Source of the DNA: Cellulomonas terrae
GTDB taxonomy: Bacteria; Actinomycetota; Actinomycetes; Actinomycetales; Cellulomonadaceae
Direction of reading: 5' to 3'
NCBI RefSeq assembly: GCF_007990265.1
Contig: NZ_BJWH01000018.1
Coordinates: forward strand, 1-64,000
Length of the DNA: 64,000 bases
Part shown: positions 1-64,000 of the stretch, one piece after another
How positions within the stretch are numbered: the first letter of the stretch is position 1
Layout of the letters: every line of letters starts with the position of its first letter
Notes under the pieces: model-generated
Told to the model about the DNA's origin: nothing
What the model saw: only the letters and a program-made list of their open reading frames with translations
The model's database searches: none
Made by a program: the position numbers and the translations under genes

Positions 1-1252
1 GGCGGGCCGTACCGGCGGCGTGCGCGGGGACGGTCGCCTGCAGGGACGTGGCCGAGCTGACGACGACGTCCTGGGCCGCGACACCGTTGACGGAGACGGA
101 CGCCGTGGCGTCGAAGCCCGTGCCGGTCAGCGTCACCCGGGTGCCGCCCGCGGTGCTGACCGACGACGGGGACACGGCGGTCACCGTCGGCACGGGACGC
201 GTCTCGACGGGCTGGTCACCGGGCTGGAAGTCGACCGCGCCCGATGCCGCGGCATAGGTCGCACTGCCGTCGTAGGTGGCGGTCAGCTCCACGTAGTCGG
301 TCCCGGCGTCGGGCGTGAACGTGATCGTCGCCTTCCCCTGGCCGTCGAGCACCGCGTCGTCGAGGAAGCCGTCCGCGGCGAGGTCGATCGTCCCCGTCGG
401 GGTTCCGGCCGCACCGGACGCCTGCACGGTGACGGTGACGGGCTGCCCGACGGTCGGCTTCGCCGGCGAGAGGGTCATGGCGAGCGCGGACGGAGCGGTG
501 CCGCGCGGCGGCAGCGTGATGTCGATGCCCGTCAGCGCACCGCCGGCGGTCGTCGTCACCTGCGTGGCCTGCGTGCGGCGCGGCGTACCGGTGGCGCCCG
601 CGTAGAACGTGCCGATGCCGGAGTAGTCGGAACCCCACTCCCCGGTGCGGGTCGAGCCGGCCCACACGGTGACCTTGCCGTTGCGCACCCCGACGACGCG
701 GTACTTGCCGTACACGTCCGTCGTCGCGGGGAAGCTGTACCCCCCGGGACCGACGAGGTCGACCCACACGTCCGCGGACGGCACCGGGGTCCCGTCGAGA
801 CGGCGGACCGTCCCCGCGACCGTCGCACCGCGCTGCAGGCGGGTGTCCGGCGCCACCTGCGTGAGGGCCGTGGTGACCGTGAGGCGCTGCGGGACCTGCG
901 GGGAGGCACCGTCCGGGTGGTAGCCGGACAGCAGGCCGGTGTCGGGCCGCGCACCCACGAGGAGGGCGTAGGACCCGGGGACCAGGTCGCGCAGGACGTA
1001 GGTGCCGTCGGCGCCGGTGACCGCCGGGGGGAGGCTCCCGCCGTCGAGCTGCGGCGTGACGCTGGCACCGCGGACCGCGGTCCCGTCGGGACCGACGACC
1101 CGGCCCGTGAGCGTCACCCCGGTGACCGGGACGTCGGCGTAGGCCCCCACGACCGGACCGGCGACGACGAGAGCCGCCAGACCGGTGGCGACGAGGAACC
1201 GCCGCACCCGGACGTTCCGTCGACGGTCCAGCACGGTGCCGCTGCGCTGCAT
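1..1252 (-). CDS. Secreted Ig-like surface protein, C-terminus outside window
   Basis: The frame is open from an ATG at 1252, with a G-rich ribosome site just upstream, to the window edge, so the C-terminus is missing. The N-terminus has basic residues followed by a hydrophobic stretch ending in an alanine-rich cleavage region, which indicates an export signal. Next come two carboxypeptidase-regulatory-like beta folds (about residues 45-230), a Big_3-type Ig-like repeat (about 255-330) and an IPT/TIG-type repeat (about 345-400, PTVTAVSPSSVSTAGGTRV). These are extracellular beta-sandwich modules without catalytic residues. A wall-sorting tail may follow outside the window, as in other surface proteins here, but it cannot be seen. 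The role is likely structural or adhesive. The function is inferred. Confidence 0.8.
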   Translation of the reverse strand, partial: MQRSGTVLDRRRNVRVRRFLVATGLAALVVAGPVVGAYADVPVTGVTLTGRVVGPDGTAVRGASVTPQLDGGSLPPAVTGADGTYVLRDLVPGSYALLVGARPDTGLLSGYHPDGASPQVPQRLTVTTALTQVAPDTRLQRGATVAGTVRRLDGTPVPSADVWVDLVGPGGYSFPATTDVYGKYRVVGVRNGKVTVWAGSTRTGEWGSDYSGIGTFYAGATGTPRRTQATQVTTTAGGALTGIDITLPPRGTAPSALAMTLSPAKPTVGQPVTVTVQASGAAGTPTGTIDLAADGFLDDAVLDGQGKATITFTPDAGTDYVELTATYDGSATYAAASGAVDFQPGDQPVETRPVPTVTAVSPSSVSTAGGTRVTLTGTGFDATASVSVNGVAAQDVVVSSATSLQATVPAHAAGTAR

Positions 1253-1417
1253 ACCCACTCCCCCTGCATGACATGGCCGCTCACCGCTGCGGTGGCACCC
1301 GACGGGCCCGCACCGTGCGAGCCCGAAAAGACGGTAATCGTCAGCTTCGGGGCCGAACATGAGCCTTTCGTCCCCACGAATCGGGCAGATCGATGGGGAG
1401 GGTCGTGCAGGCCGGCG

Positions 1418-2749
1418 TCAGGCCGCCGTCTGGCGGTCCGCCGCCTCCTGGGCACCGAGCTCGGCCGCCGTCTGCGCGCGGCGCTCCGGCAGTGCCGGGT
1501 AGAGCACCTCGAGGTGGGGGCGGCTGCGCACGTGGTAGCGGACCGTGACGTCCCACTTCTTCCACGCCCACAGCGCCGCGCCGGTGGCGACGAGCAGGGC
1601 CGAGATCGACCCGACGCCGATGGCCCAGCGGGCGCCGTACGTCTGCCCGATCCAGCCGACGATGGGCGAGCCGATGGGCGTCGCGCCGAGGAACACCATC
1701 ATGTACAGCGCCATCACCCGGCCCCGTACGGCGGGGTCGGTGCTCAGCTGGATGGTCGCGTTGGCGGCCGTCATCATGGTCAGCGACGCGAGGCCGACGG
1801 GGATGCAGGCGATCGCGAACGTCAGGTACGTCGGCATGAGGGCCATCACGCCCGTCGCGATGCCGAACCCGAACGCGGCACCGATGACCAGGCGGACGCG
1901 TGGCCGTTCCCGTCGCGCGGCGAGCAGCGCCCCGGTCAGGGACCCGATGGCCAGCACCGAGCCGAGGATCCCGTACTCCCCCGCCCCCATGCCGAACTCG
2001 GTGCGCGCCATCATCGCGCTGGTCAGCTGGAAGTTGAGGCCGAACGTGGACACGACGCCGACGACGACCATGATCACGAGGATGTCGCTGCGGCCCCGCA
2101 CGTAGGCGATGCCCTCGCGCAGCTGCCCCTTGGCGCGCGCCGTCGTCGGCATCGGGCTCAGCTCGGACCTGCGCATCCGCGTGAGGGCGAAGATCGTCGC
2201 GCCGAACGTGACCGCGTTGATGACGAACACCCACCCCGTGCCGACGGCGGCGATGAGCAGGCCGGCGACGCCCGGGCCGATGAGGCGGGCGGCGTTGAAC
2301 GACGCGCTGTTCAGGCCCACCGCGTTCGACAGCTTGTGCGCGGGCACCAGCTCCGCCACGAACGTCTGCCGGACCGGCCCGTCGATGGCAGTGACGCACC
2401 CGAGGGCCAGCGCGAACAGGTACACCTGCCACAGCTGAGCGTGCCCGCTGAGCACCAGGACACCCAGCCCGGCGGCGAGGATGCCCTGGCCCACCTGCGT
2501 CGCGATCAGCAGCTTGCGCCGGTCCACCCGGTCCGCCAGCAGCCCCGCGTACGGGGAGAGCAGGAGCACGGGGGCGAACTGGAGGGCGGTCGTGATGCCG
2601 ACCGCGACCCCGGACTCGTCCGTGAGCTCGGTGAGGACCAGCCAGTCCTGGGCGACGCGCTGCATCCAGGTGCCCACGTTCGCCACCAGAGCCCCGGCGA
2701 ACCACAGCCGGTAGTTCCGGAACTTCAGCGAGGAGAACGTGGGACTCAT
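1418..2749 (-). CDS. MFS transporter (EntS/MFS_3-like exporter)
   Basis: This is a major facilitator protein of about 443 residues with roughly twelve hydrophobic segments. It begins FRNYRLWFAGALVANVGTWMQ and carries the loop LLADRVDRRKLL between helices 2 and 3, typical of the EntS/MFS_3 exporter group. The ATG at 2749 overlaps the marR stop by four bases (ATGA), so the two genes are translationally coupled. That fixes the start, although the frame is open further upstream. The substrate is unknown. Membership of a marR operon suggests efflux of a small toxic or phenolic compound, which is inference. Confidence 0.9.
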   Translation of the reverse strand: MSPTFSSLKFRNYRLWFAGALVANVGTWMQRVAQDWLVLTELTDESGVAVGITTALQFAPVLLLSPYAGLLADRVDRRKLLIATQVGQGILAAGLGVLVLSGHAQLWQVYLFALALGCVTAIDGPVRQTFVAELVPAHKLSNAVGLNSASFNAARLIGPGVAGLLIAAVGTGWVFVINAVTFGATIFALTRMRRSELSPMPTTARAKGQLREGIAYVRGRSDILVIMVVVGVVSTFGLNFQLTSAMMARTEFGMGAGEYGILGSVLAIGSLTGALLAARRERPRVRLVIGAAFGFGIATGVMALMPTYLTFAIACIPVGLASLTMMTAANATIQLSTDPAVRGRVMALYMMVFLGATPIGSPIVGWIGQTYGARWAIGVGSISALLVATGAALWAWKKWDVTVRYHVRSRPHLEVLYPALPERRAQTAAELGAQEAADRQTAA

Positions 2750-3168
2750 GAAGCGGCGATCCTCCGCAGCAGCTCGGCGGCGTCGGCGAGCAGCGTGCGC
2801 TCGTCCTGGGTCATCTGCCGGAGGCGGTCGGCCAGCCACGCGTCCCGACGACGTCGGGTCTCGTCGACCTCCGCCACACCGGCGTCCGTGAGGCTCACGA
2901 CGACCTGCCGGCCGTCGGTCGGGTGCTCCGCCTTCGCGACGAGACCCAGCTCCACCAGGCCGTTGACCGTGCGGGTCATCGACGGCGGCTGGATGCGCTC
3001 GCGCTCGGCCAGCTGGCCCGGGGTCAGCGGGCCCTCCTTGGTGAGCCAGGCGAGGACCGTGAACTGCGGGTCGGTCAGGCCGGCCTCGCCCCGTTCCGCC
3101 CGGATCCGCCGTGAGGCCCGGCCGATGGCGATGCGGAGCTCGCCGGCGAGGTCACGGGAGGAGGGCAT
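2746..3168 (-). CDS. MarR-family transcriptional regulator
   Basis: The product is a 140-residue winged-helix protein. The helix-turn-helix covers about residues 45-75 (LTPGQLAERERIQPPSMTRTVNGL) and the wing contains the DGRQVVVSLTDAG signature (about 85-100) typical of MarR. The ATG at 3168 is preceded by AAGGA at good spacing. It is the first gene of a two-gene operon with the MFS transporter. A perfect inverted repeat sits directly upstream and probably mediates autorepression. The effector ligand is unknown. Confidence 0.93.
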   Translation of the reverse strand: MPSSRDLAGELRIAIGRASRRIRAERGEAGLTDPQFTVLAWLTKEGPLTPGQLAERERIQPPSMTRTVNGLVELGLVAKAEHPTDGRQVVVSLTDAGVAEVDETRRRRDAWLADRLRQMTQDERTLLADAAELLRRIAAS

Positions 3169-3183
3169 GATCCTTACTCTAGA

Positions 3184-3202
3184 TCATTACCCTGCGTAAT
3201 GA
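3184..3202. promoter_or_regulatory. Palindromic operator, probably for the MarR regulator
   Basis: TCATTAC-N5-GTAATGA is a perfect inverted repeat with 7-base arms. It lies 16 bases upstream of the marR ATG and ahead of the divergent VanZ-like gene. MarR dimers usually bind such 16-20 bp palindromes overlapping their own promoter. Binding by this MarR is inferred from position. Confidence 0.65.
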
Positions 3203-3228
3203 CAGTCGGCGTCGCCTACCCTGAGCCG

Positions 3229-3660
3229 GTGACGAGGAGCAGACGGGTGACGATCGCGCTCTTCGTCGTCTACCTCGTCGGCCTCGCCCGCGTGACCCTG
3301 TGGCCCCGGCTCGGCGACGACGACGGCTTCGACCTCGTCCGCACCGTCCTGGGCTGGATCGACTCCGTCGGCATCCCCCTGACCTACAGCGCCACGGAGT
3401 TCCTCGCCAACATCGCGCTGTTCGTCCCGTTCGGCATCCTCGTCAGCCTGCTCCGCCCCCGCTGGCCGGCCTGGACGGTCGTCGCCCTGGGCCTGGCCAC
3501 CTCGTGCGCCATCGAGCTCGCCCAGCTGCTGTTCCTCCCCCACCGCGTCTCCGACGTGCGCGACCTCGTCGCCAACACCCTCGGGACCGTCGTCGGGGTG
3601 GCGGTCGTGCTGGTCGCCCGACGGCCGTCGCGCGCCCCGGAACCCGCAACTGCCAGCTAA
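3229..3660 (+). CDS. VanZ-family membrane protein
   Basis: The product is a small integral membrane protein of 143 residues with four hydrophobic segments. It has the VanZ features of an early LWPR region, the N-FVPFG motif (NIALFVPFGILV) and the SDVRDLVANTLGT motif near the C-terminus. VanZ proteins are linked to low-level teicoplanin resistance in enterococci, but their biochemical role is unclear. I chose GTG 3229 because the in-frame ATG at 3199 lies inside the palindromic operator and would place that site within the coding region. The ATG is still possible. The stop overlaps the convergent CAP-domain gene. Confidence 0.85.
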   Translation: MTRSRRVTIALFVVYLVGLARVTLWPRLGDDDGFDLVRTVLGWIDSVGIPLTYSATEFLANIALFVPFGILVSLLRPRWPAWTVVALGLATSCAIELAQLLFLPHRVSDVRDLVANTLGTVVGVAVVLVARRPSRAPEPATAS

Positions 3661-4151
3661 GGGCCGAGGAACACCTGCGAGCAGAGCATCTCGTCCCCGT
3701 CGAGCCGGCAGCCGATGCCGACCTCGGCAAGATCGGGATCGAGCAGGTTCGCCCGATGGCCCGCTGAGTCCAGCCAGGCGTCGACCACGTCCTGCGGGCT
3801 CGCCGCGGCACGAGCGAGGTTCTCCGCCGCCGACGACGCCGGCGCGCACGCCTCGATGACCGGCGCCAGCGGCGCGTGCTCCAGGTCCGCGCCGCCGCTC
3901 AGGTCCTCCGCGCGCCCGGTCGCCGCCTCCGTCGCACACTCCGAGACCGCCAGCGCCGTCAGGCCCTCGTCCGCCCGCGCCGCATTGGTCGCGTCGACGA
4001 GCTCAGCCGCGTACGTCCGAGGATCCGCGTCGTCCGCCGACCACGGCTCCACGCCCGTCGGCTCGGGCCGCAGCGCGAGGTAGAGCGCCACCGAGGCGAG
4101 CACGACGCCGACCACGACGAGCACCCACCCGAACGCCCCCCGGCGGGACAC
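3657..4151 (-). CDS. CAP-domain (SCP-like) extracellular protein
   Basis: The product has one N-terminal membrane-spanning or signal segment (WVLVVVGVVLASVALYLAL) and a CAP domain. The domain shows NAARADEGL, the core SAENLARA and the late GHRANLLDPDLAEVGIGC motif. Cysteines at positions matching its paralogue at 22848-23588 probably form disulphides. The GTG at 4151 lies two bases after the stop of UDP-glucose dehydrogenase, so it is probably the second gene of that transcript. Upstream in-frame sequence overlaps the dehydrogenase gene and was excluded. The molecular role of bacterial CAP domains is mostly unknown. Confidence 0.82.
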   Translation of the reverse strand: MSRRGAFGWVLVVVGVVLASVALYLALRPEPTGVEPWSADDADPRTYAAELVDATNAARADEGLTALAVSECATEAATGRAEDLSGGADLEHAPLAPVIEACAPASSAAENLARAAASPQDVVDAWLDSAGHRANLLDPDLAEVGIGCRLDGDEMLCSQVFLGP

Positions 4152-4153
4152 CG

Positions 4154-5479
4154 TCAGGGACGTCCCAGCGCCCGGTACGTCCAGCCCGCCGCCCGCCACA
4201 CGGCAGGCTCCAGCACGTTGCGGCCGTCCAGGATGCGCTTGTGCGCGACGACCGCCGCCAGGGCGTCCGGGTCGATCTCGCGGTACTCGGGCCACTCGGT
4301 GGCCAGCAGGACCACGTCCGCGTCCTTGGCGGCCTCGAGCGGCGTGCTCGCGAACCGCAGGTCCGGCCACTTGGCACGCGCGTTGTCCACGGCCTGCGGA
4401 TCCGTGACGGTGACGTGCGCACCCTGCAGCTGCATCTGCGCCGCGACCGACAGCGCCGGCGAGTCCCGCACGTCGTCCGAGTCGGGCTTGAACGCCGCCC
4501 CGAGCACGGCGATCCGCTTCCCGACGATCGACCCGTCGCTCACCTCGCGCGCCAGGTCCACCATGCGCACGCGACGCCGCATGTTGATCGAGTCGACCTC
4601 GCGCAGGAACGACAGGGCGTCACTCACGCCGAGCTCGCCCGCGCGGGCCATGAACGCCCGGATGTCCTTCGGCAGGCACCCGCCACCGAAGCCGAGACCC
4701 GCGTTGAGGAACCGGCGGCCGATGCGCGCGTCGTAGCCGATCGCATCAGCCAGGCGCGTCACGTCCGCGCCCGTCGCCTCGCACAGCTCGGCCATCGCGT
4801 TGATGAACGAGATCTTGGTGGCCAGGAACGAGTTGGCCGCGACCTTGACAAGCTGCGCCGTGGCGTAGTCGGTGACGACGAGCGGGATGTCCTCGGACAG
4901 CGGCGTCGCGTAGACCTCGTCGAGCACGGCACGGGCCTTGGTGCCCTCCGCCGTCGGCTCGCCGTCCTCGTCCGTCGGCAGGCCGTAGACCAGACGGTCC
5001 GGGTGCAGCGTGTCCGCGACCGCGAACCCCTCACGCAGGAACTCCGGGTTCCACACCACCACCGCACCGGTCTCCGCCAGCGCCCCGGCGATGGCCTCCG
5101 CCGTCCCCACCGGAACCGTCGACTTGCCCGCCACCACGTCACCCGGACGCAGGTACGGACGCAGCGCCTCGACGGCGGAGTTCACGTACGTCAGGTCCGC
5201 GCGGAACTCCCCGTGCACCTGCGGGGTCCCCACGCAGACGAAGTGCACGTCCGCGCCCGCGGCGTCTGCCATGTCGTCGCTGAACGTCAAACGACCCGTG
5301 GCACCCACCTCGGCCAGCAGCTCCGGCAGTCCCGGCTCGTAGAACGGCGCCTGACCTGCACGCAACGCCTCGATCTTGCGCTGGTCGACGTCGATGCCGA
5401 TCACCTCGTGGCCGAGGTAGGCCATGCTCGCCGCGTGGACGGCACCGAGGTAGCCACAACCGATGACAGAGAGGCGCAC
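4154..5479 (-). CDS. ugd: UDP-glucose 6-dehydrogenase
   Basis: The enzyme oxidises UDP-glucose to UDP-glucuronate with two NAD+, supplying uronic acid precursors for the polysaccharide cluster. The N-terminal Rossmann motif GCGYLG lies at about residues 7-12. The catalytic region has GFGGGCLPKD with the nucleophilic cysteine at about 268, and the conserved VKVAANSFLATKISFINAMAELC helix. The length of 441 residues is normal. GTG 5479 is preferred over GTG 5488 because a GGAG sits eight bases ahead of it, whereas that element abuts the earlier codon. A TATAGT -10 box upstream suggests its own promoter. Confidence 0.95.
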   Translation of the reverse strand: MRLSVIGCGYLGAVHAASMAYLGHEVIGIDVDQRKIEALRAGQAPFYEPGLPELLAEVGATGRLTFSDDMADAAGADVHFVCVGTPQVHGEFRADLTYVNSAVEALRPYLRPGDVVAGKSTVPVGTAEAIAGALAETGAVVVWNPEFLREGFAVADTLHPDRLVYGLPTDEDGEPTAEGTKARAVLDEVYATPLSEDIPLVVTDYATAQLVKVAANSFLATKISFINAMAELCEATGADVTRLADAIGYDARIGRRFLNAGLGFGGGCLPKDIRAFMARAGELGVSDALSFLREVDSINMRRRVRMVDLAREVSDGSIVGKRIAVLGAAFKPDSDDVRDSPALSVAAQMQLQGAHVTVTDPQAVDNARAKWPDLRFASTPLEAAKDADVVLLATEWPEYREIDPDALAAVVAHKRILDGRNVLEPAVWRAAGWTYRALGRP

Positions 5480-5511
5480 GGATCTCACTCCAGGGGTGTC
5501 AGGAAGCGCCG

Positions 5512-5517
5512 ACTATA
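5512..5517 (-). promoter_or_regulatory. Candidate -10 box (TATAGT) for ugd
   Basis: Read on the minus strand this is TATAGT, close to the sigma-70 consensus TATAAT and lying about 33 bases upstream of the chosen ugd start. No good -35 hexamer is visible at 17 bases. The 186-base gap between the flippase gene and ugd otherwise shows no gene. Confidence 0.45.
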
Positions 5518-5665
5518 TCGGCCGAAACGCGGATAACCTGCCCGGATGCGGGTGATACCTCACCGCGATGGCCGCGTTGGACCTGGTCCTGACGTGGGCG
5601 CGGCAATCGCGGGAGTCGCACCGATGTGCTCCGCGCTCGACGCACCACGTTGATGCCTCTCCGAC

Positions 5666-6961
5666 CTAAGCACCCTGCCGACCCTGCCTGAAGAGGTCGC
5701 GCGCCCCTCGAAGATCGCCAACTCTCGGAGAGAGATCTCGAAGGCCGAGACCAGTCGCCAAATACCCACACCAGAACGTTAGCCAGTATCCAAGTGTCGA
5801 CGCCAGCGCAGCGCCAGAGGGACCAAGAGTCGGACCCAACAACACTAACAGCACCAAGCCGGCAAGTAGTCCGGCGAATTGAGCCGACGTTTGCTGCCAA
5901 CCCTTGTTCAGCGCGACCAAACCGGAGTTCACAACGTAGTTCCCTACAACCGCGACGGAGCCCGCCAATGCAATCAGTGCGGGAATTATCGCGTCCGAGA
6001 AATCGCGGCCGAATCCGAGGACAACGATTGCAGGCGTTGCCGCCGCGACTGAGAGTGACGCAGCCCACCCAGCCACGACCGCGCCGCGCAGGTCGGTAGA
6101 GAAGTCGGCACGAAACGTTCCCGTGGAGGTTGCCCGCACAAATCGACGGAACGTGCTCGATCCGACCGCCTGACCTACGGCCATCGGCAGGAGCGAAATG
6201 GTCGCCGCTACGGAGTACAGACCAGCGGCGTGGGCGCCAATGATCGGGAGCGCAAAGAACTGGTCGAGTCGATAGGACGATGCTTCTGCAAGCTGGGCGC
6301 CGTAGAACCTGCGCGACTCCACCAGCAGGACACGGGTGCGCGCGCGGGGTCCACGGATGCCGACTCGGAGGAGGCAACTTGACACGACTAGCGTGGTGAC
6401 CATCGCGGCTAAGTTCAACCAAATCACCGCGGAGACAGAAATTTTACCAATCAACGCAAAAATGGCCACGAGGGTAGTGAACACCGCACCCGACGTTAGG
6501 TTTACCAGTGCAAAGGCGCCATGCCGCTCACGAGCAATCAATATATTCACGTCGGAAATCCAGAGCAGTCCACTCGCACTGCATCCGATGCCCGAGACGA
6601 CGAGTGCGAACTTTGCAGGATGGGGCAACGATTCGAGAATCGAGAGGGTGCTGAAGTATGCGATGAGCCCGCCAAGGGCACCCACCACCAGGCCGAAGAG
6701 CCTGATCGCCCGTACCGTGGGAGCCACTTCCTCGCCGCTCGCTCCGCGCCTTCGGGCGACAATCGGGATTCCGAATGATAGAGCAATGGGAAGCAGCCCA
6801 GTTAGCGCCAGCGCAGCCGCCGTCTGACCCCGACCGTCTGGTCCGAGCGCCCGCGCTAGTATCGGCGCGCTCACGACACCAAGCATCGCCGAGGCGATTC
6901 GGCTAATCACGATCGACGAAGGGCCGGAGAGTGCGGACCTCATCCGCGCTAGTCTTCGCAT
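5666..6961 (-). CDS. Wzx-type polysaccharide flippase
   Basis: The product is a 431-residue protein of the MATE/MVF-like polysaccharide transporter superfamily, with about 12-14 hydrophobic segments. It starts with SRIASAMLGVVSAPILARALGPDGRGQ, the typical opening of these flippases, and has an R-RRFYGAQLAEASSYRLDQFF segment in the middle. It should move undecaprenyl-linked oligosaccharide units across the membrane. It follows the pyruvyltransferase-like gene by a few bases on the same transcript. Base composition is clearly more A+T-rich than the flanking housekeeping genes, suggesting horizontal acquisition. Confidence 0.85.
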   Translation of the reverse strand: MRRLARMRSALSGPSSIVISRIASAMLGVVSAPILARALGPDGRGQTAAALALTGLLPIALSFGIPIVARRRGASGEEVAPTVRAIRLFGLVVGALGGLIAYFSTLSILESLPHPAKFALVVSGIGCSASGLLWISDVNILIARERHGAFALVNLTSGAVFTTLVAIFALIGKISVSAVIWLNLAAMVTTLVVSSCLLRVGIRGPRARTRVLLVESRRFYGAQLAEASSYRLDQFFALPIIGAHAAGLYSVAATISLLPMAVGQAVGSSTFRRFVRATSTGTFRADFSTDLRGAVVAGWAASLSVAAATPAIVVLGFGRDFSDAIIPALIALAGSVAVVGNYVVNSGLVALNKGWQQTSAQFAGLLAGLVLLVLLGPTLGPSGAALASTLGYWLTFWCGYLATGLGLRDLSPRVGDLRGARDLFRQGRQGA

Positions 6962-6967
6962 CCTCGA

Positions 6968-8137
6968 TCAGTCGCGAAGGGAGATCGCTACAGACGACAG
7001 GGTGTTCTCCGTGCTGCGGGCGGCAAGCGAAGCGAGGCGCTGTCCGTTCTCCAGCAGGATGGATCGCTCCCTCGTCAGAGCACGCTCGAGCGCGCTTTCC
7101 AGATGTGCGCCCTCTGAGATCGGCACATCGCCCCGAGCCCAGGTGTTGACGTAGGCCTCCAATTTCGATATGCCAGCCAGCGCAATGGACGGCACGCCGT
7201 ACGCCATTGCAGATATATGGCCGTGCAAGCTTGTTCCGACAAACACTTGGGAGCTGGAGATCGTGTCCGCAATATCCCATATCGAACTCACCGGCGTCAC
7301 CGAGACGGTATCTAGTCCGACTCGCCGCTCGACAGCGCGCATCGCTTCGACATCTCCATGCCCGCCGGCGAGCCCGATCGGCAACAGTTCGACGCGTTCA
7401 AATTGGCGAGCGGCCTCCCGAACGAAAGCCACCAGGCTCCGCCCGTCGCGCCGGAGCCAGCTCCTCGAACACTGGACTACCATCGATTCCCCTTGCTCCC
7501 GTCTGGGAGGGCGCAATTCCGCGAGAACGGCGACGCTGTCCGGTGCGAGCGTCGCACCAATTCCCACCTCTCGCAGGCGTTCGAGACCGACTTCGTCGCG
7601 CACGCTCACGTAAGATGCTCTTTGCAGTGTCGATACAACGCTCTGACGATATTCGGCGGGGAGCCGGTCGAGCGAAGATGCACCGATTGCATTTGTAGAG
7701 AGCCGCTGCTGCCCACCGATCTGCGGAATGAACGGGGACCTTGTACGACCTCCGGCTCGCCGCATGGCGAACCCATCAAGCGCCCGCCCAGCCACCTTGT
7801 TGATGGCGAGCGCGCCAAGGTCCCAGGGGCTCTTCATCTGGGAGATGAGCGCCTCTCCCCAGCGCGCACCGAGAACCTCTCCCCCACCGATGACGATTCC
7901 GCGCATTGACGCGAATTCTTGAGACCCTATCGAACCGCACGAAAATCCTGCCGCACTGGACATGTCAGCGGCTCGAACGGAAAAGTGCGCCAACGGCGCT
8001 AGGCCCAGCTTCGAGGCCGCCGAGTCCAGAACCAGCGGAAACAGCAGGTCTCCATAATTAAATCGATCGTAAGCTCCGACTGTCGCAATTAGATCGTCTT
8101 GCGGATAGTGGCCCACTTTACTTCCCGTCCGTCGCAT
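6968..8137 (-). CDS. Polysaccharide pyruvyl transferase family protein
   Basis: The product is a 389-residue protein. The late motif VFVGTSLHGHISAMAYGVPSIAL (about residues 310-332) is diagnostic of the CsaB/WcaK-like family, and the N-terminus has the NYGD element (about 27-30). Family members add ketal pyruvate to sugars from phosphoenolpyruvate, giving the polymer negative charge. Some members are poorly characterised. Six bases separate it from the flippase gene and about 30 from the ligase gene, so it belongs to the same operon. It shares their lower G+C. Confidence 0.8.
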   Translation of the reverse strand: MRRTGSKVGHYPQDDLIATVGAYDRFNYGDLLFPLVLDSAASKLGLAPLAHFSVRAADMSSAAGFSCGSIGSQEFASMRGIVIGGGEVLGARWGEALISQMKSPWDLGALAINKVAGRALDGFAMRRAGGRTRSPFIPQIGGQQRLSTNAIGASSLDRLPAEYRQSVVSTLQRASYVSVRDEVGLERLREVGIGATLAPDSVAVLAELRPPRREQGESMVVQCSRSWLRRDGRSLVAFVREAARQFERVELLPIGLAGGHGDVEAMRAVERRVGLDTVSVTPVSSIWDIADTISSSQVFVGTSLHGHISAMAYGVPSIALAGISKLEAYVNTWARGDVPISEGAHLESALERALTRERSILLENGQRLASLAARSTENTLSSVAISLRD

Positions 8138-8166
8138 CCTGAGCAGAAATAGGTCCGAAGCGGAGA

Positions 8167-9552
8167 TTATGTCTCTTCGCGCCGCGCTCGTATATTTTGA
8201 GATACATCCACTTCTCGCGCGGATCTACCAGCATCGAAAGTGGTTCCCGCGATCCAGAGGAGCGAGATCACAAACCAGAAGATCGGATCCATGATGCTCT
8301 GATAGAAGACTCCAAACGCGACCGTCGCCAGTGCCAGCCATCGTCGAGCGCTCAGCGTCGGAGCGACTACTAGTATGAGGATGACAACCAAGCCGACGAT
8401 CCCCATCTCCACCAGTGCAGTGAGGTAGAGGGAGTGAAAGTTTCCGTAGGTTGACCCAGCGAAGACTTCCGCGACCTCGAGGTAGGACCGTCCGAAACCG
8501 GCGCCTACCCACGGTTGCATCGGACCCGCAGCTATGGACTCGGCAGCGATCCGATACAGGCTAAGGTGTTCCCCACCTGATGTTCCCTCGCTCAAGTCGA
8601 GTCGGTTTGTGACCAAGGCGAGGTCGATTGCTCCATTTGCGGAGATGATTCGTGCAACGACGAAGACCACCGTGACCGAGGCAAACATCAGAGCGCCGGC
8701 AACGCGGCGACGTTGCCGCCCCCGAGGTGCTTGAACGACGGCACCGATAGCGCAAATTAGCCAAGCTATTGCTCCACTTCGCGAGACCGATGCCACTACG
8801 ATTAGCCCCGACCCAAAGAGGGCAGCCAATGAAACCACGGCCATCCGAAAGCGGCTCGTCAATGGTTCGAGGACGACGAGGTGAACCGCAACCGCAGCCG
8901 TGAACGCTCCACGATTTGGGTCCAACGAGAGCCCGGAGAGGCGCGGTATGTCCTGCCCGATAGACCCAGCCGTAATGTCGATTGGCCCGAGCAGTACTGC
9001 GTGCCCGGTACCGAATCGCAGCCATGAGAAGAGGCTGAGAGTGTCGAGTACAAGGCTTCCTGCAATCAGCCCCCATCCAGCTGCACGCAACGTCCACGCC
9101 GTATCGACCGTCAGGGCTAGCCAGACGATGGATGCAGCGCTCACAACGAGAGCGAGCAGGAGCAGCACCCGTCCGGTCGACAATCCGTCTCCGCCGATGG
9201 CCATGACGGAGATCATGGCCAGCACGATAAACCCAGCCATTAGAAAGACGCCAGATCTTGCGTCCCGAGATATCGGGTTTGCGCGGTGCCCGCTCAATGC
9301 GCGAACAACCATGACTGTCATGATGCACGGAATCAGGGCGATGTACGGTGTGATCACCAGCGGGGCACCGCCTCGCGCCAGATCTATCCGGTCGGTGGCC
9401 GCCGCGACCACGCATACTGCGATAAACGCTTCCAGCGCTCGCGAACCGCGAAGCCTGCCTCTGGTGGTGGTGAACGGTGTCGAGGAACCCGTTCGGGGCA
9501 CGCTGGCTGTGCTAGCGGAGGACTGGCGATCAAAGCGTGAATCGGGATTCAC
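8167..9552 (-). CDS. O-antigen ligase/polymerase-like membrane protein
   Basis: The product is a membrane protein of about 461 residues with 11-12 hydrophobic segments and the Wzy_C/O-antigen ligase signature. The large periplasmic loop contains WVGAGFGRSYLEVAE and a following FHSLYLTALVEMGIVGLV, where the histidine is the conserved ligase/polymerase residue. It probably polymerises or transfers the exported repeat units. GTG 9552 was chosen because GGAGG lies seven bases before it. The frame is open for about 70 further codons upstream but overlaps the GT2 gene. Sequence composition is A+T-rich for this genome. Confidence 0.82.
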   Translation of the reverse strand: MNPDSRFDRQSSASTASVPRTGSSTPFTTTRGRLRGSRALEAFIAVCVVAAATDRIDLARGGAPLVITPYIALIPCIMTVMVVRALSGHRANPISRDARSGVFLMAGFIVLAMISVMAIGGDGLSTGRVLLLLALVVSAASIVWLALTVDTAWTLRAAGWGLIAGSLVLDTLSLFSWLRFGTGHAVLLGPIDITAGSIGQDIPRLSGLSLDPNRGAFTAAVAVHLVVLEPLTSRFRMAVVSLAALFGSGLIVVASVSRSGAIAWLICAIGAVVQAPRGRQRRRVAGALMFASVTVVFVVARIISANGAIDLALVTNRLDLSEGTSGGEHLSLYRIAAESIAAGPMQPWVGAGFGRSYLEVAEVFAGSTYGNFHSLYLTALVEMGIVGLVVILILVVAPTLSARRWLALATVAFGVFYQSIMDPIFWFVISLLWIAGTTFDAGRSAREVDVSQNIRARREET

Positions 9553-9628
9553 TGGCGCGCCTCCGCCCCGTGGCAGACGGCAGAGTGGCTCCCCGAATCG
9601 ACCGAGCGGCCAGGTGGTTCCGGCGTAG

Positions 9629-10618
9629 TCACTTGCCCTCCGCTGGCTTAGTGATTGTTTGAGGAACAACGCGACTGCTGGTGTAGGCCGGCTCTTTGAG
9701 CGTAAGCCCGACTGCCACACCCCGAATGACTTCGAGGGCGTTGACCCAACGACGTTGAGCCAGACGCTTCGCAATTCGGACAGTTATGCGAATTGGAGCT
9801 CCGACGAACTTCACGCGCCAGTCGGAGCGCCCGAATACGACGAGGCCGAGAGCCTGATATCTGTCGATTCTTGGACCGGCGTTACCATGGGAGGCGGACC
9901 GAGCATGGTGGACAGAGGCCGCCTCCACCACACGCTGGGCGAGACCCGCACGTGCACAGCGATACCCGAACTCAACATCTTCCCAATACATGAAGTAGCT
10001 CTCGTTCAGCCCTCCCACGGTGTGAAACTTTTCAGCGTCGACAAGCACGCAAGCCCAGGTCAAAAAGTCAGCCGGTTCATTTTGCTTCAGAGGGCGAATC
10101 GCCGCCGTCCATGGGTTCAACCGCGACGCGGGCGAATGTCGTGCACCTTCTTCAATGAGAACGGGTGCCGCAAGAATAACGTTCTCCGCGAGGATGTCTG
10201 GCTCGAGAAGGGGAGCGATCGCATGGGCGTTGATGACGACGTCGTTGTTTACGACTAGAATTCTCGAGAACCCGAGTGCTTCCAGTAGCGCGATCCCGGT
10301 GTTCATGGCACCTGCGAAACCGCGATTCTCCCTAAACTCATGTACAGGGATATCTGGGTTGAATCTCCGAAGGGCTTCGCGGAGCGCTCCCGTCGCTTCG
10401 TTGTCGAGGACCATTACACTTGACGGGGGGAATACCTCCAAGAGTGACCGCACACACTCGATGGTGCGACCCGTGTCTCGCCAATTGAGAACAACGACGC
10501 CAGTAACTTGCTCAGTCACCGAACGAGCCCATCGACGAATCCAGTGACGCTCGTGGAGGCGTAGGACGGCGAGTTCCATGCGCGCAACTGCTCTGCTCCA
10601 CACTCTTTGGGGATGCAT
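9629..10618 (-). CDS. GT2-family glycosyltransferase (rhamnosyltransferase-like)
   Basis: The GT-A fold is seen in order: VTGVVVLNWRDTGRTIECVRSLL (about residues 38-61), the nucleotide-binding VMVLDNEATG, the metal-binding VNNDVVI (DxD equivalent) and a late FMYWEDVEFGYRC motif with the catalytic ED. This pattern matches rhamnosyltransferase-like GT2 enzymes. An in-frame stop lies just upstream of ATG 10618. GTG 10603 and ATG 10579 are possible later starts because no clear ribosome site is visible. A 113-base gap separates it from the next upstream gene, with nothing recognisable in it. Confidence 0.83.
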   Translation of the reverse strand: MHPQRVWSRAVARMELAVLRLHERHWIRRWARSVTEQVTGVVVLNWRDTGRTIECVRSLLEVFPPSSVMVLDNEATGALREALRRFNPDIPVHEFRENRGFAGAMNTGIALLEALGFSRILVVNNDVVINAHAIAPLLEPDILAENVILAAPVLIEEGARHSPASRLNPWTAAIRPLKQNEPADFLTWACVLVDAEKFHTVGGLNESYFMYWEDVEFGYRCARAGLAQRVVEAASVHHARSASHGNAGPRIDRYQALGLVVFGRSDWRVKFVGAPIRITVRIAKRLAQRRWVNALEVIRGVAVGLTLKEPAYTSSRVVPQTITKPAEGK

Positions 10619-10731
10619 TCTCAGGGACGTTCACATCGGCCCAGTCGGCTTGATCCGCCCCTCCGCGGCCCTGTCGACTTGTGCATGTCAGACGCCCTGG
10701 CTGTCGGCGCCAGCCGAGGTATCCGCGCTCG

Positions 10732-11715
10732 CTAGACATCGAGGCTTTTCAGGGTCGTCCGTACTGTGTCCGCAGTAGCGTCCCAGGTGTAGTTGGCAGC
10801 CCTGTCCCGGAGTTTCGAAGCCAGCTGCGGACCTGCCTCAACGGCGCACCGCACCGCGTGCGCGTAGTCGTCGGGCTCGTTTGAGGAGGGGAAGCCCAAC
10901 TCGCCAAGTGTCTCGCCGACAGCCTCCGCGACGAAGGCGGTCGGCGTCCCGACGGCCATGCCTTCCAGCGCTGGCAGTCCAAAGCCTTCGTAGACCGACG
11001 GCATGGCGACGCACGAGGCCGCGAGATAGAACCCGCGGAGCGCGTCCTCCGTCACCCCCATGTGGCGGTCGATCCGCTCCGGAGGCACTCCGGCGCTAGC
11101 CGCGGCCTGGCGGAGCGTCGGCTCGTCGACCCCGACCGTCACGAACCGATACGTCGTAGGCAGACGGGCGATCGCCTGTAGTGCAAGACCGAGATTCTTA
11201 TGCGGCTTACCGTTGCCGACGAAGAGCACTGCAGCCTCATCGCGCTCTCGCTCCTGCTTCAGGAGGAGCTCATCTTCGCTCGCCGTGGGGAATGAGCAGC
11301 CCACACCGACGTTGACGACCTGGTCCGCGTCAAGCCCGGCCCATTCGGCGACTCGCCTTCGTGAGAACTCGGACACGGTGAACACTCGGCCAGTCTCCCG
11401 AACAGCAGGGCGCACGATCTTCTCGTAGTAGACGCGCTTGTGGACCGAGGTCTCGGCGGGTACGTCGAGATGAATCAGATCATGGAGGGTCAGCATCTGG
11501 CGATACCGTCCACGAAGGCCAGCGTTGAATCCGGGCGTGTAGTAGACCTCGCGGCCACGGTCGCGCATTGACCACGCCACGTAGGCGGGATCGAGCAGTG
11601 ACGCGGGGCGAATGCCCGGTTCGATGGCGCGATCGACCTCGAGGCGTCCTAGCACCTCGGAAGAGAAGCGGCCGATCCCGTGCTGGCCGCGCCAACGTCC
11701 GTCAGCGGTCGTCAC
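10732..11715 (-). CDS. GT4-family glycosyltransferase
   Basis: The product is a 327-residue GT-B enzyme. Its C-terminal domain has VLFVGNGKPHKNLGLALQA (about 162-180) and the retaining GT4 signature SVYEGFGLPALEGMAVGTP (about 243-261), where the EGFGLPALE glutamates contact the sugar nucleotide. It would transfer a hexose or deoxyhexose during repeat-unit assembly. The start is a GTG that overlaps the preceding glycosyltransferase gene by 14 bases, so translation is coupled. The G+C content returns to the genome norm here. The acceptor and donor cannot be told from sequence. Confidence 0.86.
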   Translation of the reverse strand: MTTADGRWRGQHGIGRFSSEVLGRLEVDRAIEPGIRPASLLDPAYVAWSMRDRGREVYYTPGFNAGLRGRYRQMLTLHDLIHLDVPAETSVHKRVYYEKIVRPAVRETGRVFTVSEFSRRRVAEWAGLDADQVVNVGVGCSFPTASEDELLLKQERERDEAAVLFVGNGKPHKNLGLALQAIARLPTTYRFVTVGVDEPTLRQAAASAGVPPERIDRHMGVTEDALRGFYLAASCVAMPSVYEGFGLPALEGMAVGTPTAFVAEAVGETLGELGFPSSNEPDDYAHAVRCAVEAGPQLASKLRDRAANYTWDATADTVRTTLKSLDV

Positions 11716-12889
11716 GTCGAACCGCCCTGGACGCGCTGGGTTGCTCCGCTACCGCGGTGTGCGTTCCGTCATTCGTCGGCGAAGGCTCGACCCGAGCAAA
11801 GACGCGAATCCGCCGAGTGAACTCGGAGCGGTCGAAGCGGGCTGCGCTCTGCGAAATCGTCGCGCCTCGCAATCCCTCGGCCGCGCGCATCCCGGCTCGG
11901 ACGGACACGCAGTCCTGAAAGTCCACGTGGCTTCCGGTCAGACCGTCAATCACCGACTCCGTGACGCCACCTAGCCTCCCGCAGACGACTGGCGCGCCGG
12001 CAGCCATCGCCTCGACGGGCATGATGCCAAAATCCTCGATCGCCGGGAAGACGTAGACGGTCGTGCGCTGGTAGAGCGCGTACAGCATCTCGTCAGAGAC
12101 GCGGCCGACGAAGTAGACCGGAACGTTGGCAGTCTCAGCGATTGCACGGAGACGAGGCATGTCGGGACCGTCCCCAGCCAGAACCACCGGGAGCCCGCTG
12201 TACTCACCGGCGCGGATGACGAGGTCGAGCGCCTTGTACGGAACGAACCTGGACGCGCCGAGGACGAAGTCTTTAGGCAGACCGGCGAGCACTGACATCT
12301 CGAGAGGCAGGAGCCTGTCTTCCCATCGCTCGACGCTCGCGATCCGCTCGACCTCCACCGGTGGGTAGATCACCTCGGAGTCGATACCCCAGGCTCTCCG
12401 GACTCGGTCACGAACGAACGAGCTGTTCGAAGCCGTGCGCGTGATCTCACGCGCACGAGCGCGGTCGATCATCCGCAGCGGCAAGGCCGCGCCACGGACC
12501 AGTGGCGACGCGCCTCGCGTGTCCATGGTCGGCTCCCACAGGTACCGAGCCGGACTGTGAACGTAGACGTACTTCTCGAACGAAGCCGGTGAACCGCGGA
12601 ATGAGACGTGATGAGCGAAGAGGTGCGAGCTCACGAGCGCCCAGTCGTAGGACCCGGGCTGGCGACGCCATGCGATCGGGAGCACCGGCAGCATCGCCGC
12701 CTTCCGCCCGCGCAGAGGCGATCGGCCGATAGCAGTCTCGCGGAACGTCCGGCCCGGGTAGCGGTCTGCGACGTCCGACCACAGACACAAGAGGTCTGCG
12801 GATGGGAACGCCTCAACCATCGCGTCGAAGACGTTCTCTGAACCGCCAGTTCTAGCGAGCCACTCGTGGACAAGGACACCACCGGCCAC
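11702..12889 (-). CDS. GT4-family glycosyltransferase
   Basis: The product is a 395-residue GT-B enzyme opening with GGVLVHEWLARTGGSENVFDAM, a glycine-rich acceptor loop. In the C-terminal half are VLGASRFVPYKALDLVI, the DGPD nucleotide contact and the signature PAIEDFGIMPVEAMAAGAPVV. The pattern resembles mannosyl- or glucosyltransferases of capsule and teichuronic acid clusters. The GTG start shares one base with the TAG stop of the sugar transferase gene. The last 30 or so residues are polar and extend past the usual family end. Confidence 0.87.
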   Translation of the reverse strand: MAGGVLVHEWLARTGGSENVFDAMVEAFPSADLLCLWSDVADRYPGRTFRETAIGRSPLRGRKAAMLPVLPIAWRRQPGSYDWALVSSHLFAHHVSFRGSPASFEKYVYVHSPARYLWEPTMDTRGASPLVRGAALPLRMIDRARAREITRTASNSSFVRDRVRRAWGIDSEVIYPPVEVERIASVERWEDRLLPLEMSVLAGLPKDFVLGASRFVPYKALDLVIRAGEYSGLPVVLAGDGPDMPRLRAIAETANVPVYFVGRVSDEMLYALYQRTTVYVFPAIEDFGIMPVEAMAAGAPVVCGRLGGVTESVIDGLTGSHVDFQDCVSVRAGMRAAEGLRGATISQSAARFDRSEFTRRIRVFARVEPSPTNDGTHTAVAEQPSASRAVRRDDR

Positions 12890-14397
12890 TAGCGAGCGCC
12901 GTCGCCGCTGGTGACGACCCGGACAGTCCGGGCGAGGATGAGCAGGTCACCGAACAGCGTCCAGTTCTCGACATAGCTGACGTCGAGACGAATGCCATCC
13001 TCGGGCGCAAGTGTCGATCTTCCAGAGACCTGCCAGAGGCCAGTGAGGCCGGGCTTCACGCGGAGACGTCGGTGCGCGGCCCGGTCGTACTGGGCAACCT
13101 CCGCGTCGATCTGCGGCCGGGGCCCGACGAGACTCATGTCACCCAACAGGACATTCAGCAACTGCGGAAGCTCGTCGAGGGAGTACTTGCGCAGGGCGCG
13201 GCCGATGGGCGTCACTCGGGGATCGTTCGTCGGCTTGTAGAACATCCCAACCGAGTTGGCACCTTGCTCGGCCAGCACCTCGGCAAGCCGCTTGTCCGCG
13301 CCCACGACCATGGTCCGGAACTTGAAGATCCGGAAGCGCCGACCATCCTTACCGATGCGCTCCTGCCGGTAGAGCACGGGCCCAGGGCTGGTCGCCCGGA
13401 CGAGGAGTGCAACGACTGCGAGCACCGGTAGTAGTAGGACCGTGATCATGGCGGCCATCACCCAGTCGAACAGCGACTTGAGGATGTACTTGCCCCCGGT
13501 GAACCTGGCCTCGTCTACGTACATCATCGGAAGGCCGTTGACCGGCCGCATGAGCACACGGGGTCCGGCAACGTCAACGAGAGAGAGCGTCAGGGCGAGG
13601 TCGATGCCCTTTCCTTCGAGGTCCCATCCGAGCTGCCGGACCGTCTCGGAGGTGATCGCATCGGCGCCAGTGACGGCGACCGCGGATGCTCCGATGCGCT
13701 CGGCGATCTCTGCAGCGCGGTCCATTCCGCCGAGCACTGGAACGCCGCCAATGAGCTCGCCGTCGATGATCTCCCCCGTGGGAACACAGACACCGAGCAC
13801 CGTGAATCCGACACGTGAGTTCTTGTGCAACTCCCCGATCAGGCCCGCGGCCTTGTCGCGATGTCCGATGACGAGGATCCCCGACTGGTACGTGCCTGTC
13901 TCGCGACGGGAGTGCAGCCAGCGTCGCCACCACATCCGGCCGCCGAGGATGAGTGCCAGCCCCAGCGGCGCAGCGAAGCCGAGATATCCGCGACCGATCT
14001 CCATGCGCAGGAGGTAGGCGACAACGGCCACGGCGGCGAAGAGTCGCCAGGTGACGTTGAACACGCGAGAGAACTCAGCCGGACCGCTACCGAGAACACG
14101 CCGGTCGCGGGTTCGACCCACCGCAAGAGCAGCGAGCCACGCCGCGGCGAGTGCCGCCGACACCGAGAGGTAAGACGGAGAGAACTCTCCAGAAACGATC
14201 GCCAGGCCGGTGTGGTCAAATCGCACGAGGTACGCGACGGCTACCGCAACGACGACTGCCGCGGAGTCGGTCGTCCAAAGACGAAGCGCGAGATCACGCC
14301 ATCGGGGATTCGCCGTCGCAGCGGACAGGTGTGTCGAGCGCGCGAACTGTTGCGGCACGAACCGCACAGCAGGCTCGCGCGTGTCCGATTTCGCCAC
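12889..14397 (-). CDS. Polyprenyl-phosphate sugar-1-phosphate transferase (WcaJ/CpsE-like)
   Basis: This is the initiating enzyme that loads the first sugar phosphate onto undecaprenyl phosphate. Four N-terminal membrane segments and a CoA-binding-like Rossmann region ([12 protein letters not shown]) precede a fifth membrane segment (about 305-335). The catalytic domain follows with FKFRTM (358-363), [25 protein letters not shown] (404-428) and the closing [14 protein letters not shown]. The length of 502 residues is normal. The GTG start is preceded by a run of six G at good spacing. It is the first gene of the minus-strand biosynthesis operon and divergent from the Wzz/BY-kinase gene. Confidence 0.94.
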
Positions 14398-14603
14398 GTT
14401 TACCCCCCGGTGTCCGCCTTCCGCAGACCGAGCCGCAGAAAACGTGAAGGTCGAATCGTACCGCGACGCGTCGCCGACGGAATCATGGGATTCGGCCTAA
14501 AGGGGTCAAGTTGCTCCTGCGACTCGTTTTCACCCGCGCTCCGCGTGGCCATGGGCTATGAGAGACTTGCGCCCGCGCATATCCGAGCAGGGGAGAACGG
14601 GCA

Positions 14604-16160
14604 GTGGAGCTTCAGGACTATTGGGTCATTCTGCGCAAGCGATGGCTGTCCATTGCCGTGTTCACCCTGCTGGGCGCGGCGCTCGCGATCGCGGTATCGC
14701 TGGTCACCACCCCGATGTACCAGGCGTCGACGCAGCTCTATGTCTCGGTCAAGGCCGGCGAGTCGTCGAGCGATCTGCTGCAGGGCTCGAACTTCACGCG
14801 CCAACAGGTGTCTTCGTACACCCAGCTCGTGACCAGCCCGCTCGTTCTGCGGCCCGTCATCGAGGAACTCGGCCTCGAGGACCGCTCTGAGGTTCTGGCG
14901 TCCCGCGTGAGTGCCAGTTCTCCGCTGAACACCTCCCTCATCAACGTCGCCGTCACCGACGAGAACCCCGCGATGGCGGCCGCGACCGCCGACGCCATCG
15001 CCGAGGAGTTCAAGTCGGTGATCGCCGACCTCGAGACACCTAGCGACGGCGGTGCCTCCGCCGTGAAGATCTCGATCGTTCGCGATGCTGTCTCGCCCGA
15101 GGGGCCGTCTTCGCCCAACCTCAAGCTCAATCTTGCTCTGGGCATGCTTCTCGGCCTCGCCGTCGGCGTAGGTGTCGCTGTCCTCCGAGCCGTGCTCGAC
15201 ACCCGCGTACGCTCCGACGCGGACGTTGCCCGTGTCACGGACACCTCCGTCATCGGGGTCATTCCCGACGACCCCGACGCCCCTCAGCACCCCCTCATCG
15301 TCCAGAGCAGCCCGCACAGCCAGCGCTCCGAGGCGTTCCGGCGCCTGCGGACGAACCTGCAGTTCCTCGACATCGCCGACCGTCCGCAGTCGATCGTCAT
15401 CACGTCGTCGCTGCCGGGCGAGGGCAAGTCGACCACGTCGATCAACGTGGCGATCACGCTGGCCGACGCGGGGACCCGGGTCGCGCTGATCGACGCCGAC
15501 CTGCGTCGCCCGTCCGTCGCCAAGTACATGGGTCTCGAGGGCAAGGTCGGTCTGACGACCGTCCTGATCGGCCGCGCGAGCGTCGAGGACGTCATCCAGC
15601 CGTGGGGCAACGGCTACCTGCACGTGCTGCCGGCCGGTCAGGTGCCCCCGAACCCCAGCGAGCTGCTGGGGTCGCTCGCGATGGCGAACCTGCTGGAGAA
15701 GCTGACCTCGCAGTACGACGTCGTCATCATCGATACGGCTCCCCTGCTGCCCGTCACCGACGCCGCGATCCTGTCGAAGCTCACCGGTGGCGCTCTGCTC
15801 GTCGTCGGGGCGGACAGGCTGCACCGCAACCAGCTGGCGGAGTCGGTCGGTGCTCTGGAGACCGTCGGGGCGCGGATCCTCGGCATCGTCGTCAACCGGC
15901 AGAAGCGCAAGCAGAGCGACCAGTACGCGTACTACGACTACTCCCCCACTCCGGCCACGTCGGCCGACTCGGGTCGGGGTGGACGCAGGAAGCGCAAGCC
16001 TGCGCCGCCCGCCCGTGCCCCGCAGCCGTCGGAGCCGTCGGTCCTGACCGGTCCGACGACGCTCTGGCCCGGTGACTCGCTCAGCGACACGCAGCTGAGC
16101 GACTTCCAGCGTCAGCAGGCGCAGAACGGTCCGGCGCAGCACCAGCGTCCGACCAGCTGA
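14604..16160 (+). CDS. Wzz chain-length/BY-kinase fusion (CapAB/CpsCD-like)
   Basis: The product is a 518-residue polysaccharide co-polymerase fused to a bacterial tyrosine kinase. The Wzz domain is bounded by membrane helices at about 15-35 and 175-196. The kinase has Walker A SSLPGEGKST (268-277), Walker A' ALIDADLRRP (294-303) and Walker B VVIIDTAP. A tyrosine cluster YAYYDY follows (about 438-443), the usual autophosphorylation tail, then a Pro-rich extension. The GTG start has GGGGAG upstream. It should control polymer length and export. The phosphatase at 20353-20967 is its likely counterpart. Confidence 0.93.
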   Translation: MELQDYWVILRKRWLSIAVFTLLGAALAIAVSLVTTPMYQASTQLYVSVKAGESSSDLLQGSNFTRQQVSSYTQLVTSPLVLRPVIEELGLEDRSEVLASRVSASSPLNTSLINVAVTDENPAMAAATADAIAEEFKSVIADLETPSDGGASAVKISIVRDAVSPEGPSSPNLKLNLALGMLLGLAVGVGVAVLRAVLDTRVRSDADVARVTDTSVIGVIPDDPDAPQHPLIVQSSPHSQRSEAFRRLRTNLQFLDIADRPQSIVITSSLPGEGKSTTSINVAITLADAGTRVALIDADLRRPSVAKYMGLEGKVGLTTVLIGRASVEDVIQPWGNGYLHVLPAGQVPPNPSELLGSLAMANLLEKLTSQYDVVIIDTAPLLPVTDAAILSKLTGGALLVVGADRLHRNQLAESVGALETVGARILGIVVNRQKRKQSDQYAYYDYSPTPATSADSGRGGRRKRKPAPPARAPQPSEPSVLTGPTTLWPGDSLSDTQLSDFQRQQAQNGPAQHQRPTS

Positions 16161-16176
16161 CCCGACCGGCGTCGTG

Positions 16177-16207
16177 GCGGCCCTGGACCCTCGCGGTCCG
16201 GGGCCGC
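16177..16207 (+). terminator. Hairpin after Wzz/BY-kinase gene
   Basis: GCGGCCC-T-GGACC, a five-base loop and GGTCC-G-GGGCCGC form a stem with one internal mismatch, 16 bases after the stop. No strong U-tract follows, as is common in high-G+C actinobacteria. Confidence 0.6.
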
Positions 16208-16295
16208 TGTCGTGCGGCCCCTGCGTCTTGGGCGTCTCCGAACGCTGGGGCAGGCCGAGGCAGAGGCGTCAACCGACTCGCTGTCTCCCGGACAG

Positions 16296-16808
16296 CTAGG
16301 CAGTAGCGGCGAACTCGGTGCCCATGACGATGCGGTCGGCCGCGTGGCTGGAGGTTTCGTCGCCGATGTGAGCCATGCCGATCTTCTCTGCGACGCGGCG
16401 GGAGGCGGCGTTCAAGGGATGGATGATCGCGACGAGCTCGGACACGCCGAGGATCTCCTGGGCGAAGTCGCGGCAAGCAGTGGCTGCCTCAGTGGCGTAC
16501 CCGCGACCTTGCAGGTCATGACGGACGTGGTACCCGACTTCGAGTTTCGGCGCGTCATTGACCGTTTGCCACGTCAGCCCGCAGTCGCCGACGAACTGCC
16601 CGTCGTGGGTCTCTACGATCCACAGTCCATAGCCGTGCTCGGCGTAGTTGCGCTGGTTCCAGCCGATCCACGCCGCGGCTTCCTGCCTGGTCTTGGGAGC
16701 CGGGTAGAACGTCATGACGTTGGGGTCGCCCAGCAGTGCCGCCATCGCATCGAGGTCGTCGTCCGTCATCTCACGGAAGCACAGGCGGGCGGTAGCAGCA
16801 GGGAGCAC
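16296..16808 (-). CDS. GNAT-family N-acetyltransferase (RimJ/RimL type)
   Basis: The product is an acetyltransferase of about 170 residues, beginning ARLCFREMTDDDLDAMAALLGDPNVM, with the acetyl-CoA motif LQGRGYATEAA (motif A) and a later ELVAIIHPLNAASRRVAEKIGM. These are classic for the RimJ/RimL-like Acetyltransf_3 group acting on protein N-termini or small amines. The start is uncertain: GTG 16808 is the first start that keeps the conserved beta-strand, but no clear ribosome site is visible. It stands alone between the BY-kinase gene and a wall-protein terminator. Confidence 0.8.
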   Translation of the reverse strand: MLPAATARLCFREMTDDDLDAMAALLGDPNVMTFYPAPKTRQEAAAWIGWNQRNYAEHGYGLWIVETHDGQFVGDCGLTWQTVNDAPKLEVGYHVRHDLQGRGYATEAATACRDFAQEILGVSELVAIIHPLNAASRRVAEKIGMAHIGDETSSHAADRIVMGTEFAATA

Positions 16809-16898
16809 CCGATGGAACGTACCGCCTACCGGCGCAGCCAGGTGGTGACCAGGTTGAAGGAGTGTCGAGCGTGAGAGGCCGTCCGCCCCCGTACGCAC

Positions 16899-16930
16899 GA
16901 GAGCCCCGCACCATCCGGTGCGGGGCTCTC
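16899..16930 (-). terminator. Strong hairpin terminator
   Basis: A perfect 14-base-pair stem (GAGAGCCCCGCACC and its complement) with a four-base loop lies 17 bases beyond the stop of the minus-strand wall protein gene at 16948-17472. It can also isolate the GNAT gene. Confidence 0.8.
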
Positions 16931-16947
16931 GGTCAGTGCGAGGTGGT

Positions 16948-17472
16948 TCAGGCGGCGACGTCAGCCGAGCGACGACGGGCCATGACGACGCCACCGGCGC
17001 CGACGAGGACCAGCGCACCGGCGCCCAGGGCGATCGGCAGCGCGTTCGACCCGGTCGAGCTCAGGTTGCCCGCACCGGAGCCGGCAGCGCCGGCGACGGA
17101 CACGGCCTGCGAGCTGAGGACGGCACCGGAGACGGTGTCGGTGGCGACCAGCGTGAAGGTGCCGGCCTGGCTCAGCGTGACGGTGAAGACCGCCGTGCCC
17201 GAGGAGTTCGTGGTCTTGGTGAGCGACTTCGTCCCGGCGATGGTGATCGCGGAGTCCGGGATCGACGCGGGGTTGCTGGTGATGGTCAGCGTGACCTGGG
17301 CGCCGGCGGGGCCGGTGACCGTCACGGTGAAGCTCTCACCGGCGGCGGGCGTCGTGTCGGACACGGTTCCGCGGTTCGAGTAGTCCCCGGCGCCATAGGC
17401 AAAGGCGGCGGACGGAACGAGAGCAAGTGCCACGGCAGCAACAGCGACCAGAGCGGTGCGACGAATCTTCAT
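16948..17472 (-). CDS. Wall-anchored Ig-like protein with LSSTGSN sorting signal
   Basis: The product is a 174-residue exported protein. The signal peptide spans about 1-25 (VAAVALALVPSAAFA). A single Ig-like beta domain (about 40-130) follows. The C-terminus is LSSTGSN, then a hydrophobic stretch (ALPIALGAGALVLVGAGGVV) and RRR, which is the LPXTG-type sortase layout with Ser in the second position. The domain is a paralogue of the protein at 19545-20144: both share a PDSAI-x-x-AG-x-K element. Together they flank the DUF4012 gene. The function is unknown; a cell-wall surface location is likely. Confidence 0.8.
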   Translation of the reverse strand: MKIRRTALVAVAAVALALVPSAAFAYGAGDYSNRGTVSDTTPAAGESFTVTVTGPAGAQVTLTITSNPASIPDSAITIAGTKSLTKTTNSSGTAVFTVTLSQAGTFTLVATDTVSGAVLSSQAVSVAGAAGSGAGNLSSTGSNALPIALGAGALVLVGAGGVVMARRRSADVAA

Positions 17473-17537
17473 TGGGTGTCCCCCCGGACAGTCGTGTTAC
17501 AGGAGTGGCGTCTTGTGACTAGGGGCAACCGTACCTT

Positions 17538-19403
17538 CTACATCTCGCATGCGGTACCCAGGACTGCGTCACCCTTTTGGCGGGCGGTCGGCGTGGAGCG
17601 AATGCGCAGGTCACCGCGCTGTTCTTTTCCGGTGACGATGTCCAGCTCCAAGGAGCCGCTTTCGCCGGGTTTGAGAGTGAATGTCCGAGCGCCTACGCCC
17701 AGGTCGTCGTGGATCTGTGCGAGCAGGCCCTGCGGATCAGTATTCACCCGCACTGAATCGATTCCGCCCCCGGTGGGCGCGTAGATCAGGGTATTTGTCC
17801 GAATTTCACCGAGCGGGACGATGTTGTCCAGGCCGACCAGGTAGGACGGCAGGTCGGCCGCATCCGGAGGCGCGTTGTACTGCAGCGTCACGACCGCGCG
17901 GACGAGCTGGGACCCGTCGGGACGGCACTCCGTCACCTCGCCGTCGATCGTCAGGTCCAGGTAGTAGCCGAGCTTGGCCTGGGTTCCGTCGTTGAGATAG
18001 ACGCCGATGACGGCCGAGTCGTCGTCGACGCCCCGCAGCGATCCGCCGAGGACGGTCGGTGCCAGGAGCTCCTGCTCCCCCTCGTCGGCGGACCACACCA
18101 TCAACCGTCCCTGCCGCGCCGCCTCGGCGAGCGCGTCCACCACGGCGGGTGCGTCACCCTGGCCACCGACGACCGCGGCGAACACCGACCGTGACGTGTC
18201 GGAGAAGAACGCGTCCTGGTCCTGCGGGTCCTCCAGGTCGAGGTAGACCTGGTTGAGCAGGCGCTGCGCGGCGTCGTCGCCGCTGAGCGTGGTCCCGTCG
18301 GAGAGCTGCACAGGACCCGTGGCGTCGAGCACGAGCCCGAGGGCGACGGGATCGACGGACAGCACGCCGTCGATGGTGCCGCCCACCTCCTGCTCCCAGA
18401 TCGCCTTCGCCAGCGCGCCCGACCGCGGGAAGTCGGGCGTGAACGTGACGTCACGCATGTCGGCGCCCAGCAGCGGGCCGAAGAGGGACTGCTCCGCGTC
18501 GGTGAGCGGCAGCACCGGCTCGGCGAGGCCGCCGAGGGAGCCGCCGGACCGCTCCTCGACGACGGTGACGGCGCCCCCGTCGGCGCGCAGGTGCAGCACG
18601 GAGCCGGGGATGCCCCCGGTGGCCCGCTGTTCGGCGTTGTTCTGCACGAGGACGAGGTAGTTGCGCGGTCCGTCGGCGCCCAGCATCGCGGGCAGCAGCT
18701 GGGCGGCGCGTGACGCGGTCGCCGTGGTCACGGCGACGTCGGCCACCTGGTCCTGCAGGGTCTCGACGGGCTCGGCGACGAACGGGAGCAGGGACGACGT
18801 GTCCAGGTCGTCGAGCTGCTGGGCGGTGATCTGGACGGCGTCGTCGGCGGCGACGATCGCCGGTGCCGCCTCCTGGAGCGGCGCGAGGTTCACGCGGCCG
18901 TCCACGGGAGCGAGCGCGGCGGGATCCACCAGGTTGCTCGCCTGCATCAGTGACGGGAGGGCGTGCTGGGCGAGGTCGTCGACGGCCTGCGCGACCGTCT
19001 GCACGGCGTCGACGTTCTGGCCGACCCACGGCAAGCTGCCCGCGAGTGTCCAGACGGGACCGCTGGTCGACAGCGCGGCCGTCGAGGCGTGCGCCTGCAG
19101 TTGCACCAGGGTCTTGTCCGCGGCGTCGGAGTCGCCGGCCCGCACCTGCTCCTGCAGGTCCCGCACGTCGCCGCGAGCGGCCTGGAGCGCGTCGGCGGCA
19201 CGCTTCGCGTCGACGGCCAGCCAGACCCCCAGGGCGACGACGACCAGCAGCGCGACGCCGCAGCCGACGAGCACGCGGCGCAGGTTCCGGCGGCGGCGCG
19301 CGCGGACGTAGCTGCTGCGTCGTCGGCGGACCGTCTCGGGGTGCTCGGGCGCCTCGGGGACGGGCTGTGCGTTCCAGCCGTCTCCCCATCCCGGGTGCGT
19401 CAC
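17538..19403 (-). CDS. DUF4012-domain exported protein
   Basis: The product is a 621-residue protein with a cytoplasmic basic N-terminus, one membrane helix (about 44-66) and a large outer domain. The hallmark is PRNYLVLVQNNAEQRATGGIPGS (about 245-267), which defines the DUF4012 family found beside actinobacterial and other polysaccharide loci. The biochemical function is not known. A coiled-coil-like segment (about 66-105) follows the membrane helix. The GTG start has GGGGGAGAG upstream. It lies between two paralogous wall-anchored proteins on the same strand, which suggests a surface assembly role, but this is inference. Confidence 0.85.
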   Translation of the reverse strand: MTHPGWGDGWNAQPVPEAPEHPETVRRRRSSYVRARRRRNLRRVLVGCGVALLVVVALGVWLAVDAKRAADALQAARGDVRDLQEQVRAGDSDAADKTLVQLQAHASTAALSTSGPVWTLAGSLPWVGQNVDAVQTVAQAVDDLAQHALPSLMQASNLVDPAALAPVDGRVNLAPLQEAAPAIVAADDAVQITAQQLDDLDTSSLLPFVAEPVETLQDQVADVAVTTATASRAAQLLPAMLGADGPRNYLVLVQNNAEQRATGGIPGSVLHLRADGGAVTVVEERSGGSLGGLAEPVLPLTDAEQSLFGPLLGADMRDVTFTPDFPRSGALAKAIWEQEVGGTIDGVLSVDPVALGLVLDATGPVQLSDGTTLSGDDAAQRLLNQVYLDLEDPQDQDAFFSDTSRSVFAAVVGGQGDAPAVVDALAEAARQGRLMVWSADEGEQELLAPTVLGGSLRGVDDDSAVIGVYLNDGTQAKLGYYLDLTIDGEVTECRPDGSQLVRAVVTLQYNAPPDAADLPSYLVGLDNIVPLGEIRTNTLIYAPTGGGIDSVRVNTDPQGLLAQIHDDLGVGARTFTLKPGESGSLELDIVTGKEQRGDLRIRSTPTARQKGDAVLGTACEM

Positions 19404-19544
19404 GACGTCTCTCTCCCCCTGGCGAACCGCCGCCCGGGCAGGCGACCGCGGTCGGAATGGTACCGGCGCGCCCTGGGTGAGCCGTCCAGGCGCGAGGCAG
19501 CCTGGGCCGATCGGGTGGAGGTGCGGGTCCCGTCGGGTGCCCGG

Positions 19545-20144
19545 TCAGGAGACCTGCCGCCGCCGGACGAGCACCACGATCCCGGCACCGAGGGCCACGA
19601 GGGCACCCGCGCCGAGCGCGAGGGGCAGCGGGTCCACGCCGGTCTCGCTGAGCTGGGTGGGCGTGGCGCGCGCGACCGCGGTGACGGTGAGGCTGCTGAG
19701 GGCCGCGTTCGTCTGGTCCCGGACCACGATCGTGTAGGTGCCGGCCGCGGTCAGGGTGACGACGCCGGCGATCGTCCCGTCGGCTCCTGCCGTCTTGGCG
19801 GTGGTCTTCTCGCCTGCGACGGCGATCGCGGAGTCGGGCGTCGCGGGGTCGGCCGAGGTCACCGTGATGCTGTGGGCGGCCCCCGGCACCAGTCCCGTGC
19901 AGCTCACCGTCAGCGAGCTGCCGACGGTCGTGGTGCTGACGCTCACCGCGCAGGAGGGCGCCGGCTGTGGCGGCGGGGTCGGCGTCGGCGTCGGGGTGGG
20001 CGTGGGTGTCGGCGTCGCAGTCCCCGTCGAGGTGTCGGAGGGGCTGGGGACGACGACGGCGCTCGCCGCCGAGACCGCCAGCGGCGACAGTGCCAGGGCA
20101 GCCGCCACGACGGCCGTCGCGATGGTGCGTGAGCCTCGGTTCAT
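19545..20144 (-). CDS. Wall-anchored protein with LSETG sorting signal
   Basis: The product is a 199-residue exported protein. A signal peptide (about 1-28) is followed by a Thr-Pro repeat linker (TPTPTP..., about 40-60), an Ig-like domain and the C-terminal sorting region LSETGVD plus a hydrophobic stretch and RRR. ATG 20144 was chosen because GGGGGA precedes it. The open frame extends 29 codons further but lacks a signal-like start. Its Ig-like domain resembles the protein at 16948-17472. The Thr-Pro linker is the kind that spans the wall and is often glycosylated. The function is unknown. Confidence 0.8.
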   Translation of the reverse strand: MNRGSRTIATAVVAAALALSPLAVSAASAVVVPSPSDTSTGTATPTPTPTPTPTPTPPPQPAPSCAVSVSTTTVGSSLTVSCTGLVPGAAHSITVTSADPATPDSAIAVAGEKTTAKTAGADGTIAGVVTLTAAGTYTIVVRDQTNAALSSLTVTAVARATPTQLSETGVDPLPLALGAGALVALGAGIVVLVRRRQVS

Positions 20145-20352
20145 TCGGCAGTCCCCCAGATCGTCCGAGCCGCCCCCGGCCCGCTCGTCCATGCCCGAAA
20201 CCGACAATAGCGACGATTCACCACAAGGCACACCCCCGCCCGCAGGACTTCGGGGCGCGGGAGGTGGGGTGGCCCCGCACAGGGTGGAAACGCTGCGCCG
20301 ATCGGGTCACGTCATGCGGGGAACCGGCGCCGCAGACCGCAAGATAGAGACC

Positions 20353-20967
20353 GTGACCCCCACCGACCTGGCCGAGCCCTTCCGCGTCCTCGTCGTCTGC
20401 ACCGGCAACATCTGCCGGTCGCCGGCCGTCGAGCGGCTGCTGGCTGCCGGTCTGGGTGCGGCGTACCGGGGGCGCGACGTCGGAGGGCTGGCGCCCGCGA
20501 TCGAGGTCGGCTCCGCCGGGACGGGGGCCCTCGTCGGCTACCCGATGACCGACGAGATGGCCGAGATGGTCGCCGCGCAGGGCGTCGAGCCGCGCGGCTT
20601 CGAGGCTCGGCAGCTGGTGCCCGCGCTGGTGCAGCAGGCCGACCTGGTGCTCGCGCTGACCCGGCGGCACCGTTCGACGATCGTCGAGATGGTCCCGTCG
20701 GCCGTGCGGCGCACGTTCACGCTGCGGGAGCTGGCGCGGCTCGTCGCGGACGTCGACCCGGCGACCCTGCCGGGCGCCAACGCCACCACCGCGGACCGGG
20801 TCCGGACGCTGGTGCCGGTGGCTGCGTCGCGTCGCGGTCTCATGGCGCACCGGCCCGTCGACGACGACGTCGTCGACCCGTACCGCGGCGACGCGGCGCT
20901 CTACCGGAAGTCCTTCGATCAGCTGCTCCCCGCCGTCGAGACGATCGTCGCGGCCGTCCGCCGCTGA
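20353..20967 (+). CDS. Low-molecular-weight protein tyrosine phosphatase (Wzb-like)
   Basis: The phosphate-binding loop CTGNICRSP (cysteine about residue 16, arginine about 22) and the general-acid DPY motif (VVDPYRGD) identify the family. It should dephosphorylate the tyrosine tail of the BY-kinase encoded at 14604-16160 and so regulate polymer export. At about 204 residues it is longer than the 145-160 usual for the family. GTG 20353 is the preferred start. ATG 20314 in the same frame is possible, and neither has a strong ribosome site. Confidence 0.87.
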   Translation: MTPTDLAEPFRVLVVCTGNICRSPAVERLLAAGLGAAYRGRDVGGLAPAIEVGSAGTGALVGYPMTDEMAEMVAAQGVEPRGFEARQLVPALVQQADLVLALTRRHRSTIVEMVPSAVRRTFTLRELARLVADVDPATLPGANATTADRVRTLVPVAASRRGLMAHRPVDDDVVDPYRGDAALYRKSFDQLLPAVETIVAAVRR

Positions 20968-20971
20968 CGAG

Positions 20972-21019
20972 CGCACGAGAGAGGCCGGGCCCCCGTCGGG
21001 ACCCGGCCTCCGTCGTGCG
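20972..21019. terminator. Bidirectional terminator
   Basis: A long inverted repeat, with outer arms CGCACGA/TCGTGCG and inner arms GAGGCCGGG/CCCGGCCTC, lies between the convergent phosphatase and purine permease genes. Confidence 0.75.
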
Positions 21020-21024
21020 TGGGG

Positions 21025-22524
21025 CTACACCCCGAGCACGCTCTTGATGGGGCCGATGAGGAAGTAGACGACGAACATCGCCGACGCCACCCACATGAAC
21101 GCGTGGATCTCGCGGACCTTGCCGAGGGCGAGCTTGATGACGACGAACGTGATGATGCCCGCGCCGATGCCCGCGGTGATCGAGTACGTGAACGGCATCA
21201 GGATGATCGTGAGGAACGCCGGGATCGCGAGCTCCCAGTTCCGCCAGTCGATGCCCGTGATCTGCGTGACCATGAGGAAGCCGACGACGACGAGCGCCGG
21301 GGTGGCCGCCTCGAACGGGACCATGGACACCAGCGGGGCCAGGAACGTGGCCAGCAGGAACGCGATGCCCGTCACGATGGACGCCAGACCGGTGCGCGCA
21401 CCGTCACCGACACCCGCCGCGGACTCGATGTAGCTGGTGTTCGAGGAGACGCTGCCGGCACCACCGGCGGCCGCCGCGATGGAGTCGACGACGAGGATCT
21501 TCTGCGTCCCGATCGGGTTGCCCTCCTTGTCGAGCAGCTTCGCCTCGCTGCCGACGGCGACCATCGTGCCCATCGTGTCGAAGAAGTCGGCGAGCAGGAG
21601 CGAGAAGACGAGCAGCAGGACGGCGACGATCCCGATGGACTCGATGGAGCCGAAGAGGGAGAACTGACCGACCAGCGAGAAGTCGGGCGTCGCGATGATC
21701 CCGCCGTCCGGCCAGTGCGGGTTGCCCAGCGCCCAGCCGCCCGGGTTCACGACGGCACCGGTCTCGTCCTTCTGCGGCCCGATGTTGCCGACGAGCTCGA
21801 TGACGAACGCGAGCACGGTGGCCGAGACGATCGCGATGAGGATGGCGCCCTTGACCTTGCGGACCATGAGGACGATCGCGAGGAGCAGCCCGAACACGAA
21901 CACGAGCAGCGGCCAGCTGCCCAGCGACCCGGCGATCCCGAGCTCCACGGGGACGGCCATGCTGGCGGGTATCCGCACGAAGCCCGCGTCGACGAGACCG
22001 ATGAACGCGATGAACAGGCCGATGCCGACGCTGATCGCCGTCTTGAGCTCCACGGGGACTGCGCGGAACACCGCCGCCCGGAACCCGGTGAGCACGAGGA
22101 GCAGGATGATCAGGCCCTCGAGCACGACGATGCCCATGGCGTCCTGCCAGGACATGTTCGGCAGCGCCGCGATCGAGTACGCGACGACCGCGTTGAGGCC
22201 GAGCCCGGCGGCGAGCGCCAGCGGGAAGTTGGCGACGACGCCCATGAGGATGGTGAGCACCCCGGCGACGAGCGCCGTGGTGGCCGCGACGGCCGTCAGG
22301 TCGGGGGCGTCGCCGCCGCCGAGGAACTGGCCGTCCCCGGAGCGGACCGTGCCGATGATCAGGGGGTTGAGCACGATGATGTAGCTCATCGTGAAGAAGG
22401 TGACGAGACCACCGCGGATCTCGGTACCGATGGTCGAGCCGCGCTCGGTGATCTTGAAGTAGCGGTCGACAGCGTTCGTCGGAGGCGCAGGACGCTCTGT
22501 CTGCGCGGTGGGGGTCGAAGACAT
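21025..22524 (-). CDS. NCS2-family purine permease (AzgA/PbuG-like)
   Basis: The product is a 499-residue inner-membrane protein with about 13-14 hydrophobic segments. It starts RYFKITERGSTIGTEIRGGLVTFFTMSYIIVLNP, which is diagnostic of the AzgA-like adenine/guanine/hypoxanthine:H+ symporters. Later motifs include LGLNAVVAYS and LFDTMGT-like LLADFFDTMGTMVAVG. It imports purine bases for salvage. It stands alone, divergent from the DUF2530 gene. The precise base specificity cannot be assigned. Confidence 0.92.
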   Translation of the reverse strand: MSSTPTAQTERPAPPTNAVDRYFKITERGSTIGTEIRGGLVTFFTMSYIIVLNPLIIGTVRSGDGQFLGGGDAPDLTAVAATTALVAGVLTILMGVVANFPLALAAGLGLNAVVAYSIAALPNMSWQDAMGIVVLEGLIILLLVLTGFRAAVFRAVPVELKTAISVGIGLFIAFIGLVDAGFVRIPASMAVPVELGIAGSLGSWPLLVFVFGLLLAIVLMVRKVKGAILIAIVSATVLAFVIELVGNIGPQKDETGAVVNPGGWALGNPHWPDGGIIATPDFSLVGQFSLFGSIESIGIVAVLLLVFSLLLADFFDTMGTMVAVGSEAKLLDKEGNPIGTQKILVVDSIAAAAGGAGSVSSNTSYIESAAGVGDGARTGLASIVTGIAFLLATFLAPLVSMVPFEAATPALVVVGFLMVTQITGIDWRNWELAIPAFLTIILMPFTYSITAGIGAGIITFVVIKLALGKVREIHAFMWVASAMFVVYFLIGPIKSVLGV

Positions 22525-22594
22525 GCGCGCAGTGTGGCAGACCCATGTTTCGTGCGGCGGACAGCCGCTCGTCGTCGCCCACTAGGCTCTGCCG

Positions 22595-22837
22595 GTGCCC
22601 TCGTTGATCGCCCGCCTGCTGCACCCGACCCGGACCCCGCCGCCCCCGGTGGACGTCGACCTGGGACGGGTGATGCTCGCCGGCACGGCCGTCTGGGGCG
22701 TCGCGTTCGTGGTGGCCGTCGTCCTGGCGGGGAGCGACGAGGCGTCGTGGATGCCTGCGTGGGTGTGCGCGACCGGGGTGGTCCTCGGGCTGTTCGGCGT
22801 GCTGTGGGCCCGCCGGAACACCGCGCGCCGACGCTGA
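22595..22837 (+). CDS. DUF2530 small membrane protein
   Basis: The product is an 80-residue protein with two hydrophobic helices (about 24-45 and 55-72) and a basic C-terminus WARRNTARRR. The pattern PPPPVDVDLGR then a helix pair matches the actinobacterial DUF2530 family, whose function is unknown. The start is GTG. It is convergent with the CAP-domain gene and divergent from the purine permease. Confidence 0.8.
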   Translation: MPSLIARLLHPTRTPPPPVDVDLGRVMLAGTAVWGVAFVVAVVLAGSDEASWMPAWVCATGVVLGLFGVLWARRNTARRR

Positions 22838-22847
22838 GGAACCCCGC

Positions 22848-23588
22848 TCAGGCCACGAACACCTGCGCGCACAGCATGCCGCGCGGACCGTCGGTGCACC
22901 CGACGCCGATGTGCGTGTACCTGGTGCTGAGGATGTTCGCGCGGTGGCCGTCGGACCCCATCCAGCCCGCGACGACGGCGAGGGCCGTCGGGTAGCCGAG
23001 CGCGAGGTTCTCGCCCACGGCCCGGGCGGCGCAGGCCTCGAGGATGGGTTCCAGCGGGTCGTGCTCGAACCGGTTCTCGGCGACGAGCAGCGCCGTGCGG
23101 GCCACCGCCTGCTGCGCTGCGCAGTCGGACACCGCCAGGGCGGGCAGGCCGGCCGCGGCCCGCTCCTCGTTGGTGCGGGTGACGATCTCTTCGACCATCG
23201 TGGGCGCTGCGGGCTCCGGCTCGGGGGCGGGCTCGGGGGCGGGTTCGGGCTCGGGCTCGGGTTCTGGCGCTGGTCCTGATCCGGGCTCGGGGGCGACGGA
23301 CGCGGGCGCCGTCGGGGTCTCGGCCGCCGTCGGTGCTGCCGACGTGGGATCCGCCGCACGGTCACCCGACCGGGAGACCACGGCGCCGTCGCGCGGGGCT
23401 GCCAGCTCGAACGCGTCGGGGATGTGGGACGGGTCGCCCGTGGGGTTCAGCGCGAACCCGACCGCCACCAGGGCGAACGTGCTCACCAGTGCGAGGAAGA
23501 CCGTGCGGACCCGGTGCCGCTTCGGCCTCGGGGCCCGCAGGGCTCGCCGGCTCCGGCGGCTGTCCGGGGCGGCGTGGAGCGGGGGCAC
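22848..23588 (-). CDS. CAP-domain protein with PEPEPE wall linker
   Basis: The product is a 246-residue protein. A basic start and one hydrophobic segment (about 29-47) suggest a signal or membrane anchor. A low-complexity Pro-Glu repeat (about 95-130) forms a rigid spacer. The CAP domain follows with TRTNEERAAAGLPALAVSDC, VGENLALGYPT and GHRANILSTRYTHIGVGC. The closing MLCAQVFVA matches the closing residues of the CAP protein at 3657-4151, so the two are paralogues. The start is a GTG without a clear ribosome site. The extracellular function is unknown. Confidence 0.83.
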   Translation of the reverse strand: MPPLHAAPDSRRSRRALRAPRPKRHRVRTVFLALVSTFALVAVGFALNPTGDPSHIPDAFELAAPRDGAVVSRSGDRAADPTSAAPTAAETPTAPASVAPEPGSGPAPEPEPEPEPAPEPAPEPEPAAPTMVEEIVTRTNEERAAAGLPALAVSDCAAQQAVARTALLVAENRFEHDPLEPILEACAARAVGENLALGYPTALAVVAGWMGSDGHRANILSTRYTHIGVGCTDGPRGMLCAQVFVA

Positions 23589-23598
23589 GTCCGGGACG

Positions 23599-26500
23599 CT
23601 ATCGGTTAACGGACAGATCGGACAGTCGGCCCTCCGGCTGACCGCCCTCGACGACGTCCAGCGCGATCTCCGCCGCCCGGTCCGGGTCCGTGAGCAGGAC
23701 CTCCACCGCGTAGCGCAGGTCCCACCGGCCGGCCGCCTGCGCGAGACCCGCGGCGAGGCCGGCGAGGTGGACCGCGTGCACGACGGAGTCCTCCACCCAC
23801 CAGTCGACCGGGGCGCCGTCCACCGTCAGGTCGTCGTGCTGCACCCAGGTGTCCGGCGCGTCCGGGAGCAGCGCCCGCACGCCCGCGGGGACGTCGTCGA
23901 CCTCGCCGCCGGCTGCGACGTCGCCGTCGGCCAGGTCGCTGGCGAACGGCAGGTCGAGCAGGGTGGCGGTCGCCTCCGTGCCCGGCACCAGGGCGGCCAC
24001 GTCGGTGCGCTGGTACCACATCGGGTGGTCGGCGACGGCGGCGTCCTCGGCGTGCACGACGGCTACGCGACCGGGTCCGACGACCGCGGGCAGCCGCTCG
24101 GGAGGCTCGTCGGGAGCCATCGACCGCCACACGGCGACGGCGAGCTCCGGGTCGACCGGCATCCCGACCGGTCCCCACGCGTCGAGCAGCTGCGTCCAGC
24201 CGGGGCCGTCGAGCTCCTCGAGCGCGACCACCCCGCCGAGTGCGCGCTGGACCGCGGCGTCCAGGTGCGCGACCGCGTCCGGCGCAGCCGGCAGGAGGGC
24301 CGCCAGCCGGTCCCCCACGGCGAACGGCCGGCCGAGCCCCAGGCCCGACCGCTCGCGCAGCCACCACGACGTGTACGACGGCGCGACGGCCGAAGACTCA
24401 CCGCGCACCGGGTCGACGAGGGCGCGGCGCAGCGCCGGCTCCCCCGCGATGCGGCCGAGCACCCGCGGCCACGCGTCCGGGTCGACCGCGTCGAGGTCCG
24501 CGACCGCGACCGCCTCCCCCACGAACGCCCCGCGGCCGAGCCGCTCGCCCAGGTAGGCGAGGTAGTCGTCCCAGCCGTCGAGCGACTGCGCGGCGAGCGT
24601 CGCCGAGTCCGTCGCGCCGTCCCGCACCGAGGCCGGGTCGGCCAGGACGTCCGGGACGTGGACCAGCACCAGGTCGGCGCGCACGCCGACGGCCGCGAGG
24701 GTCTGCGCGCCCCACCGGTCCACGGCCTCGGCGGAGACCGTGCCCAGCACCCGGTCGTCGAGAAGCTGCGCCGCGGGCGAGCCCGGCAGCACGAGGCTGT
24801 CCGCGGGTGTCCGGTCGCCGTCCGCGGCGGGCAGCGGGAGGAGACCGAGCCACGGCAGCGCGTCGCCCGGCAGCGTCGCGCCGTCCGCGGCCCCGACGAG
24901 GGCGAGGACCGTGTCGACGACGTCGACCGTCTCTCCCTCGTCGTCGGCGAGGTCCAGGACCGCCCGCCGGACGGCGTCGAGGCCGAGCAGACCGACCGCG
25001 TCGGGGGCCTGCGCGCCGAGCCGCACCAGCACGGGGTGCGCCGCCGCGGGGTCGACCACGCGCACCCCCCAGCGGCCCAGCGTCTCCAGCGTCCGCTCGC
25101 CGAGGCGCTCCACGAGGTCGGGCTCCAGCACGGCGGTGCCGCGCGCACCCCGTACCACCCGCCCGTCCGCGAGAGGAACCGGGACCGCGCCCAGCGCCTC
25201 GCGCGACTGCGGGTCGTCGGCGAGGAGCGCCAGGGCGTCGTAGAGCTCCACCCAGCCGCCGTCGCTCGCGGCCGGCAGGTCCTCCACGACGTCCGCCAGC
25301 GACCGGATCTCCACCCCGACCGCCCGCGCCTGCGACTCGCGCCCGGTCGGCAGCACCACCAGCGCCGCCACCCGTCGGCCCAGCGCCGCCAGCGCGCCGG
25401 GGTCGTGCACCGACGAGCCCGCCAGCGCGACGGACCGTTCCGGCACGACGAGGGCGGTGTCGCCGACGGGTGCGGCGGGGACCAGCAGCGGTGTGCGGGT
25501 CAGACGGTCGACGATGCGGTCCCGCAGAGCAGCGTCGATCGATCCTGCCGCGAGACCCGTCGGGACGAGTGCGAGGGCGTCGAGCCCGGCGGCCGCGCGA
25601 CCGTGCGCGAGCCGTGCGTAGACGTCGGCGGCGTGGTCCAGCACCGCCTCGGTGAGGGCGCCCGGGGCGACGTGCCGGCGGGACGGGTCCAGGGGGAACG
25701 TCGCGACGAGCAGGGCGGGCACCGTGCACGGCTCGTCGGTCGGCGTGGGGGCGTGCACGACCTGCTCCGCGCGGGCGAGCGTCCGGTCGCCGCGCGGGAG
25801 CGCCCACGTGACCCGCCATGCCCGGGCGGCGCGCTCCTCGACCGGACGGTCCGCCATGAGCGCCAGCGGCAGCTCGCCCTCGCCGGTCGCGACCGTCCAC
25901 CGCTGCGCGACGTCCGCCAGCCGCCGCAGCGGGCCGGTGTCGTCGTCGACCACGACCTCGACCAGCCCCGGCAGCGCCAGCAGCAACGGGTCGCCCACGT
26001 CGTGCAGGAGGGAGCGGACCTCGTCGGCGGCGACCTCGTCACGCAGCTCCAGGACCACCGCCGTGTCGTAGCCCGTCGGCGGGATGCCCTCCGCGGCGAA
26101 CGGGAGCCGGAGCGCCGGCAGCGAACGGTCGCGGCGACGCACCTCGTCCGCGAGCGCCGGGTTGTCCTGCGACGCCTCCGCGAGCAGCTCGGCCGTGTCG
26201 GCGACGCTGAACCGCAGCCCGCCCGTGGTGGACAGCACGGAGATCTCGTCGGACACCGACCGCACGGCGGCGAACCCGACGCCGAACCGGCCGACCGCCC
26301 GGGCGTCGTCCCGCTTGGCCGACGCGCGCATCGACACCAGCGACGCGACGCCGTCCGCGTCCAGGGGCGCACCCGTGTTCGCGGCGACCAGGACCAGCCG
26401 GTCGCCGTCCGTGCGCGCCAGCCGCAGGAGCAGCCGGCCGGGCACGCCCGCACGCGTCGCCGCGTCGGCGGCGTTCTGGGCGAGCTCGACGACCACGCGG

Positions 26501-26628
26501 TCGCGGTAGTAGCCGCGGGCGTGGTCCTCCTCGGTGTTGGCGTCCTCCCGCAGCCTCGCCGGGGAGACCCGCCACGCCCCCAGGACGGCCGCGCGCAGGG
26601 CGGCCGTCCCGAAGGCGTCGGCGGTCAC
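23599..26628 (-). CDS. Sacsin/Hsp90-type ATP-binding protein
   Basis: The product is a 1009-residue protein. Its N-terminal third is a GHKL ATPase like that of sacsin and Hsp90: VVELAQNAADA holds the Mg-binding asparagine (about 48), ANTGAPLDADGVASLVSMRASAK carries the D-x-x-G region, and VGRFGVGFAAVRSVSD is the G2 loop (about 115-130). The rest has no domain I recognise. It is probably a chaperone-like ATPase in the cytoplasm. The start GTG 26628 overlaps the DUF3027 stop (GTGA). The frame stays open far upstream, but that part is antisense-like composition over DUF3027. Confidence 0.85.
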   Translation of the reverse strand: MTADAFGTAALRAAVLGAWRVSPARLREDANTEEDHARGYYRDRVVVELAQNAADAATRAGVPGRLLLRLARTDGDRLVLVAANTGAPLDADGVASLVSMRASAKRDDARAVGRFGVGFAAVRSVSDEISVLSTTGGLRFSVADTAELLAEASQDNPALADEVRRRDRSLPALRLPFAAEGIPPTGYDTAVVLELRDEVAADEVRSLLHDVGDPLLLALPGLVEVVVDDDTGPLRRLADVAQRWTVATGEGELPLALMADRPVEERAARAWRVTWALPRGDRTLARAEQVVHAPTPTDEPCTVPALLVATFPLDPSRRHVAPGALTEAVLDHAADVYARLAHGRAAAGLDALALVPTGLAAGSIDAALRDRIVDRLTRTPLLVPAAPVGDTALVVPERSVALAGSSVHDPGALAALGRRVAALVVLPTGRESQARAVGVEIRSLADVVEDLPAASDGGWVELYDALALLADDPQSREALGAVPVPLADGRVVRGARGTAVLEPDLVERLGERTLETLGRWGVRVVDPAAAHPVLVRLGAQAPDAVGLLGLDAVRRAVLDLADDEGETVDVVDTVLALVGAADGATLPGDALPWLGLLPLPAADGDRTPADSLVLPGSPAAQLLDDRVLGTVSAEAVDRWGAQTLAAVGVRADLVLVHVPDVLADPASVRDGATDSATLAAQSLDGWDDYLAYLGERLGRGAFVGEAVAVADLDAVDPDAWPRVLGRIAGEPALRRALVDPVRGESSAVAPSYTSWWLRERSGLGLGRPFAVGDRLAALLPAAPDAVAHLDAAVQRALGGVVALEELDGPGWTQLLDAWGPVGMPVDPELAVAVWRSMAPDEPPERLPAVVGPGRVAVVHAEDAAVADHPMWYQRTDVAALVPGTEATATLLDLPFASDLADGDVAAGGEVDDVPAGVRALLPDAPDTWVQHDDLTVDGAPVDWWVEDSVVHAVHLAGLAAGLAQAAGRWDLRYAVEVLLTDPDRAAEIALDVVEGGQPEGRLSDLSVNR

Positions 26629-27677
26629 GGCTCCGGGTCGGGGCGGGCCGGCGACTCGTCTGCGGAGTCGGAGGTGGGGGTGCCGTCCGGTGCGTCGGCG
26701 GTGGCCTCGAGGTCCGGGGCGTCGGTCGACTCGGGGGAATCGACGGACGCGCTGTCGGGACCGGCGTCGTCCGTCTCGTCGGGCTGGGTCTCGTCGGCCT
26801 GGGTCTCGTCGAGTGCGACCTCGTCGGCGGAGACCTCGTCCGTCGCGACCTCGCCCGCGGGAGCCTCGTCGGCCTCGTCCGTCTCCGGCTGCGCGTCCGT
26901 CTCCGGCTGCGCGTCCGTCTCCGACGGGCCCAGCTGGACCGTCTCGAGGCTGAGCTCGTCGATCAGCGGGTCGGGGGCGGGCCAGTCGGTCGGCGGGGCC
27001 TCCGCGTCGGTCTCGGAGTGCGCGCCGCAGCCGTGGTCGACGCTCACGACCGTGCCGTCGTCGGGCGACCACTGGTTGGCGCAGACCCCGAAGACCGTGC
27101 CGAGCGACCCCTGCAGCGGCACCAGGAACCCGCAGCTGCCGCACGCGGCGGCCGACGCGAGCGAGCCGGCGCTCGTCGGACCGTGCGGGCCGCGGTACCA
27201 GCGCTCGGCGGCCTCGTCGCGACCCTGCGGCGACAGCACCCGCACGCGGGCCAGGGCGAGCTCGTCGATCGCGACGTCGTCGAGCTCGGGGTCCCCGGTC
27301 GGGGTCCAGCCGGGCTCGAGCCGCGGGTCGTCGGCCTTGAACGGCAGCACGTCGCCGGGGCCGATGTCGCCGGGGCGGATGCGCTCCGACCACGGCAGCC
27401 ACGCCCGACCGAGCACCGCGTCGGGACCGGGCAGGAGCTCGGCCTCGCAGACGGTGGCGGTGCGGCCGCGCGGCACGCGGGCGACCGTGACGGTCCACTC
27501 CCAGCCGCGGTAGCCGCGGGCGGCCGACGCGAACCGGTGGGACACCAGCCGCTCCCCCTCGACGACGAGACCGAGGTACTCGCCGACGTCGGAGGGGTCC
27601 TCGGCCAGGCCGACGGCGACCTCACGGGCGAGGTCGACGGCCGACCCGAGGACCGCGTCCTTCGTTGCTGCAGGCAT
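26625..27677 (-). CDS. DUF3027 protein with zinc-ribbon-like cysteines
   Basis: The product is a 350-residue protein of the actinobacterial DUF3027 family. The conserved half (about 1-225) starts with a helical region and ends in a cysteine cluster CGSCGFLV...GVCANQWSPDDGTVVSVDHGCGAHSE that looks metal-binding. The last 120 residues are acidic low complexity, with tandem TDAQPE and DE repeats, and are unlikely to be folded. ATG 27677 has GAGG upstream and lies two bases from the cold-shock stop, giving a csp-DUF3027-sacsin operon. The function is unknown. Confidence 0.85.
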   Translation of the reverse strand: MPAATKDAVLGSAVDLAREVAVGLAEDPSDVGEYLGLVVEGERLVSHRFASAARGYRGWEWTVTVARVPRGRTATVCEAELLPGPDAVLGRAWLPWSERIRPGDIGPGDVLPFKADDPRLEPGWTPTGDPELDDVAIDELALARVRVLSPQGRDEAAERWYRGPHGPTSAGSLASAAACGSCGFLVPLQGSLGTVFGVCANQWSPDDGTVVSVDHGCGAHSETDAEAPPTDWPAPDPLIDELSLETVQLGPSETDAQPETDAQPETDEADEAPAGEVATDEVSADEVALDETQADETQPDETDDAGPDSASVDSPESTDAPDLEATADAPDGTPTSDSADESPARPDPEP

Positions 27678-27679
27678 GC

Positions 27680-28063
27680 TCAGGCCTCGATGTCGTCCGC
27701 GACGGCTCGCAGCAGGGCGGCGTACTGAACCCCACGAGCCTTCTCGGGGTAGCGGCCACGACGCAGGTCGTTGCCGACGCGGTCGAGGACCTTGATGAGG
27801 TCCTCGATGATGACGGCCATGTCGTCGGCGGGCTTGCGCGCCGCCTTCGCGACAGAGGGCACGGGGTCCAGCAGCTTGACCGACAGGGCCTGCGGACCGC
27901 GCCGGCCGTCGGCGACGCCGTAGTCGACCTTGGCGCCGGGCTTCGGCGCGTTGACGCCTTCCGGCAGCGCCGACGCGTGCAGGAAGACCTCGCCGCCGTC
28001 GTCGCCGGCGATGAACCCGAAGCCACGCTCGGTGTCGAACCACTTGACCTTGCCGGTAGGCAC
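27680..28063 (-). CDS. Cold-shock-domain protein with C-terminal extension
   Basis: The product is a 127-residue protein. Residues 1-67 form a cold-shock domain with the RNA-binding strands GKVKWFDTERGFGFI (RNP1-like) and EVFLHAS (RNP2-like). About 55 residues (about 73-127) of helical extension follow and are absent from minimal 67-residue Csp proteins. The start is GTG with GGGG nearby. It heads the transcript containing DUF3027 and the sacsin-type ATPase. Mycobacteria have a similar long CspB. It likely acts as an RNA chaperone or regulator. Confidence 0.9.
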   Translation of the reverse strand: MPTGKVKWFDTERGFGFIAGDDGGEVFLHASALPEGVNAPKPGAKVDYGVADGRRGPQALSVKLLDPVPSVAKAARKPADDMAVIIEDLIKVLDRVGNDLRRGRYPEKARGVQYAALLRAVADDIEA

Positions 28064-28175
28064 GGTGAACCCCGTTCATGAGAAGTAGACGTACTGGCCA
28101 CCAGGTTACCGGCCGCGGCTCGCGAAAATCCCCGTCCCTCGCGCACCGCCCGCGGGCGGGTGCACTGTTGGCCGG

Positions 28176-28526
28176 GTGACGACCGCCGACGACACCGCCC
28201 GCACGAGGCTCGAGGAGCTCCGCTCGGTGACCCTCCAGCGCCTGTCCGCCCTGCGGGGCGAGCACGACGCGGTCGTCGACGCGTCCCGGGACAGCAACGC
28301 CGACGACGAGCACGACCCCGAGGGCGCGACGATCGCGTTCGAGCGCGCGCAGGTGGACGCCCTGGTCCGGGACGCGCTCGCGCGGCTGGAGTCCGTCGAC
28401 GACGCGCTGCGGCGGATCGACGACGGCACCTACGGCATCTGCACGGTCTGCGGGGACCGGATCGCGCCCGGCCGCCTGGAGGTGCGCCCGACGGCGACGA
28501 CGTGCGTGGCCTGCGCGACGGGCTGA
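28176..28526 (+). CDS. TraR/DksA-type zinc-finger protein
   Basis: The product is a 116-residue protein. A coiled-coil region (about 8-75, with the acidic NADDEHDPEG turn) precedes a C4 zinc finger with cysteines at 89, 92, 110 and 113 (CTVC...CVAC). This matches the DksA/TraR family, which binds the secondary channel of RNA polymerase. The actinobacterial members are less studied. The start is GTG at 28176. It is divergent from the cold-shock gene. A repeat element lies just beyond its stop. Confidence 0.88.
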   Translation: MTTADDTARTRLEELRSVTLQRLSALRGEHDAVVDASRDSNADDEHDPEGATIAFERAQVDALVRDALARLESVDDALRRIDDGTYGICTVCGDRIAPGRLEVRPTATTCVACATG

Positions 28527-28537
28527 CTCCGCGAGAT

Positions 28538-28608
28538 CGGCAGTTCGCGACGAGGACGGCAGTCCCTCCTGCCGCGGTCGTCGCGAACTGCCGCGGTCGT
28601 CGCGAACT
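28538..28608. repeat. Intergenic inverted/direct repeat element
   Basis: Between the convergent dksA-like and M20 genes lies one copy of CGGCAGTTCGCGACGA, then two direct copies of a 19-base unit (28571-28589 and 28590-28608) that is the reverse complement of the first with three mismatches. A partial third copy follows. A related element occurs at 52770-52825. Confidence 0.7.
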
Positions 28609-28628
28609 GCCGCGCTCGTGGCCGGGGA

Positions 28629-29843
28629 CTACTCCGTCAGCCGGTCCAGCGCCAGCGCCGCGAGGACCGCCGGGCCCACCGCGAGCGACTCCTCCGCGAA
28701 GCGGGCCTGCGCCGAGTGGTTGAAGGGTGCCGTCGCGGGGTCCTCGCCGACCGGCGTCGCGCCGAGGCCGACGTACACCCCGGGGACCTCCCGGAGCACG
28801 TAGGAGAAGTCCTCCGAGCCGGACATCGGCTGCGGGGCGGTCACGTACGCCTGCTCGCCGAACATCCCCCGGACCAGGCCGGCCACGCGGTCCACCTCGG
28901 CGGGGGTGTTCGTCGTGACGGGGTAGCCGCGCTGGTAGTCGACCGTCGCGGTCAGGCCGTGGGCCGCGACGATGCCCTCGACGACGCGGGTCAGCCGCTC
29001 GGGGACGACCGCGTGGGTCGCGTCGGAGAACGACCGGACGGTCGCCTCCAGGACCGCGCTCGCGCCGATGACGTTGTGCGTCGTGCCGGCGGCGATCCTG
29101 CCGACCGTGACGACGACGGGGTCGAACACGTCGAACTGTCGCGTGACCATCGCCTGCAGCGCGAGGACGATCTCCGCGGCGACCGGCACCGGGTCCGCCG
29201 CGAGGTGCGGCATCGACCCGTGCCCGCCGCGGCCGTGCACGGTGACGACCACCGAGTCGGCGGCGGCCAGCATGGTGCCGGGACGGGACGCGACCAGCCC
29301 GGCGGGCTGCACGGCGGAGACCACGTGCAGGGCGTACGCGGCGACGACGCGGGAGCCGGCCGCGTCGAGGACGCCCTCCTCGATCATCAGGCGCGCGCCG
29401 TGGTCGCCCTCCTCGCCGGGCTGGAACATCAGGACGACGTCGCCGGCGAGCTGCTCGCGACGGTCCGCCAGCAGCCGTGCGGCGCCGACGAGCCCGGCGA
29501 CGTGCAGGTCGTGGCCGCACGCGTGCATGACGCCGTCGTGCTCGGAGGCGAACGGCTCGCCCGAGTCCTCGGTGACGGGCAGGGCGTCCATGTCCCCGCG
29601 CAGGAGGACCGCGGGACCCGGCCGGCCGCCGCGCAGCACCGCGACCACCGAGCTGAGCCCGGTGCCCGTGCTGACCTCCAGGCCGAGGAGCGCGATCGCG
29701 TCCAGCACGAGCTGCTGCGTGGCGGGCAGGTGCAGGCCGATCTCCGGCGTCCGGTGCAGGGCCCTGCGCAGCTCGACGAGCGACGGGAGCTGTGCGGCGG
29801 CGTCGGCCCGCAGGGTGGCGAGAGTCTCGGGAGAGAGGGTCAC
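28629..29843 (-). CDS. M20 family amidohydrolase
   Basis: The product is a 404-residue metallopeptidase-fold hydrolase of the M20D/IAA-amino-acid hydrolase group. Ligands include HACGHDLH (107-114) and PGEEGDHGA (about 147). The dimerisation domain has HGRGGHGSMPH. The late PMSGSEDFSYVL motif is also typical. Members cleave N-acyl amino acids, hippurate or aminobenzoyl-glutamate. The substrate here is unknown. The start is GTG at 29843. It is a single gene, convergent with the dksA-like gene, followed upstream by 147 bases without a gene. Confidence 0.92.
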   Translation of the reverse strand: MTLSPETLATLRADAAAQLPSLVELRRALHRTPEIGLHLPATQQLVLDAIALLGLEVSTGTGLSSVVAVLRGGRPGPAVLLRGDMDALPVTEDSGEPFASEHDGVMHACGHDLHVAGLVGAARLLADRREQLAGDVVLMFQPGEEGDHGARLMIEEGVLDAAGSRVVAAYALHVVSAVQPAGLVASRPGTMLAAADSVVVTVHGRGGHGSMPHLAADPVPVAAEIVLALQAMVTRQFDVFDPVVVTVGRIAAGTTHNVIGASAVLEATVRSFSDATHAVVPERLTRVVEGIVAAHGLTATVDYQRGYPVTTNTPAEVDRVAGLVRGMFGEQAYVTAPQPMSGSEDFSYVLREVPGVYVGLGATPVGEDPATAPFNHSAQARFAEESLAVGPAVLAALALDRLTE

Positions 29844-29990
29844 GCGGCTGACCTCCGAACGGGCGCGGCGACGGACGAGGACTCACCCTCGAGCCTGCCA
29901 GACGCCGGCACCGTGCGGCGGTCGCGCCGACCGGTTACCGCCTGGTAGCCGAGCCCCCGTCCGCGCGCTGCGCCGCGTAAGGTTGAGCGG

Positions 29991-32390
29991 ATGCCCACGT
30001 TCACCGGTTACCTGCGCGAACGGAGCGACGACGAGCTCGTCGCGCTCCTGCGCAGCCGACCGGACCTGGCGTCACCCTCCCCCGCCACCCTGTCGTCGCT
30101 CGCGGTCCGCGCGACCAGCCGGTCCAGCCTCGAACGGGCGCTCGCGGGCGTCGACGCGAGCGTGCTGCAGGTGCTCGAGGCGGTCGTGGCGCTCTCCGAC
30201 CCTGGCCCGGTGACGGCGGCGGACCTCCCCGCAGCCGTCGGCGCGACCGACGAGGCCGGGATGGCACTGGTCGAGCGCGCGCTGCGGCTCGCGGTCGTCG
30301 GCACCCTCGTCTACCCCGACTCCGACGCCCCCGACGCCCCGCTCCTGCCGTCCCCCGGCCTCGCCGAGATCCTCGGCCCCTACCCGGCGGGCCTGGCGTC
30401 GGCGGACGCGGGTGTCCGCCGCGGCGTCCCCGCGGAGCCGGTCGACCTCGACGACCTGCCGGCGCTCCTCGCGACCGCACCCGCCGGGGCGCGCCCGGTG
30501 CTGGACGCCCTGCTGTGGGGTCCGCCGGTCGGGCTCGCCCCGTCCAACAGCACCGCGGCAGCCGCGGCCGTCGACTGGCTGGTCCGCCGCCACCTGCTCC
30601 TGCCCGGCGACTCCCGACACGTCGTGCTGCCCCGGGCGGTCGCCCTGGCGCTGCGCGGCGGACGCACCCACACCGCGCCCGCGTTCCCGCCGGCGCTCCC
30701 GGCCGACGTCGCGCACCGGAACCACGCCCTGGTCGCCGCGGAGTCGGCTGCCGCGGGCGAGCGGATCGTGCTCCTCGTCGCCCGCCTGGTCCGGCTCTGG
30801 GAGCAGACCCCGCCCGGTGTGCTGCGCGGTGGGGGCCTGGGCGTGCGCGAGCTGCGGCGCGTGGCGAGCGCGCTGGACACCGACGAGGCCGAGGCGGCGT
30901 TCGTCATCGAGCTCGCCGGGGCCGCCGCGTTCGTCGCCGACGACGGCGAGGACACCCCGTCGTTCGCCCCGACGGTCGCCGTCGACGAGTGGGCGATGCG
31001 CGACGTGCCGGACCGCTGGGCTGTGCTGGCCCGCACGTGGCGCTCGACCCTGCGGACCGCGTGGCTCGTCGGCAGCCGCGACGACCGCGGCGGGGTGCGG
31101 GCGGCGCTCGACCCCGAGCTCCAGCGCACCTGGGCACCGCGGCTGCGGCGAGCCGTGCTCGACGTGCTCGCGGACACCCCGCCGGGGACCGCGCTGGACC
31201 CCGCGCACGTCCTCGCCGTGCTGCGCTGGCGCACCCCGCGGTCGGTCCCGCCGCCCGCCGCCGTCCAGGCGATGCTCATCGAGGCCGGACGGCTCGGCAT
31301 CACCGGCGCCGGGGCCCTGTCCGACGCGGGCCGTGCCCTGCTCCTGGAGACCGCTCCGCTGGTCGGTGCCGCGGACCCCGCGGACGCGCTCGCCGCCGCC
31401 CTGCCCCCGGCCGTCGACGAGATCCTCCTGCAGGGCGACCTGACGGGCGTCGTCCCGGGGCGGCCCAGCCCCGAGCTGGAGGACCTCCTCGACCGGACGG
31501 CCCACGTCGAGTCCCGCGGCGGCGCGCTCACCGTGCGGTTCACACCGGAGTCCGTCCGTCGGGCCCTGGACGCCGGGTCGACCGCCGACGGCCTGCTCGC
31601 CGAGCTCGCGGGCCACAGCCGGGCGGGTGTGCCGCAGCCGCTCGAGTACCTGGTCCGCGACGCCGCGCGCCGGCACGGGCGGCTGCGCGTCGGGTCGGCG
31701 GCGGGCTACGTCCGGGCCGACGACCCCTCCCTGCTGGCCGGGCTGGCCGAGGACCCGCGGCTGGCGTCGCTCGGCCTGGTCCGGCTCGCGCCCACCGTCC
31801 TGGCGGCGCAGGCGCCGGCCCGGGAGCTGGTCGAGGCCCTGCGCGCCCACGGTCTGGCACCGGTCGCGGAGGGTCCGGACGGGCAGGTCGTGCACGTCGT
31901 GTCGTCGATCCGTCGCGTGGGCCGTCGCGCCACCGCGGGAGCGCGCCGCCGCGCCTCGGACGCCGCTCCGGCGAGCGCACGGGAGACGCTCACCGACGAC
32001 CGCCTGGTCGCCCTCGTCCCGCAGCTGCGGCGGGCGGAGGCCGAGCGCAAGGCCGACGAGGCGGAGCGGGTACCCGGCACGGTCCTGCCCGCGCCGACCC
32101 GTCGTGCCCCCGCCCCGCCCAGCACCCCCGCGCCGAGCGCGGGAACAGCCGACCCCGTCGACGCGTTGGTGCTCCTGCGCGAGGCGGCTGCCGAGAAGGC
32201 CGAGGTGTGGGTCGAGCTGGTCGGCTCCCACGGCGTCCCGCAGCGGCGGCTGCTGCGACCCCTGCGGGTCGAGGGCGGCCGGCTGCGGGCCATCGACACC
32301 GCTCGTGAGTCCGAGCTGACGGTTGCGGTGCACCGCATCGCGACCGTCACCCGCGTGACACCGTCAGACGAGCATCAGGAGACTTCGTGA
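29991..32390 (+). CDS. Helicase-associated domain protein, partner of XPB
   Basis: The product is a 799-residue protein found next to the XPB helicase gene in many actinobacteria (the mycobacterial Rv0862c-Rv0861c pair is the known parallel). It lacks Walker motifs. The conserved C-terminal half contains a helicase-associated region (about 455-640, DEILLQGDLTGVVPG, VRFTPESVRRALDAG) and ends in a WYL-like strand region (about 740-790). The stop overlaps the helicase GTG (GTGA), so the products are made together. It probably helps XPB in DNA repair. The mechanism is unknown. Confidence 0.87.
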   Translation: MPTFTGYLRERSDDELVALLRSRPDLASPSPATLSSLAVRATSRSSLERALAGVDASVLQVLEAVVALSDPGPVTAADLPAAVGATDEAGMALVERALRLAVVGTLVYPDSDAPDAPLLPSPGLAEILGPYPAGLASADAGVRRGVPAEPVDLDDLPALLATAPAGARPVLDALLWGPPVGLAPSNSTAAAAAVDWLVRRHLLLPGDSRHVVLPRAVALALRGGRTHTAPAFPPALPADVAHRNHALVAAESAAAGERIVLLVARLVRLWEQTPPGVLRGGGLGVRELRRVASALDTDEAEAAFVIELAGAAAFVADDGEDTPSFAPTVAVDEWAMRDVPDRWAVLARTWRSTLRTAWLVGSRDDRGGVRAALDPELQRTWAPRLRRAVLDVLADTPPGTALDPAHVLAVLRWRTPRSVPPPAAVQAMLIEAGRLGITGAGALSDAGRALLLETAPLVGAADPADALAAALPPAVDEILLQGDLTGVVPGRPSPELEDLLDRTAHVESRGGALTVRFTPESVRRALDAGSTADGLLAELAGHSRAGVPQPLEYLVRDAARRHGRLRVGSAAGYVRADDPSLLAGLAEDPRLASLGLVRLAPTVLAAQAPARELVEALRAHGLAPVAEGPDGQVVHVVSSIRRVGRRATAGARRRASDAAPASARETLTDDRLVALVPQLRRAEAERKADEAERVPGTVLPAPTRRAPAPPSTPAPSAGTADPVDALVLLREAAAEKAEVWVELVGSHGVPQRRLLRPLRVEGGRLRAIDTARESELTVAVHRIATVTRVTPSDEHQETS

Positions 32391-34048
32391 CCAACGGCCC
32401 CCTCATCGTGCAGAGCGACAAGACGCTCCTGCTCGAGGTCGACCACGACCAGGCGGAGGCCTGCCGTCGCGCGATCGCCCCCTTCGCGGAGCTGGAGCGC
32501 GCCCCCGAGCACGTGCACACGTACCGCCTGACGCCGCTGGGCCTGTGGAACGCGCGCGCCGCGGGACACGACGCCGAGCAGGTGGTCGACGTCCTGCTCG
32601 AGTACTCGCGCTACCCGGTGCCGCACGCCCTGCTGGTCGACGTGGCGGACACCATGTCCCGCTACGGTCGGCTCCAGCTGATCCAGGACCCGGTGCACGG
32701 GCTCGTCCTGCACGCCCTCGACCCGGCCGTCCTGGCCGAGGTCGTCCGGTCCAAGCGCACCGCCGGCCTGCTCGGCGCGCGCCTGGACGCGACCGACGTC
32801 ATCGTCCACCCGTCCGAGCGGGGCCACCTCAAGCAGGTGCTGCTCAAGCTCGGCTGGCCCGCGGAGGACCTCGCCGGGTACGTCAACGGCGAGGCGCACC
32901 AGATCGACCTGCTCGAGGACGGCTGGGCGCTGCGGCCGTACCAGCAGCAGGCCGTCGACGGCTTCTTCCACGGCGGCTCCGGCGTCGTCGTGCTGCCCTG
33001 TGGCGCCGGCAAGACGCTGGTCGGCGCGGGGGCGATGGCCCGCTCGTCGACGACGACCCTGATCCTCGTGACCAACACCGTCAGCGCCCGGCAGTGGCGC
33101 GACGAGCTGGTCAAGCGCACGTCGCTCACCGAGGACGAGATCGGCGAGTACTCCGGTGCGCGCAAGGAGATCCGACCCGTCACGATCGCGACCTACCAGG
33201 TGCTCACGACGAAGCGGAAGGGCGTCTACACGCACCTCGAGCTCCTCGACGCGCGCGACTGGGGCCTGGTCGTCTACGACGAGGTCCACCTGCTCCCCGC
33301 GCCGATCTTCCGCATGACCGCGGACCTGCAGGCGCGCCGCCGCCTGGGCCTGACCGCGACCCTGGTGCGCGAGGACGGCCGCGAGGACGAGGTGTTCAGC
33401 CTCATCGGGCCCAAGCGGTTCGACGCCCCCTGGAAGGACATCGAGGCGCAGGGCTACATCGCGCCCGCGGACTGCGTCGAGGTCCGCCTGACGCTGCCCG
33501 ACGCCGACCGCATGGCCTACGCGACCGCCGAGCCGGAGGAGAAGTACCGGCTCGCCGCGACGGCACGCGGGAAGAACCGGGTGGTCGAGCAGCTCGTCGC
33601 CAAGCACGAGGGCGACCCGACGCTCGTCATCGGCCAGTACCTCGACCAGCTCCACACGCTCGCGGAGCACCTGGAGGCGGACCTCATCACCGGCGAGACC
33701 ACCGTGCACGAGCGGCAGCGGCTGTTCGACGCGTTCCGGGCCGGCGAGATCACCAAGCTCGTCGTCAGCAAGGTCGCCAACTTCTCCATCGACCTGCCCG
33801 AGGCGTCCGTCGCCATCCAGGTGTCCGGCTCGTTCGGGTCACGCCAGGAGGAGGCGCAGCGGCTCGGTCGGATCATGCGCCCCAAGGGTGACGGTCGGAC
33901 CGCGCACTTCTACACCGTCGTCGCCCGCGACACCGTGGACCAGGACTTCGCCGCCCACCGGCAGCGGTTCCTGGCCGAGCAGGGGTACGCGTACTCGATC
34001 GTCGACGCGGAGGACCTGGGGCTCGACACCGCGGAAGAGCCCGCCTGA
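32387..34048 (+). CDS. XPB/ERCC3-type DNA repair helicase
   Basis: The product is a 553-residue superfamily 2 helicase, a 3'-5' DNA translocase in the XPB family. An N-terminal damage-recognition-like domain (about 1-165) precedes motif I LPCGAGKT (about 201-208), motif II DEVH (about 300), motif III LTATLVREDG and a C-terminal RecA fold with the arginine motif QRLGRIMRPKG (about 493-503). The RED signature of XPB is visible in VREDGRED. The GTG start overlaps the upstream gene by four bases. Nucleotide excision repair or transcription-linked repair is the family role. Confidence 0.95.
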   Translation: MTNGPLIVQSDKTLLLEVDHDQAEACRRAIAPFAELERAPEHVHTYRLTPLGLWNARAAGHDAEQVVDVLLEYSRYPVPHALLVDVADTMSRYGRLQLIQDPVHGLVLHALDPAVLAEVVRSKRTAGLLGARLDATDVIVHPSERGHLKQVLLKLGWPAEDLAGYVNGEAHQIDLLEDGWALRPYQQQAVDGFFHGGSGVVVLPCGAGKTLVGAGAMARSSTTTLILVTNTVSARQWRDELVKRTSLTEDEIGEYSGARKEIRPVTIATYQVLTTKRKGVYTHLELLDARDWGLVVYDEVHLLPAPIFRMTADLQARRRLGLTATLVREDGREDEVFSLIGPKRFDAPWKDIEAQGYIAPADCVEVRLTLPDADRMAYATAEPEEKYRLAATARGKNRVVEQLVAKHEGDPTLVIGQYLDQLHTLAEHLEADLITGETTVHERQRLFDAFRAGEITKLVVSKVANFSIDLPEASVAIQVSGSFGSRQEEAQRLGRIMRPKGDGRTAHFYTVVARDTVDQDFAAHRQRFLAEQGYAYSIVDAEDLGLDTAEEPA

Positions 34049-34059
34049 CCTGAGACGCG

Positions 34060-34092
34060 AGAGCGCCCGGCCCCCACGGGGTCGGGCGCTCT
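34060..34092. terminator. Bidirectional hairpin terminator
   Basis: AGAGCGCCCG and CGGGCGCTCT form a perfect 10-base-pair stem, extended by a GCCCC/GGGGT pairing. It lies between the convergent helicase and glutamine amidotransferase genes. Confidence 0.8.
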
Positions 34093-34101
34093 GCTGGTGC
34101 C

Positions 34102-34857
34102 TCAGACGGCGACGGCCTCCGCGGCACCGGCGCGGACGTGCGCCGCGAACGACTCCGCCAGCGTGCGGCCCACGACCTCGACCTGGTCCTGCCGAGCGGC
34201 GAACGCGGCCAGCACGGCGTCGGTGTCGACGTCGTCGTGGCTGTCCGCCCAGCCGCGCAGGGTGTCGGCGCTCGCCTCAGGGTGGAACTGCACGCCCCAC
34301 GCCGAGCCGATCCGGAACGCCTGGTACGGGTACATGGCCGACGACGCCAGCCAGACCGCACCGCGGGGCAGGTCGACGACGGCGTCCGCGTGCATGCTCG
34401 GCTGCGGGGTGGCGTGCCGGCCGTCCGCGAGCGCCGCGACCGCACCGACGACGGCGTCACCGGCGGCCTCGGGGCGCCAGCGCACGTCGACGATCCCGGA
34501 CTCGCGCCCGGGAGGGGCAGCGACCTGCACGCGGCCGCCGCGCGCTGCGGCGAGCAGCTGGGCGCCGAGGCAGATGCCGAGCGTCGGGACGCCCTGGGTG
34601 CTCGCGTCGGCGAGCAGCGCGCGCAGCTCCGGCAGCCACGGGGCTCCCGCGTCGTCGTACGTCGACATGTGGCCGCCGAGGACGACGAGGCCGTCGCCGA
34701 CGCCGTCGGCGGTGGGCACGCTCTCACCGGCGAACGCCGCGACGATGCGCAGCTCGACGTCGCCGAGCCAGTCGCTGAAGCGGTCCAGGGGCACGTCGGG
34801 AGAGCTCTGGATGACGGTGACGACCGGGCGACGGTCGCCGTGCAGGGGGGTGGTCAC
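34102..34857 (-). CDS. Class I glutamine amidotransferase
   Basis: The product is a 251-residue stand-alone GATase1 domain. The catalytic triad is visible: Cys96 in GICLGAQLL, and His192 and Glu194 in VQFHPEAS. The architecture is like GMP-synthase-type or putative amidotransferases (YfiT/GuaA-like) without a synthetase domain. It would release ammonia from glutamine or hydrolyse gamma-glutamyl bonds. No partner enzyme is adjacent, so the acceptor is unknown. The start is GTG at 34857, divergent from the response regulator gene. Confidence 0.88.
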   Translation of the reverse strand: MTTPLHGDRRPVVTVIQSSPDVPLDRFSDWLGDVELRIVAAFAGESVPTADGVGDGLVVLGGHMSTYDDAGAPWLPELRALLADASTQGVPTLGICLGAQLLAAARGGRVQVAAPPGRESGIVDVRWRPEAAGDAVVGAVAALADGRHATPQPSMHADAVVDLPRGAVWLASSAMYPYQAFRIGSAWGVQFHPEASADTLRGWADSHDDVDTDAVLAAFAARQDQVEVVGRTLAESFAAHVRAGAAEAVAV

Positions 34858-35027
34858 GCGGAGACGGTACCCCCGTCGAGAGGTGCGTCGACAGGGAACG
34901 GACGACCCATCTGTCTCCTTGCAGGTCAGTCGTCCATATTTGCACCCAGGTGAAATCTGTCACGCGTGCGCGTCACCGTCCGGCATTCATCCAGCGAACT
35001 CCCAGCCGCCAGGAGGACACTCGACCT

Positions 35028-35762
35028 ATGTCGACACCCCATGCGTCGGGCACGCCGGAAGCACGCCTGCTCGTCGTCGACGACGAGCCGAACATCCGCG
35101 AGCTCCTGGCGACCTCGCTGCGGTTCGCCGGCTTCGAGGTCCACGCCGCGGCCGACGGCGGCTCCGCCCTGCGCCTCGCCCGCGAGGTCGAGCCGGACCT
35201 CGTGGTGCTCGACGTCATGCTCCCCGACATGGACGGGTTCACCGTCACGCGGCGCCTGCGGGAGAAGGGCCAGCACGTCCCCGTGCTGTTCCTCACCGCG
35301 CGCGACGACACCGCCGACAAGGTCCAGGGCCTGACGGTCGGCGGGGACGACTACGTCACCAAGCCCTTCAGCCTCGAAGAGGTCGTCGCCCGGATCCGGG
35401 CCGTCCTGCGCCGCACCCGGCCGGGGGTGGACGACGACACGAGCATCCTGCGGTACGCCGACCTGGAGCTCGACGAGGACTCCCACGAGGTGGTCCGCGC
35501 CGGCCACCCCGTCGACCTGTCCCCCACCGAGTTCAAGCTCCTGCGCTACCTCATGCTCAACCCCGGCCGCGTGCTGTCGAAGTCGCAGATCCTCGACCAC
35601 GTCTGGCAGTACGACTGGGGCGGCGACGCGAACATCGTCGAGTCCTACATCTCCTACCTGCGCCGCAAGATCGACCAGCTCGACGACGCCGACGGCCGAC
35701 GGCTGCCCCCGCTCATCCACACGAAGCGCGGGGTGGGCTACCTGCTGCGCGAGTCGTCGTGA
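35028..35762 (+). CDS. OmpR/PhoB-family response regulator
   Basis: The product is a 244-residue two-domain regulator. The receiver has the acidic pair DDE (18-20), phospho-acceptor Asp62 in LDVMLPDMDG, and Lys112 in TKPF. A winged-helix domain ends KIDQLDDADGRRLPPLIHTKRGVGYLLRE. ATG 35028 has AGGAGGAC at proper spacing, which excludes the longer open frame. It is coupled to the sensor kinase (GTGA overlap). It resembles PrrA/TcrX-type actinobacterial regulators. The target genes are unknown. Confidence 0.94.
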   Translation: MSTPHASGTPEARLLVVDDEPNIRELLATSLRFAGFEVHAAADGGSALRLAREVEPDLVVLDVMLPDMDGFTVTRRLREKGQHVPVLFLTARDDTADKVQGLTVGGDDYVTKPFSLEEVVARIRAVLRRTRPGVDDDTSILRYADLELDEDSHEVVRAGHPVDLSPTEFKLLRYLMLNPGRVLSKSQILDHVWQYDWGGDANIVESYISYLRRKIDQLDDADGRRLPPLIHTKRGVGYLLRESS

Positions 35763-37258
35763 CGGCTGACGTCGGGACGGCTCCGCCTCGGCGGCGCGCG
35801 TTCGGGCTCGCACGCGACTGGTGGGCGGGGACGACGCTCGTCTCGCGGCTCGTCAGCATCGTCACGGTGCTGCTGGCCGTCGGCCTGGTGCTGGCGGGCG
35901 CCACCAGCGCCGCCCTGCTCGAGGGCACGCTCGTCGCGCAGGTCGACACGAAGCTCCAGTCCGAGGGCACGGAGGTCGCGCAGCAGAGGCTCAGCCAGCT
36001 CGACCTCAACGGGAGCCCGTTCTACACGCCGAGCGACTACTACCTGCGGTACTCGGTCGAGGGCGACGACCTGCCGATCATCTCGGAGACCACGCAGGAC
36101 CAGTACGGCACCCCGGACGTGCCGCCCATCAGCCCCGCGCAGGCCCGCGCCCGCAACGCGGAGCCGTTCACGGTCTCCTCGACGCAGCCCGGGTCGCAGT
36201 GGCGTGCGGTCGCCTACAACTTCTCGATGCGCGACGGCACCATCGGCACCGCGGTCATCGCGCTCCCTCTCGGTGACATCCAGCGCACCGTCCGCCACAT
36301 GTCCGCGGTCCTCCTGCTGAGCGGGCTCGGCATCCTCCTGCTCGGTGCCGCGGCCGGTACGTGGGCGGTCCGTCGCTCGCTGAGGCCGCTGCGCGAGATC
36401 GAGGCGACCGCCGCCGCCATCGCCGACGGTGACCTGTCCCGGCGCGTCCCCGCAGCCTCCGAGCACACCGAGGTCGGCCGGCTCAGTGCCGCGCTCAACG
36501 GCATGCTCGCGCAGATCGAGAAGGCGTTCGGCGCGCAGACCGCGTCCGAGGCCCGCATGCGCCGGTTCGTCGCCGACGCCTCCCACGAGCTCCGCACCCC
36601 GCTGGCCACGATCCGCGGCTACGGCGAGCTGTACCGGATGGGGGCGTTGACCACGACCGACCAGGTCGACGACACCATGCGCCGCATCGAGCAGTCCGCC
36701 ACCCGCATGGGGGCGCTCGTCGAGGACCTGCTCGCGCTCGCCCGCCTCGACGAGGGCCGGCCGATGCAGACCGGCCCCGTGGACCTCACCGTGCTCGCGG
36801 CCGACGCGGTCAGCGACCTGCACGCCCTCGACCCCGCCCGCACCACCCGGCTCGTCCCGCTCGTGGAGGGTGCCGACGGCGGCCCGTGCGTCGTGGTCGG
36901 GGAGGAGTCGCGGCTCCGGCAGGTGCTGGCGAACCTCGTCGGGAACGCGGTCCAGCACACCCCGCCGGGCACCCCGGTCGAGATCGCCGTCGGCCACCTC
37001 CCCACCGGCGAGGGTGCGATCGAGGTGCGCGACCACGGGCCCGGGATCGACCCGGAGCACGCCGCGCGCGTGTTCGAACGGTTCTACCGCGTCGACGCCA
37101 GTCGCGGCCGGGACTCCGGCGGTGCGGGCCTGGGCATGGCGATCGTCGCGGCGATCGTCGACGCGCACCACGGCTCGGTGCGGCTCGCCCAGACACCGGG
37201 CGGTGGGACGACCGTCCAGATCGCCCTCCCCGTTCCGGCCCACGACCCTCAGGTGTGA
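35759..37258 (+). CDS. Sensor histidine kinase, partner of the OmpR-type regulator
   Basis: The product is a 499-residue membrane kinase. Helices at about 28-55 and 180-205 enclose a sensor domain of about 120 residues with no recognised fold. A HAMP linker follows (about 203-255). The dimerisation motif DASHELRTPLATIRGYGEL has His276. The ATPase carries the N box (RQVLANLVGNAVQHT), DHGPGI and GGAGLGMAIV. The GTG start overlaps the regulator stop, so this is a classic two-component operon. The signal is unknown. Confidence 0.95.
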   Translation: MTADVGTAPPRRRAFGLARDWWAGTTLVSRLVSIVTVLLAVGLVLAGATSAALLEGTLVAQVDTKLQSEGTEVAQQRLSQLDLNGSPFYTPSDYYLRYSVEGDDLPIISETTQDQYGTPDVPPISPAQARARNAEPFTVSSTQPGSQWRAVAYNFSMRDGTIGTAVIALPLGDIQRTVRHMSAVLLLSGLGILLLGAAAGTWAVRRSLRPLREIEATAAAIADGDLSRRVPAASEHTEVGRLSAALNGMLAQIEKAFGAQTASEARMRRFVADASHELRTPLATIRGYGELYRMGALTTTDQVDDTMRRIEQSATRMGALVEDLLALARLDEGRPMQTGPVDLTVLAADAVSDLHALDPARTTRLVPLVEGADGGPCVVVGEESRLRQVLANLVGNAVQHTPPGTPVEIAVGHLPTGEGAIEVRDHGPGIDPEHAARVFERFYRVDASRGRDSGGAGLGMAIVAAIVDAHHGSVRLAQTPGGGTTVQIALPVPAHDPQV

Positions 37259-37301
37259 GGGCTAACATGGCGGGTTCCTACCGTCGGAGTAAGGCTGATC
37301 C

Positions 37302-38066
37302 ATGGGCGTCCATGACGCACCGCAGTGGTTGTTGTCCGCGTTCGTGCGCAGTGCCGTCGGGGCTGGTGCCACCGCCCCGACCGAGCAGATCCGCGATGCC
37401 GGTCAGGCACTCGTGGACCGATGGGGCTCGCCCGGGCGCTCGTTCCACAACCTGAAGCACCTGGTCGACGTCCTCATCCGCGTCGACGAGCTGGTCGAGG
37501 AGACCCACCAGCCCGACGTCGTGCGGCTGGCCGCCTGGTACCACGGCGCGATCTTCGACGCCGCGGACCGCAAGGCGTACGCCAACCGCGGTGGCGAGGA
37601 CGAGATCGCCAGCGCGCGCCTGGCGTACGACGAGCTGATCGCCCTCGGCGTCCCCGACGCCCGCGCCCAGCGCGTGCACGACCTCGTCGTCGCGCTCGTC
37701 CGGCACGCCCCGAACCCCTCGGACTTCGACTGCGCGGTCCTGTGCGACGCCGACCTCGCGATGCTCGCCACCGAGCCGCAGAAGTACAAGGCGTACGTGC
37801 AGGACATCCGCACCGAGTACTCCCACCTGCCGCTCGAGGACTACGTGCGCGCCCGGGTCCGCATCATCCACAAGCTCCTCGCCCGACCGTCGCTGTTCGT
37901 CAGCCCTCTCGGGTCCGCGTGGGAGGAGCCCGCACGGCAGAACCTGTCCGGCGAGCTGCAGCGACTCGAGAAGGAGCTGCGCGGGATCGACGCCGCCGCC
38001 GCCGAGGCCGCCGCCCACACCGCGCGCACGGCCGACACCGAGGGGTCGAACGCGGCGCGCACCTGA
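37302..38066 (+). CDS. Predicted HD-superfamily phosphohydrolase (COG4339-like)
   Basis: The product is a 254-residue protein resembling the COG4339 group of metal-dependent HD hydrolases. It has RSFHNLKHLVDVL (about 46-58), AAWYHGAIFD (about 76-85) and LCDADLAMLA (about 147-156). The expected His-Asp doublet reads His-Gly, and the later Asp of the CDADL motif is kept. The substrate is unknown. The ATG at 37302 follows the kinase gene by about 40 bases and may be co-transcribed. The Ala-rich C-terminal tail (about 220-254) is variable and probably disordered. Confidence 0.8.
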   Translation: MGVHDAPQWLLSAFVRSAVGAGATAPTEQIRDAGQALVDRWGSPGRSFHNLKHLVDVLIRVDELVEETHQPDVVRLAAWYHGAIFDAADRKAYANRGGEDEIASARLAYDELIALGVPDARAQRVHDLVVALVRHAPNPSDFDCAVLCDADLAMLATEPQKYKAYVQDIRTEYSHLPLEDYVRARVRIIHKLLARPSLFVSPLGSAWEEPARQNLSGELQRLEKELRGIDAAAAEAAAHTARTADTEGSNAART

Positions 38067-38228
38067 TCGACGGGCTCGCCACGGCGCTGTCCGCCGAACC
38101 GCCCACAGCCCGCCGGCGCCACCTGCCCTCCACCGTCGACGCCGACCACCCGTCGCGACCGTTCCCCTGCTCCTACCGTCCTCGGACAGGAGCCGGGACC
38201 GTCCGGCCCCTCACCGACGGAGGGTCAC

Positions 38229-38519
38229 ATGAGCAGGTACGAGGTCGACAGTGCGCAGGTCGCGACGGCGGCGGCGAGCGTCCAGGCGCGCGCAGCCACG
38301 ATCCGCAGCGAGGTGTCCGCGATGCACCGGCAGCTCGCCGACCTGCAGGGATCGTGGCGGGGCGCGGCGGCCACGGCGTTCACGGGGGTGCTCGCCGACT
38401 GGACCGCCACCGAGGCGCGGCTCGACGCCTCGCTCGCGCAGATCGCCAGCGCCATGCAGTCGGCGGCCCGCACCTACGCCGAGGCGGAGTCGCAGGCGTC
38501 CCGCCTGTTCACCGTGTGA
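38229..38519 (+). CDS. WXG100-family protein (ESAT-6-like)
   Basis: The product is a 96-residue all-helical protein with the central WRG turn (43-45, the WXG motif) between two heptad-rich helices. This is the WXG100 fold of type VII (ESX/Yuk) secretion substrates. The usual Tyr-x-x-x-Asp/Glu export signal near the end is approximated by YAEAE (about 83-87). No EccC, EccD or partner WXG gene is seen in the window, so it is an orphan here. ATG 38229 has GGAGGG nearby. The secreted function is unknown. Confidence 0.85.
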   Translation: MSRYEVDSAQVATAAASVQARAATIRSEVSAMHRQLADLQGSWRGAAATAFTGVLADWTATEARLDASLAQIASAMQSAARTYAEAESQASRLFTV

Positions 38520-38549
38520 CCTCGGCGGGGTCACGCTTACGCTCGGGCG

Positions 38550-38825
38550 GTGACCGTGCTCGTGGACCCTCCGATGTGGCCGAACCACGGCATGCTCTGG
38601 GGGCACCTGGTCAGCGACTCGTCGCTGGAGGAGCTGCACGCGTTCGCCGCCCGGGCCGGCATCCCCGAGCGGGGGTTCGACCGGGACCACTACGACGTGC
38701 CGGACCAGCGGATCGAGGAGCTCGTCGCGCTCGGGGCGGAGCTGGTCAGCGCCAAGGAGCTGATCCGCCGGCTGCGGGCGTCGGGCCTGCGGGTGCCGGC
38801 ACGGGACCGCGTCCGGCGCAGGTAG
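38550..38825 (+). CDS. DUF4031 protein
   Basis: The product is a 91-residue protein starting VLVDPPMWPNHGMLWGHLVSD, with a conserved ERGFDRDHYDVP segment. This is the DUF4031 family, small cytosolic proteins of unknown function in actinobacteria. The start is GTG at 38550, 30 bases after the WXG100 stop, so the two may share a transcript. Conserved Asp, His and Tyr residues could be catalytic, but nothing more can be said. Confidence 0.82.
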   Translation: MTVLVDPPMWPNHGMLWGHLVSDSSLEELHAFAARAGIPERGFDRDHYDVPDQRIEELVALGAELVSAKELIRRLRASGLRVPARDRVRRR

Positions 38826-38842
38826 CCGCCTCGGGCGCCTGC

Positions 38843-40705
38843 TCAGAGGCCCTGGCGCAAGGCCTCCACCCAGCCGCCCGTCGACGTGATGTCCGCGCCC
38901 TCGACCCCCGACTCGGCCGTGCAGCCGAAGCCGACCACCCAGGTGCCGTCCGCGAGCTCGACCTGACCCAGCGACATCGGGGCGGGCAGACCCGCGAGCA
39001 TCCGCCCGAGAGCACCGGGCGAGAGCCGCCAGACCTCGCCCGCGATCGGGGCACCCGCCCCCGGGCCGGCACGCACCAGGCCCGGCTTGCGAGGCTGGGT
39101 GTCGAGCGCGACCAGGCGGTAGGCGTCGGACGTGCGGACGGTGCGGACGAACCTGGCACCGAGCTCCTCGAGCTCGGCGTTCAGCGGCTGGCCGCGCAGG
39201 TGGGCGCCGACGACGAGGACGTCCACCCCGGCCCCGACGAGGAGCCGAGGCGTGCCGGGGGTGTCGTCCGAGCTCGCCAGCAGGCGGGCGGCCAGGTCGA
39301 GAGCGAGCTGGTCGTCGAACGCGCGGGACAGGACGGTGATCCCGAACGGGCCTCCGTCGGCCTCGCCGGCGGGGATCGCGACGGCCGCCATGTCGAGGAG
39401 GTTCACGAAGTTCGTGTAGGTGCCCAGACGGCGGTTGATGGTCACCGGGGCGGCCTGCACCGCGGCGATCGTCGGGTGCTCGGTGGTGGTCGGCAGCAGC
39501 AGCAGGTCGCAGCCGTCCAGGACCGCGGCGGCCTCCACCTTCGCCGCGGCGAGCCGCGCACGGTCGGCGACATAGGCGTGCGCCGGGGTGTCGCGGCCGG
39601 ACAGGATGATCGACCGCACGGTCGGATCCGCGTCGGGGGCCGCGGCGAGGAACGTGCCGACGGCTTCGTAGCGCTCGGCGACGATCGCGCCGTCGTAGAG
39701 CAGCCGCGCGGCGTCGAGCATGCCGGAGATGTCCACCGTCCTGACCTGCGCACCGGTCGCACTCACTGCGTGCACCGCGGTGTCGAACGCCGCCCGCCAG
39801 CCGGGCGACAGCAGTGCGAGGTCCTCGTCCCGCGGCACTGCGACCACAGGAGCGGACCGCAGGCCGAGGCGCACGTCCACGGGCCAGTCCCGGCGCACCG
39901 GGTCGAGCGGGTCGGTGCCGATCATCGTGCGGGTGGCCAGGACGCCCAGGTCGAGGTCACGCGTGAAGGTCGTCACGACGTCGTAGCTGCGGCAGGCGGG
40001 GACGACGCCGGTGGTCGGGACGAGGCCGAGCGTCGACTTGATGCCGACGAGTCCCCCGAACGCCGCCGGGACGCGACCGGAGCCGGCCGTGTCGGTGCCG
40101 ATGCCGATGTCCGCGATGCCGAGCGCGACCGCGACCGCCGACCCGGAGCTCGACCCACCGGAGACACGCTCCGGCAGGGTGGCGTGCCGCACGGCGCCGT
40201 ACGGGCTGCGGACACCGACCAGCCCGGTCGCGAACTGGTCGAGGTTCGTCTTGCCGAGCACGACGGCACCCGCGTCGACCAGCGCCTGGACGGCCGGCGC
40301 GCTCGCACGGGCCGGGCCGGGTCGCCCTGCGGGGTCGGCCGCGAACGACGGGCACGCCGCCGTCGTCGGGAACCCGTCGACGTCGACGTTGTCCTTCACC
40401 GCGAGCGTGAGCCCGGCCAGCGGCAGCACCGCGCCCGCGGCGAGCCGCGCGTCGACCGCTCGGGCCGCGGCGATCGCCGACTCCTCGGGCAGCAGCGCGA
40501 TCCACACCTCGGGCCGGTCCACCTCGGCGATCCGGGCATAGGCGCGGCGCACCCGTGCCTCGGCAGCACCGACGGACGCGTCGAGGTCCGGCTGGGACGA
40601 GTCGTCCACGACGAACGGCGTCGGGAGGGTCCCGCCCCCCGTCACGCCGTCGGTACCGGTCATCCCGTCGGTGCTGGTCACGTCGCCCATGGTCGTCCGC
40701 GTCAC
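38843..40705 (-). CDS. atzF: Allophanate hydrolase
   Basis: This is the second enzyme of the ATP-dependent urea amidolyase route. It cleaves allophanate to two ammonia and two carbon dioxide. Amidase signature residues are Lys104 (AVKDNVDVDG), the cis-serine in SGGSSSGSA (182-190) and the nucleophile Ser209 in DTAGSGR. A C-terminal domain (about 470-620) typical of the two-domain AtzF/DUR1 type follows, ending WVVGFGCTAES. GTG 40705 overlaps the urea carboxylase stop (GTGA). It sits directly downstream of urea carboxylase on the same transcript, so the pathway is unmistakable. Confidence 0.95.
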   Translation of the reverse strand: MTRTTMGDVTSTDGMTGTDGVTGGGTLPTPFVVDDSSQPDLDASVGAAEARVRRAYARIAEVDRPEVWIALLPEESAIAAARAVDARLAAGAVLPLAGLTLAVKDNVDVDGFPTTAACPSFAADPAGRPGPARASAPAVQALVDAGAVVLGKTNLDQFATGLVGVRSPYGAVRHATLPERVSGGSSSGSAVAVALGIADIGIGTDTAGSGRVPAAFGGLVGIKSTLGLVPTTGVVPACRSYDVVTTFTRDLDLGVLATRTMIGTDPLDPVRRDWPVDVRLGLRSAPVVAVPRDEDLALLSPGWRAAFDTAVHAVSATGAQVRTVDISGMLDAARLLYDGAIVAERYEAVGTFLAAAPDADPTVRSIILSGRDTPAHAYVADRARLAAAKVEAAAVLDGCDLLLLPTTTEHPTIAAVQAAPVTINRRLGTYTNFVNLLDMAAVAIPAGEADGGPFGITVLSRAFDDQLALDLAARLLASSDDTPGTPRLLVGAGVDVLVVGAHLRGQPLNAELEELGARFVRTVRTSDAYRLVALDTQPRKPGLVRAGPGAGAPIAGEVWRLSPGALGRMLAGLPAPMSLGQVELADGTWVVGFGCTAESGVEGADITSTGGWVEALRQGL

Positions 40706-43700
40706 GCGCCCACCGCCAGGATCGCCAGCGGCGCGCCCGGAGCGACGTGCTGACCCGGTTCGACGAGCACCTTCAGCACGGTGCCGTCGGCGGGCGCCGC
40801 GACGCCGAGCTCGAGCTTCATGGCCTCGAGCGCGATGAGCAGATCCCCCTCCCTGACCTGCTCCCCGGCCCGCGCCTCGATCCGCCAGACGCTCCCGACC
40901 ATCGGCGCCTCGACCAGCACGCAGCCGTCGAGCAGCTCGACCTCCCCCGGACCGGCGCCGAGGTCACCGGAGTGCGCAGGCTCCGCCTCGTCGGCCGAGT
41001 CGAGCTCGCCCGCGAGCGCCCAGGCGGCGCGCTCGTCGGCGAAGGCGGCGGCCTGCCGGAACTGGAACTCGGCGATGTCGTCGGCGTGCTCGGCGAGCAT
41101 GTCCAGGTGCTCGCGGTAGGAGAACGTGCCGTGCTCGACCTCGACGTCGAGGCGCCCGGACGCGAAGGCGTCGCGCTGGGCGAGCAGCTCGTCGGCGGTG
41201 ACGGGGTGCCAGACGACCCGGTCGAAGAACCGGAGCAGCCACGGCTTGCCGGGTTCGAACACCCCGCGCTGCCGGTGCCCGGACCAGATGGGCACGGTCC
41301 GGCCGACGAGCTGGTAGCCGCCGGGTGAGTCCATCCCGTAGACGCACAGGTACTGACCGCCCAGGCCGACGGTGTCCGCGGCGGTCCAGGTGCGCGCCGG
41401 GTTGTACTTGGTGGTCATGAGGCGGTGCCGCGGGTCGAGCGGGACTGCCAGCGGCGCGCCGAGGTAGACGTCGCCGAGGCCGAGCACCAGGTACTCGGCG
41501 GCCATCATCGTGTCGAACACGTCGTCGGTGGACGGCAGGCCGTTGATGCGGCGCACGAACTCGATGTTCGAGGGCAGCCACGGCGCGTCCGGGCGGACGC
41601 CGGCCTGGTACCGGGCGACGGCCTCCGCGATCACGGGGTCGTCGAACGACAGCGGCAGGTGGATCCGCCGGCTCGGCACCACCAGGTCCTCCGTCGCGGG
41701 CAGCGACGCCTCCAGACCGACCAGGACGTCGACCAGCGCGCGCACCGAGATGACCGACGGGTCCACGTGCACGTGCAGGCTGCGGACGCCGGGCGTGATG
41801 TCGATGACGCCCGGGGTGCCCTTCAGGGCCTCGCCGAGCGCGTGCACACGCATCCGCAGGCCGAGGTCGAGCACCATCGGGCCGTACTCGACGAGCACGT
41901 TGTCGTCGCCGCCGCGCAGGTAGACGACGTCGGGCGTGCCGGCGACCCGGGCGAGCACCCCGTCGTCACCGTCGGGGCCGGTGAGCACGTCCGGGCCGAG
42001 GTGCGCGGACGCGCGCAGGGCGTCGTCGGTGCGCAGCGCGTCGGCGGTGGCGTCGGGCACCGGCACCAGCCGGACCGTGTCGCCGGGGCGGATCTGGCCC
42101 ATCTTCCAGCGGTGGCCGACGACGACGGTCAGCGGGCAGGCGAACCCGCCGAGGCTCGGGCCGTCGGGACCGAGCAGGATCGGGGTGTCGCCGGAGACGT
42201 TCAGCGCGCCGACCGAGTACGGGTTGTCGTGCAGGTTCGACGGGTGCAGGCCGGCCTCACCCCCGTCGGGGCGCGCCCACTGCGGCTTCGGTCCGGTCAG
42301 CCGGATGCCGGTGCGGTTGGCGTGCGTCTGCACCTGCCACGTCGCGGCGTAGAACATCTCCATGTCCGCGGGCGTGAAGTACGACGGCGCCGGCTGCGGT
42401 CCCTCCTGGACCGCGACCTCCCACTCGTGCACCAGCTGCGGGCGGACGTCCTCGGGCACGGCGACGGGCGGGGCTCCGAGCGGGACCCCGGGCACGAGGG
42501 TGTCGCCGACGACGAGCGCGCGGCCGGTGTACCCGCCGAACCCGCCCATCGAGAAGGTCGACGCCGAGCCGAGGTAGAGCGGCACGTCGAGCCCGCCGCG
42601 CAGCAGGACGTAGGTGCGCAGGCCGGCGTCGTGGGGTGCGCCGACGTCGAGCACGCCCCCGGCGGGCACGGTCACGGGCTCCCACTGCGGCACGGGCTCT
42701 CCGTCGACCGTCACCGGCGCGGGCGCGCCCGTGACGCAGACGACCGTCTCGTGGCTGAACCGCAGGCGCGGTCCGGTCAGCGTGCACTCCAGGCCCGGTG
42801 CTCCCTCGGGGTTGCCCAGCGCGCGGTTGCCCAGCCGGAACGAGAGGTCGTCCATCGGCCCCGACGGGGAGATGCCCACGTCCCAGAAGCCGAGCCTGCC
42901 GGGCCAGTCCTGCACGGTCGTCATCACGCCCGGGCGAACGACGTCGATGAAGGGCTCGTCGTCGGTGACGCCCGCCAGCGTCCCGGTCGTGTGCGTCGCG
43001 GCGAGCACGTCGGGCAGGCCGACCGCCTCGCGCAGGAGCGGGAGGTTGGTCTGCACGCCGGTGAACCGGGTGGCCGCGAGCGCGCGGCGGGACGCCGCGA
43101 ACGCCTCGGTGCGACCGGCCGCGTGCACGATGACCTTGGCGAGCATCGGGTCGTAGTGGCTGGTCACCTGCTGCCCGGTCTCGGCCCACGCGTCGACGCG
43201 GACGGACGGGTCCTCGGGGTAGACGACCTCGGTGAGCAGCCCGGCGCTCGGCTGGTAGTCCTTGCGGGGGTCCTCTGCGTAGACGCGGACCTCGACGGCG
43301 TGACCCTCGATGGCCGGACCCTCGTCGGGCACCTCGTCCAGGAACGACGACTCGCCCTGCGCGAGCCGCAGCATCCACGCGACGAGATCGACGCGGGTCA
43401 CGGCCTCGGTCACCGGGTGCTCGACCTGCAGGCGGGTGTTGACCTCGAGGAACGACGCCTCGCCGCGGTCGACGTCGTACACGTACTCGACCGTGCCGGC
43501 GGACCGGTAGGACACCGACGCCGTGAGGGCTCGGGCGGACTCGTGGAGCATGGCGCGCACGTCGTCGGGAAGCCCGGGTGCCGGCGCCTCCTCGACCACC
43601 TTCTGGTTGCGCCGCTGCAACGAGCAGTCGCGGTCCCCCAGGCTCACCACCCGGCCGGCCCCGTCGCCGAACACCTGCACCTCGAGGTGCCGCGCGCGGG

Positions 43701-44307
43701 ACACGAACCGCTCCAGGAACACCCCGGCGCTGCCGAAGCTGGCTGCCGCGAGGCGCTGCACACGGTCGAACGCCGTCACGAGCTCGTCGGCGTCGGCACA
43801 CGCCTGCATGCCGATCCCCCCGCCGCCGCCGACGGCCTTGACCATGACGGGGTAGCCGACGACGGACGCCGCGGCGAGCGCCTCGTCGACGGACTCCAGC
43901 AGCCCGCTGCCGGCGACGAGCGGGACGCCCGCCGCCTGCGCGGCCTCGCGCGCCTGGTGCTTGTCGCCGAACACCGACAGGTGCGCCGCCGTCGGCCCGA
44001 CGAACGCCAGGCCTGCCGCCTCGACCTCGCGGGCGAACTGCGCGTTCTCGGACAGGAACCCGTACCCGGGGTGGATCGCGCCGGCGCCGGTCTCCGCCGC
44101 GGCGTGCAGCACGAGCTCCGGCCGCAGGTAGCTCTCGCTGGCGGCGGCGGGTCCGAGACGCACCGCGACGTCCGCGAGCCGTACGTGCGGGGCCGCCGCG
44201 TCCGCGTCGGAGTACACGGCGACGGTCTTGAGGCCGAGGTCGCGCGCGCTGCGCAGGATGCGGACGGCGATCTCGCCGCGGTTGGCCACGAGCAGGGTGT
44301 CGAACAC
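40702..44307 (-). CDS. uca: Urea carboxylase
   Basis: The biotin-dependent enzyme converts urea, bicarbonate and ATP to allophanate. The 1201 residues show biotin carboxylase (about 1-450, FDTLLVANRGEIAVRILR, the ATP grasp motif KAVGGGGGIGM, VNTRLQVEHPVTE) and carboxyltransferase halves (about 460-1100, KipI/KipA-like). A biotin carrier domain follows with the biotinylated Lys1164 in EAMKLE. The GTG start has GGGGGAC upstream. No guanidine-I riboswitch and no DUF1989 genes are nearby, so urea rather than guanidine is the likely substrate. The TGTATACA site lies 60 bases upstream. Confidence 0.95.
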   Translation of the reverse strand: MFDTLLVANRGEIAVRILRSARDLGLKTVAVYSDADAAAPHVRLADVAVRLGPAAASESYLRPELVLHAAAETGAGAIHPGYGFLSENAQFAREVEAAGLAFVGPTAAHLSVFGDKHQAREAAQAAGVPLVAGSGLLESVDEALAAASVVGYPVMVKAVGGGGGIGMQACADADELVTAFDRVQRLAAASFGSAGVFLERFVSRARHLEVQVFGDGAGRVVSLGDRDCSLQRRNQKVVEEAPAPGLPDDVRAMLHESARALTASVSYRSAGTVEYVYDVDRGEASFLEVNTRLQVEHPVTEAVTRVDLVAWMLRLAQGESSFLDEVPDEGPAIEGHAVEVRVYAEDPRKDYQPSAGLLTEVVYPEDPSVRVDAWAETGQQVTSHYDPMLAKVIVHAAGRTEAFAASRRALAATRFTGVQTNLPLLREAVGLPDVLAATHTTGTLAGVTDDEPFIDVVRPGVMTTVQDWPGRLGFWDVGISPSGPMDDLSFRLGNRALGNPEGAPGLECTLTGPRLRFSHETVVCVTGAPAPVTVDGEPVPQWEPVTVPAGGVLDVGAPHDAGLRTYVLLRGGLDVPLYLGSASTFSMGGFGGYTGRALVVGDTLVPGVPLGAPPVAVPEDVRPQLVHEWEVAVQEGPQPAPSYFTPADMEMFYAATWQVQTHANRTGIRLTGPKPQWARPDGGEAGLHPSNLHDNPYSVGALNVSGDTPILLGPDGPSLGGFACPLTVVVGHRWKMGQIRPGDTVRLVPVPDATADALRTDDALRASAHLGPDVLTGPDGDDGVLARVAGTPDVVYLRGGDDNVLVEYGPMVLDLGLRMRVHALGEALKGTPGVIDITPGVRSLHVHVDPSVISVRALVDVLVGLEASLPATEDLVVPSRRIHLPLSFDDPVIAEAVARYQAGVRPDAPWLPSNIEFVRRINGLPSTDDVFDTMMAAEYLVLGLGDVYLGAPLAVPLDPRHRLMTTKYNPARTWTAADTVGLGGQYLCVYGMDSPGGYQLVGRTVPIWSGHRQRGVFEPGKPWLLRFFDRVVWHPVTADELLAQRDAFASGRLDVEVEHGTFSYREHLDMLAEHADDIAEFQFRQAAAFADERAAWALAGELDSADEAEPAHSGDLGAGPGEVELLDGCVLVEAPMVGSVWRIEARAGEQVREGDLLIALEAMKLELGVAAPADGTVLKVLVEPGQHVAPGAPLAILAVGA

Positions 44308-44366
44308 GGCGTCCCCCGGGTGCGGTCGTGCGTGGGCCGCGCCCCCGTCGGGCGTCCGGCGCGGGA

Positions 44367-44442
44367 TGTATACACCCCGGTATCCGGCACGCTAGAGACG
44401 CCGTGTTTCCCGGCCCACGCGCTCGCGTAAACGGTGCGTTAC
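44367..44442 (-). promoter_or_regulatory. Composite uca promoter: TGTATACA and GlnR-like blocks
   Basis: TGTATACA (44367-44374) is a perfect palindrome. In plus-strand order, CTAG-AGACG then GTTTC (44405-44409) and GTAAA-N6-GTTAC (44427-44442) follow. The same order of elements precedes urtA. On the minus strand TAGCGT looks like a -10 hexamer. The last blocks overlap the TetR stop. A GntR of the FCD type probably binds TGTATACA. GlnR binding to the other blocks is suggested by their 11-base phasing. Confidence 0.6.
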
Positions 44443-45038
44443 GCCTTCCCGTCCGCGGTCAGCTGCGCGGCGACCGCAGCCACGTAGCGCGCGAGCGTCG
44501 CCCGGTCCGGGGCGGGGAAGGGCTCCTCGGCGACCATGACGTGGTGCATCGCGGCGGTGAGCAGGAAGCCGAAGGCCGCGACGTCCACGTCGGCGCGCAC
44601 GTCACCGTCCCGCTGCCGAGCCGCGAGGAAGTCCGTCATCACGCCGGCCCACGACCGGGTGACGCCGGCGTCGACCGCGAGCTGGAGGGGACCGTCCTCC
44701 CGCGGCGAGCGGGCGAGATGGGCGACGAGCGCGGGCGCGTCCGACGCGAGGTGCAGGTCGGAGAACTCCATGAGCCGGTCGCCGAGGTCGCCCCCCGACC
44801 GCGCCGCCCACGCGTCCAGGTCCCGGGCCAGGTCGCCGAGCGAGCGCCAGGTCAGCTCCCGCAGGAGCTCCTCGCGCGACGGGAACGCCTTGTAGGACAT
44901 GCCGACCGCCATGCCGGCCTCGGCGGCGAGCGCGCGCATCGTCAGCCCGTCCACGCCGTCGCGGGCGATCAGCGTGCGCGCGTGCGCGAGGAGCGTCTCG
45001 CGCAGGCCGTCGACGTCCAGCGGCGGTCGGGGGGTCAC
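44439..45038 (-). CDS. TetR-family transcriptional regulator
   Basis: The product is a 199-residue protein. The N-terminal TetR helix-turn-helix (about 14-58) is LLAHARTLIARDGVDGLTMRALAAEAGMAVGMSYKAFPSREELL. The ligand domain is divergent. The start is GTG at 45038. It is divergent from the membrane protein gene at 45125, and two ATGAAC-N4-GTTCAT-like palindromes lie between them, so it probably represses that gene and itself. Its stop overlaps the uca upstream region. The ligand is unknown. Confidence 0.9.
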   Translation of the reverse strand: MTPRPPLDVDGLRETLLAHARTLIARDGVDGLTMRALAAEAGMAVGMSYKAFPSREELLRELTWRSLGDLARDLDAWAARSGGDLGDRLMEFSDLHLASDAPALVAHLARSPREDGPLQLAVDAGVTRSWAGVMTDFLAARQRDGDVRADVDVAAFGFLLTAAMHHVMVAEEPFPAPDRATLARYVAAVAAQLTADGKA

Positions 45039-45071
45039 AGGCTCTCCTGTTCGTTGACACCAGAAAGTAAC

Positions 45072-45101
45072 ATGAACTACCGTTCATGAACTCTTGTTCA
45101 C
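45072..45101. promoter_or_regulatory. Two overlapping palindromic TetR operators
   Basis: ATGAAC-TACC-GTTCAT (45072-45087) and ATGAAC-TCTT-GTTCAC (45086-45101) share two bases, giving tandem half-sites on one face. The spacing suits two TetR dimers. They sit between the tetR GTG and the membrane-protein ATG. Confidence 0.7.
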
Positions 45102-45124
45102 GATTCGCTCGGAGGGTGCCCACC

Positions 45125-45700
45125 ATGAGCACGACAGAAGCCCGCGTCACGGTCCGCTCGACTGCCGTCCGGACCTGGGCGCTCCTGGCATGGGTCGCCC
45201 TCGGGGCTGCCACCGGCGTGCTCGCGATCCTGCCGGGCGACGGCGAGGGGCTGACCAGCATGCAGCCGACGACGGTGATCGGCATCGCCGTCCTGGGGTA
45301 CCTGGCCGCAGCGGTCGCCGGGCGGCGGTGGGTCGGGTGGGTCGGCGCGTGGACGTTCGCGGTCCTCGTCGTGCTCGCCGGGCTCCTGGACGTCCCCCGG
45401 ACCATCGTCTTCGTGACCTCAGGCGTGATCCTCACCGGCATCGGGCTCGTCCTGCGCCCACGGCTCACCGTTCCCCAGGCGCTCGCCGCCGCCGGCTACC
45501 TGGGCGTCGCCCTGGTCGCCCTGCTGCTCGCTCCTCGCGTCGGGCTCGCGATTGCCGGGCTCGCACTGGCCACGCACGTGGTCTGGGACGTCATCCACTT
45601 CCGCCGCGACGCCGTCGTCAACCGGTCGCTCGCGCTGTGGTGCATCGGGCTGGACCTGGTCGTCGGCGGGGCGTGCGTCGTGGCCGCGGTCGCCGGCTGA
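45125..45700 (+). CDS. Integral membrane protein controlled by TetR
   Basis: The product is a 191-residue protein with about five to six hydrophobic segments and short loops. The segment DVIHFRRDAVVNRSLALWCIGLDLVVGG near the end is the most polar, and its His-Phe-Arg-Arg element may be functional. The ATG at 45125 has GGAGGG at ideal spacing, which excludes the longer frame. I do not recognise a family. Its location opposite tetR with tandem operators suggests induction by a small ligand. Confidence 0.8.
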   Translation: MSTTEARVTVRSTAVRTWALLAWVALGAATGVLAILPGDGEGLTSMQPTTVIGIAVLGYLAAAVAGRRWVGWVGAWTFAVLVVLAGLLDVPRTIVFVTSGVILTGIGLVLRPRLTVPQALAAAGYLGVALVALLLAPRVGLAIAGLALATHVVWDVIHFRRDAVVNRSLALWCIGLDLVVGGACVVAAVAG

Positions 45701-45729
45701 CCCACGAGGCGGTGCGACGACCGCGGAGG

Positions 45730-46434
45730 TCAGCCCGCGAGCGCCATCCGGGTCATCGACTGCGTCGCGCGCTGCATGACGACCTCGAGCGACTCCCCCA
45801 CGTGCTTGTGCAGGGCGGTCAGGGCCGACGGCAGCTCGCGGGCGAGGACCAGGGTGAGGATCTCGAGGTGCTCGTCGATGGTCGCGGTGATGCGGTCGGT
45901 CTCGACGAAGTCGTGCATGCGCACGGCGCGGATCTTCTGGTTCACGGTGACCAGGGCGCCGGTGAGCTGGGTGTTCCCCGACGACCGGGACAGCACCTGG
46001 TGGAAGCCCTCGTCGAAGAGCACGAAGCTCGCGTCGGGGTCGGGCGGAGCGTCACGGAGCTCGGCCCACTTCTCCCGCTCCGTGCGCAGGAGCTCCTCGT
46101 CGTGCCGGACCTGCGGGTTCTCGATGGCCCGGGCGATCCCGCGCAGCTCGAGGGTGATCCGCAGCTCGTAGAGGTTGCGCAGGTCCTCCAGGCTGGGCAC
46201 GACGACGGCGTACCCGAAGTCGGTGCGCTCGACGAGCCCGTCGGACAGGAGCCGCGACAGGGCCTCCCGGACGGGGGTGCGCGACACGTCGAAGAGCTTG
46301 CCCAGCTTGGGTTCGGTGAGTCGCTCCCGCGGGGAGATGCGGCCGTTCAAGATCTCGTCGCGCAGCTGCTGATAGACCACGTCACGCAGCGACCGCGGAT
46401 CCTCGGACAGCCCGGTCGTCCCACCCGTGCTCAT
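45730..46434 (-). CDS. GntR-family regulator, FCD subtype
   Basis: The product is a 234-residue protein. The winged helix is about residues 15-75 (LRDVVYQQLRDEILNGRISPRERLTEPKLGKLFDVSRTPVREALSRL). The FCD ligand domain (about 90-225) shows helices with F-x-x-x-D-x-x-F-H, EHLEILTLVLARE and ALHKHVGES, whose histidines usually bind a metal and ligand. It lies 25 bases after urtE on the same strand, so it is probably the last gene of the urea transport operon. It likely senses an intermediate of urea or nitrogen metabolism and binds the TGTATACA sites. This is inference. Confidence 0.88.
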   Translation of the reverse strand: MSTGGTTGLSEDPRSLRDVVYQQLRDEILNGRISPRERLTEPKLGKLFDVSRTPVREALSRLLSDGLVERTDFGYAVVVPSLEDLRNLYELRITLELRGIARAIENPQVRHDEELLRTEREKWAELRDAPPDPDASFVLFDEGFHQVLSRSSGNTQLTGALVTVNQKIRAVRMHDFVETDRITATIDEHLEILTLVLARELPSALTALHKHVGESLEVVMQRATQSMTRMALAG

Positions 46435-46459
46435 GGTCACGAAGCGTAGACCCCCGTGC

Positions 46460-47152
46460 TCATAGGGCCATCGCGGCGCGCACGTCGGCCTCCTGGTCCG
46501 CGCCGCCGGCACCGGAGCGCGTGACCCGCCCGGACTCCAGCACGTAGTACTGCCCGGCCGCGCCGAGCGCGAACCCGACGTGCTGCTCGACGAGCAGCAC
46601 GGACAGCCCACCGGCGCTGAGCGTCCCGATGGCGTCCTCGATCTCCTGCACCACGGACGGCTGGATGCCCTCGGTGGGCTCGTCGAGGATGAGGACGCGC
46701 GGCCCGGTCAGGAGGGCCCGGGCTATCGCGAGCTGCTGGCGCTGGCCACCGGACAGGAGACCTGCGCGTCGGCCGAGGAGCTCGCGCAGGGCGGGGAACA
46801 GGTCGAGCGCGTCGGCCATCCGGGACGCGCCGGCCGACCCGGCGCCGTCGGCGACGAGCTGGAGGTTCTCCCGTGCGGTGAGCTGCCCGAACGACTGCTG
46901 GCCCTGCGGCACGTAGGCCAGACCACGCCGCACCCGCTGGTGCGGCCGGAGGCGGGAGACGTCCTCGCCGAGCAGGGTCACGCGTCCGCTGCGCACCGGC
47001 AGCAGCCCGACGGCCGCCCGCAGGAGCGTCGTCTTGCCGGCGCCGTTGTGGCCCATGATCGCGGTCACCCCGCCGTCGGGCACCTCGACGTCGACACCGT
47101 GCACCACGGACGTCCGGCCGTAGCCGACGTGCACGCCGGTGAGCTGCAGCAT
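46460..47152 (-). CDS. urtE: Urea ABC transporter ATP-binding protein
   Basis: The product is a 230-residue ATPase of the branched-chain-type ABC family. Walker A GHNGAGKTT (about 32-40), Q loop QGQQSFGQL, the ABC signature LSGGQRQQLAIARALL and Walker B ILDEPTEG are in order. The late H-loop is VEQHVGF. The ATG overlaps the urtD stop by one base (TGATG). UrtE pairs with UrtD and UrtBC to import urea. The C-terminal tail GADQEADVRAAMAL is unremarkable. Confidence 0.93.
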   Translation of the reverse strand: MLQLTGVHVGYGRTSVVHGVDVEVPDGGVTAIMGHNGAGKTTLLRAAVGLLPVRSGRVTLLGEDVSRLRPHQRVRRGLAYVPQGQQSFGQLTARENLQLVADGAGSAGASRMADALDLFPALRELLGRRAGLLSGGQRQQLAIARALLTGPRVLILDEPTEGIQPSVVQEIEDAIGTLSAGGLSVLLVEQHVGFALGAAGQYYVLESGRVTRSGAGGADQEADVRAAMAL

Positions 47153-48012
47153 CAGGACGCCTCCTTCGTAGAGCCCCGTGCACCGGCACCGCGGCCCAGG
47201 TACACCTCGACCACCTTCGGGTCGGCCTGCACCTGCGCGACCGTCCCCTCGCTGAGCACGGACCCCTGGTGGAGCACGGTCACCGACGAGGCGAAGCTGC
47301 GCAGGAACTCCATGTCGTGCTCGACGACCACGACCGTGCGCTGCGCACCGATGCGTCGGAGCAGCTGCCCGGTCTCCTCCCGCTCGGCCTGGCTCATGCC
47401 GGCGACGGGCTCGTCGAGCAGCAGCAGCCGGGCGTCCTGGACGAGCAGCATCCCGATCTCCAGCCACTGCTTCTGCCCGTGCGCGAGCACCCCGGCGGGC
47501 AGGTCGCGCGCGTGCGTCAGGCCGACGGTCTCCAGCGCGGCCTCGACCGCCTCCGGGATCCCCTTGCGCCGCCGCAGCATGAGACGGGCCTTGCGACGCG
47601 ACCCCGCGGCGATGTCGAGGTTCTGCAGCACGGTGAGCTCGTCGAACACGCTGGCCGTCTGGAACGTCCGGCCGACCCCGGCGCGTGCGACCTTGTGCGA
47701 CGGCTTGCCGACGAGCTCGACCCCGCCGAACCGGATGGACCCGGTCGCGGGCGCCAGCCCCGTGATGGCGTCGACGATCGTGGTCTTGCCGGCGCCGTTG
47801 GGTCCGATGAGGAACCGCAGGTCGCCCTGCGTCACCGTCAGGTCGACACCCGCGACGGCGACGAACCCGTCGAACACCACGCGCAGGTCGCGGATCTCCA
47901 GGTAGTCGTGCTTGAACCGGGCGTCGTCGGCGGCGATCACCTGCTCCAGCGCGTCCGGGTCCAGCGACCCCTCGCCGATCAGGGGGGCGGCGGTGGTGGG
48001 CATCTCGCTCAT
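47152..48012 (-). CDS. urtD: Urea ABC transporter ATP-binding protein
   Basis: The product is a 286-residue ATPase. Walker A is GPNGAGKTT, with a Q loop in GRTFQTASVFDELTVL. The signature motif is replaced by AHGQKQWLEIGMLL, which is normal for UrtD, and Walker B is LLLDEPVAG. The UrtD-specific N-terminal extension (about 1-45, MSEMPTTAAPLIGEG...) is present. The ATG overlaps the urtC stop (ATGA). It forms the second ATPase of the urea importer with UrtE. Confidence 0.94.
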   Translation of the reverse strand: MSEMPTTAAPLIGEGSLDPDALEQVIAADDARFKHDYLEIRDLRVVFDGFVAVAGVDLTVTQGDLRFLIGPNGAGKTTIVDAITGLAPATGSIRFGGVELVGKPSHKVARAGVGRTFQTASVFDELTVLQNLDIAAGSRRKARLMLRRRKGIPEAVEAALETVGLTHARDLPAGVLAHGQKQWLEIGMLLVQDARLLLLDEPVAGMSQAEREETGQLLRRIGAQRTVVVVEHDMEFLRSFASSVTVLHQGSVLSEGTVAQVQADPKVVEVYLGRGAGARGSTKEAS

Positions 48013-49100
48013 GAGGCTTTCCCGGAGGTCTCGAGGGCGGGCTCCGGCTCCGGGGCCACAGGGTCGGCAGGCTCGGCGCGTCGTCGGCGGAAGAACCGAC
48101 CGACCGTCGCCAGCCCGTTCGGCAGGAACGCGACGACGAGGATGAACAGCGCACCCTGGAAGTAGATCCAGAACGACGGGAACGACTCCGACAGGGACGT
48201 CTCCGCCCACGACACCCCGATCGCGCCGAGCACCGGCCCGAGGAGGGTGGCCCGCCCGCCGATCGCGACGCCGACGAGGAACGCGATGGACGGCACGACG
48301 CCCACGTCGGCCGGCGAGATGATCCCGACGACCGGCGTGAACAGCGCCCCGCCGATGGCCGCGAAGCAGGCGGCGACCGCGTAGGCGACGGTCTTGACGA
48401 CGGCCGGGTCGTAGCCGAGGAACCGGACGCGGTTCTCCTGGTCGCGGACCGCGACCAGGAGCTCGCCGTAGCGCGAGCCCATGATCAGCCGCACGGTCAG
48501 GACCATGAGCAGCAGCACGCCCGCCGCGATGAAGTAGAGCATCCGCTTGTTCACGGGGTCCGACAGGGTGAACCCGAAGAACGACTGGAACCCGTTGAGC
48601 CCGTTGGTGCCGCCGGTGACCTTCTGCTGCCCGACGAGCAGGATGGCGAACGCGGCGGCGAGCGCCTGCGACAGGATCGCGAAGTACGCCCCCCGGACGC
48701 GTCGCTTGAACACCGCGAGGCCGAGCAGGGTGGCGACGAGGGCCGGCAGGACGAGGATCGCCAGGACCGTGACGACGGGGTCCCGGAACGGCTCCCACCA
48801 GCCGGGTACCGTGCCGTCGCCGTACAGGAGCATGAAGTCGGGCACCCCGCCGGGACCGGCGTCGGACAGCTTGAGGTGCATCGCCATGATGTAGCCGCCG
48901 AGGCCGAAGAACACGCCCTGCCCGAGCACGAGCATCCCGCCGCGCCCCCAGGCCAGCCCGATGCCGACCGCGACCATGGCGAGGCAGCAGAACTTGGCCA
49001 GCAGGTTGAGCCGGAAGTCCGACAGCAGCGCCGGCGCGACACCGAACAGCAGCGCGGCGGCGATCGCGAGCCCGCCCCAGAACCGGACCCGGGGGCTCAT
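48009..49100 (-). CDS. urtC: Urea ABC transporter permease
   Basis: The product is a 363-residue permease with about ten hydrophobic segments. The conserved motif GMLVLGQGVFFGLGGYIMAMHLKL near the start and YAVAACFAAIGGALF in the later half identify the UrtC/LivM type. The long insertion with VTGGTNGLNGFQSFFGF is typical of UrtC. ATG 49100 was chosen from its overlap with the urtB stop. The charged, Pro-Glu-rich tail is probably cytoplasmic. Confidence 0.93.
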   Translation of the reverse strand: MSPRVRFWGGLAIAAALLFGVAPALLSDFRLNLLAKFCCLAMVAVGIGLAWGRGGMLVLGQGVFFGLGGYIMAMHLKLSDAGPGGVPDFMLLYGDGTVPGWWEPFRDPVVTVLAILVLPALVATLLGLAVFKRRVRGAYFAILSQALAAAFAILLVGQQKVTGGTNGLNGFQSFFGFTLSDPVNKRMLYFIAAGVLLLMVLTVRLIMGSRYGELLVAVRDQENRVRFLGYDPAVVKTVAYAVAACFAAIGGALFTPVVGIISPADVGVVPSIAFLVGVAIGGRATLLGPVLGAIGVSWAETSLSESFPSFWIYFQGALFILVVAFLPNGLATVGRFFRRRRAEPADPVAPEPEPALETSGKAS

Positions 49101-49981
49101 GCGAGGCTCCGGGTCCGCACCGAGACGAGACCCTGCGGCCTGACCTGCAGGAACGCGACGATCACGACGAACAGCAGCACCTTGGCGATGCTCGCCGTCG
49201 TCGAGTACTCGAAGCCCGCCTGGAGCAGCCCGAGCGCGAACGCCGCGATCACCGCACCCTTGAGCTGCCCGATACCGCCGACGACCACGACGAGGAACGC
49301 GTCGACGATGTAGTTGGTGCCCAGCGTCGGACCGATCGACCCGAGCAGGGTGAGGGCCACTCCCGCGACACCCGCCACGCCGGACCCGACGAAGAACGTC
49401 AGCCGGTCGGTGGCCCGCGTCGAGATGCCGGACGTCTCGGCGAGGTCGCGGTTCTGCACGGTGGCGCGGATGCGGCGGCCGAGCGGGGTGAGCTTGAGCA
49501 GGAGGGAGAGCGCCAGCACGCACAGGAGCGCGAGCGCGAGGATGAACAGCCGGGTCTTGGGGATGCCGACGCCGAGGATGTCCACCGCTCCGGACAACCA
49601 GGCGGGCGCGCGGACGTCCACGTTGGGGGCGCCGAACACGTCGCGGGCCAGCTGCTGGAGCACGAGGGCGACGCCGAACGTCACCAGCAGCGTGTCCAGC
49701 GGCCGCTTGTACATGCGGGAGATGAGCGTGACCTCCAGGAGCAGGCCGAGCAGCCCGCCGACGAGGAACCCGATGACCAGCGAGACCAGCAGGGAGACGC
49801 CCGCGTCGGCGATGACGCCCTGCACCACGAACGCCGTGTAGGCGCCGGCCATCATGAACTCGCCGTGCGCCATGTTGATGACGCCCATCTGACCGAACGT
49901 CAGCGCCAGGCCGAGCGCCGCGAGCAGCAGCACCGACCCCAGGCTGAGGCCCGCGAAGAGCTGTGAGACGAGGGCGTCCAT
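49097..49981 (-). CDS. urtB: Urea ABC transporter permease
   Basis: The product is a 294-residue permease with eight to nine hydrophobic segments. The motif LTFGQMGVINMAHGEFMMAGAYTAF (about 27-52) and the late VVVVGGIGQLKGAVIAAFALG are signatures of the UrtB/LivH family. It lies about 70 bases after urtA, with a long hairpin in the gap, and is coupled to urtC by a four-base overlap. It forms the membrane channel with UrtC. Confidence 0.95.
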   Translation of the reverse strand: MDALVSQLFAGLSLGSVLLLAALGLALTFGQMGVINMAHGEFMMAGAYTAFVVQGVIADAGVSLLVSLVIGFLVGGLLGLLLEVTLISRMYKRPLDTLLVTFGVALVLQQLARDVFGAPNVDVRAPAWLSGAVDILGVGIPKTRLFILALALLCVLALSLLLKLTPLGRRIRATVQNRDLAETSGISTRATDRLTFFVGSGVAGVAGVALTLLGSIGPTLGTNYIVDAFLVVVVGGIGQLKGAVIAAFALGLLQAGFEYSTTASIAKVLLFVVIVAFLQVRPQGLVSVRTRSLA

Positions 49982-50009
49982 CCGGCCCGTCCTTCCTGTG
50001 GAGAGGGAG

Positions 50010-50043
50010 GTGACCCGGCGCCTGCGAGCAGGCGCCGGGTCAC
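50010..50043 (-). terminator. Perfect 16-bp intraoperonic hairpin after urtA
   Basis: GTGACCCGGCGCCTGC and its exact complement are separated by two bases. The stem lies 7 bases past the urtA stop and before urtB. It may partly terminate transcription or protect the urtA message, giving more binding protein than permease. Confidence 0.65.
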
Positions 50044-50050
50044 CAGCGGG

Positions 50051-51310
50051 TCAGGACAGGCCCTCGGCCCAGTCGTAGCCCTCGAGGAACGGGTCCGGCT
50101 CGATGGGACCGTCCGACGACCACTCGGTGTAGATGAGCCCGTCGGGGCCGATCTTGCCGATGAGCGCGGTCTTCGCGATGTGGTGGTTGTCGCCGTTCAC
50201 GGTGACGGTGCCCTCGGGCGCCTCGAACGTGACGCCGTCCGCCGCCTCCTGGATGGCCGCGACCTCGAACGACTCGGCCTTCTCGACCATGCCCTTCCAG
50301 AGGTAGAGCGACGTGTAGGCCGCCTCCATCGGGTCGGAGGTCACCCGGTCCTCGCCGAACTTGGCCTTGAAGGCCGCGACGAACGTCTCGTTCTCGGGGC
50401 TCTCGACCGTCTGGTAGTAGTTCCAGGCGGTGAGCTGGCCGACGATGTTGTCGATGCCGATGCCACCGACCTCCTCCTCCGCGATGGAGACGGAGACGAC
50501 GGGGAGCGTCTCGGCGGCCAGACCGACGTTCTTGTACTCCTTGAAGAACGCGACGTTGGAGTCACCGTTGAGGGTGTTGAACACCGCGTCCGCGCCCGAG
50601 CCCTTGAGCTTGTTCACGATCGTCGCGAAGTCCGTGTGGCCCAGCGGCGCGTACTCCTCGCCGACGATCTCGACGTCGTTGGCGCCGGCCCAGGCGACGA
50701 TCTCCTTGTTGGCCGTGCGCGGGAAGACGTAGTCGGAGCCGACGAGGAAGATCTTCGACTTGCCCTGCTCCTTGAGGTACTCCATGCCGGGCAGGATCTG
50801 CTGGTTGGTCGTCGCACCCGTGTAGAAGATGTTCGGCGACGCCTCCAGGCCCTCGTACTGGACCGGGTAGAACAGCAGCGAGTCCTTGGCCTCGAAGACG
50901 GGGAGCATGGCCTTGCGCGACGAGGACGTCCAGCCGCCGAACACCGCGGCGACGCAGTCGGACGAGATGAGCTTCTCGGCCTTCTCCGCGAACACGCTGG
51001 GCTCGGAGGCGCCGTCCTCCGCGACGATCTCGAGCTGCTTGCCCAGGACCCCGCCGTCGGCGTTGATCTCCTCGGCGGCCAGGTCGAGGGAGTCCCGGAC
51101 CGTCTGCTCGGAGATGGCCATGGTGCCGGACAGCGAGTTGAGGAAGCCGATCTTGACGGTGTCGCCGGACGTGTCGACGCACGAGGCCGACGCTGCCGTG
51201 CCGGCGTCCGCCGGGTCGTCGGAGGTGCGGGCGCCACATCCCGCGACACCGAGGGCGACGGCCAGGGCGGCCGCCGGGAGGGCGAGAGCGCGCGTACTGA
51301 ATCTGGTCAA
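50051..51310 (-). CDS. urtA: Urea ABC transporter substrate-binding lipoprotein
   Basis: The product is a 419-residue binding protein. The signal peptide has a lipobox (LGVAGC) with the lipid-carrying Cys25. UrtA hallmarks follow: VKIGFLNSLSGTMAISE, LEIVAEDGASEPSVFAEKAEKLI, GGWTSSSRKAMLPVFE and YPVQYEGLE-SPNIFYTGA. The start is a TTG (51310) with AAAGG eight bases upstream. No ATG or GTG gives the lipoprotein signal. It is the first gene of urtABCDE-gntR. A composite regulatory region lies upstream. Confidence 0.94.
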   Translation of the reverse strand: MTRFSTRALALPAAALAVALGVAGCGARTSDDPADAGTAASASCVDTSGDTVKIGFLNSLSGTMAISEQTVRDSLDLAAEEINADGGVLGKQLEIVAEDGASEPSVFAEKAEKLISSDCVAAVFGGWTSSSRKAMLPVFEAKDSLLFYPVQYEGLEASPNIFYTGATTNQQILPGMEYLKEQGKSKIFLVGSDYVFPRTANKEIVAWAGANDVEIVGEEYAPLGHTDFATIVNKLKGSGADAVFNTLNGDSNVAFFKEYKNVGLAAETLPVVSVSIAEEEVGGIGIDNIVGQLTAWNYYQTVESPENETFVAAFKAKFGEDRVTSDPMEAAYTSLYLWKGMVEKAESFEVAAIQEAADGVTFEAPEGTVTVNGDNHHIAKTALIGKIGPDGLIYTEWSSDGPIEPDPFLEGYDWAEGLS

Positions 51311-51396
51311 CGGAGAGGCCTTTCGCTGGGGACGAGCTGTGGGGCGGATCCGGACAGGGGCCGGGAAAGCGAACGACACCGCGCTGTGTCCCGCGC

Positions 51397-51480
51397 TGTA
51401 TACATCCCTGTGCCCATGGGTGATGAACCTAGGGACGGGGTGTTTCGGGCAACGACCGGTCCGCGTAAACGGTCTGTTTC
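51397..51480 (-). promoter_or_regulatory. Composite urtA promoter matching the uca promoter
   Basis: TGTATACA (51397-51404) is followed in plus-strand order by CTAG-GGACG then GTTTC (51442-51446) and GTAAA-N6-GTTTC (51465-51480). The elements and their order match those upstream of uca. TAGGTT on the minus strand is a -10 candidate. The region also lies upstream of the divergent aminotransferase gene. Confidence 0.6.
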
Positions 51481-51523
51481 GGGCCGGTCCCGGTTGCGTC
51501 ACAGCGGCGGATACCCTCGACAG

Positions 51524-52750
51524 ATGCCGCAGCACCGTCCCCTCGACCAGTCGTCGAAGCTCAAGAACGTGCTCTACGAGATCCGCGGGTCCGCCCTGGA
51601 CGAGGTCGTCCGCCTGGAGGCCGAGGGCCACACGATCCTGCGGCTCAACACCGGCAACCCCGCGGCGTTCGGGTTCGAGGCGCCCCACCAGATCGTCCGC
51701 GACGTCATCGCCGCGATCCCGCACGCGCACGGGTACACCGACTCCCGCGGGATCCTGAGCGCCCGTCGCGCGGTGGTCACGCGGTACGAGACGGAGCCCG
51801 GCTTCCCCGAGATCGACGTCGACGACGTCTACCTGGGCAACGGCGTCTCGGAACTCATCACCATGGTCATGCAGGCGCTCCTCGACGAGGGCGACGAGGT
51901 GCTCATCCCGTCGCCGGACTACCCGCTCTGGACCGCGATGACGTCCCTGTCCGACGGCGTCCCGGTGCACTACCGCTGCGACGAGGCCGCGGGCTGGGAG
52001 CCCGACCTGGAGCACCTCCGCTCGCTCGTGACCCCCCGCACCAAGGCGATCGTCGTCATCAACCCGAACAACCCCACCGGCGCGGTCTACTCACGCACCG
52101 TCCTGGAGGGCATCGCCGCGATCGCCCGCGAGCACAGCCTCCTGCTGCTCGCCGACGAGATCTACGACCGCATCCTGTTCGACGGCGCGCAGCACATCCC
52201 TCTCGCCTCCGTCGCGCCGGACCTGCTGTGCCTGACGTTCAACGGCCTGTCCAAGACGTACCGCGTGGCCGGCTACCGGTCGGGGTGGATGGTCGTCACC
52301 GGCCCCCGCGAGCACGCGACCGGGTTCCTCGAGGGCATCACCCTGCTCGCGTCGACCCGCCTGTGCCCCAACGTCCCGGCCCAGCACGCGGTCCAGGCCG
52401 CCCTCGGCGGCATCCAGAGCATCGAGGCGCTGATCGCCCCCGGCGGTCGGCTGCACGAGCAGCGCGACGTCGCCTACCGCGGGCTGACCTCGATCCCCGG
52501 CGTGGACTGCGTCCGCCCCGACGGCGCCCTCTACCTGTTCCCCCGGCTCGACCCGGAGGTGCACGAGATCCGCGACGACGCCCGCCTCGTCTACGACCTG
52601 CTGGTCAGCGAGCACATCCTGCTCGTCCAGGGCACGGGCTTCAACTGGCCGAAGCCGGACCACCTGCGCATCGTCACGCTCCCGGAGGCACGGGTCCTGG
52701 CGGAAGCGGTGGAACGCATGGGCAACTTCCTGTCGAGCTACCGCCAGTAG
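51524..52750 (+). CDS. Class I PLP aminotransferase (AlaA/alanine-type)
   Basis: The product is a 408-residue enzyme. It opens RPLDQSSKLKNVLYEIRGSALDEVVRLEAEG and has NPNNPTGAVYS and the PLP-lysine motif FNGLSKTYRVAGYRSGWM (about 242-259). The pattern is typical of glutamate-pyruvate aminotransferases. It would convert pyruvate and glutamate to alanine and 2-oxoglutarate. The ATG is 51524. It is divergent from urtA and reads out of the same regulatory region, so it may be nitrogen-regulated. Confidence 0.92.
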   Translation: MPQHRPLDQSSKLKNVLYEIRGSALDEVVRLEAEGHTILRLNTGNPAAFGFEAPHQIVRDVIAAIPHAHGYTDSRGILSARRAVVTRYETEPGFPEIDVDDVYLGNGVSELITMVMQALLDEGDEVLIPSPDYPLWTAMTSLSDGVPVHYRCDEAAGWEPDLEHLRSLVTPRTKAIVVINPNNPTGAVYSRTVLEGIAAIAREHSLLLLADEIYDRILFDGAQHIPLASVAPDLLCLTFNGLSKTYRVAGYRSGWMVVTGPREHATGFLEGITLLASTRLCPNVPAQHAVQAALGGIQSIEALIAPGGRLHEQRDVAYRGLTSIPGVDCVRPDGALYLFPRLDPEVHEIRDDARLVYDLLVSEHILLVQGTGFNWPKPDHLRIVTLPEARVLAEAVERMGNFLSSYRQ

Positions 52751-52769
52751 CCCGACCGCCGGTCGAGGG

Positions 52770-52825
52770 CGGCAGCTCGCGACGAGAGCGGCAGTCGGAG
52801 CTCACGCTCTCGTCGGAAAGTGCCG
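52770..52825. repeat. Intergenic repeat element, second copy
   Basis: CGGCAG-C-TCGCGACGA and a following inverted partner (about 52801-52825, GCTCTCGTCG...TGCCG) match the element at 28538-28608 with few mismatches. Again it sits in the 3' region of a gene, after the aminotransferase. Confidence 0.6.
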
Positions 52826-52859
52826 ACCTCGCGAGCAGCGGGGCGGCCGGGGACAGCGA

Positions 52860-52891
52860 ACGGGCCGGTCACCCGAAGGTGACCGGCCCGT
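52860..52891. terminator. Bidirectional hairpin between aminotransferase and groEL
   Basis: A perfect 14-base-pair stem, ACGGGCCGGTCACC and its complement around CGAA, lies between convergent genes. Confidence 0.8.
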
Positions 52892-52911
52892 CCGTGTGGT
52901 TCAGCGCGGGA

Positions 52912-54597
<1,686 letters not shown>

Positions 54598-54652
54598 TCA
54601 CCCGCGGTCTTGTCCCGCGTGCGACGGCCCTCACCGGACGGCCGTGGTGGTT

Positions 54653-54714
54653 CTGTCACTCTCCACCGGAGAGTGCTAAGTCAATGGTTAGCACTCGACC
54701 CCCGAGAGTGCAAG
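54653..54714 (-). promoter_or_regulatory. Tandem CIRCE operators upstream of groEL
   Basis: The distal site (54688-54714) is TTAGCACTC-N9-GAGTGCAAG. The proximal site (54653-54679) is CTGTCACTC-N9-GAGTGCTAA. Each matches the CIRCE consensus TTAGCACTC-N9-GAGTGCTAA with a defect in one arm. The two lie eight bases apart upstream of groEL. HrcA is the expected repressor, although its gene is not in this window. Confidence 0.85.
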
Positions 54715-54824
54715 CAGCGTTCGCCCAGAGCGCGTGCCCGCGGGCCCGGGTCCGAGCACGTCGGAGGCCCTCCTGCGCAGGTGATCGGGCCCGGGCCGGG
54801 GTGCGGCCCCACTATCGTGCGCGT

Positions 54825-56315
54825 GTGCGCGATCACGACGAGGACGTCGAGAGCCACGGCAGGCACGCCGCGGCCGTGGTCCCGCGCGCGCACCGACGCA
54901 GCCCCGCGCACCGCCGCCGCCGGACGGGCGGGCTCGTCGCCACCGCGTTCGTGGCGGCCGGGACGACGCTGCTCGTCGTGACCGCACCGGCGGGGGCGCT
55001 GGCGACCGACACCCTGTCCGCGACGGTCGTCGTCCCGGAGCCGTCCGCCGCCGAGTACGCGACCATCCCGCTGTACCTCGAAGGCCTCACCACCCTGCCC
55101 GGCGGCCGGCGGGTCCCGCTCGCGGTCGGCACCGACGCCACGTTCCTGACCGGCACGCACGTCCTCGACCCGGCGGCAGCCAGGCTCGCGCGCGACGTCG
55201 CCGGGGCGGCCACGGACGAGCACGGCGCGACCGTGAGCGCCGCCGCGTCCGTGGCCGAACGGCAGCGCGCGTGGCTCGCCACCGGCACGGTCCCCGGCAC
55301 CGGCGGACCGTACGAGGACATGGCGCGCGCCGCGCTGCTCGACCTGCACGCGCTCCAGCTCCCCGACGGCGCCGCGGTGGCGGCCTGGTCGGAGAAGTGG
55401 AGATACGTGTGGCCGCGTGACGCGTCGTTCGTCGCCGTCGCCCTCGCGCGCACCGGGCACGTCGACGACGCCCTCGAGATCCTCGGCTTCCTCGACCGGG
55501 TCCAGTCCCCCGACGGCTCCTTCCAGGCGCGGTACCTGCCCGACGGCTCCGGGCCGCCGGACGACCGCGGCGTGCAGACCGACGGCACGGGCTGGGTGAT
55601 GTGGGCGTCCGGGCTCGTCCTCGCCGAGATCACCGACCCCTCGCAGCGCGCGGACGCGGCGGCGGAGCTCCTGCCGCTGGTGCAGAGGTCCGCGCGGCAC
55701 GCGATCTCGCTCGTCGCGCACGACGGGCTGCCCCCGGCGTCGCCCGACTACTGGGAGGTGCCGGAGGACACGCTGACGCTGGGCACGGTCGCACCCCTGG
55801 TCGCCGGGCTGCAGCAGGCGGCGGTCGTCCTGGAGCTCGCCGACGACGACGCCCTGGCGCGGTCGGCGTTCGACGCCTCGATCCGGTCCAAGGTCGCCGT
55901 GATCCGCGGGTTCGGCGCCACCGGGTTCGCGCGGCACCTCGACGGGGGTCACGCCGACGCCGCCAGCGCGTTCCTGCTCCCGCCGTTCCTGACCAGCGCC
56001 GTCCCCGGCGTGGAGAAGGCGTGGCGGGCGTCGGCGACGGCCATGGTGCGGCCGGCGAACGGGCTCGCCCCCGGTGCCGGTTGGCGCGACGACGGCGTCT
56101 CGTGGACGCCGCAGACCTCGCTCTACGCGTGGGTGGCCGCCGAGAACGGCGACACCGAGCTCGCCGACGGGTGGCTCGCGTTCCTCGACACGCACCGCAC
56201 CCCGTCGGGGTCGCTGCCGGAGAAGGTCCTCGCCGACGGATCGCCGGCCGCCGTGGCGCCGCTCGGCTGGAGCGCAGCGTGCGTGCTGCTCGCGCTCGAC
56301 GCGCTGGAGCCGTGA
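54825..56315 (+). CDS. GH15-type glycoside hydrolase, exported
   Basis: The product is a 496-residue protein with a basic N-terminus and one hydrophobic segment (about 36-58) that suggests export or a membrane anchor. The (alpha/alpha)6 catalytic domain has WPRD (196-199), the general acid Glu311 in SPDYWEVPEDT and the base Glu466 in GSLPEKVLADG...PLGWSAA. These are the glucoamylase/GH15 marks. It lacks most of the N-terminal super-beta-sandwich seen in many bacterial members. The start GTG 54825 is provisional. It would split alpha-linked glucans outside the cell. Confidence 0.8.
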   Translation: MRDHDEDVESHGRHAAAVVPRAHRRSPAHRRRRTGGLVATAFVAAGTTLLVVTAPAGALATDTLSATVVVPEPSAAEYATIPLYLEGLTTLPGGRRVPLAVGTDATFLTGTHVLDPAAARLARDVAGAATDEHGATVSAAASVAERQRAWLATGTVPGTGGPYEDMARAALLDLHALQLPDGAAVAAWSEKWRYVWPRDASFVAVALARTGHVDDALEILGFLDRVQSPDGSFQARYLPDGSGPPDDRGVQTDGTGWVMWASGLVLAEITDPSQRADAAAELLPLVQRSARHAISLVAHDGLPPASPDYWEVPEDTLTLGTVAPLVAGLQQAAVVLELADDDALARSAFDASIRSKVAVIRGFGATGFARHLDGGHADAASAFLLPPFLTSAVPGVEKAWRASATAMVRPANGLAPGAGWRDDGVSWTPQTSLYAWVAAENGDTELADGWLAFLDTHRTPSGSLPEKVLADGSPAAVAPLGWSAACVLLALDALEP

Positions 56316-56323
56316 CACGCCGA

Positions 56324-56355
56324 CGGGCCGCGCACCTCGGGAGGTGCACGGCCCG
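56324..56355. terminator. Bidirectional hairpin terminator
   Basis: CGGGCCG-CG-CACCTC and GAGGTG-CA-CGGCCCG pair with a short internal defect, between the convergent GH15 and cold-shock genes. Confidence 0.7.
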
Positions 56356-56366
56356 CACGGACGAGG

Positions 56367-56570
56367 TCAGAGGGCGCGGACCTGCTCGGCCTGCGGCCCC
56401 TTGGTGCCCTGACCGATCTCGAACTCGACGTCCTGGCCTTCGTCGAGGGACCGGTAGCCGTCCGACTGGATGGCGCTGAAATGCACGAAGAGGTCCTGGC
56501 CTCCCCCGACCGGGGTGATGAAGCCGTACCCCTTCTCCGCGTTGAACCACTTCACGATGCCCTGAGCCAT
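56367..56570 (-). CDS. cspA: Cold-shock protein CspA-type
   Basis: The product is a 67-residue single cold-shock domain. It has [18 protein letters not shown] (RNP1 aromatic patch) and LFVHFSAI (RNP2), and ends [15 protein letters not shown]. The chosen ATG 56570 has AGGAG five bases upstream; the ATG two codons earlier does not. It is a monocistronic gene with an RNA chaperone role. It differs from the longer cold-shock protein at 27680-28063 by lacking the C-terminal extension. Confidence 0.96.
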
Positions 56571-56670
56571 GCGCACTCCTCGACGTCCGGTGCCGAGCGC
56601 TCCGCCGGCGCCCGGTGCGCGAGAGCCTAGTGTCCGCGTTCGGGCTCCGACCAGGGCCGATAGGGGTCCG

Positions 56671-57264
56671 TCAGGCCTCGGGATCGCTGACCAGGAGCAC
56701 CGTGATCCCGGGCTCGTCGGCGGCCTGCAGGGTGACCGTGGTCAGGCCGAGGGTCTGCGCGACGAGGTCCGCGGTGGGCTTGAGATCCTCCGACGTGTAG
56801 AACACGGTCGACACGTCCTCGGTCGGGTCCGCGTTGCCCGTGTCGACGCTCGTGAAGCCCGCAGCCGTGAGCTTCTCCGCCTGGGCGGCGGCGAGGCCAC
56901 CGATGCTCGCCGCGTTGAGCACCATGACCGGCGTCTCCATCACGGGGGCCGGCGCGGCGGGCTCCTCCTCGACGGGCGTCGTCTCCGTGTCCGTCGGGGC
57001 CTCGCCCTCGGTCTCGGTGTCGGTCGGCGCCTCGTCCTCCGCGTCCGGCGAGCTCGACGTGCCCGGGAGGGACGGGAGGTTGCCGTCCTGTGCCGCGAGG
57101 TTCACCAGAGTGAACGCGAGGACCGGGAGCAGGGCCAGGACGACCAGGAACTTCCACCACCGGCTCCACACCGACCGGGGTGCGCGATGCACCCCGCGGG
57201 GGACGTCGGGGTTCGACGGGACGTCGAACTCGTCCTCGGGGTAGGAGTACTCCGCCTTGCTCAC
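56671..57264 (-). CDS. LytR_C-domain membrane protein
   Basis: The product is a 197-residue protein. One membrane helix (about 38-59) follows a cytoplasmic acidic N-terminus. A Thr/Glu-Pro linker (about 65-105, with two direct TETE-like repeats) precedes a C-terminal LytR_C fold (about 110-195, [26 protein letters not shown]). This domain is found at the end of LCP ligases and in stand-alone envelope proteins. It probably acts at the cell wall. The GTG start is 57264. It follows the DUF3263 gene by about 110 bases. Confidence 0.85.
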
Positions 57265-57372
57265 GCCGGACAGGCTAACGGCTCAGGTCGTGCGGACGGG
57301 TCCACCTGAGGCACGACGTGTGCCGTGTCACGTGCGGAGACGCGTCTCGGGGACCACCCACACCGGGGCGGA

Positions 57373-57678
57373 TCAGGCGTCCCCGAGCCGGCGGGCCGTG
57401 CGTGCGCGCTGCCGGGAGGAACGCATCCGGCGCAGCCGCTTGATGAGCATCGGGTCGTGGGCGAGGGCAGCCGGGTCGTCGATGAGGGCGTTGAGCACCT
57501 GGTAGTACCGCGTGGCCGACATGTCGAACAGCTCGCGGATGGCCGACTCCTTGGCGCCCGCGTACTTCCACCACTGCCGCTCGAACGCCAGGACCTGCTC
57601 GTCGCGCTCGGACAGACCGGTGGAGGAGGAGCCCTGGGTGTGCTCGAGCGATCCGATGGCGATCGTCGCGGCGTCCAT
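57373..57678 (-). CDS. DUF3263 protein
   Basis: The product is a 101-residue protein. The conserved core [48 protein letters not shown] identifies the family, and a helix-turn-helix-like part ([17 protein letters not shown]) suggests DNA binding, though the function is not known. ATG 57678 has GGAGG at good spacing. A promoter with a TGACAC -35 and TACGAT -10 (17 bases apart) and an 18-base palindrome overlapping the -35 precede it. Confidence 0.88.
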
Positions 57679-57757
57679 GCGTTCCTCCTGTGCTCTCGTC
57701 CCCTGCAGAACAGCCGCGGCGGTGGACTGCCGACGACCTCGGTCATCGTACGACCGT

Positions 57758-57775
57758 AATGACACGCGTGTCATT
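57758..57775. promoter_or_regulatory. Perfect 18-bp palindrome in the DUF3263 promoter
   Basis: AATGACACGCGTGTCATT is a complete palindrome. Read on the minus strand its TGACAC serves as a -35 with TACGAT (57742-57748 region) at a 17-base spacer. It also lies 70 bases before the divergent uracil-DNA glycosylase gene. The binding protein is unknown. Confidence 0.6.
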
Positions 57776-57845
57776 CCGCCCGGCGCGTCGTCCCCCGTGT
57801 GCCGCACCGGGCGCGTCGGACGCGCCGGTCGGTACCCTCACCGGC

Positions 57846-58523
57846 GTGACAGTCACCCCTCTGGACCAGCTCGTCGCCCCCGACTGGGCCGTCGCGCTCG
57901 CACCCGTCGAGCCGCAGCTGCGTGCCGCGGGCCAGTTCCTGCGCGACGAGGTGGCCGCCGGGCGCAGCTACCTGCCGGCGGGCGACGCGGTCCTACGGGC
58001 GTTCCGGCGTCCGCTCGCCGAGGTGCGCGTGCTCGTCGTCGGACAGGACCCGTACCCCACGCCCGGGCACCCCATGGGGCTCTCGTTCTCCGTGCAGCCC
58101 GACGTCCGGCCGCTGCCCCGGTCGCTGACCAACATCTTCACGGAGCTCGTGGCCGACGTGGGCGTCGCGCCCCCGCGCACCGGGGACCTGTCCCCGTGGG
58201 CCGACCAGGGCGTGATGCTCCTGAACAGGGTGCTGACCGTCCGGCCGGGCGCCCCGGCGTCCCACCGTCGGCACGGCTGGGAGGCGGTGACCGACCGCGC
58301 GATCGCGGCCCTCGTCGAGCGCGGTGGGCCCTTGGTCGCCGTGCTCTGGGGCCGGGACGCGCAGTCGCTGAAGCCGGCCCTCGGGAGCGTGCCGACGGTC
58401 GAGAGCGTGCACCCGAGCCCGCTGTCCGCGAGCCGCGGCTTCTTCGGCTCCCGGCCGTTCTCGCGCGTGAACGAGCTCCTGGTGGCACAGGGCGCACAGC
58501 CGGTCGACTGGTCCCTCCCCTGA
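57846..58523 (+). CDS. ung: Uracil-DNA glycosylase (family 1)
   Basis: The product is a 225-residue enzyme. The water-activating loop [13 protein letters not shown] (Asp68, Tyr70), the uracil-contact LLNRVLTV region and the leucine-loop [11 protein letters not shown] are all present. It removes uracil from DNA as the first base-excision step. The start is GTG at 57846. It is followed by the SGNH hydrolase gene 13 bases later. Confidence 0.95.
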
Positions 58524-58536
58524 GCGAGCGGGCAGG

Positions 58537-59343
58537 ATGTCCGACGTGCCTGAAGAGATCCCCCGCTGGTCCCGCTACGTCGCCATCGGCGACTCGTTCA
58601 CCGAGGGTCTGTGGGACGACCCCGACGGCCGCGAGGCCGCGCAGCGCGGCTGGGCCGACCTGCTGGCCTCGCACCTGTCCGCGCGCCGCAGCGCCGCGGG
58701 CGAGCCGCCGCTGGAGTACGCGAACCTCGCGATCCGGGGACGGCTGCTGCGCCCGATCCTCGTCGAGCAGGTCCCCGCGGCGCTCGCACTGAAGCCCGAC
58801 CTGGTGAGCCTCGTCGGCGGCGGCAACGACCTGCTCCGGCCCGGTGCCGACGTCGACCGGATGGCGCGCAACCTGGAGGCCGGCGTCCTCCGGCTGCGCA
58901 AGGCGGGGGTCGACGTGCTGCTCGGCACGGGCGTGGACGCCGCCGACAGCCCCCTGGTCCGGGCCACCCGCAGCCGCGTCGGGATCTACAACGCGCTCAT
59001 CTGGTCCATGGCCCGTCGGCACGGCGCCTATGTCGTGGACCTGTGGGGCATGCGCTCGCTGCGCGACTGGCGGATGTGGGCCGAGGACCGCATCCACCTG
59101 ACCACCGACGGGCACGCCCGGGTGGCCCAGGGCGCCCTCGTCGGGCTCGGCCTGACCCCGGACGACCCCGCCTGGGACGACCCGCTCACGCCGCTGCCGC
59201 CCACCCCCCGGATGCAGAAGGCCCGCGAGGACGCCGCCTGGGTGCGCGAGCACCTGTACCCGTGGGCGACGCGGCGGCTGCGCGGGACCTCGTCGGGAGA
59301 CGACCGGGCTCCCAAGCGCCCCGAGCTGTCGCCCGTGGAGTAG
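58537..59343 (+). CDS. SGNH/GDSL-family hydrolase
   Basis: The product is a 268-residue hydrolase. Block I is GDSFTEG with Ser20, block III has GGGNDLL and block V has DRIHLTTDGH with the catalytic Asp and His. It lacks a signal peptide, so it acts in the cytoplasm. Members de-esterify lipids, sugars or acyl groups. The substrate is unknown. ATG 58537 follows the glycosylase by 13 bases and probably shares its transcript. The C-terminal 40 residues are basic and Pro-rich. Confidence 0.88.
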   Translation: MSDVPEEIPRWSRYVAIGDSFTEGLWDDPDGREAAQRGWADLLASHLSARRSAAGEPPLEYANLAIRGRLLRPILVEQVPAALALKPDLVSLVGGGNDLLRPGADVDRMARNLEAGVLRLRKAGVDVLLGTGVDAADSPLVRATRSRVGIYNALIWSMARRHGAYVVDLWGMRSLRDWRMWAEDRIHLTTDGHARVAQGALVGLGLTPDDPAWDDPLTPLPPTPRMQKAREDAAWVREHLYPWATRRLRGTSSGDDRAPKRPELSPVE

Positions 59344-59349
59344 CTGGCG

Positions 59350-59919
59350 TCAGGGGCAGCTGTAGACGAGGTTGCCGGAGCTTCCGGTGTTGCTGCCGAC
59401 GAAGTCGAGCACCACCGGGTTGCCCGCACTGATCGTGGCCTTGCCCCAGTCGGCCCGGCCGGTGAACGTCACCACGCGGGTGGACGCCGAGCAGAAGCCC
59501 GGGGGCAGCGGAGCGATCACCGCGCCGCCCGAGTACTCCCCGACCCGCTTCACCGCCGGTGCGAAGGGGGCTGCGGCGAAGTCGATCGTCAGCTTCCAGT
59601 ACACGGGGGTGGTGCTCGACGTGGAGACGGTCGCCTTGATGTTCCAGTCGGCGCTGCCGTCGGTGTCGGGTCCGAAGGCCACCTGGCACGTCGGCCCGGG
59701 GATCGGGTTGCCGGCTGAGTCGGTGACCACGCAGCCGACACCCGCGGCCGACCAGGTCCCGCTCGATGCGGCCGCGGCAGCCCGGGCGCCGTTGGTCCAC
59801 GCGGCGGACGTCGCACCGATCGCGGACGTCCCGGCGGTGACGGCCAGCATCGATGCGGCCGCCACGGCGACGACCAGGGACGTTCGGCGAGCACGGCCGA
59901 GGGTCAGGGCGCCGATCAC
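59350..59919 (-). CDS. SipW-type secreted protein, last gene of the surface operon
   Basis: The product is a 189-residue protein. After a basic start and hydrophobic segment (about 10-35) comes GATSAAWTNGARAAAAAS, which shares the A-x-W-T-(D/N) motif of the operon's other exported proteins. Such signals are processed by SipW-type peptidases. The body is beta-rich with three or four cysteines and ends NLVYSCP. The GTG start overlaps the lectin stop (GTGA). The beta-rich build and context suggest a minor fibre or matrix subunit. I do not recognise a named family. Confidence 0.75.
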   Translation of the reverse strand: MIGALTLGRARRTSLVVAVAAASMLAVTAGTSAIGATSAAWTNGARAAAAASSGTWSAAGVGCVVTDSAGNPIPGPTCQVAFGPDTDGSADWNIKATVSTSSTTPVYWKLTIDFAAAPFAPAVKRVGEYSGGAVIAPLPPGFCSASTRVVTFTGRADWGKATISAGNPVVLDFVGSNTGSSGNLVYSCP

Positions 59920-60557
59920 GGGAACGGTGGGGTGCCGTAGGGCTCGATCCGCCACGAGCTGCCGTAGCCGGAGGCGCCGCAGGCGCGCATCGTGAGCGGG
60001 GTGGGGTCGGTGCCGGGCGGCGGCGTCTGCCAGCTCAGGCACCGGTCGCCGGTCGCCGGGTTGGTCCCCTGCTGGTTGCGGATCTGCACCGTGCCGTCGG
60101 CGTTGGCGACGAACCGCCACCGGAAGTTCCCGGTCATGTTCCCGGGGCAGGCCATCAGGTAGACGGTCGCGCCGTTGGTGTTGCCCGACGTCTGCATGCA
60201 GCGGACGCCCGTGACGCCGTTGTCGCCCGGGTCCTCGCGGAAGGCCTCGATGCGTCCGGCCGTCGTGAGCCACCACTTCTGCGCCGGCGTGTTGTTGCAC
60301 GAGTAGAGCCGGATGGACGTGTTGTTCGCGTTCTGCCGGCTCTCGATGTCGAGGCACTTGTCGCCCGGGCCGCGGGCCTGGAACTCCTCTCCCGACATGA
60401 TGCCCGAGGAGGACGCCGCGGCCCGGGCGTCGTTGGTCCACGCCGCGGTCGTCGTCCCGACCGCCTGGACCAGCCCGACCATCGCCACCAGGGCGAGGAG
60501 CAGCACAGCGCGACGTCCACGACGTGCGCTGTGCTGGGTCGGGCCGGGACCGGTCAC
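59916..60557 (-). CDS. Ricin-type lectin with SipW-type signal
   Basis: The product is a 213-residue protein. A signal segment (about 17-35) leads to GTTTAAWTNDARAAAS, the shared processing motif. Then a beta-trefoil ricin-type lectin (about 55-210) appears, with QNANNTSIRLYSCNNTPAQKWWL (a QxW repeat), RCMQTSGNTNGATVYLMACPG and RCLSW later. It should bind carbohydrate at the surface. The GTG start overlaps the upstream gene by four bases. A lectin in such an operon is unusual, and it may link a fibre to polysaccharide. Confidence 0.8.
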   Translation of the reverse strand: MTGPGPTQHSARRGRRAVLLLALVAMVGLVQAVGTTTAAWTNDARAAASSSGIMSGEEFQARGPGDKCLDIESRQNANNTSIRLYSCNNTPAQKWWLTTAGRIEAFREDPGDNGVTGVRCMQTSGNTNGATVYLMACPGNMTGNFRWRFVANADGTVQIRNQQGTNPATGDRCLSWQTPPPGTDPTPLTMRACGASGYGSSWRIEPYGTPPFP

Positions 60558-61144
60558 GCGCAGGCGCCCGTGCTGGTGGACGCGGCGACGGTCGTACCGG
60601 TGTAGGCGATCTTCAACGCGGTGGCCGACGTCTGGTTCTGGTGGGTCGTCGACCAGGTGGTCGGGGTCGTCACGGTGACGGTGACGGCCTGGACGGCGCC
60701 GGCGGCCATGTTCCCGATCGCGCTCGTCGACAGCGTCACGCTGGCGTCGTTCGCGCCCACGCCCGCCAGCGGCTCGGCCTTCGTGATCGTCGGCGCGGGG
60801 ACGTTCAGGCACGTGGAGCTGCTGTTCTTGACCCAGTACGTGGCCGTGCGCGTCTGGCCGGGGACCAGCAGGGAGAACGTGGTGCCCGCGAACGTGATGC
60901 CCGTCGCGTCGGTGTCCGCGGCCGACCACGGCCCCGTCGCCGAGGCGGCCGAGCCGTCGAGCAGGACGCTCGCGCTGCTCGAGCTCGCGTTGAACCAGGC
61001 GTCGTTGGTCCAGTTGGCCGAGGTGGCGGCCGCGCCGATGCCGAGCAGCGCGAGACCGGCCAGGCCGAAGCGGACCGCGACTCCCTTGCGGCGGCGACGA
61101 CGGTTCGTGGGGGGTGCCGCGGCACCCTCGGTGGTGGTGTCCAT
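60554..61144 (-). CDS. SipW-type secreted protein, TasA-like
   Basis: The product is a 196-residue protein. The N-terminus is basic (NRRRRRKG), followed by a hydrophobic segment and GAAATSANWTNDAWFNAS, which nearly repeats the start of the protein at 62340-62972. The mature part (about 45-196) is Ser/Thr-rich and beta-predicted, and it closes with a cysteine. It resembles TasA/camelysin-like exported fibre proteins in its build, but the homology is not provable by eye. The ATG is 61144. Confidence 0.78.
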   Translation of the reverse strand: MDTTTEGAAAPPTNRRRRRKGVAVRFGLAGLALLGIGAAATSANWTNDAWFNASSSSASVLLDGSAASATGPWSAADTDATGITFAGTTFSLLVPGQTRTATYWVKNSSSTCLNVPAPTITKAEPLAGVGANDASVTLSTSAIGNMAAGAVQAVTVTVTTPTTWSTTHQNQTSATALKIAYTGTTVAASTSTGACA

Positions 61145-61189
61145 GATGTCGGTCCTTCCGGTGGGTCTGAGGTCGTGGGGGGTTCGAGG

Positions 61190-61744
61190 TCAGGCGGTGG
61201 CGTCGGGCGTCGCGGCTCGGTCGTCGTCACGCCGCCGTCGTGCGACCAGCACGAGGAGCAGGCCGAGCGCGGTCATGGCGAGCGCGGCGAGCGAGACCGG
61301 CCAGGTGTCCGAACCGGTGTGCGCGAGGTTCCCGGTGCCGGCCTCGACGAGCGACAGGCGCCCCTCGATGGCGCTGACGTCACCGGGCAGCAGGCTCGTC
61401 GCTGTGACGCCGACCCGGAGGTCGTAGTCGCCCGCGGCGAGGTCCTGGCCGGCACGCATCGCCAGGACGTCGGTGCACGTCCCCTGCCGGCAGAGCAGGG
61501 CCGTCCAGGTCGCGCCCGGCGTGGTGACGGACGTCACGGACACGACGCGAGCGTCGCGGTCGAGCCGGTACGTACGCGACTGCGTCTGGCTCTCGCCGGG
61601 GTACAGCCCGGCGAACTCGAACGTGAGCGGGACGCTCCTCGGAGCTGCTCCTGCGGCGCTGGCGCCGAGCACCGCCCCGGCCGCCGTGAGCACGACCGCC
61701 AGGATCATGCTCGCGACGCCGGCCGCTCCGAGTCGCCTGGTCAT
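61190..61744 (-). CDS. Wall-anchored protein with LAHTGSD sorting signal
   Basis: The product is a 184-residue protein. The signal peptide is about 1-32. The beta-rich domain has two cysteines (LLCRQGTCTD). The C-terminus is NLAHTGSD, then a hydrophobic helix and RRRRDDD, which is the actinobacterial LAXTG-type sortase (often class E) motif. It could fix the operon's other products to the wall. The ATG at 61744 overlaps the sipW stop (ATGA). No sortase gene is in the window. Confidence 0.8.
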   Translation of the reverse strand: MTRRLGAAGVASMILAVVLTAAGAVLGASAAGAAPRSVPLTFEFAGLYPGESQTQSRTYRLDRDARVVSVTSVTTPGATWTALLCRQGTCTDVLAMRAGQDLAAGDYDLRVGVTATSLLPGDVSAIEGRLSLVEAGTGNLAHTGSDTWPVSLAALAMTALGLLLVLVARRRRDDDRAATPDATA

Positions 61745-62277
61745 CGCGTCACGGCGCCCTCGAGCACGGGGGTGGGCACGTCGTCGTCGTCCTCCGGCCG
61801 GGGAAGGACGGTCAGGCCGATGAGCGCGAGGATCGTGACCGCGATCGGCACCACGACCGACCTGTTGGTCATCGTGGCGATGACGTTGCCGCCGCCGGTG
61901 ACCTGGACGGCCGGCGTCCACACACGGTCCCCGACGACGTAGGCGCCGCCGTCCTCGCTGGCGTTGGCGTCACCCTTCATCCGGATCTCCCAGGTGGATC
62001 CGCCCATCGGCTCGATGGACACGATCCGGTGGGTGACCAGGTTCTGGGTGATCGGGTTGAAGATCGACGCGACGTCCCCGACCCGCAGGTCGGAGGTCGG
62101 CGTCGGCACGTCCACCAGCAGGTCCCGCGTCATGATCCCGGGCTCCATCGAGCCGGAGATCACGACGAGGGGCTGGATGTACCCGAGCTTCGTCGCGCCC
62201 CAGACGAGGACGCTCGCGAGCCCGAGCACAGCCAGGAGCCACAGGACGGCGTTGCCGAGTCCTCGAAGGACGCGCAT
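61741..62277 (-). CDS. sipW: Signal peptidase I, SipW/ER-type
   Basis: The product is a 178-residue membrane peptidase. The catalytic serine is Ser43 in ISGSMEPG. The base is His83 (NLVTHRIV), not the lysine of bacterial Lep enzymes, and a conserved Asp lies in KGDANASED (about 103). This is the archaeal/ER/SipW class that in Bacillus matures TasA. Membrane helices are at about 10-30 and 140-160. ATG 62277 has GGAG upstream. It lies inside an operon of exported proteins with SipW-type starts, which are its likely substrates. Confidence 0.9.
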   Translation of the reverse strand: MRVLRGLGNAVLWLLAVLGLASVLVWGATKLGYIQPLVVISGSMEPGIMTRDLLVDVPTPTSDLRVGDVASIFNPITQNLVTHRIVSIEPMGGSTWEIRMKGDANASEDGGAYVVGDRVWTPAVQVTGGGNVIATMTNRSVVVPIAVTILALIGLTVLPRPEDDDDVPTPVLEGAVTR

Positions 62278-62298
62278 GGTTTCTCCAGCCAGGTTCGT

Positions 62299-62332
62299 GG
62301 AGGTGCCGCCGCGCTGAGGCGGCGGCACCTCC
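62299..62332 (-). terminator. Perfect intraoperonic hairpin after the TasA-like gene
   Basis: A 14-base-pair perfect stem (GGAGGTGCCGCCGC and its complement) with a six-base loop lies 7 bases beyond the TasA-like stop and before sipW. It may keep the major subunit message abundant and reduce sipW expression. Confidence 0.65.
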
Positions 62333-62339
62333 GACGAGG

Positions 62340-62972
62340 TCACGGGGTCGGGACGGTGGCGCCCTGGAACTGGAGGGTGACGTCGACCGTCGAGCCCTGG
62401 GCGGCCGGCGTCCAGTTGGCCGGCGTGGTGATCGTCAGCGGCACGACGGTCTCGCCGTCCGCCTCGAGCGGCGTCGTGGCGGTGCCGACGCTCACGACGG
62501 CGTGGGTGTCGTCGCCGGTGCCGGTCGTGTAGTAGTCCGAGTTCGACAGCGTGAGGGTCGGGTTCGTGATCGCGAGCGACGACGTGCCCGCGTTCAGGAG
62601 GTGGACGTAGACGACGCGCTCCTCGCCCGGGACCAGCGGCTCGTTGGCGGCTGCGAGCAGGTCGAAGTCGAACGACACGAAGTCCGTCGCGCCCGAGGCG
62701 CCCGGGTTCTGGTCTGCGGTGTCCCAGCCGCCGTCCAGCGGGTCGGCGATCAGGGTGCCGGTCGCGGTGACCTGGCCCATGAGCTCGATCGTCGCGGCGT
62801 TCGCGGTGCCGCGGAACCAGGCGTCGTCGGTCCAGGCGGCGGACGTGGCCGCAGCGCCGATGCCGGCGAGGGCCGCACCGACGAGGCCGAACTTGACGAC
62901 AGCGGCGCGCTTGCGCTTCTTGCGGTCGGTGTCCTGCGCGGTGGCGTCGTGCGTGACGGTCGTGGAAGCCAT
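62340..62972 (-). CDS. TasA-like SipW-dependent secreted protein
   Basis: The product is a 210-residue protein, the first gene of the operon. A basic start (DRKKRKRAAVVKFG), hydrophobic segment and GIGAAATSAAWTDDAWFRGT form the SipW-type export region. The mature protein (about 48-210) is acidic, lacks cysteine and is beta-predicted, with LVPGEERVVYVHLLNAGTSSL typical of TasA/camelysin-like proteins. This sort of protein forms fibres or biofilm matrix. The ATG is 62972, with AGGAG upstream. The hairpin after its stop and first place fit a major subunit. Confidence 0.82.
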   Translation of the reverse strand: MASTTVTHDATAQDTDRKKRKRAAVVKFGLVGAALAGIGAAATSAAWTDDAWFRGTANAATIELMGQVTATGTLIADPLDGGWDTADQNPGASGATDFVSFDFDLLAAANEPLVPGEERVVYVHLLNAGTSSLAITNPTLTLSNSDYYTTGTGDDTHAVVSVGTATTPLEADGETVVPLTITTPANWTPAAQGSTVDVTLQFQGATVPTP

Positions 62973-63094
62973 GGTGATCTCCTGATCGGGAAGGTGCGGG
63001 GAATCGGCACCTCACCGAGACCCGCTCACGGAGACACGCCGAAGGGCGGTCGACCGCGAACGTAGGTGACATCGGCAGCGCCACCCGATCGGCT

Positions 63095-63143
63095 CTGGGT
63101 GGCAGCACCCCGCCCGCCCGGCTTGCCGGGTTCTTTCACCCAG
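63095..63143 (-). other. Structured leader candidate upstream of the TasA-like operon
   Basis: CTGGGTG (63095-63101) pairs with CACCCAG (63137-63143). Between them CCCGGC-TT-GCCGGG (63117-63130) forms a second, perfect hairpin. It lies about 120-170 bases before the TasA-like ATG. No known riboswitch consensus, including c-di-GMP-I, is recognisable. Confidence 0.4.
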
Positions 63144-63163
63144 CACACAACCGGCCTATCCGT

Positions 63164-63187
63164 CAAGTAGGACAGTTGTCCAACTTG
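63164..63187. promoter_or_regulatory. 24-bp near-perfect palindrome upstream of the surface operon
   Basis: CAAGT-N-GGACA-N2-TGTCC-N-ACTTG, with only the single bases and centre unpaired. It is located 15 bases after the sensor-kinase stop and about 190 bases before the TasA-like start, overlapping a TTGACG-like -35 on the minus strand. It may bind a regulator of the operon. Confidence 0.6.
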
Positions 63188-63201
63188 TGACTGTAGTCGA
63201 T

Positions 63202-64000
63202 CTAGACCAGACCTGCGCCCAGCGGCAGCCACGCCTCGAGATGGGCGCCCTTCTCCGGCCCCGGCGTCAGCGACAGCCGGCCCCCGACGAACGAGAGCCG
63301 GGTCTCCAGGCGCGTGGTCCCCGACGGCACGCCCGCGGTCGCCGGGACGTACAGGTCCCCGTCGTTGCGGACGCTCACGTGCAGGACGTCCTGCACCACG
63401 TCGAGGCTCACGGCGATCGACGTCGCCGGCCCGTGCTTGAGCGCGTTCGACACGGCTTCCTCGACCACGCGCACGGCGAGCAGCCGCTCGCTGACGGTCA
63501 GGCGGGACCCGGTGGGGTCGTCGAGCGCCCGGACCGCGTCGCTCACCGTCAGCCGCGTCGCGATGCTCGCGGGAAGCCGGCCGAGCAGCGCCCGCAGCGC
63601 GGGCACCAGACCCAGCTCGAGGCGGTCCGGGTAGAGCAGCCGGCTCATCTGCCGCACGTCGATGTCGCGCGCCTCGTCGAGCTCCTTGCGCACCCAGGCC
63701 AGGGAGTCGGCGTCGGCGGGGTCCAGCCCGTCGGCGCGGGCCAGGACCTCACCCAGCCGGGCGTCGACCAGGACCAGCTTCGACTGCAGCGTGCCGTGCA
63801 ACCCCTCGGCGACCGCGCGACGGACCCGGATCTCCTCCTGCTCCAGCGCCTTGACGGCCAGCTCGACGTGGACCGCGTCCCGCGTCGCGGCCCGGGTCTT
63901 CGCCCGCGCGACCTGGCGGGTGGACAGCGCCCACATCCCGATCCCGGCGGAGACGACGCCGAGCAGGAAGCCGCTGAGCACCTCGGCGTCGCGCGTGGCC
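63202..64000 (-). CDS. Sensor histidine kinase (NarL-partner type), start outside window
   Basis: The frame is open to the window edge, so the true start may lie beyond; an in-frame GTG at 63981 exists. A membrane segment (FLLGVVSAGIGMWALS) leads to a HisKA_3-like helix with EGLHGTLQSKL, whose His is the likely phosphate site. The HATPase has VVEEAVSNALKHGPA (N box) but lacks clear G1/G2 glycine boxes. It ends LEAWLPLG. It resembles kinases paired with LuxR-type regulators. No regulator follows, and the surface operon lies directly downstream. Confidence 0.8.
   Translation of the reverse strand, partial: ATRDAEVLSGFLLGVVSAGIGMWALSTRQVARAKTRAATRDAVHVELAVKALEQEEIRVRRAVAEGLHGTLQSKLVLVDARLGEVLARADGLDPADADSLAWVRKELDEARDIDVRQMSRLLYPDRLELGLVPALRALLGRLPASIATRLTVSDAVRALDDPTGSRLTVSERLLAVRVVEEAVSNALKHGPATSIAVSLDVVQDVLHVSVRNDGDLYVPATAGVPSGTTRLETRLSFVGGRLSLTPGPEKGAHLEAWLPLGAGLV

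Follow-up and report, generated by a model that had tools for sequence, protein, structure and literature searches.

A SipW-type peptidase operon of Cellulomonas terrae with four exported proteins that share a conserved start, and its possible role in a mixed-subunit surface fibre

Most of what is known about SipW-TasA fibres comes from Bacillus, where they serve as scaffolds of biofilms. In the window analyzed here (positions 1 to 64,000 of contig NZ_BJWH01000018.1 of Cellulomonas terrae, 64,000 nucleotides), a SipW-type peptidase gene lies among genes for four exported proteins that begin alike, which raises the question of whether their shared start is a cleavage mark or also a joint that links them into a fibre. 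All six genes of the locus are present on the minus strand and form one packed operon (62972-59350), as described in the original prediction, in the order TasA1, SipW, LAHTG protein, TasA2, lectin and Sub4. At three junctions the genes overlap by 4 bases, and at the other two they are separated by 62 and 45 bases. The four motif blocks also read as claimed: ATSAAWTDDA in TasA1 (62340..62972, 210 aa, mature part free of cysteine), ATSANWTNDA in TasA2 (60554..61144, 196 aa, two cysteines), TTTAAWTNDA in the lectin (59916..60557, 213 aa, GTG start) and ATSAAWTNGA in Sub4 (59350..59919, 189 aa, GTG start). A degenerate DNA pattern for A-A-W-T-[DN]-[ADEG]-A, outside which the SANWTNDA of TasA2 falls, had 3 matches in the 4,309,330-base genome, all within the operon, and the reversed control pattern had 0 in the same genome. 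The shared motif is thus beyond chance.

The peptidase (minus strand, 61741..62277, 178 aa) is of the SipW/Sec11 type. It matches TIGR02228 with 56.8 bits (cut-off 51.85), which bears out the ER-type assignment made earlier, and its profile retrieves SEC11A/C in the PDB. Ser43, His83 and Asp103, the residues named in advance, are invariant in 23 aligned SipW proteins, and so is Asp109. We take Ser43, His83 and Asp103/Asp109 to be catalytic, with Ser and His in place of Ser-Lys. Against the Bacillus SipW equivalog NF046067 the window protein scored 38.5 bits, below the cut-off of 190. This peptidase is likely the enzyme that cuts the four proteins.

To what extent is the motif retained in relatives? 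TasA1 was matched in 30 of 81 genomes, and seven weak ones (G015, G017, G018, G062, G079, G093 and G098; longer stretches were examined for G015, G018 and G079) were excluded from the operon-bearing set. The motif operon recurs outside the genus and in 23 same-genus genomes, which hold 24 operons (gene starts in relatives were assigned by script). Absence of the motif from orthologues had been named beforehand as a refuting outcome; the motif is retained in 45 of 46 genes after SipW, so this outcome did not occur. These genes were called without the motif and counted by hand (41 strict, four variants reading TSAAWQD, TSGAWTD, TAAAWQD and TSSAWTD, and one without motif, in G009), leaving out genes on the same strand but further along in G032, G091, G095 and G082. 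The aligned sets were instead chosen by a pattern that fixed T-3 and A-1, accepted W or F at +2, and allowed a few residues at +3/+4. The invariance of T-3 and A-1 in the alignments is therefore built in; W over F at +2 and D/N at +4, where seven residues were allowed, were left free by the pattern. The TasA1 alignment omits G026, where the gene lies on another contig, and G088, which has a run of N, and other omissions are TasA2 of G032, Sub4 of G058 and G091, and a lectin fusion of G023.

In the pooled alignments the block is conserved at W+2 (64/64), D/N+4 (64/64) and A+6 (56/64), and conservation reaches A+10 and A+12, with an additional G-T-W at +15 to +17 in the tail of Sub4. The profiles of Sub4, the lectin and TasA1/TasA2 mutually align solely at the N-terminal region, where the shared block continues for 16-19 residues beyond the expected cut. 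The motif had been placed after the hydrophobic start, and it is present there in all four proteins, but it was limited to too short a stretch, since it extends beyond the cleavage site. In TasA1, the N-terminal tail of the mature protein (AWTDDAWFRGTANAATI; minus strand, 62787..62837) starts where cleavage is expected and carries this pooled conservation. Bacillus TasA and TapA begin AFNDI/AFHDI, and the donor strand of Bacillus TasA comprises residues 28-38, according to the accessible parts of two reports (PMC9674648, PMC10151520). The position and residues of the tail agree with that start (AFND/AFHD) as given there. By this analogy, the tail of TasA1 may be a candidate donor strand, and the motif is probably a cleavage site and the start of a donor strand, or subunit joint, in one.

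The relation of the subunits to TasA itself is less direct. TasA2 is a second subunit of the TasA1 type (hhalign E 6e-46 over 173 columns), and TasA1 is likely the major subunit. An HMM search for TasA/camelysin and SipW signal families had been proposed, and it did not bring the expected matches: TasA1 has no TasA/camelysin match among the results listed, and the signal model TIGR04088 reaches 13.9 bits at residues 30-62, over the stretch of the shared block, below its cut-off of 19. This model has no match in TasA2, the lectin or Sub4 of the window, and it matches 15 of 23 TasA1 proteins at E up to 1. The TasA1 and TasA2 profiles found no TasA chain in the PDB up to E 10 and nothing significant. 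Pfam scans of the 23 TasA1 proteins matched 41 families; the 25 listed are weak, mixed, Ig-like matches, and the camelysin family is not one of these 25. Membership of TasA1 in the TasA family was dropped, as these PDB profile and Pfam comparisons gave no sequence link, and for that reason we call it TasA-like in position and plan. The AlphaFold model of TasA1 has a beta-sandwich body (pLDDT 74) and low confidence in the first 13 residues of the mature protein. Its match to the TasA fibre 8aur is weak: with Z 5.5 it ranks 41st, behind unrelated Ig-like folds (118 aligned residues, model 4-165 to chain 32-236). The best fold match has Z 7.0 and is to unrelated folds, and Foldseek gave E 0.1 for the TasA fibre. 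Monomeric TasA is not among the best 50 fold matches listed, which carries no weight by itself. Homology between TasA1 and TasA is therefore unproven by sequence or fold.

The claim of a ricin-type lectin holds. The beta-trefoil that follows the motif-bearing signal and tail matches PF00652 (47.5 bits, cut-off 29; 2.5e-12) and PF14200 (2.3e-9), and its nearest PDB relatives are xylanase beta-trefoil modules. CLD and QxW are retained in the alpha repeat of five of five aligned lectins, and sugar binding is a plausible prediction. The lectin slot is optional, being filled in 6 of 24 same-genus operons. In one relative, G023, the lectin and a TasA2-like domain form a single fusion protein, inside which a copy of the tail occurs without a signal. 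In G348, which belongs to another genus, an RCC1 propeller bears the same tail; SipW stands last in that operon, so the gene order is not fixed everywhere. Sub4 matches no known family in profile scans including Pfam. An alignment of 21 Sub4 sequences has a mean column identity of 23%, with T, A and W of the block invariant, and its predicted structure (pLDDT 45) is unusable.

The third gene of the operon encodes the LAHTG-tailed protein (minus strand, 61190..61744, 184 aa; alignment of 19 relatives). It has an ordinary-looking signal without the W motif, and its wall-sorting tail, claimed earlier, is supported by TIGR01167 (18.1 bits, cut-off 15.9) and does not pass PF00746 (13.9, cut-off 20). 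The sorting signal reads LAHTG, not LPXTG. The protein is likely a wall anchor, as predicted from this tail; the genome has three sortase genes, none inside the operon. The anchor gene is present in 19 of 23 same-genus genomes, with LAxTG in 16 of those 19, and was not found in the other four. We also considered the LAHTG protein as a TasA-like, acceptor-only base that would set fibre polarity. Profile comparison gave 1.7% and 2.1%, and because the protein is not TasA-like by profile this idea was dropped.

Between TasA1 and SipW lies a perfect 14-bp inverted repeat with a 6-nt loop (minus strand, 62299..62332), which folds at -39.3 kcal/mol (z -5.4, 0/200 shuffles). Within the genus, 19 gaps behind TasA1 could be folded; 13 of them hold a hairpin, and the other six have no significant one. 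Outside the genus, the gap holds stems of 15 bp (G318) and 11 bp (G338), and five other foldable gaps have no stem (2-3 bp); this set leaves out four gaps that are too short or overlapping, plus G314 and G348. A search for the hairpin as a known RNA element or terminator returned none.

Comparison with Cellulomonas sp. Leaf334 (G024) separates the bodies from the joint. A segment at 61801..62792 on the minus strand, covering the TasA1 body and nearly all of SipW, has 59-77% DNA identity to G024 inside about 90% identical DNA, while the signal and tail of TasA1 are kept (DNA similarity holds to about 62793). Further identity dips occur in the stretch, for instance 75-76% at 56651-56950. The pattern suggests that the TasA1 body and SipW were replaced by exchange relative to G024 while signal and tail stayed. 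Fast evolution in place would have to explain sharp segment edges, SipW 4-fold sites at the saturated level (39 of 78 agree, 47% expected) next to 80-88% agreement in the anchor, TasA2, lectin and Sub4, and a tree in which the window TasA1 groups with G023 (0.994), not with G024. It draws support from most of the close pairs compared, in which TasA1 diverges faster than the adjacent genes, from the SipW tree, which still joins G000 and G024 (support 0.84, on long branches), and from the existence of the other dips. On balance we regard it as improbable.

The conserved block itself could be read in two simpler ways. It might serve peptidase recognition only, with the four proteins acting separately, soluble or at the surface, and forming no polymer. 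A peptidase can read residues on either side of a cut, the tightest conservation (T-3, A-1, W+2 and D/N+4) surrounds that cut, and the fold match of TasA1 to the TasA fibre is weak. Recognition fits less well with conservation at A+10, A+12 and the Sub4 G-T-W, far from the cut, with the single case of the G023 fusion, which retains the whole tail internally with no signal before it, or with the likeness of the tail to the donor strand of Bacillus TasA, as far as the accessible text describes it. We consider this account unlikely, though a serious one. Alternatively, the four N-termini may be alike because duplication or gene conversion spread one signal region, leaving a mature part without present function; the signal DNA of the window lectin and the G024 Sub4 is indeed 79% identical over 63 bases. 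A copied and idle tail is nevertheless hard to reconcile with strong constraint across many genomes, with T, A and W invariant in the otherwise divergent Sub4 (T and A partly by selection), and with proteins of unrelated bodies that retain the block in several genera. We think this very unlikely.

We give an even chance to the prediction from these genes that the operon encodes a surface fibre of mixed subunits, assembled in the manner of TasA. The four proteins share one export block, and the operon's ER-type peptidase would likely cut between T-x-A and (A/N)-W. The freed N-terminus, (A/N)-W-T-(D/N) and onward, would then act as a donor strand that enters the groove of the next subunit. TasA1 would form the shaft and be produced in surplus, aided by the hairpin that follows its gene; TasA2, a protein of the same type, would be a minor subunit. 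The lectin would donate its strand and, because a beta-trefoil should not accept one, would sit at the fibre end as a polysaccharide-binding tip. Sub4 could be another end or adaptor subunit, and the LAHTG protein would tie the system to the wall. Between strains, subunit bodies would be exchanged and the joint left unchanged. The fibre model is supported by the motif in 45 of 46 genes, the profile alignments confined to the N-terminal region, the likeness of the tail to the start of Bacillus TasA and TapA, the G023 fusion and G348 RCC1 tail, the TasA1 body exchanged with its tail kept, the hairpin in 13 of 19 gaps and the beta-sandwich body and low-confidence start of mature TasA1. It is weakened by the missing sequence link and weak fold match to TasA, the four genomes without an anchor and six gaps without a significant hairpin, the LAHTG protein that is not TasA-like, the different gene order in G348, and mature-side residues that could serve peptidase recognition. 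Of the wall-linked fibre or matrix first proposed, the peptidase, shared block, lectin and sorting tail stand as computed; the motif is probably more than a cleavage mark, and the lectin is optional.

The nearest known arrangement is tapA-sipW-tasA of Bacillus subtilis, which likewise places a dedicated SipW-type peptidase beside its own substrates. Its substrates start with a similar block, T-x-A before the cut and A-aromatic-x-D after it (AFND in TasA, AFHD in TapA, in the published parts available). For both systems a donor-strand polymer with an end-only partner is proposed. Unlike B. subtilis, the Cellulomonas operon has no TapA homologue that we found, a different gene order, Trp for Phe, four substrates including a lectin, a LAHTG-tailed protein, and a TasA1 without a sequence link to TasA. 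The sipW-calY1-bc_1280-calY2 operon of Bacillus cereus combines one SipW with two paralogous camelysin-type subunits, a pairing that TasA1 and TasA2 resemble, and the available portion of its description names no lectin or sortase tail (PMC10151520). Its subunits are camelysins, whereas TasA1 has no camelysin match among the Pfam families listed. Type 1 and P pili of the chaperone-usher class work alike only in being donor-strand polymers with a sugar-binding end subunit, and we claim no homology; the operon has no chaperone or usher, and its lectin would donate a strand, not accept one. The titles and opening lines of abstracts listed from the open PMC library yielded neither a lectin in a SipW operon nor SipW-TasA in Cellulomonas, a weak indication, as most subscription papers and bioRxiv lie outside that scope. 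The system had been called not described in this form: pairings of SipW with TasA-like substrates were already known, and what appears new is the composition.

More tentatively, the operon may represent a chaperone-free, modular donor-strand fibre of actinobacteria of this order, in which a portable tag (a SipW-type signal plus the conserved N-terminal strand) plugs unrelated binding domains, such as a beta-trefoil lectin, an RCC1 propeller or a Sub4-type domain, into the end of a TasA-like shaft, with bodies swapped around a constant joint, once together with the peptidase. This would give Gram-positive bacteria an equivalent of tip-adhesin pili, arrived at by the SipW-TasA route. Cellulomonas are degraders of plant matter, and since the nearest solved relatives of the lectin are xylanase binding modules, the fibre end could by analogy plausibly hold on to plant polysaccharide. 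Bodies swapped around an unchanging joint suggest that selection acts on the cell surface, and phage as the agent is speculation. If the reading holds, an actinobacterial fibre carries binding proteins as plug-in subunits, a single peptidase together with a single N-terminal strand would put the mixed fibre together, and the tail would lend itself as a tag for attaching a domain to such fibres.

The operon consists of six genes on the minus strand: TasA1 (62972-62340, 210 aa), SipW (62277-61741, 178 aa), a LAHTG-tailed protein, the putative anchor (61744-61190, 184 aa), TasA2 (61144-60554, 196 aa), a ricin-type lectin (60557-59916, 213 aa) and Sub4 (59919-59350, 189 aa). Three junctions are 4-base overlaps (SipW/LAHTG, TasA2/lectin and lectin/Sub4), and the remaining two are gaps of 62 bases (TasA1-SipW) and 45 bases (LAHTG-TasA2). 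A convergent GDSL hydrolase gene lies downstream. A histidine-kinase-type gene (PF02518; 63202-64000 of the window, also on the minus strand) precedes TasA1 by 229 bases; one occurs at the same position in several relatives and is a possible regulator.

The ER-type peptidase of the original prediction, with Ser43, His83 and Asp103, was borne out. In an HMM scan SipW scored above the TIGR02228 cut-off and far under the Bacillus SipW equivalog model. These three residues and Asp109 are invariant among 23 aligned orthologues, and the only PDB matches of the orthologue profile at E 0.01 were SEC11A/C of the ER signal peptidase. The predicted ricin-type lectin is equally clear: it exceeds the PF00652 and PF14200 cut-offs, its nearest solved relatives in a profile search of the PDB are xylanase binding modules, and the CLD and QxW of the alpha repeat are kept in 5 out of 5 aligned lectins. 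The proposed wall-sorting tail was recognized by one model (TIGR01167) and missed by another (PF00746). TasA1 scored 13.9 against the SipW-dependent signal model, under the cut-off of 19. TasA1 and TasA2 are homologous across 173 columns (profile-profile alignment, E 6e-46). A profile search of the PDB and a Pfam scan of 23 TasA1 proteins (25 of 41 families listed) gave no sequence link from TasA1 to TasA, and HMM scans including Pfam found no family matches for TasA2 and Sub4. In fold comparisons the TasA1 model matched the TasA fibre weakly (Z 5.5), behind unrelated Ig-like folds.

The exported proteins had been said to share a motif, T-x-A-x-W-T-(D/N/G)-x-A. Its core DNA pattern matched three times in the 4.31-Mb genome, always within the operon (control pattern, 0 matches), and the motif is kept in relatives, so it is not due to chance. 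TasA1 was matched in 30 of 81 same-genus genomes, of which 23 carried the operon and were examined, yielding 24 operons (two in G025). We called the genes following SipW and the anchor without using the motif and inspected exceptions separately: 45 of 46 have T-x-[AGS]-x-W-x-[DNGS] after a hydrophobic stretch. A Sub4-like frame in G009 (L040, oriented 7869-8294) lacks the start region, signal and motif, and is either a gene in decay or an artefact of assembly. The number of mature cysteines is mostly stable by position (TasA1 0, TasA2 2, lectin 6, Sub4 4 and sometimes 2). An anchor gene was found in 19 of the 23 genomes but not in the other 4; 3 of the 19 lack LAxTG.

Across the order, the TasA1 profile matched 72 of 396 sampled genomes, from 19 of 109 genera; many of these matches are weak. 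We examined 13 loci, namely 11 from stronger matches plus Rarobacter and Demequina, the last being probably the same genome as G264. At 11 of the 13 loci the genes stand in the order TasA1, SipW, terminal gene, the last with a signal and mature N-terminus of this type; an anchor-type gene was recognized at 9 of the 13. In the terminal gene of G338, A replaces the T of the motif. The order differs at two loci. G348, from another genus of the family, has TasA1, a LATTG-tailed gene, a terminal RCC1 gene and SipW; G314 has two TasA1-type genes with F instead of W ahead of SipW, and its locus yielded no terminal gene.

In Bacillus subtilis, as described in PMC9674648 and PMC10151520, residue 28 is the first of mature TasA, whose N-terminus is AFNDI; that of TapA is AFHDI. 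TasA residues 28-38 form a strand inserted in the next subunit, with F29 in contact. TapA has a complete fold of its own and thus serves only as filament start. Compared with the TasA and TapA described there, the window proteins have T-x-A and then (A/N)-W-T-(D/N) at the equivalent place. Profile-profile alignments of Sub4 with TasA1 (38 columns) and with the lectin (50 columns) are confined to the N-terminal region and extend 16-19 residues beyond the expected cut; that of the lectin with TasA2 covers only this region (68 columns, the later part weak). Numbering from the cut, pooled conservation is 64/64 for W+2 and D/N+4, 56/64 for A+6, 46/64 for A+10 and 45/64 for A+12, and drops after about +17. 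In G023, a single 363-aa frame (L032:5953-7041, minus strand) joins a TasA2-like domain (hhalign 98.9%, E 2.6e-17) to a ricin-type lectin (PF00652, 6.1e-19). Immediately ahead of this lectin stands STWVNPAWFRGEISLGTW, the conserved N-terminus in register to G-T-W at +15 to +17, and no signal precedes this internal copy. Relative to G024 (Cellulomonas sp. Leaf334), this segment of TasA1 is retained at the DNA level, whereas the body behind it is not. Because of the N-terminal-only alignments, the internal copy and the retained DNA, the block is probably more than a cleavage site, with a place like that of the TasA donor strand. The first 13 residues of the mature TasA1 AlphaFold model have pLDDT <50, as would be expected for a strand without its partner, although low confidence proves little alone.

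The lectin slot is occupied in 6 of the 24 same-genus operons (G024, G023, G058, G063, G072 and G000, which is the window's own genome). Of the 396 genomes sampled in the order, the whole-lectin profile matched 4 at E 1e-20. All 4 are same-genus, and in G077 the match covers only the lectin part; no whole-lectin-type protein was found outside the genus in this sample. The terminal protein of G348 (L159:6836-8149, plus strand) has a SipW-type signal and the conserved N-terminus followed by an RCC1 propeller (PF00415, 2.6e-41; PF25390, 9.7e-61), so this N-terminus is joined to two or more unrelated binding-type folds. The fold of a beta-trefoil would not be expected to take up a donor strand as TasA does, and the lectin would therefore have to be terminal in the proposed fibre. 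Other terminal proteins outside the genus (L154:6784-7668, L157:6550-7473, L151:6381-7250 and L152:3904-4947) have the N-terminus, a glycine-rich linker and repeated domains; these domains had no Pfam match.

G000 and G024 share ~90% DNA identity over some 11 kb, falling to 59-77% with gaps from about 62792 to 61801; smaller dips occur elsewhere (e.g., 75-76% at 56651-56950). Protein identity is 42% for mature TasA1, 66% for SipW and 78% for the TasA1 signal, whereas seven further genes taken for comparison reach 88-96%. SipW is saturated at fourfold positions, which agree at 39 of 78 sites (47% expected); agreement is 26 of 40 for mature TasA1 and 69-88% for the seven further genes. The TasA1 tree places the window allele with G023 (0.994), whereas the anchor tree places G000 with G024 (1.0). 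In another close pair, G003 and G019 (L042 and L041), Sub4 has diverged (34% protein and 51-61% DNA identity) between flanks of mostly 88-97%. G003 also has two tandem TasA1 genes. We read the divergence of the subunit bodies as allele replacement by recombination, which would have held the joint constant. The SipW tree speaks against a distant donor, as G000 is still paired there with G024 (0.84).

Repeat search and folding revealed a perfect 14-bp inverted repeat in the TasA1-SipW gap (62299-62312 / 62319-62332, minus strand; -39.3 kcal/mol, z -5.4, 0 of 200 shuffles). It has no T-run after the stem and no Rfam family match. Among 19 foldable same-genus gaps, 13 reach z <= -2 (60 shuffles each; G002, G033, G010, G032, G003 and G091 fall short); perfect stems of 10 bp or more, differing in sequence, occur in 11. 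Four anchor-TasA2 control gaps had no hairpin (z 0.3 to 1.3). A recurring structure without kept sequence would fit a device raising TasA1 over the other genes, which in turn suggests that TasA1 is the major subunit.

Two further SipW-type genes occur in the genome, L047 (C1, about 305 kb) and L048 (C1, about 424 kb). Their neighbours carry other putative substrate blocks, AAYGAWSQ and TMAAWRVS at L047, and TSAIFTDN and TSAQFTDS at L048, as may be expected of dedicated pairs of peptidase and substrate set. One of the two loci has its own LAHTG-tailed neighbour.

The operon is real and conserved, and it is of a kind already known, SipW with TasA-like substrates. Fibre formation, cleavage, sugar binding and wall linkage are predicted from the genes. 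Among the new points, the best supported are a shared N-terminus that runs on past the cut, the fusion of a TasA2-like domain with a lectin, a terminal domain that can be interchanged and the apparently exchanged subunit bodies.
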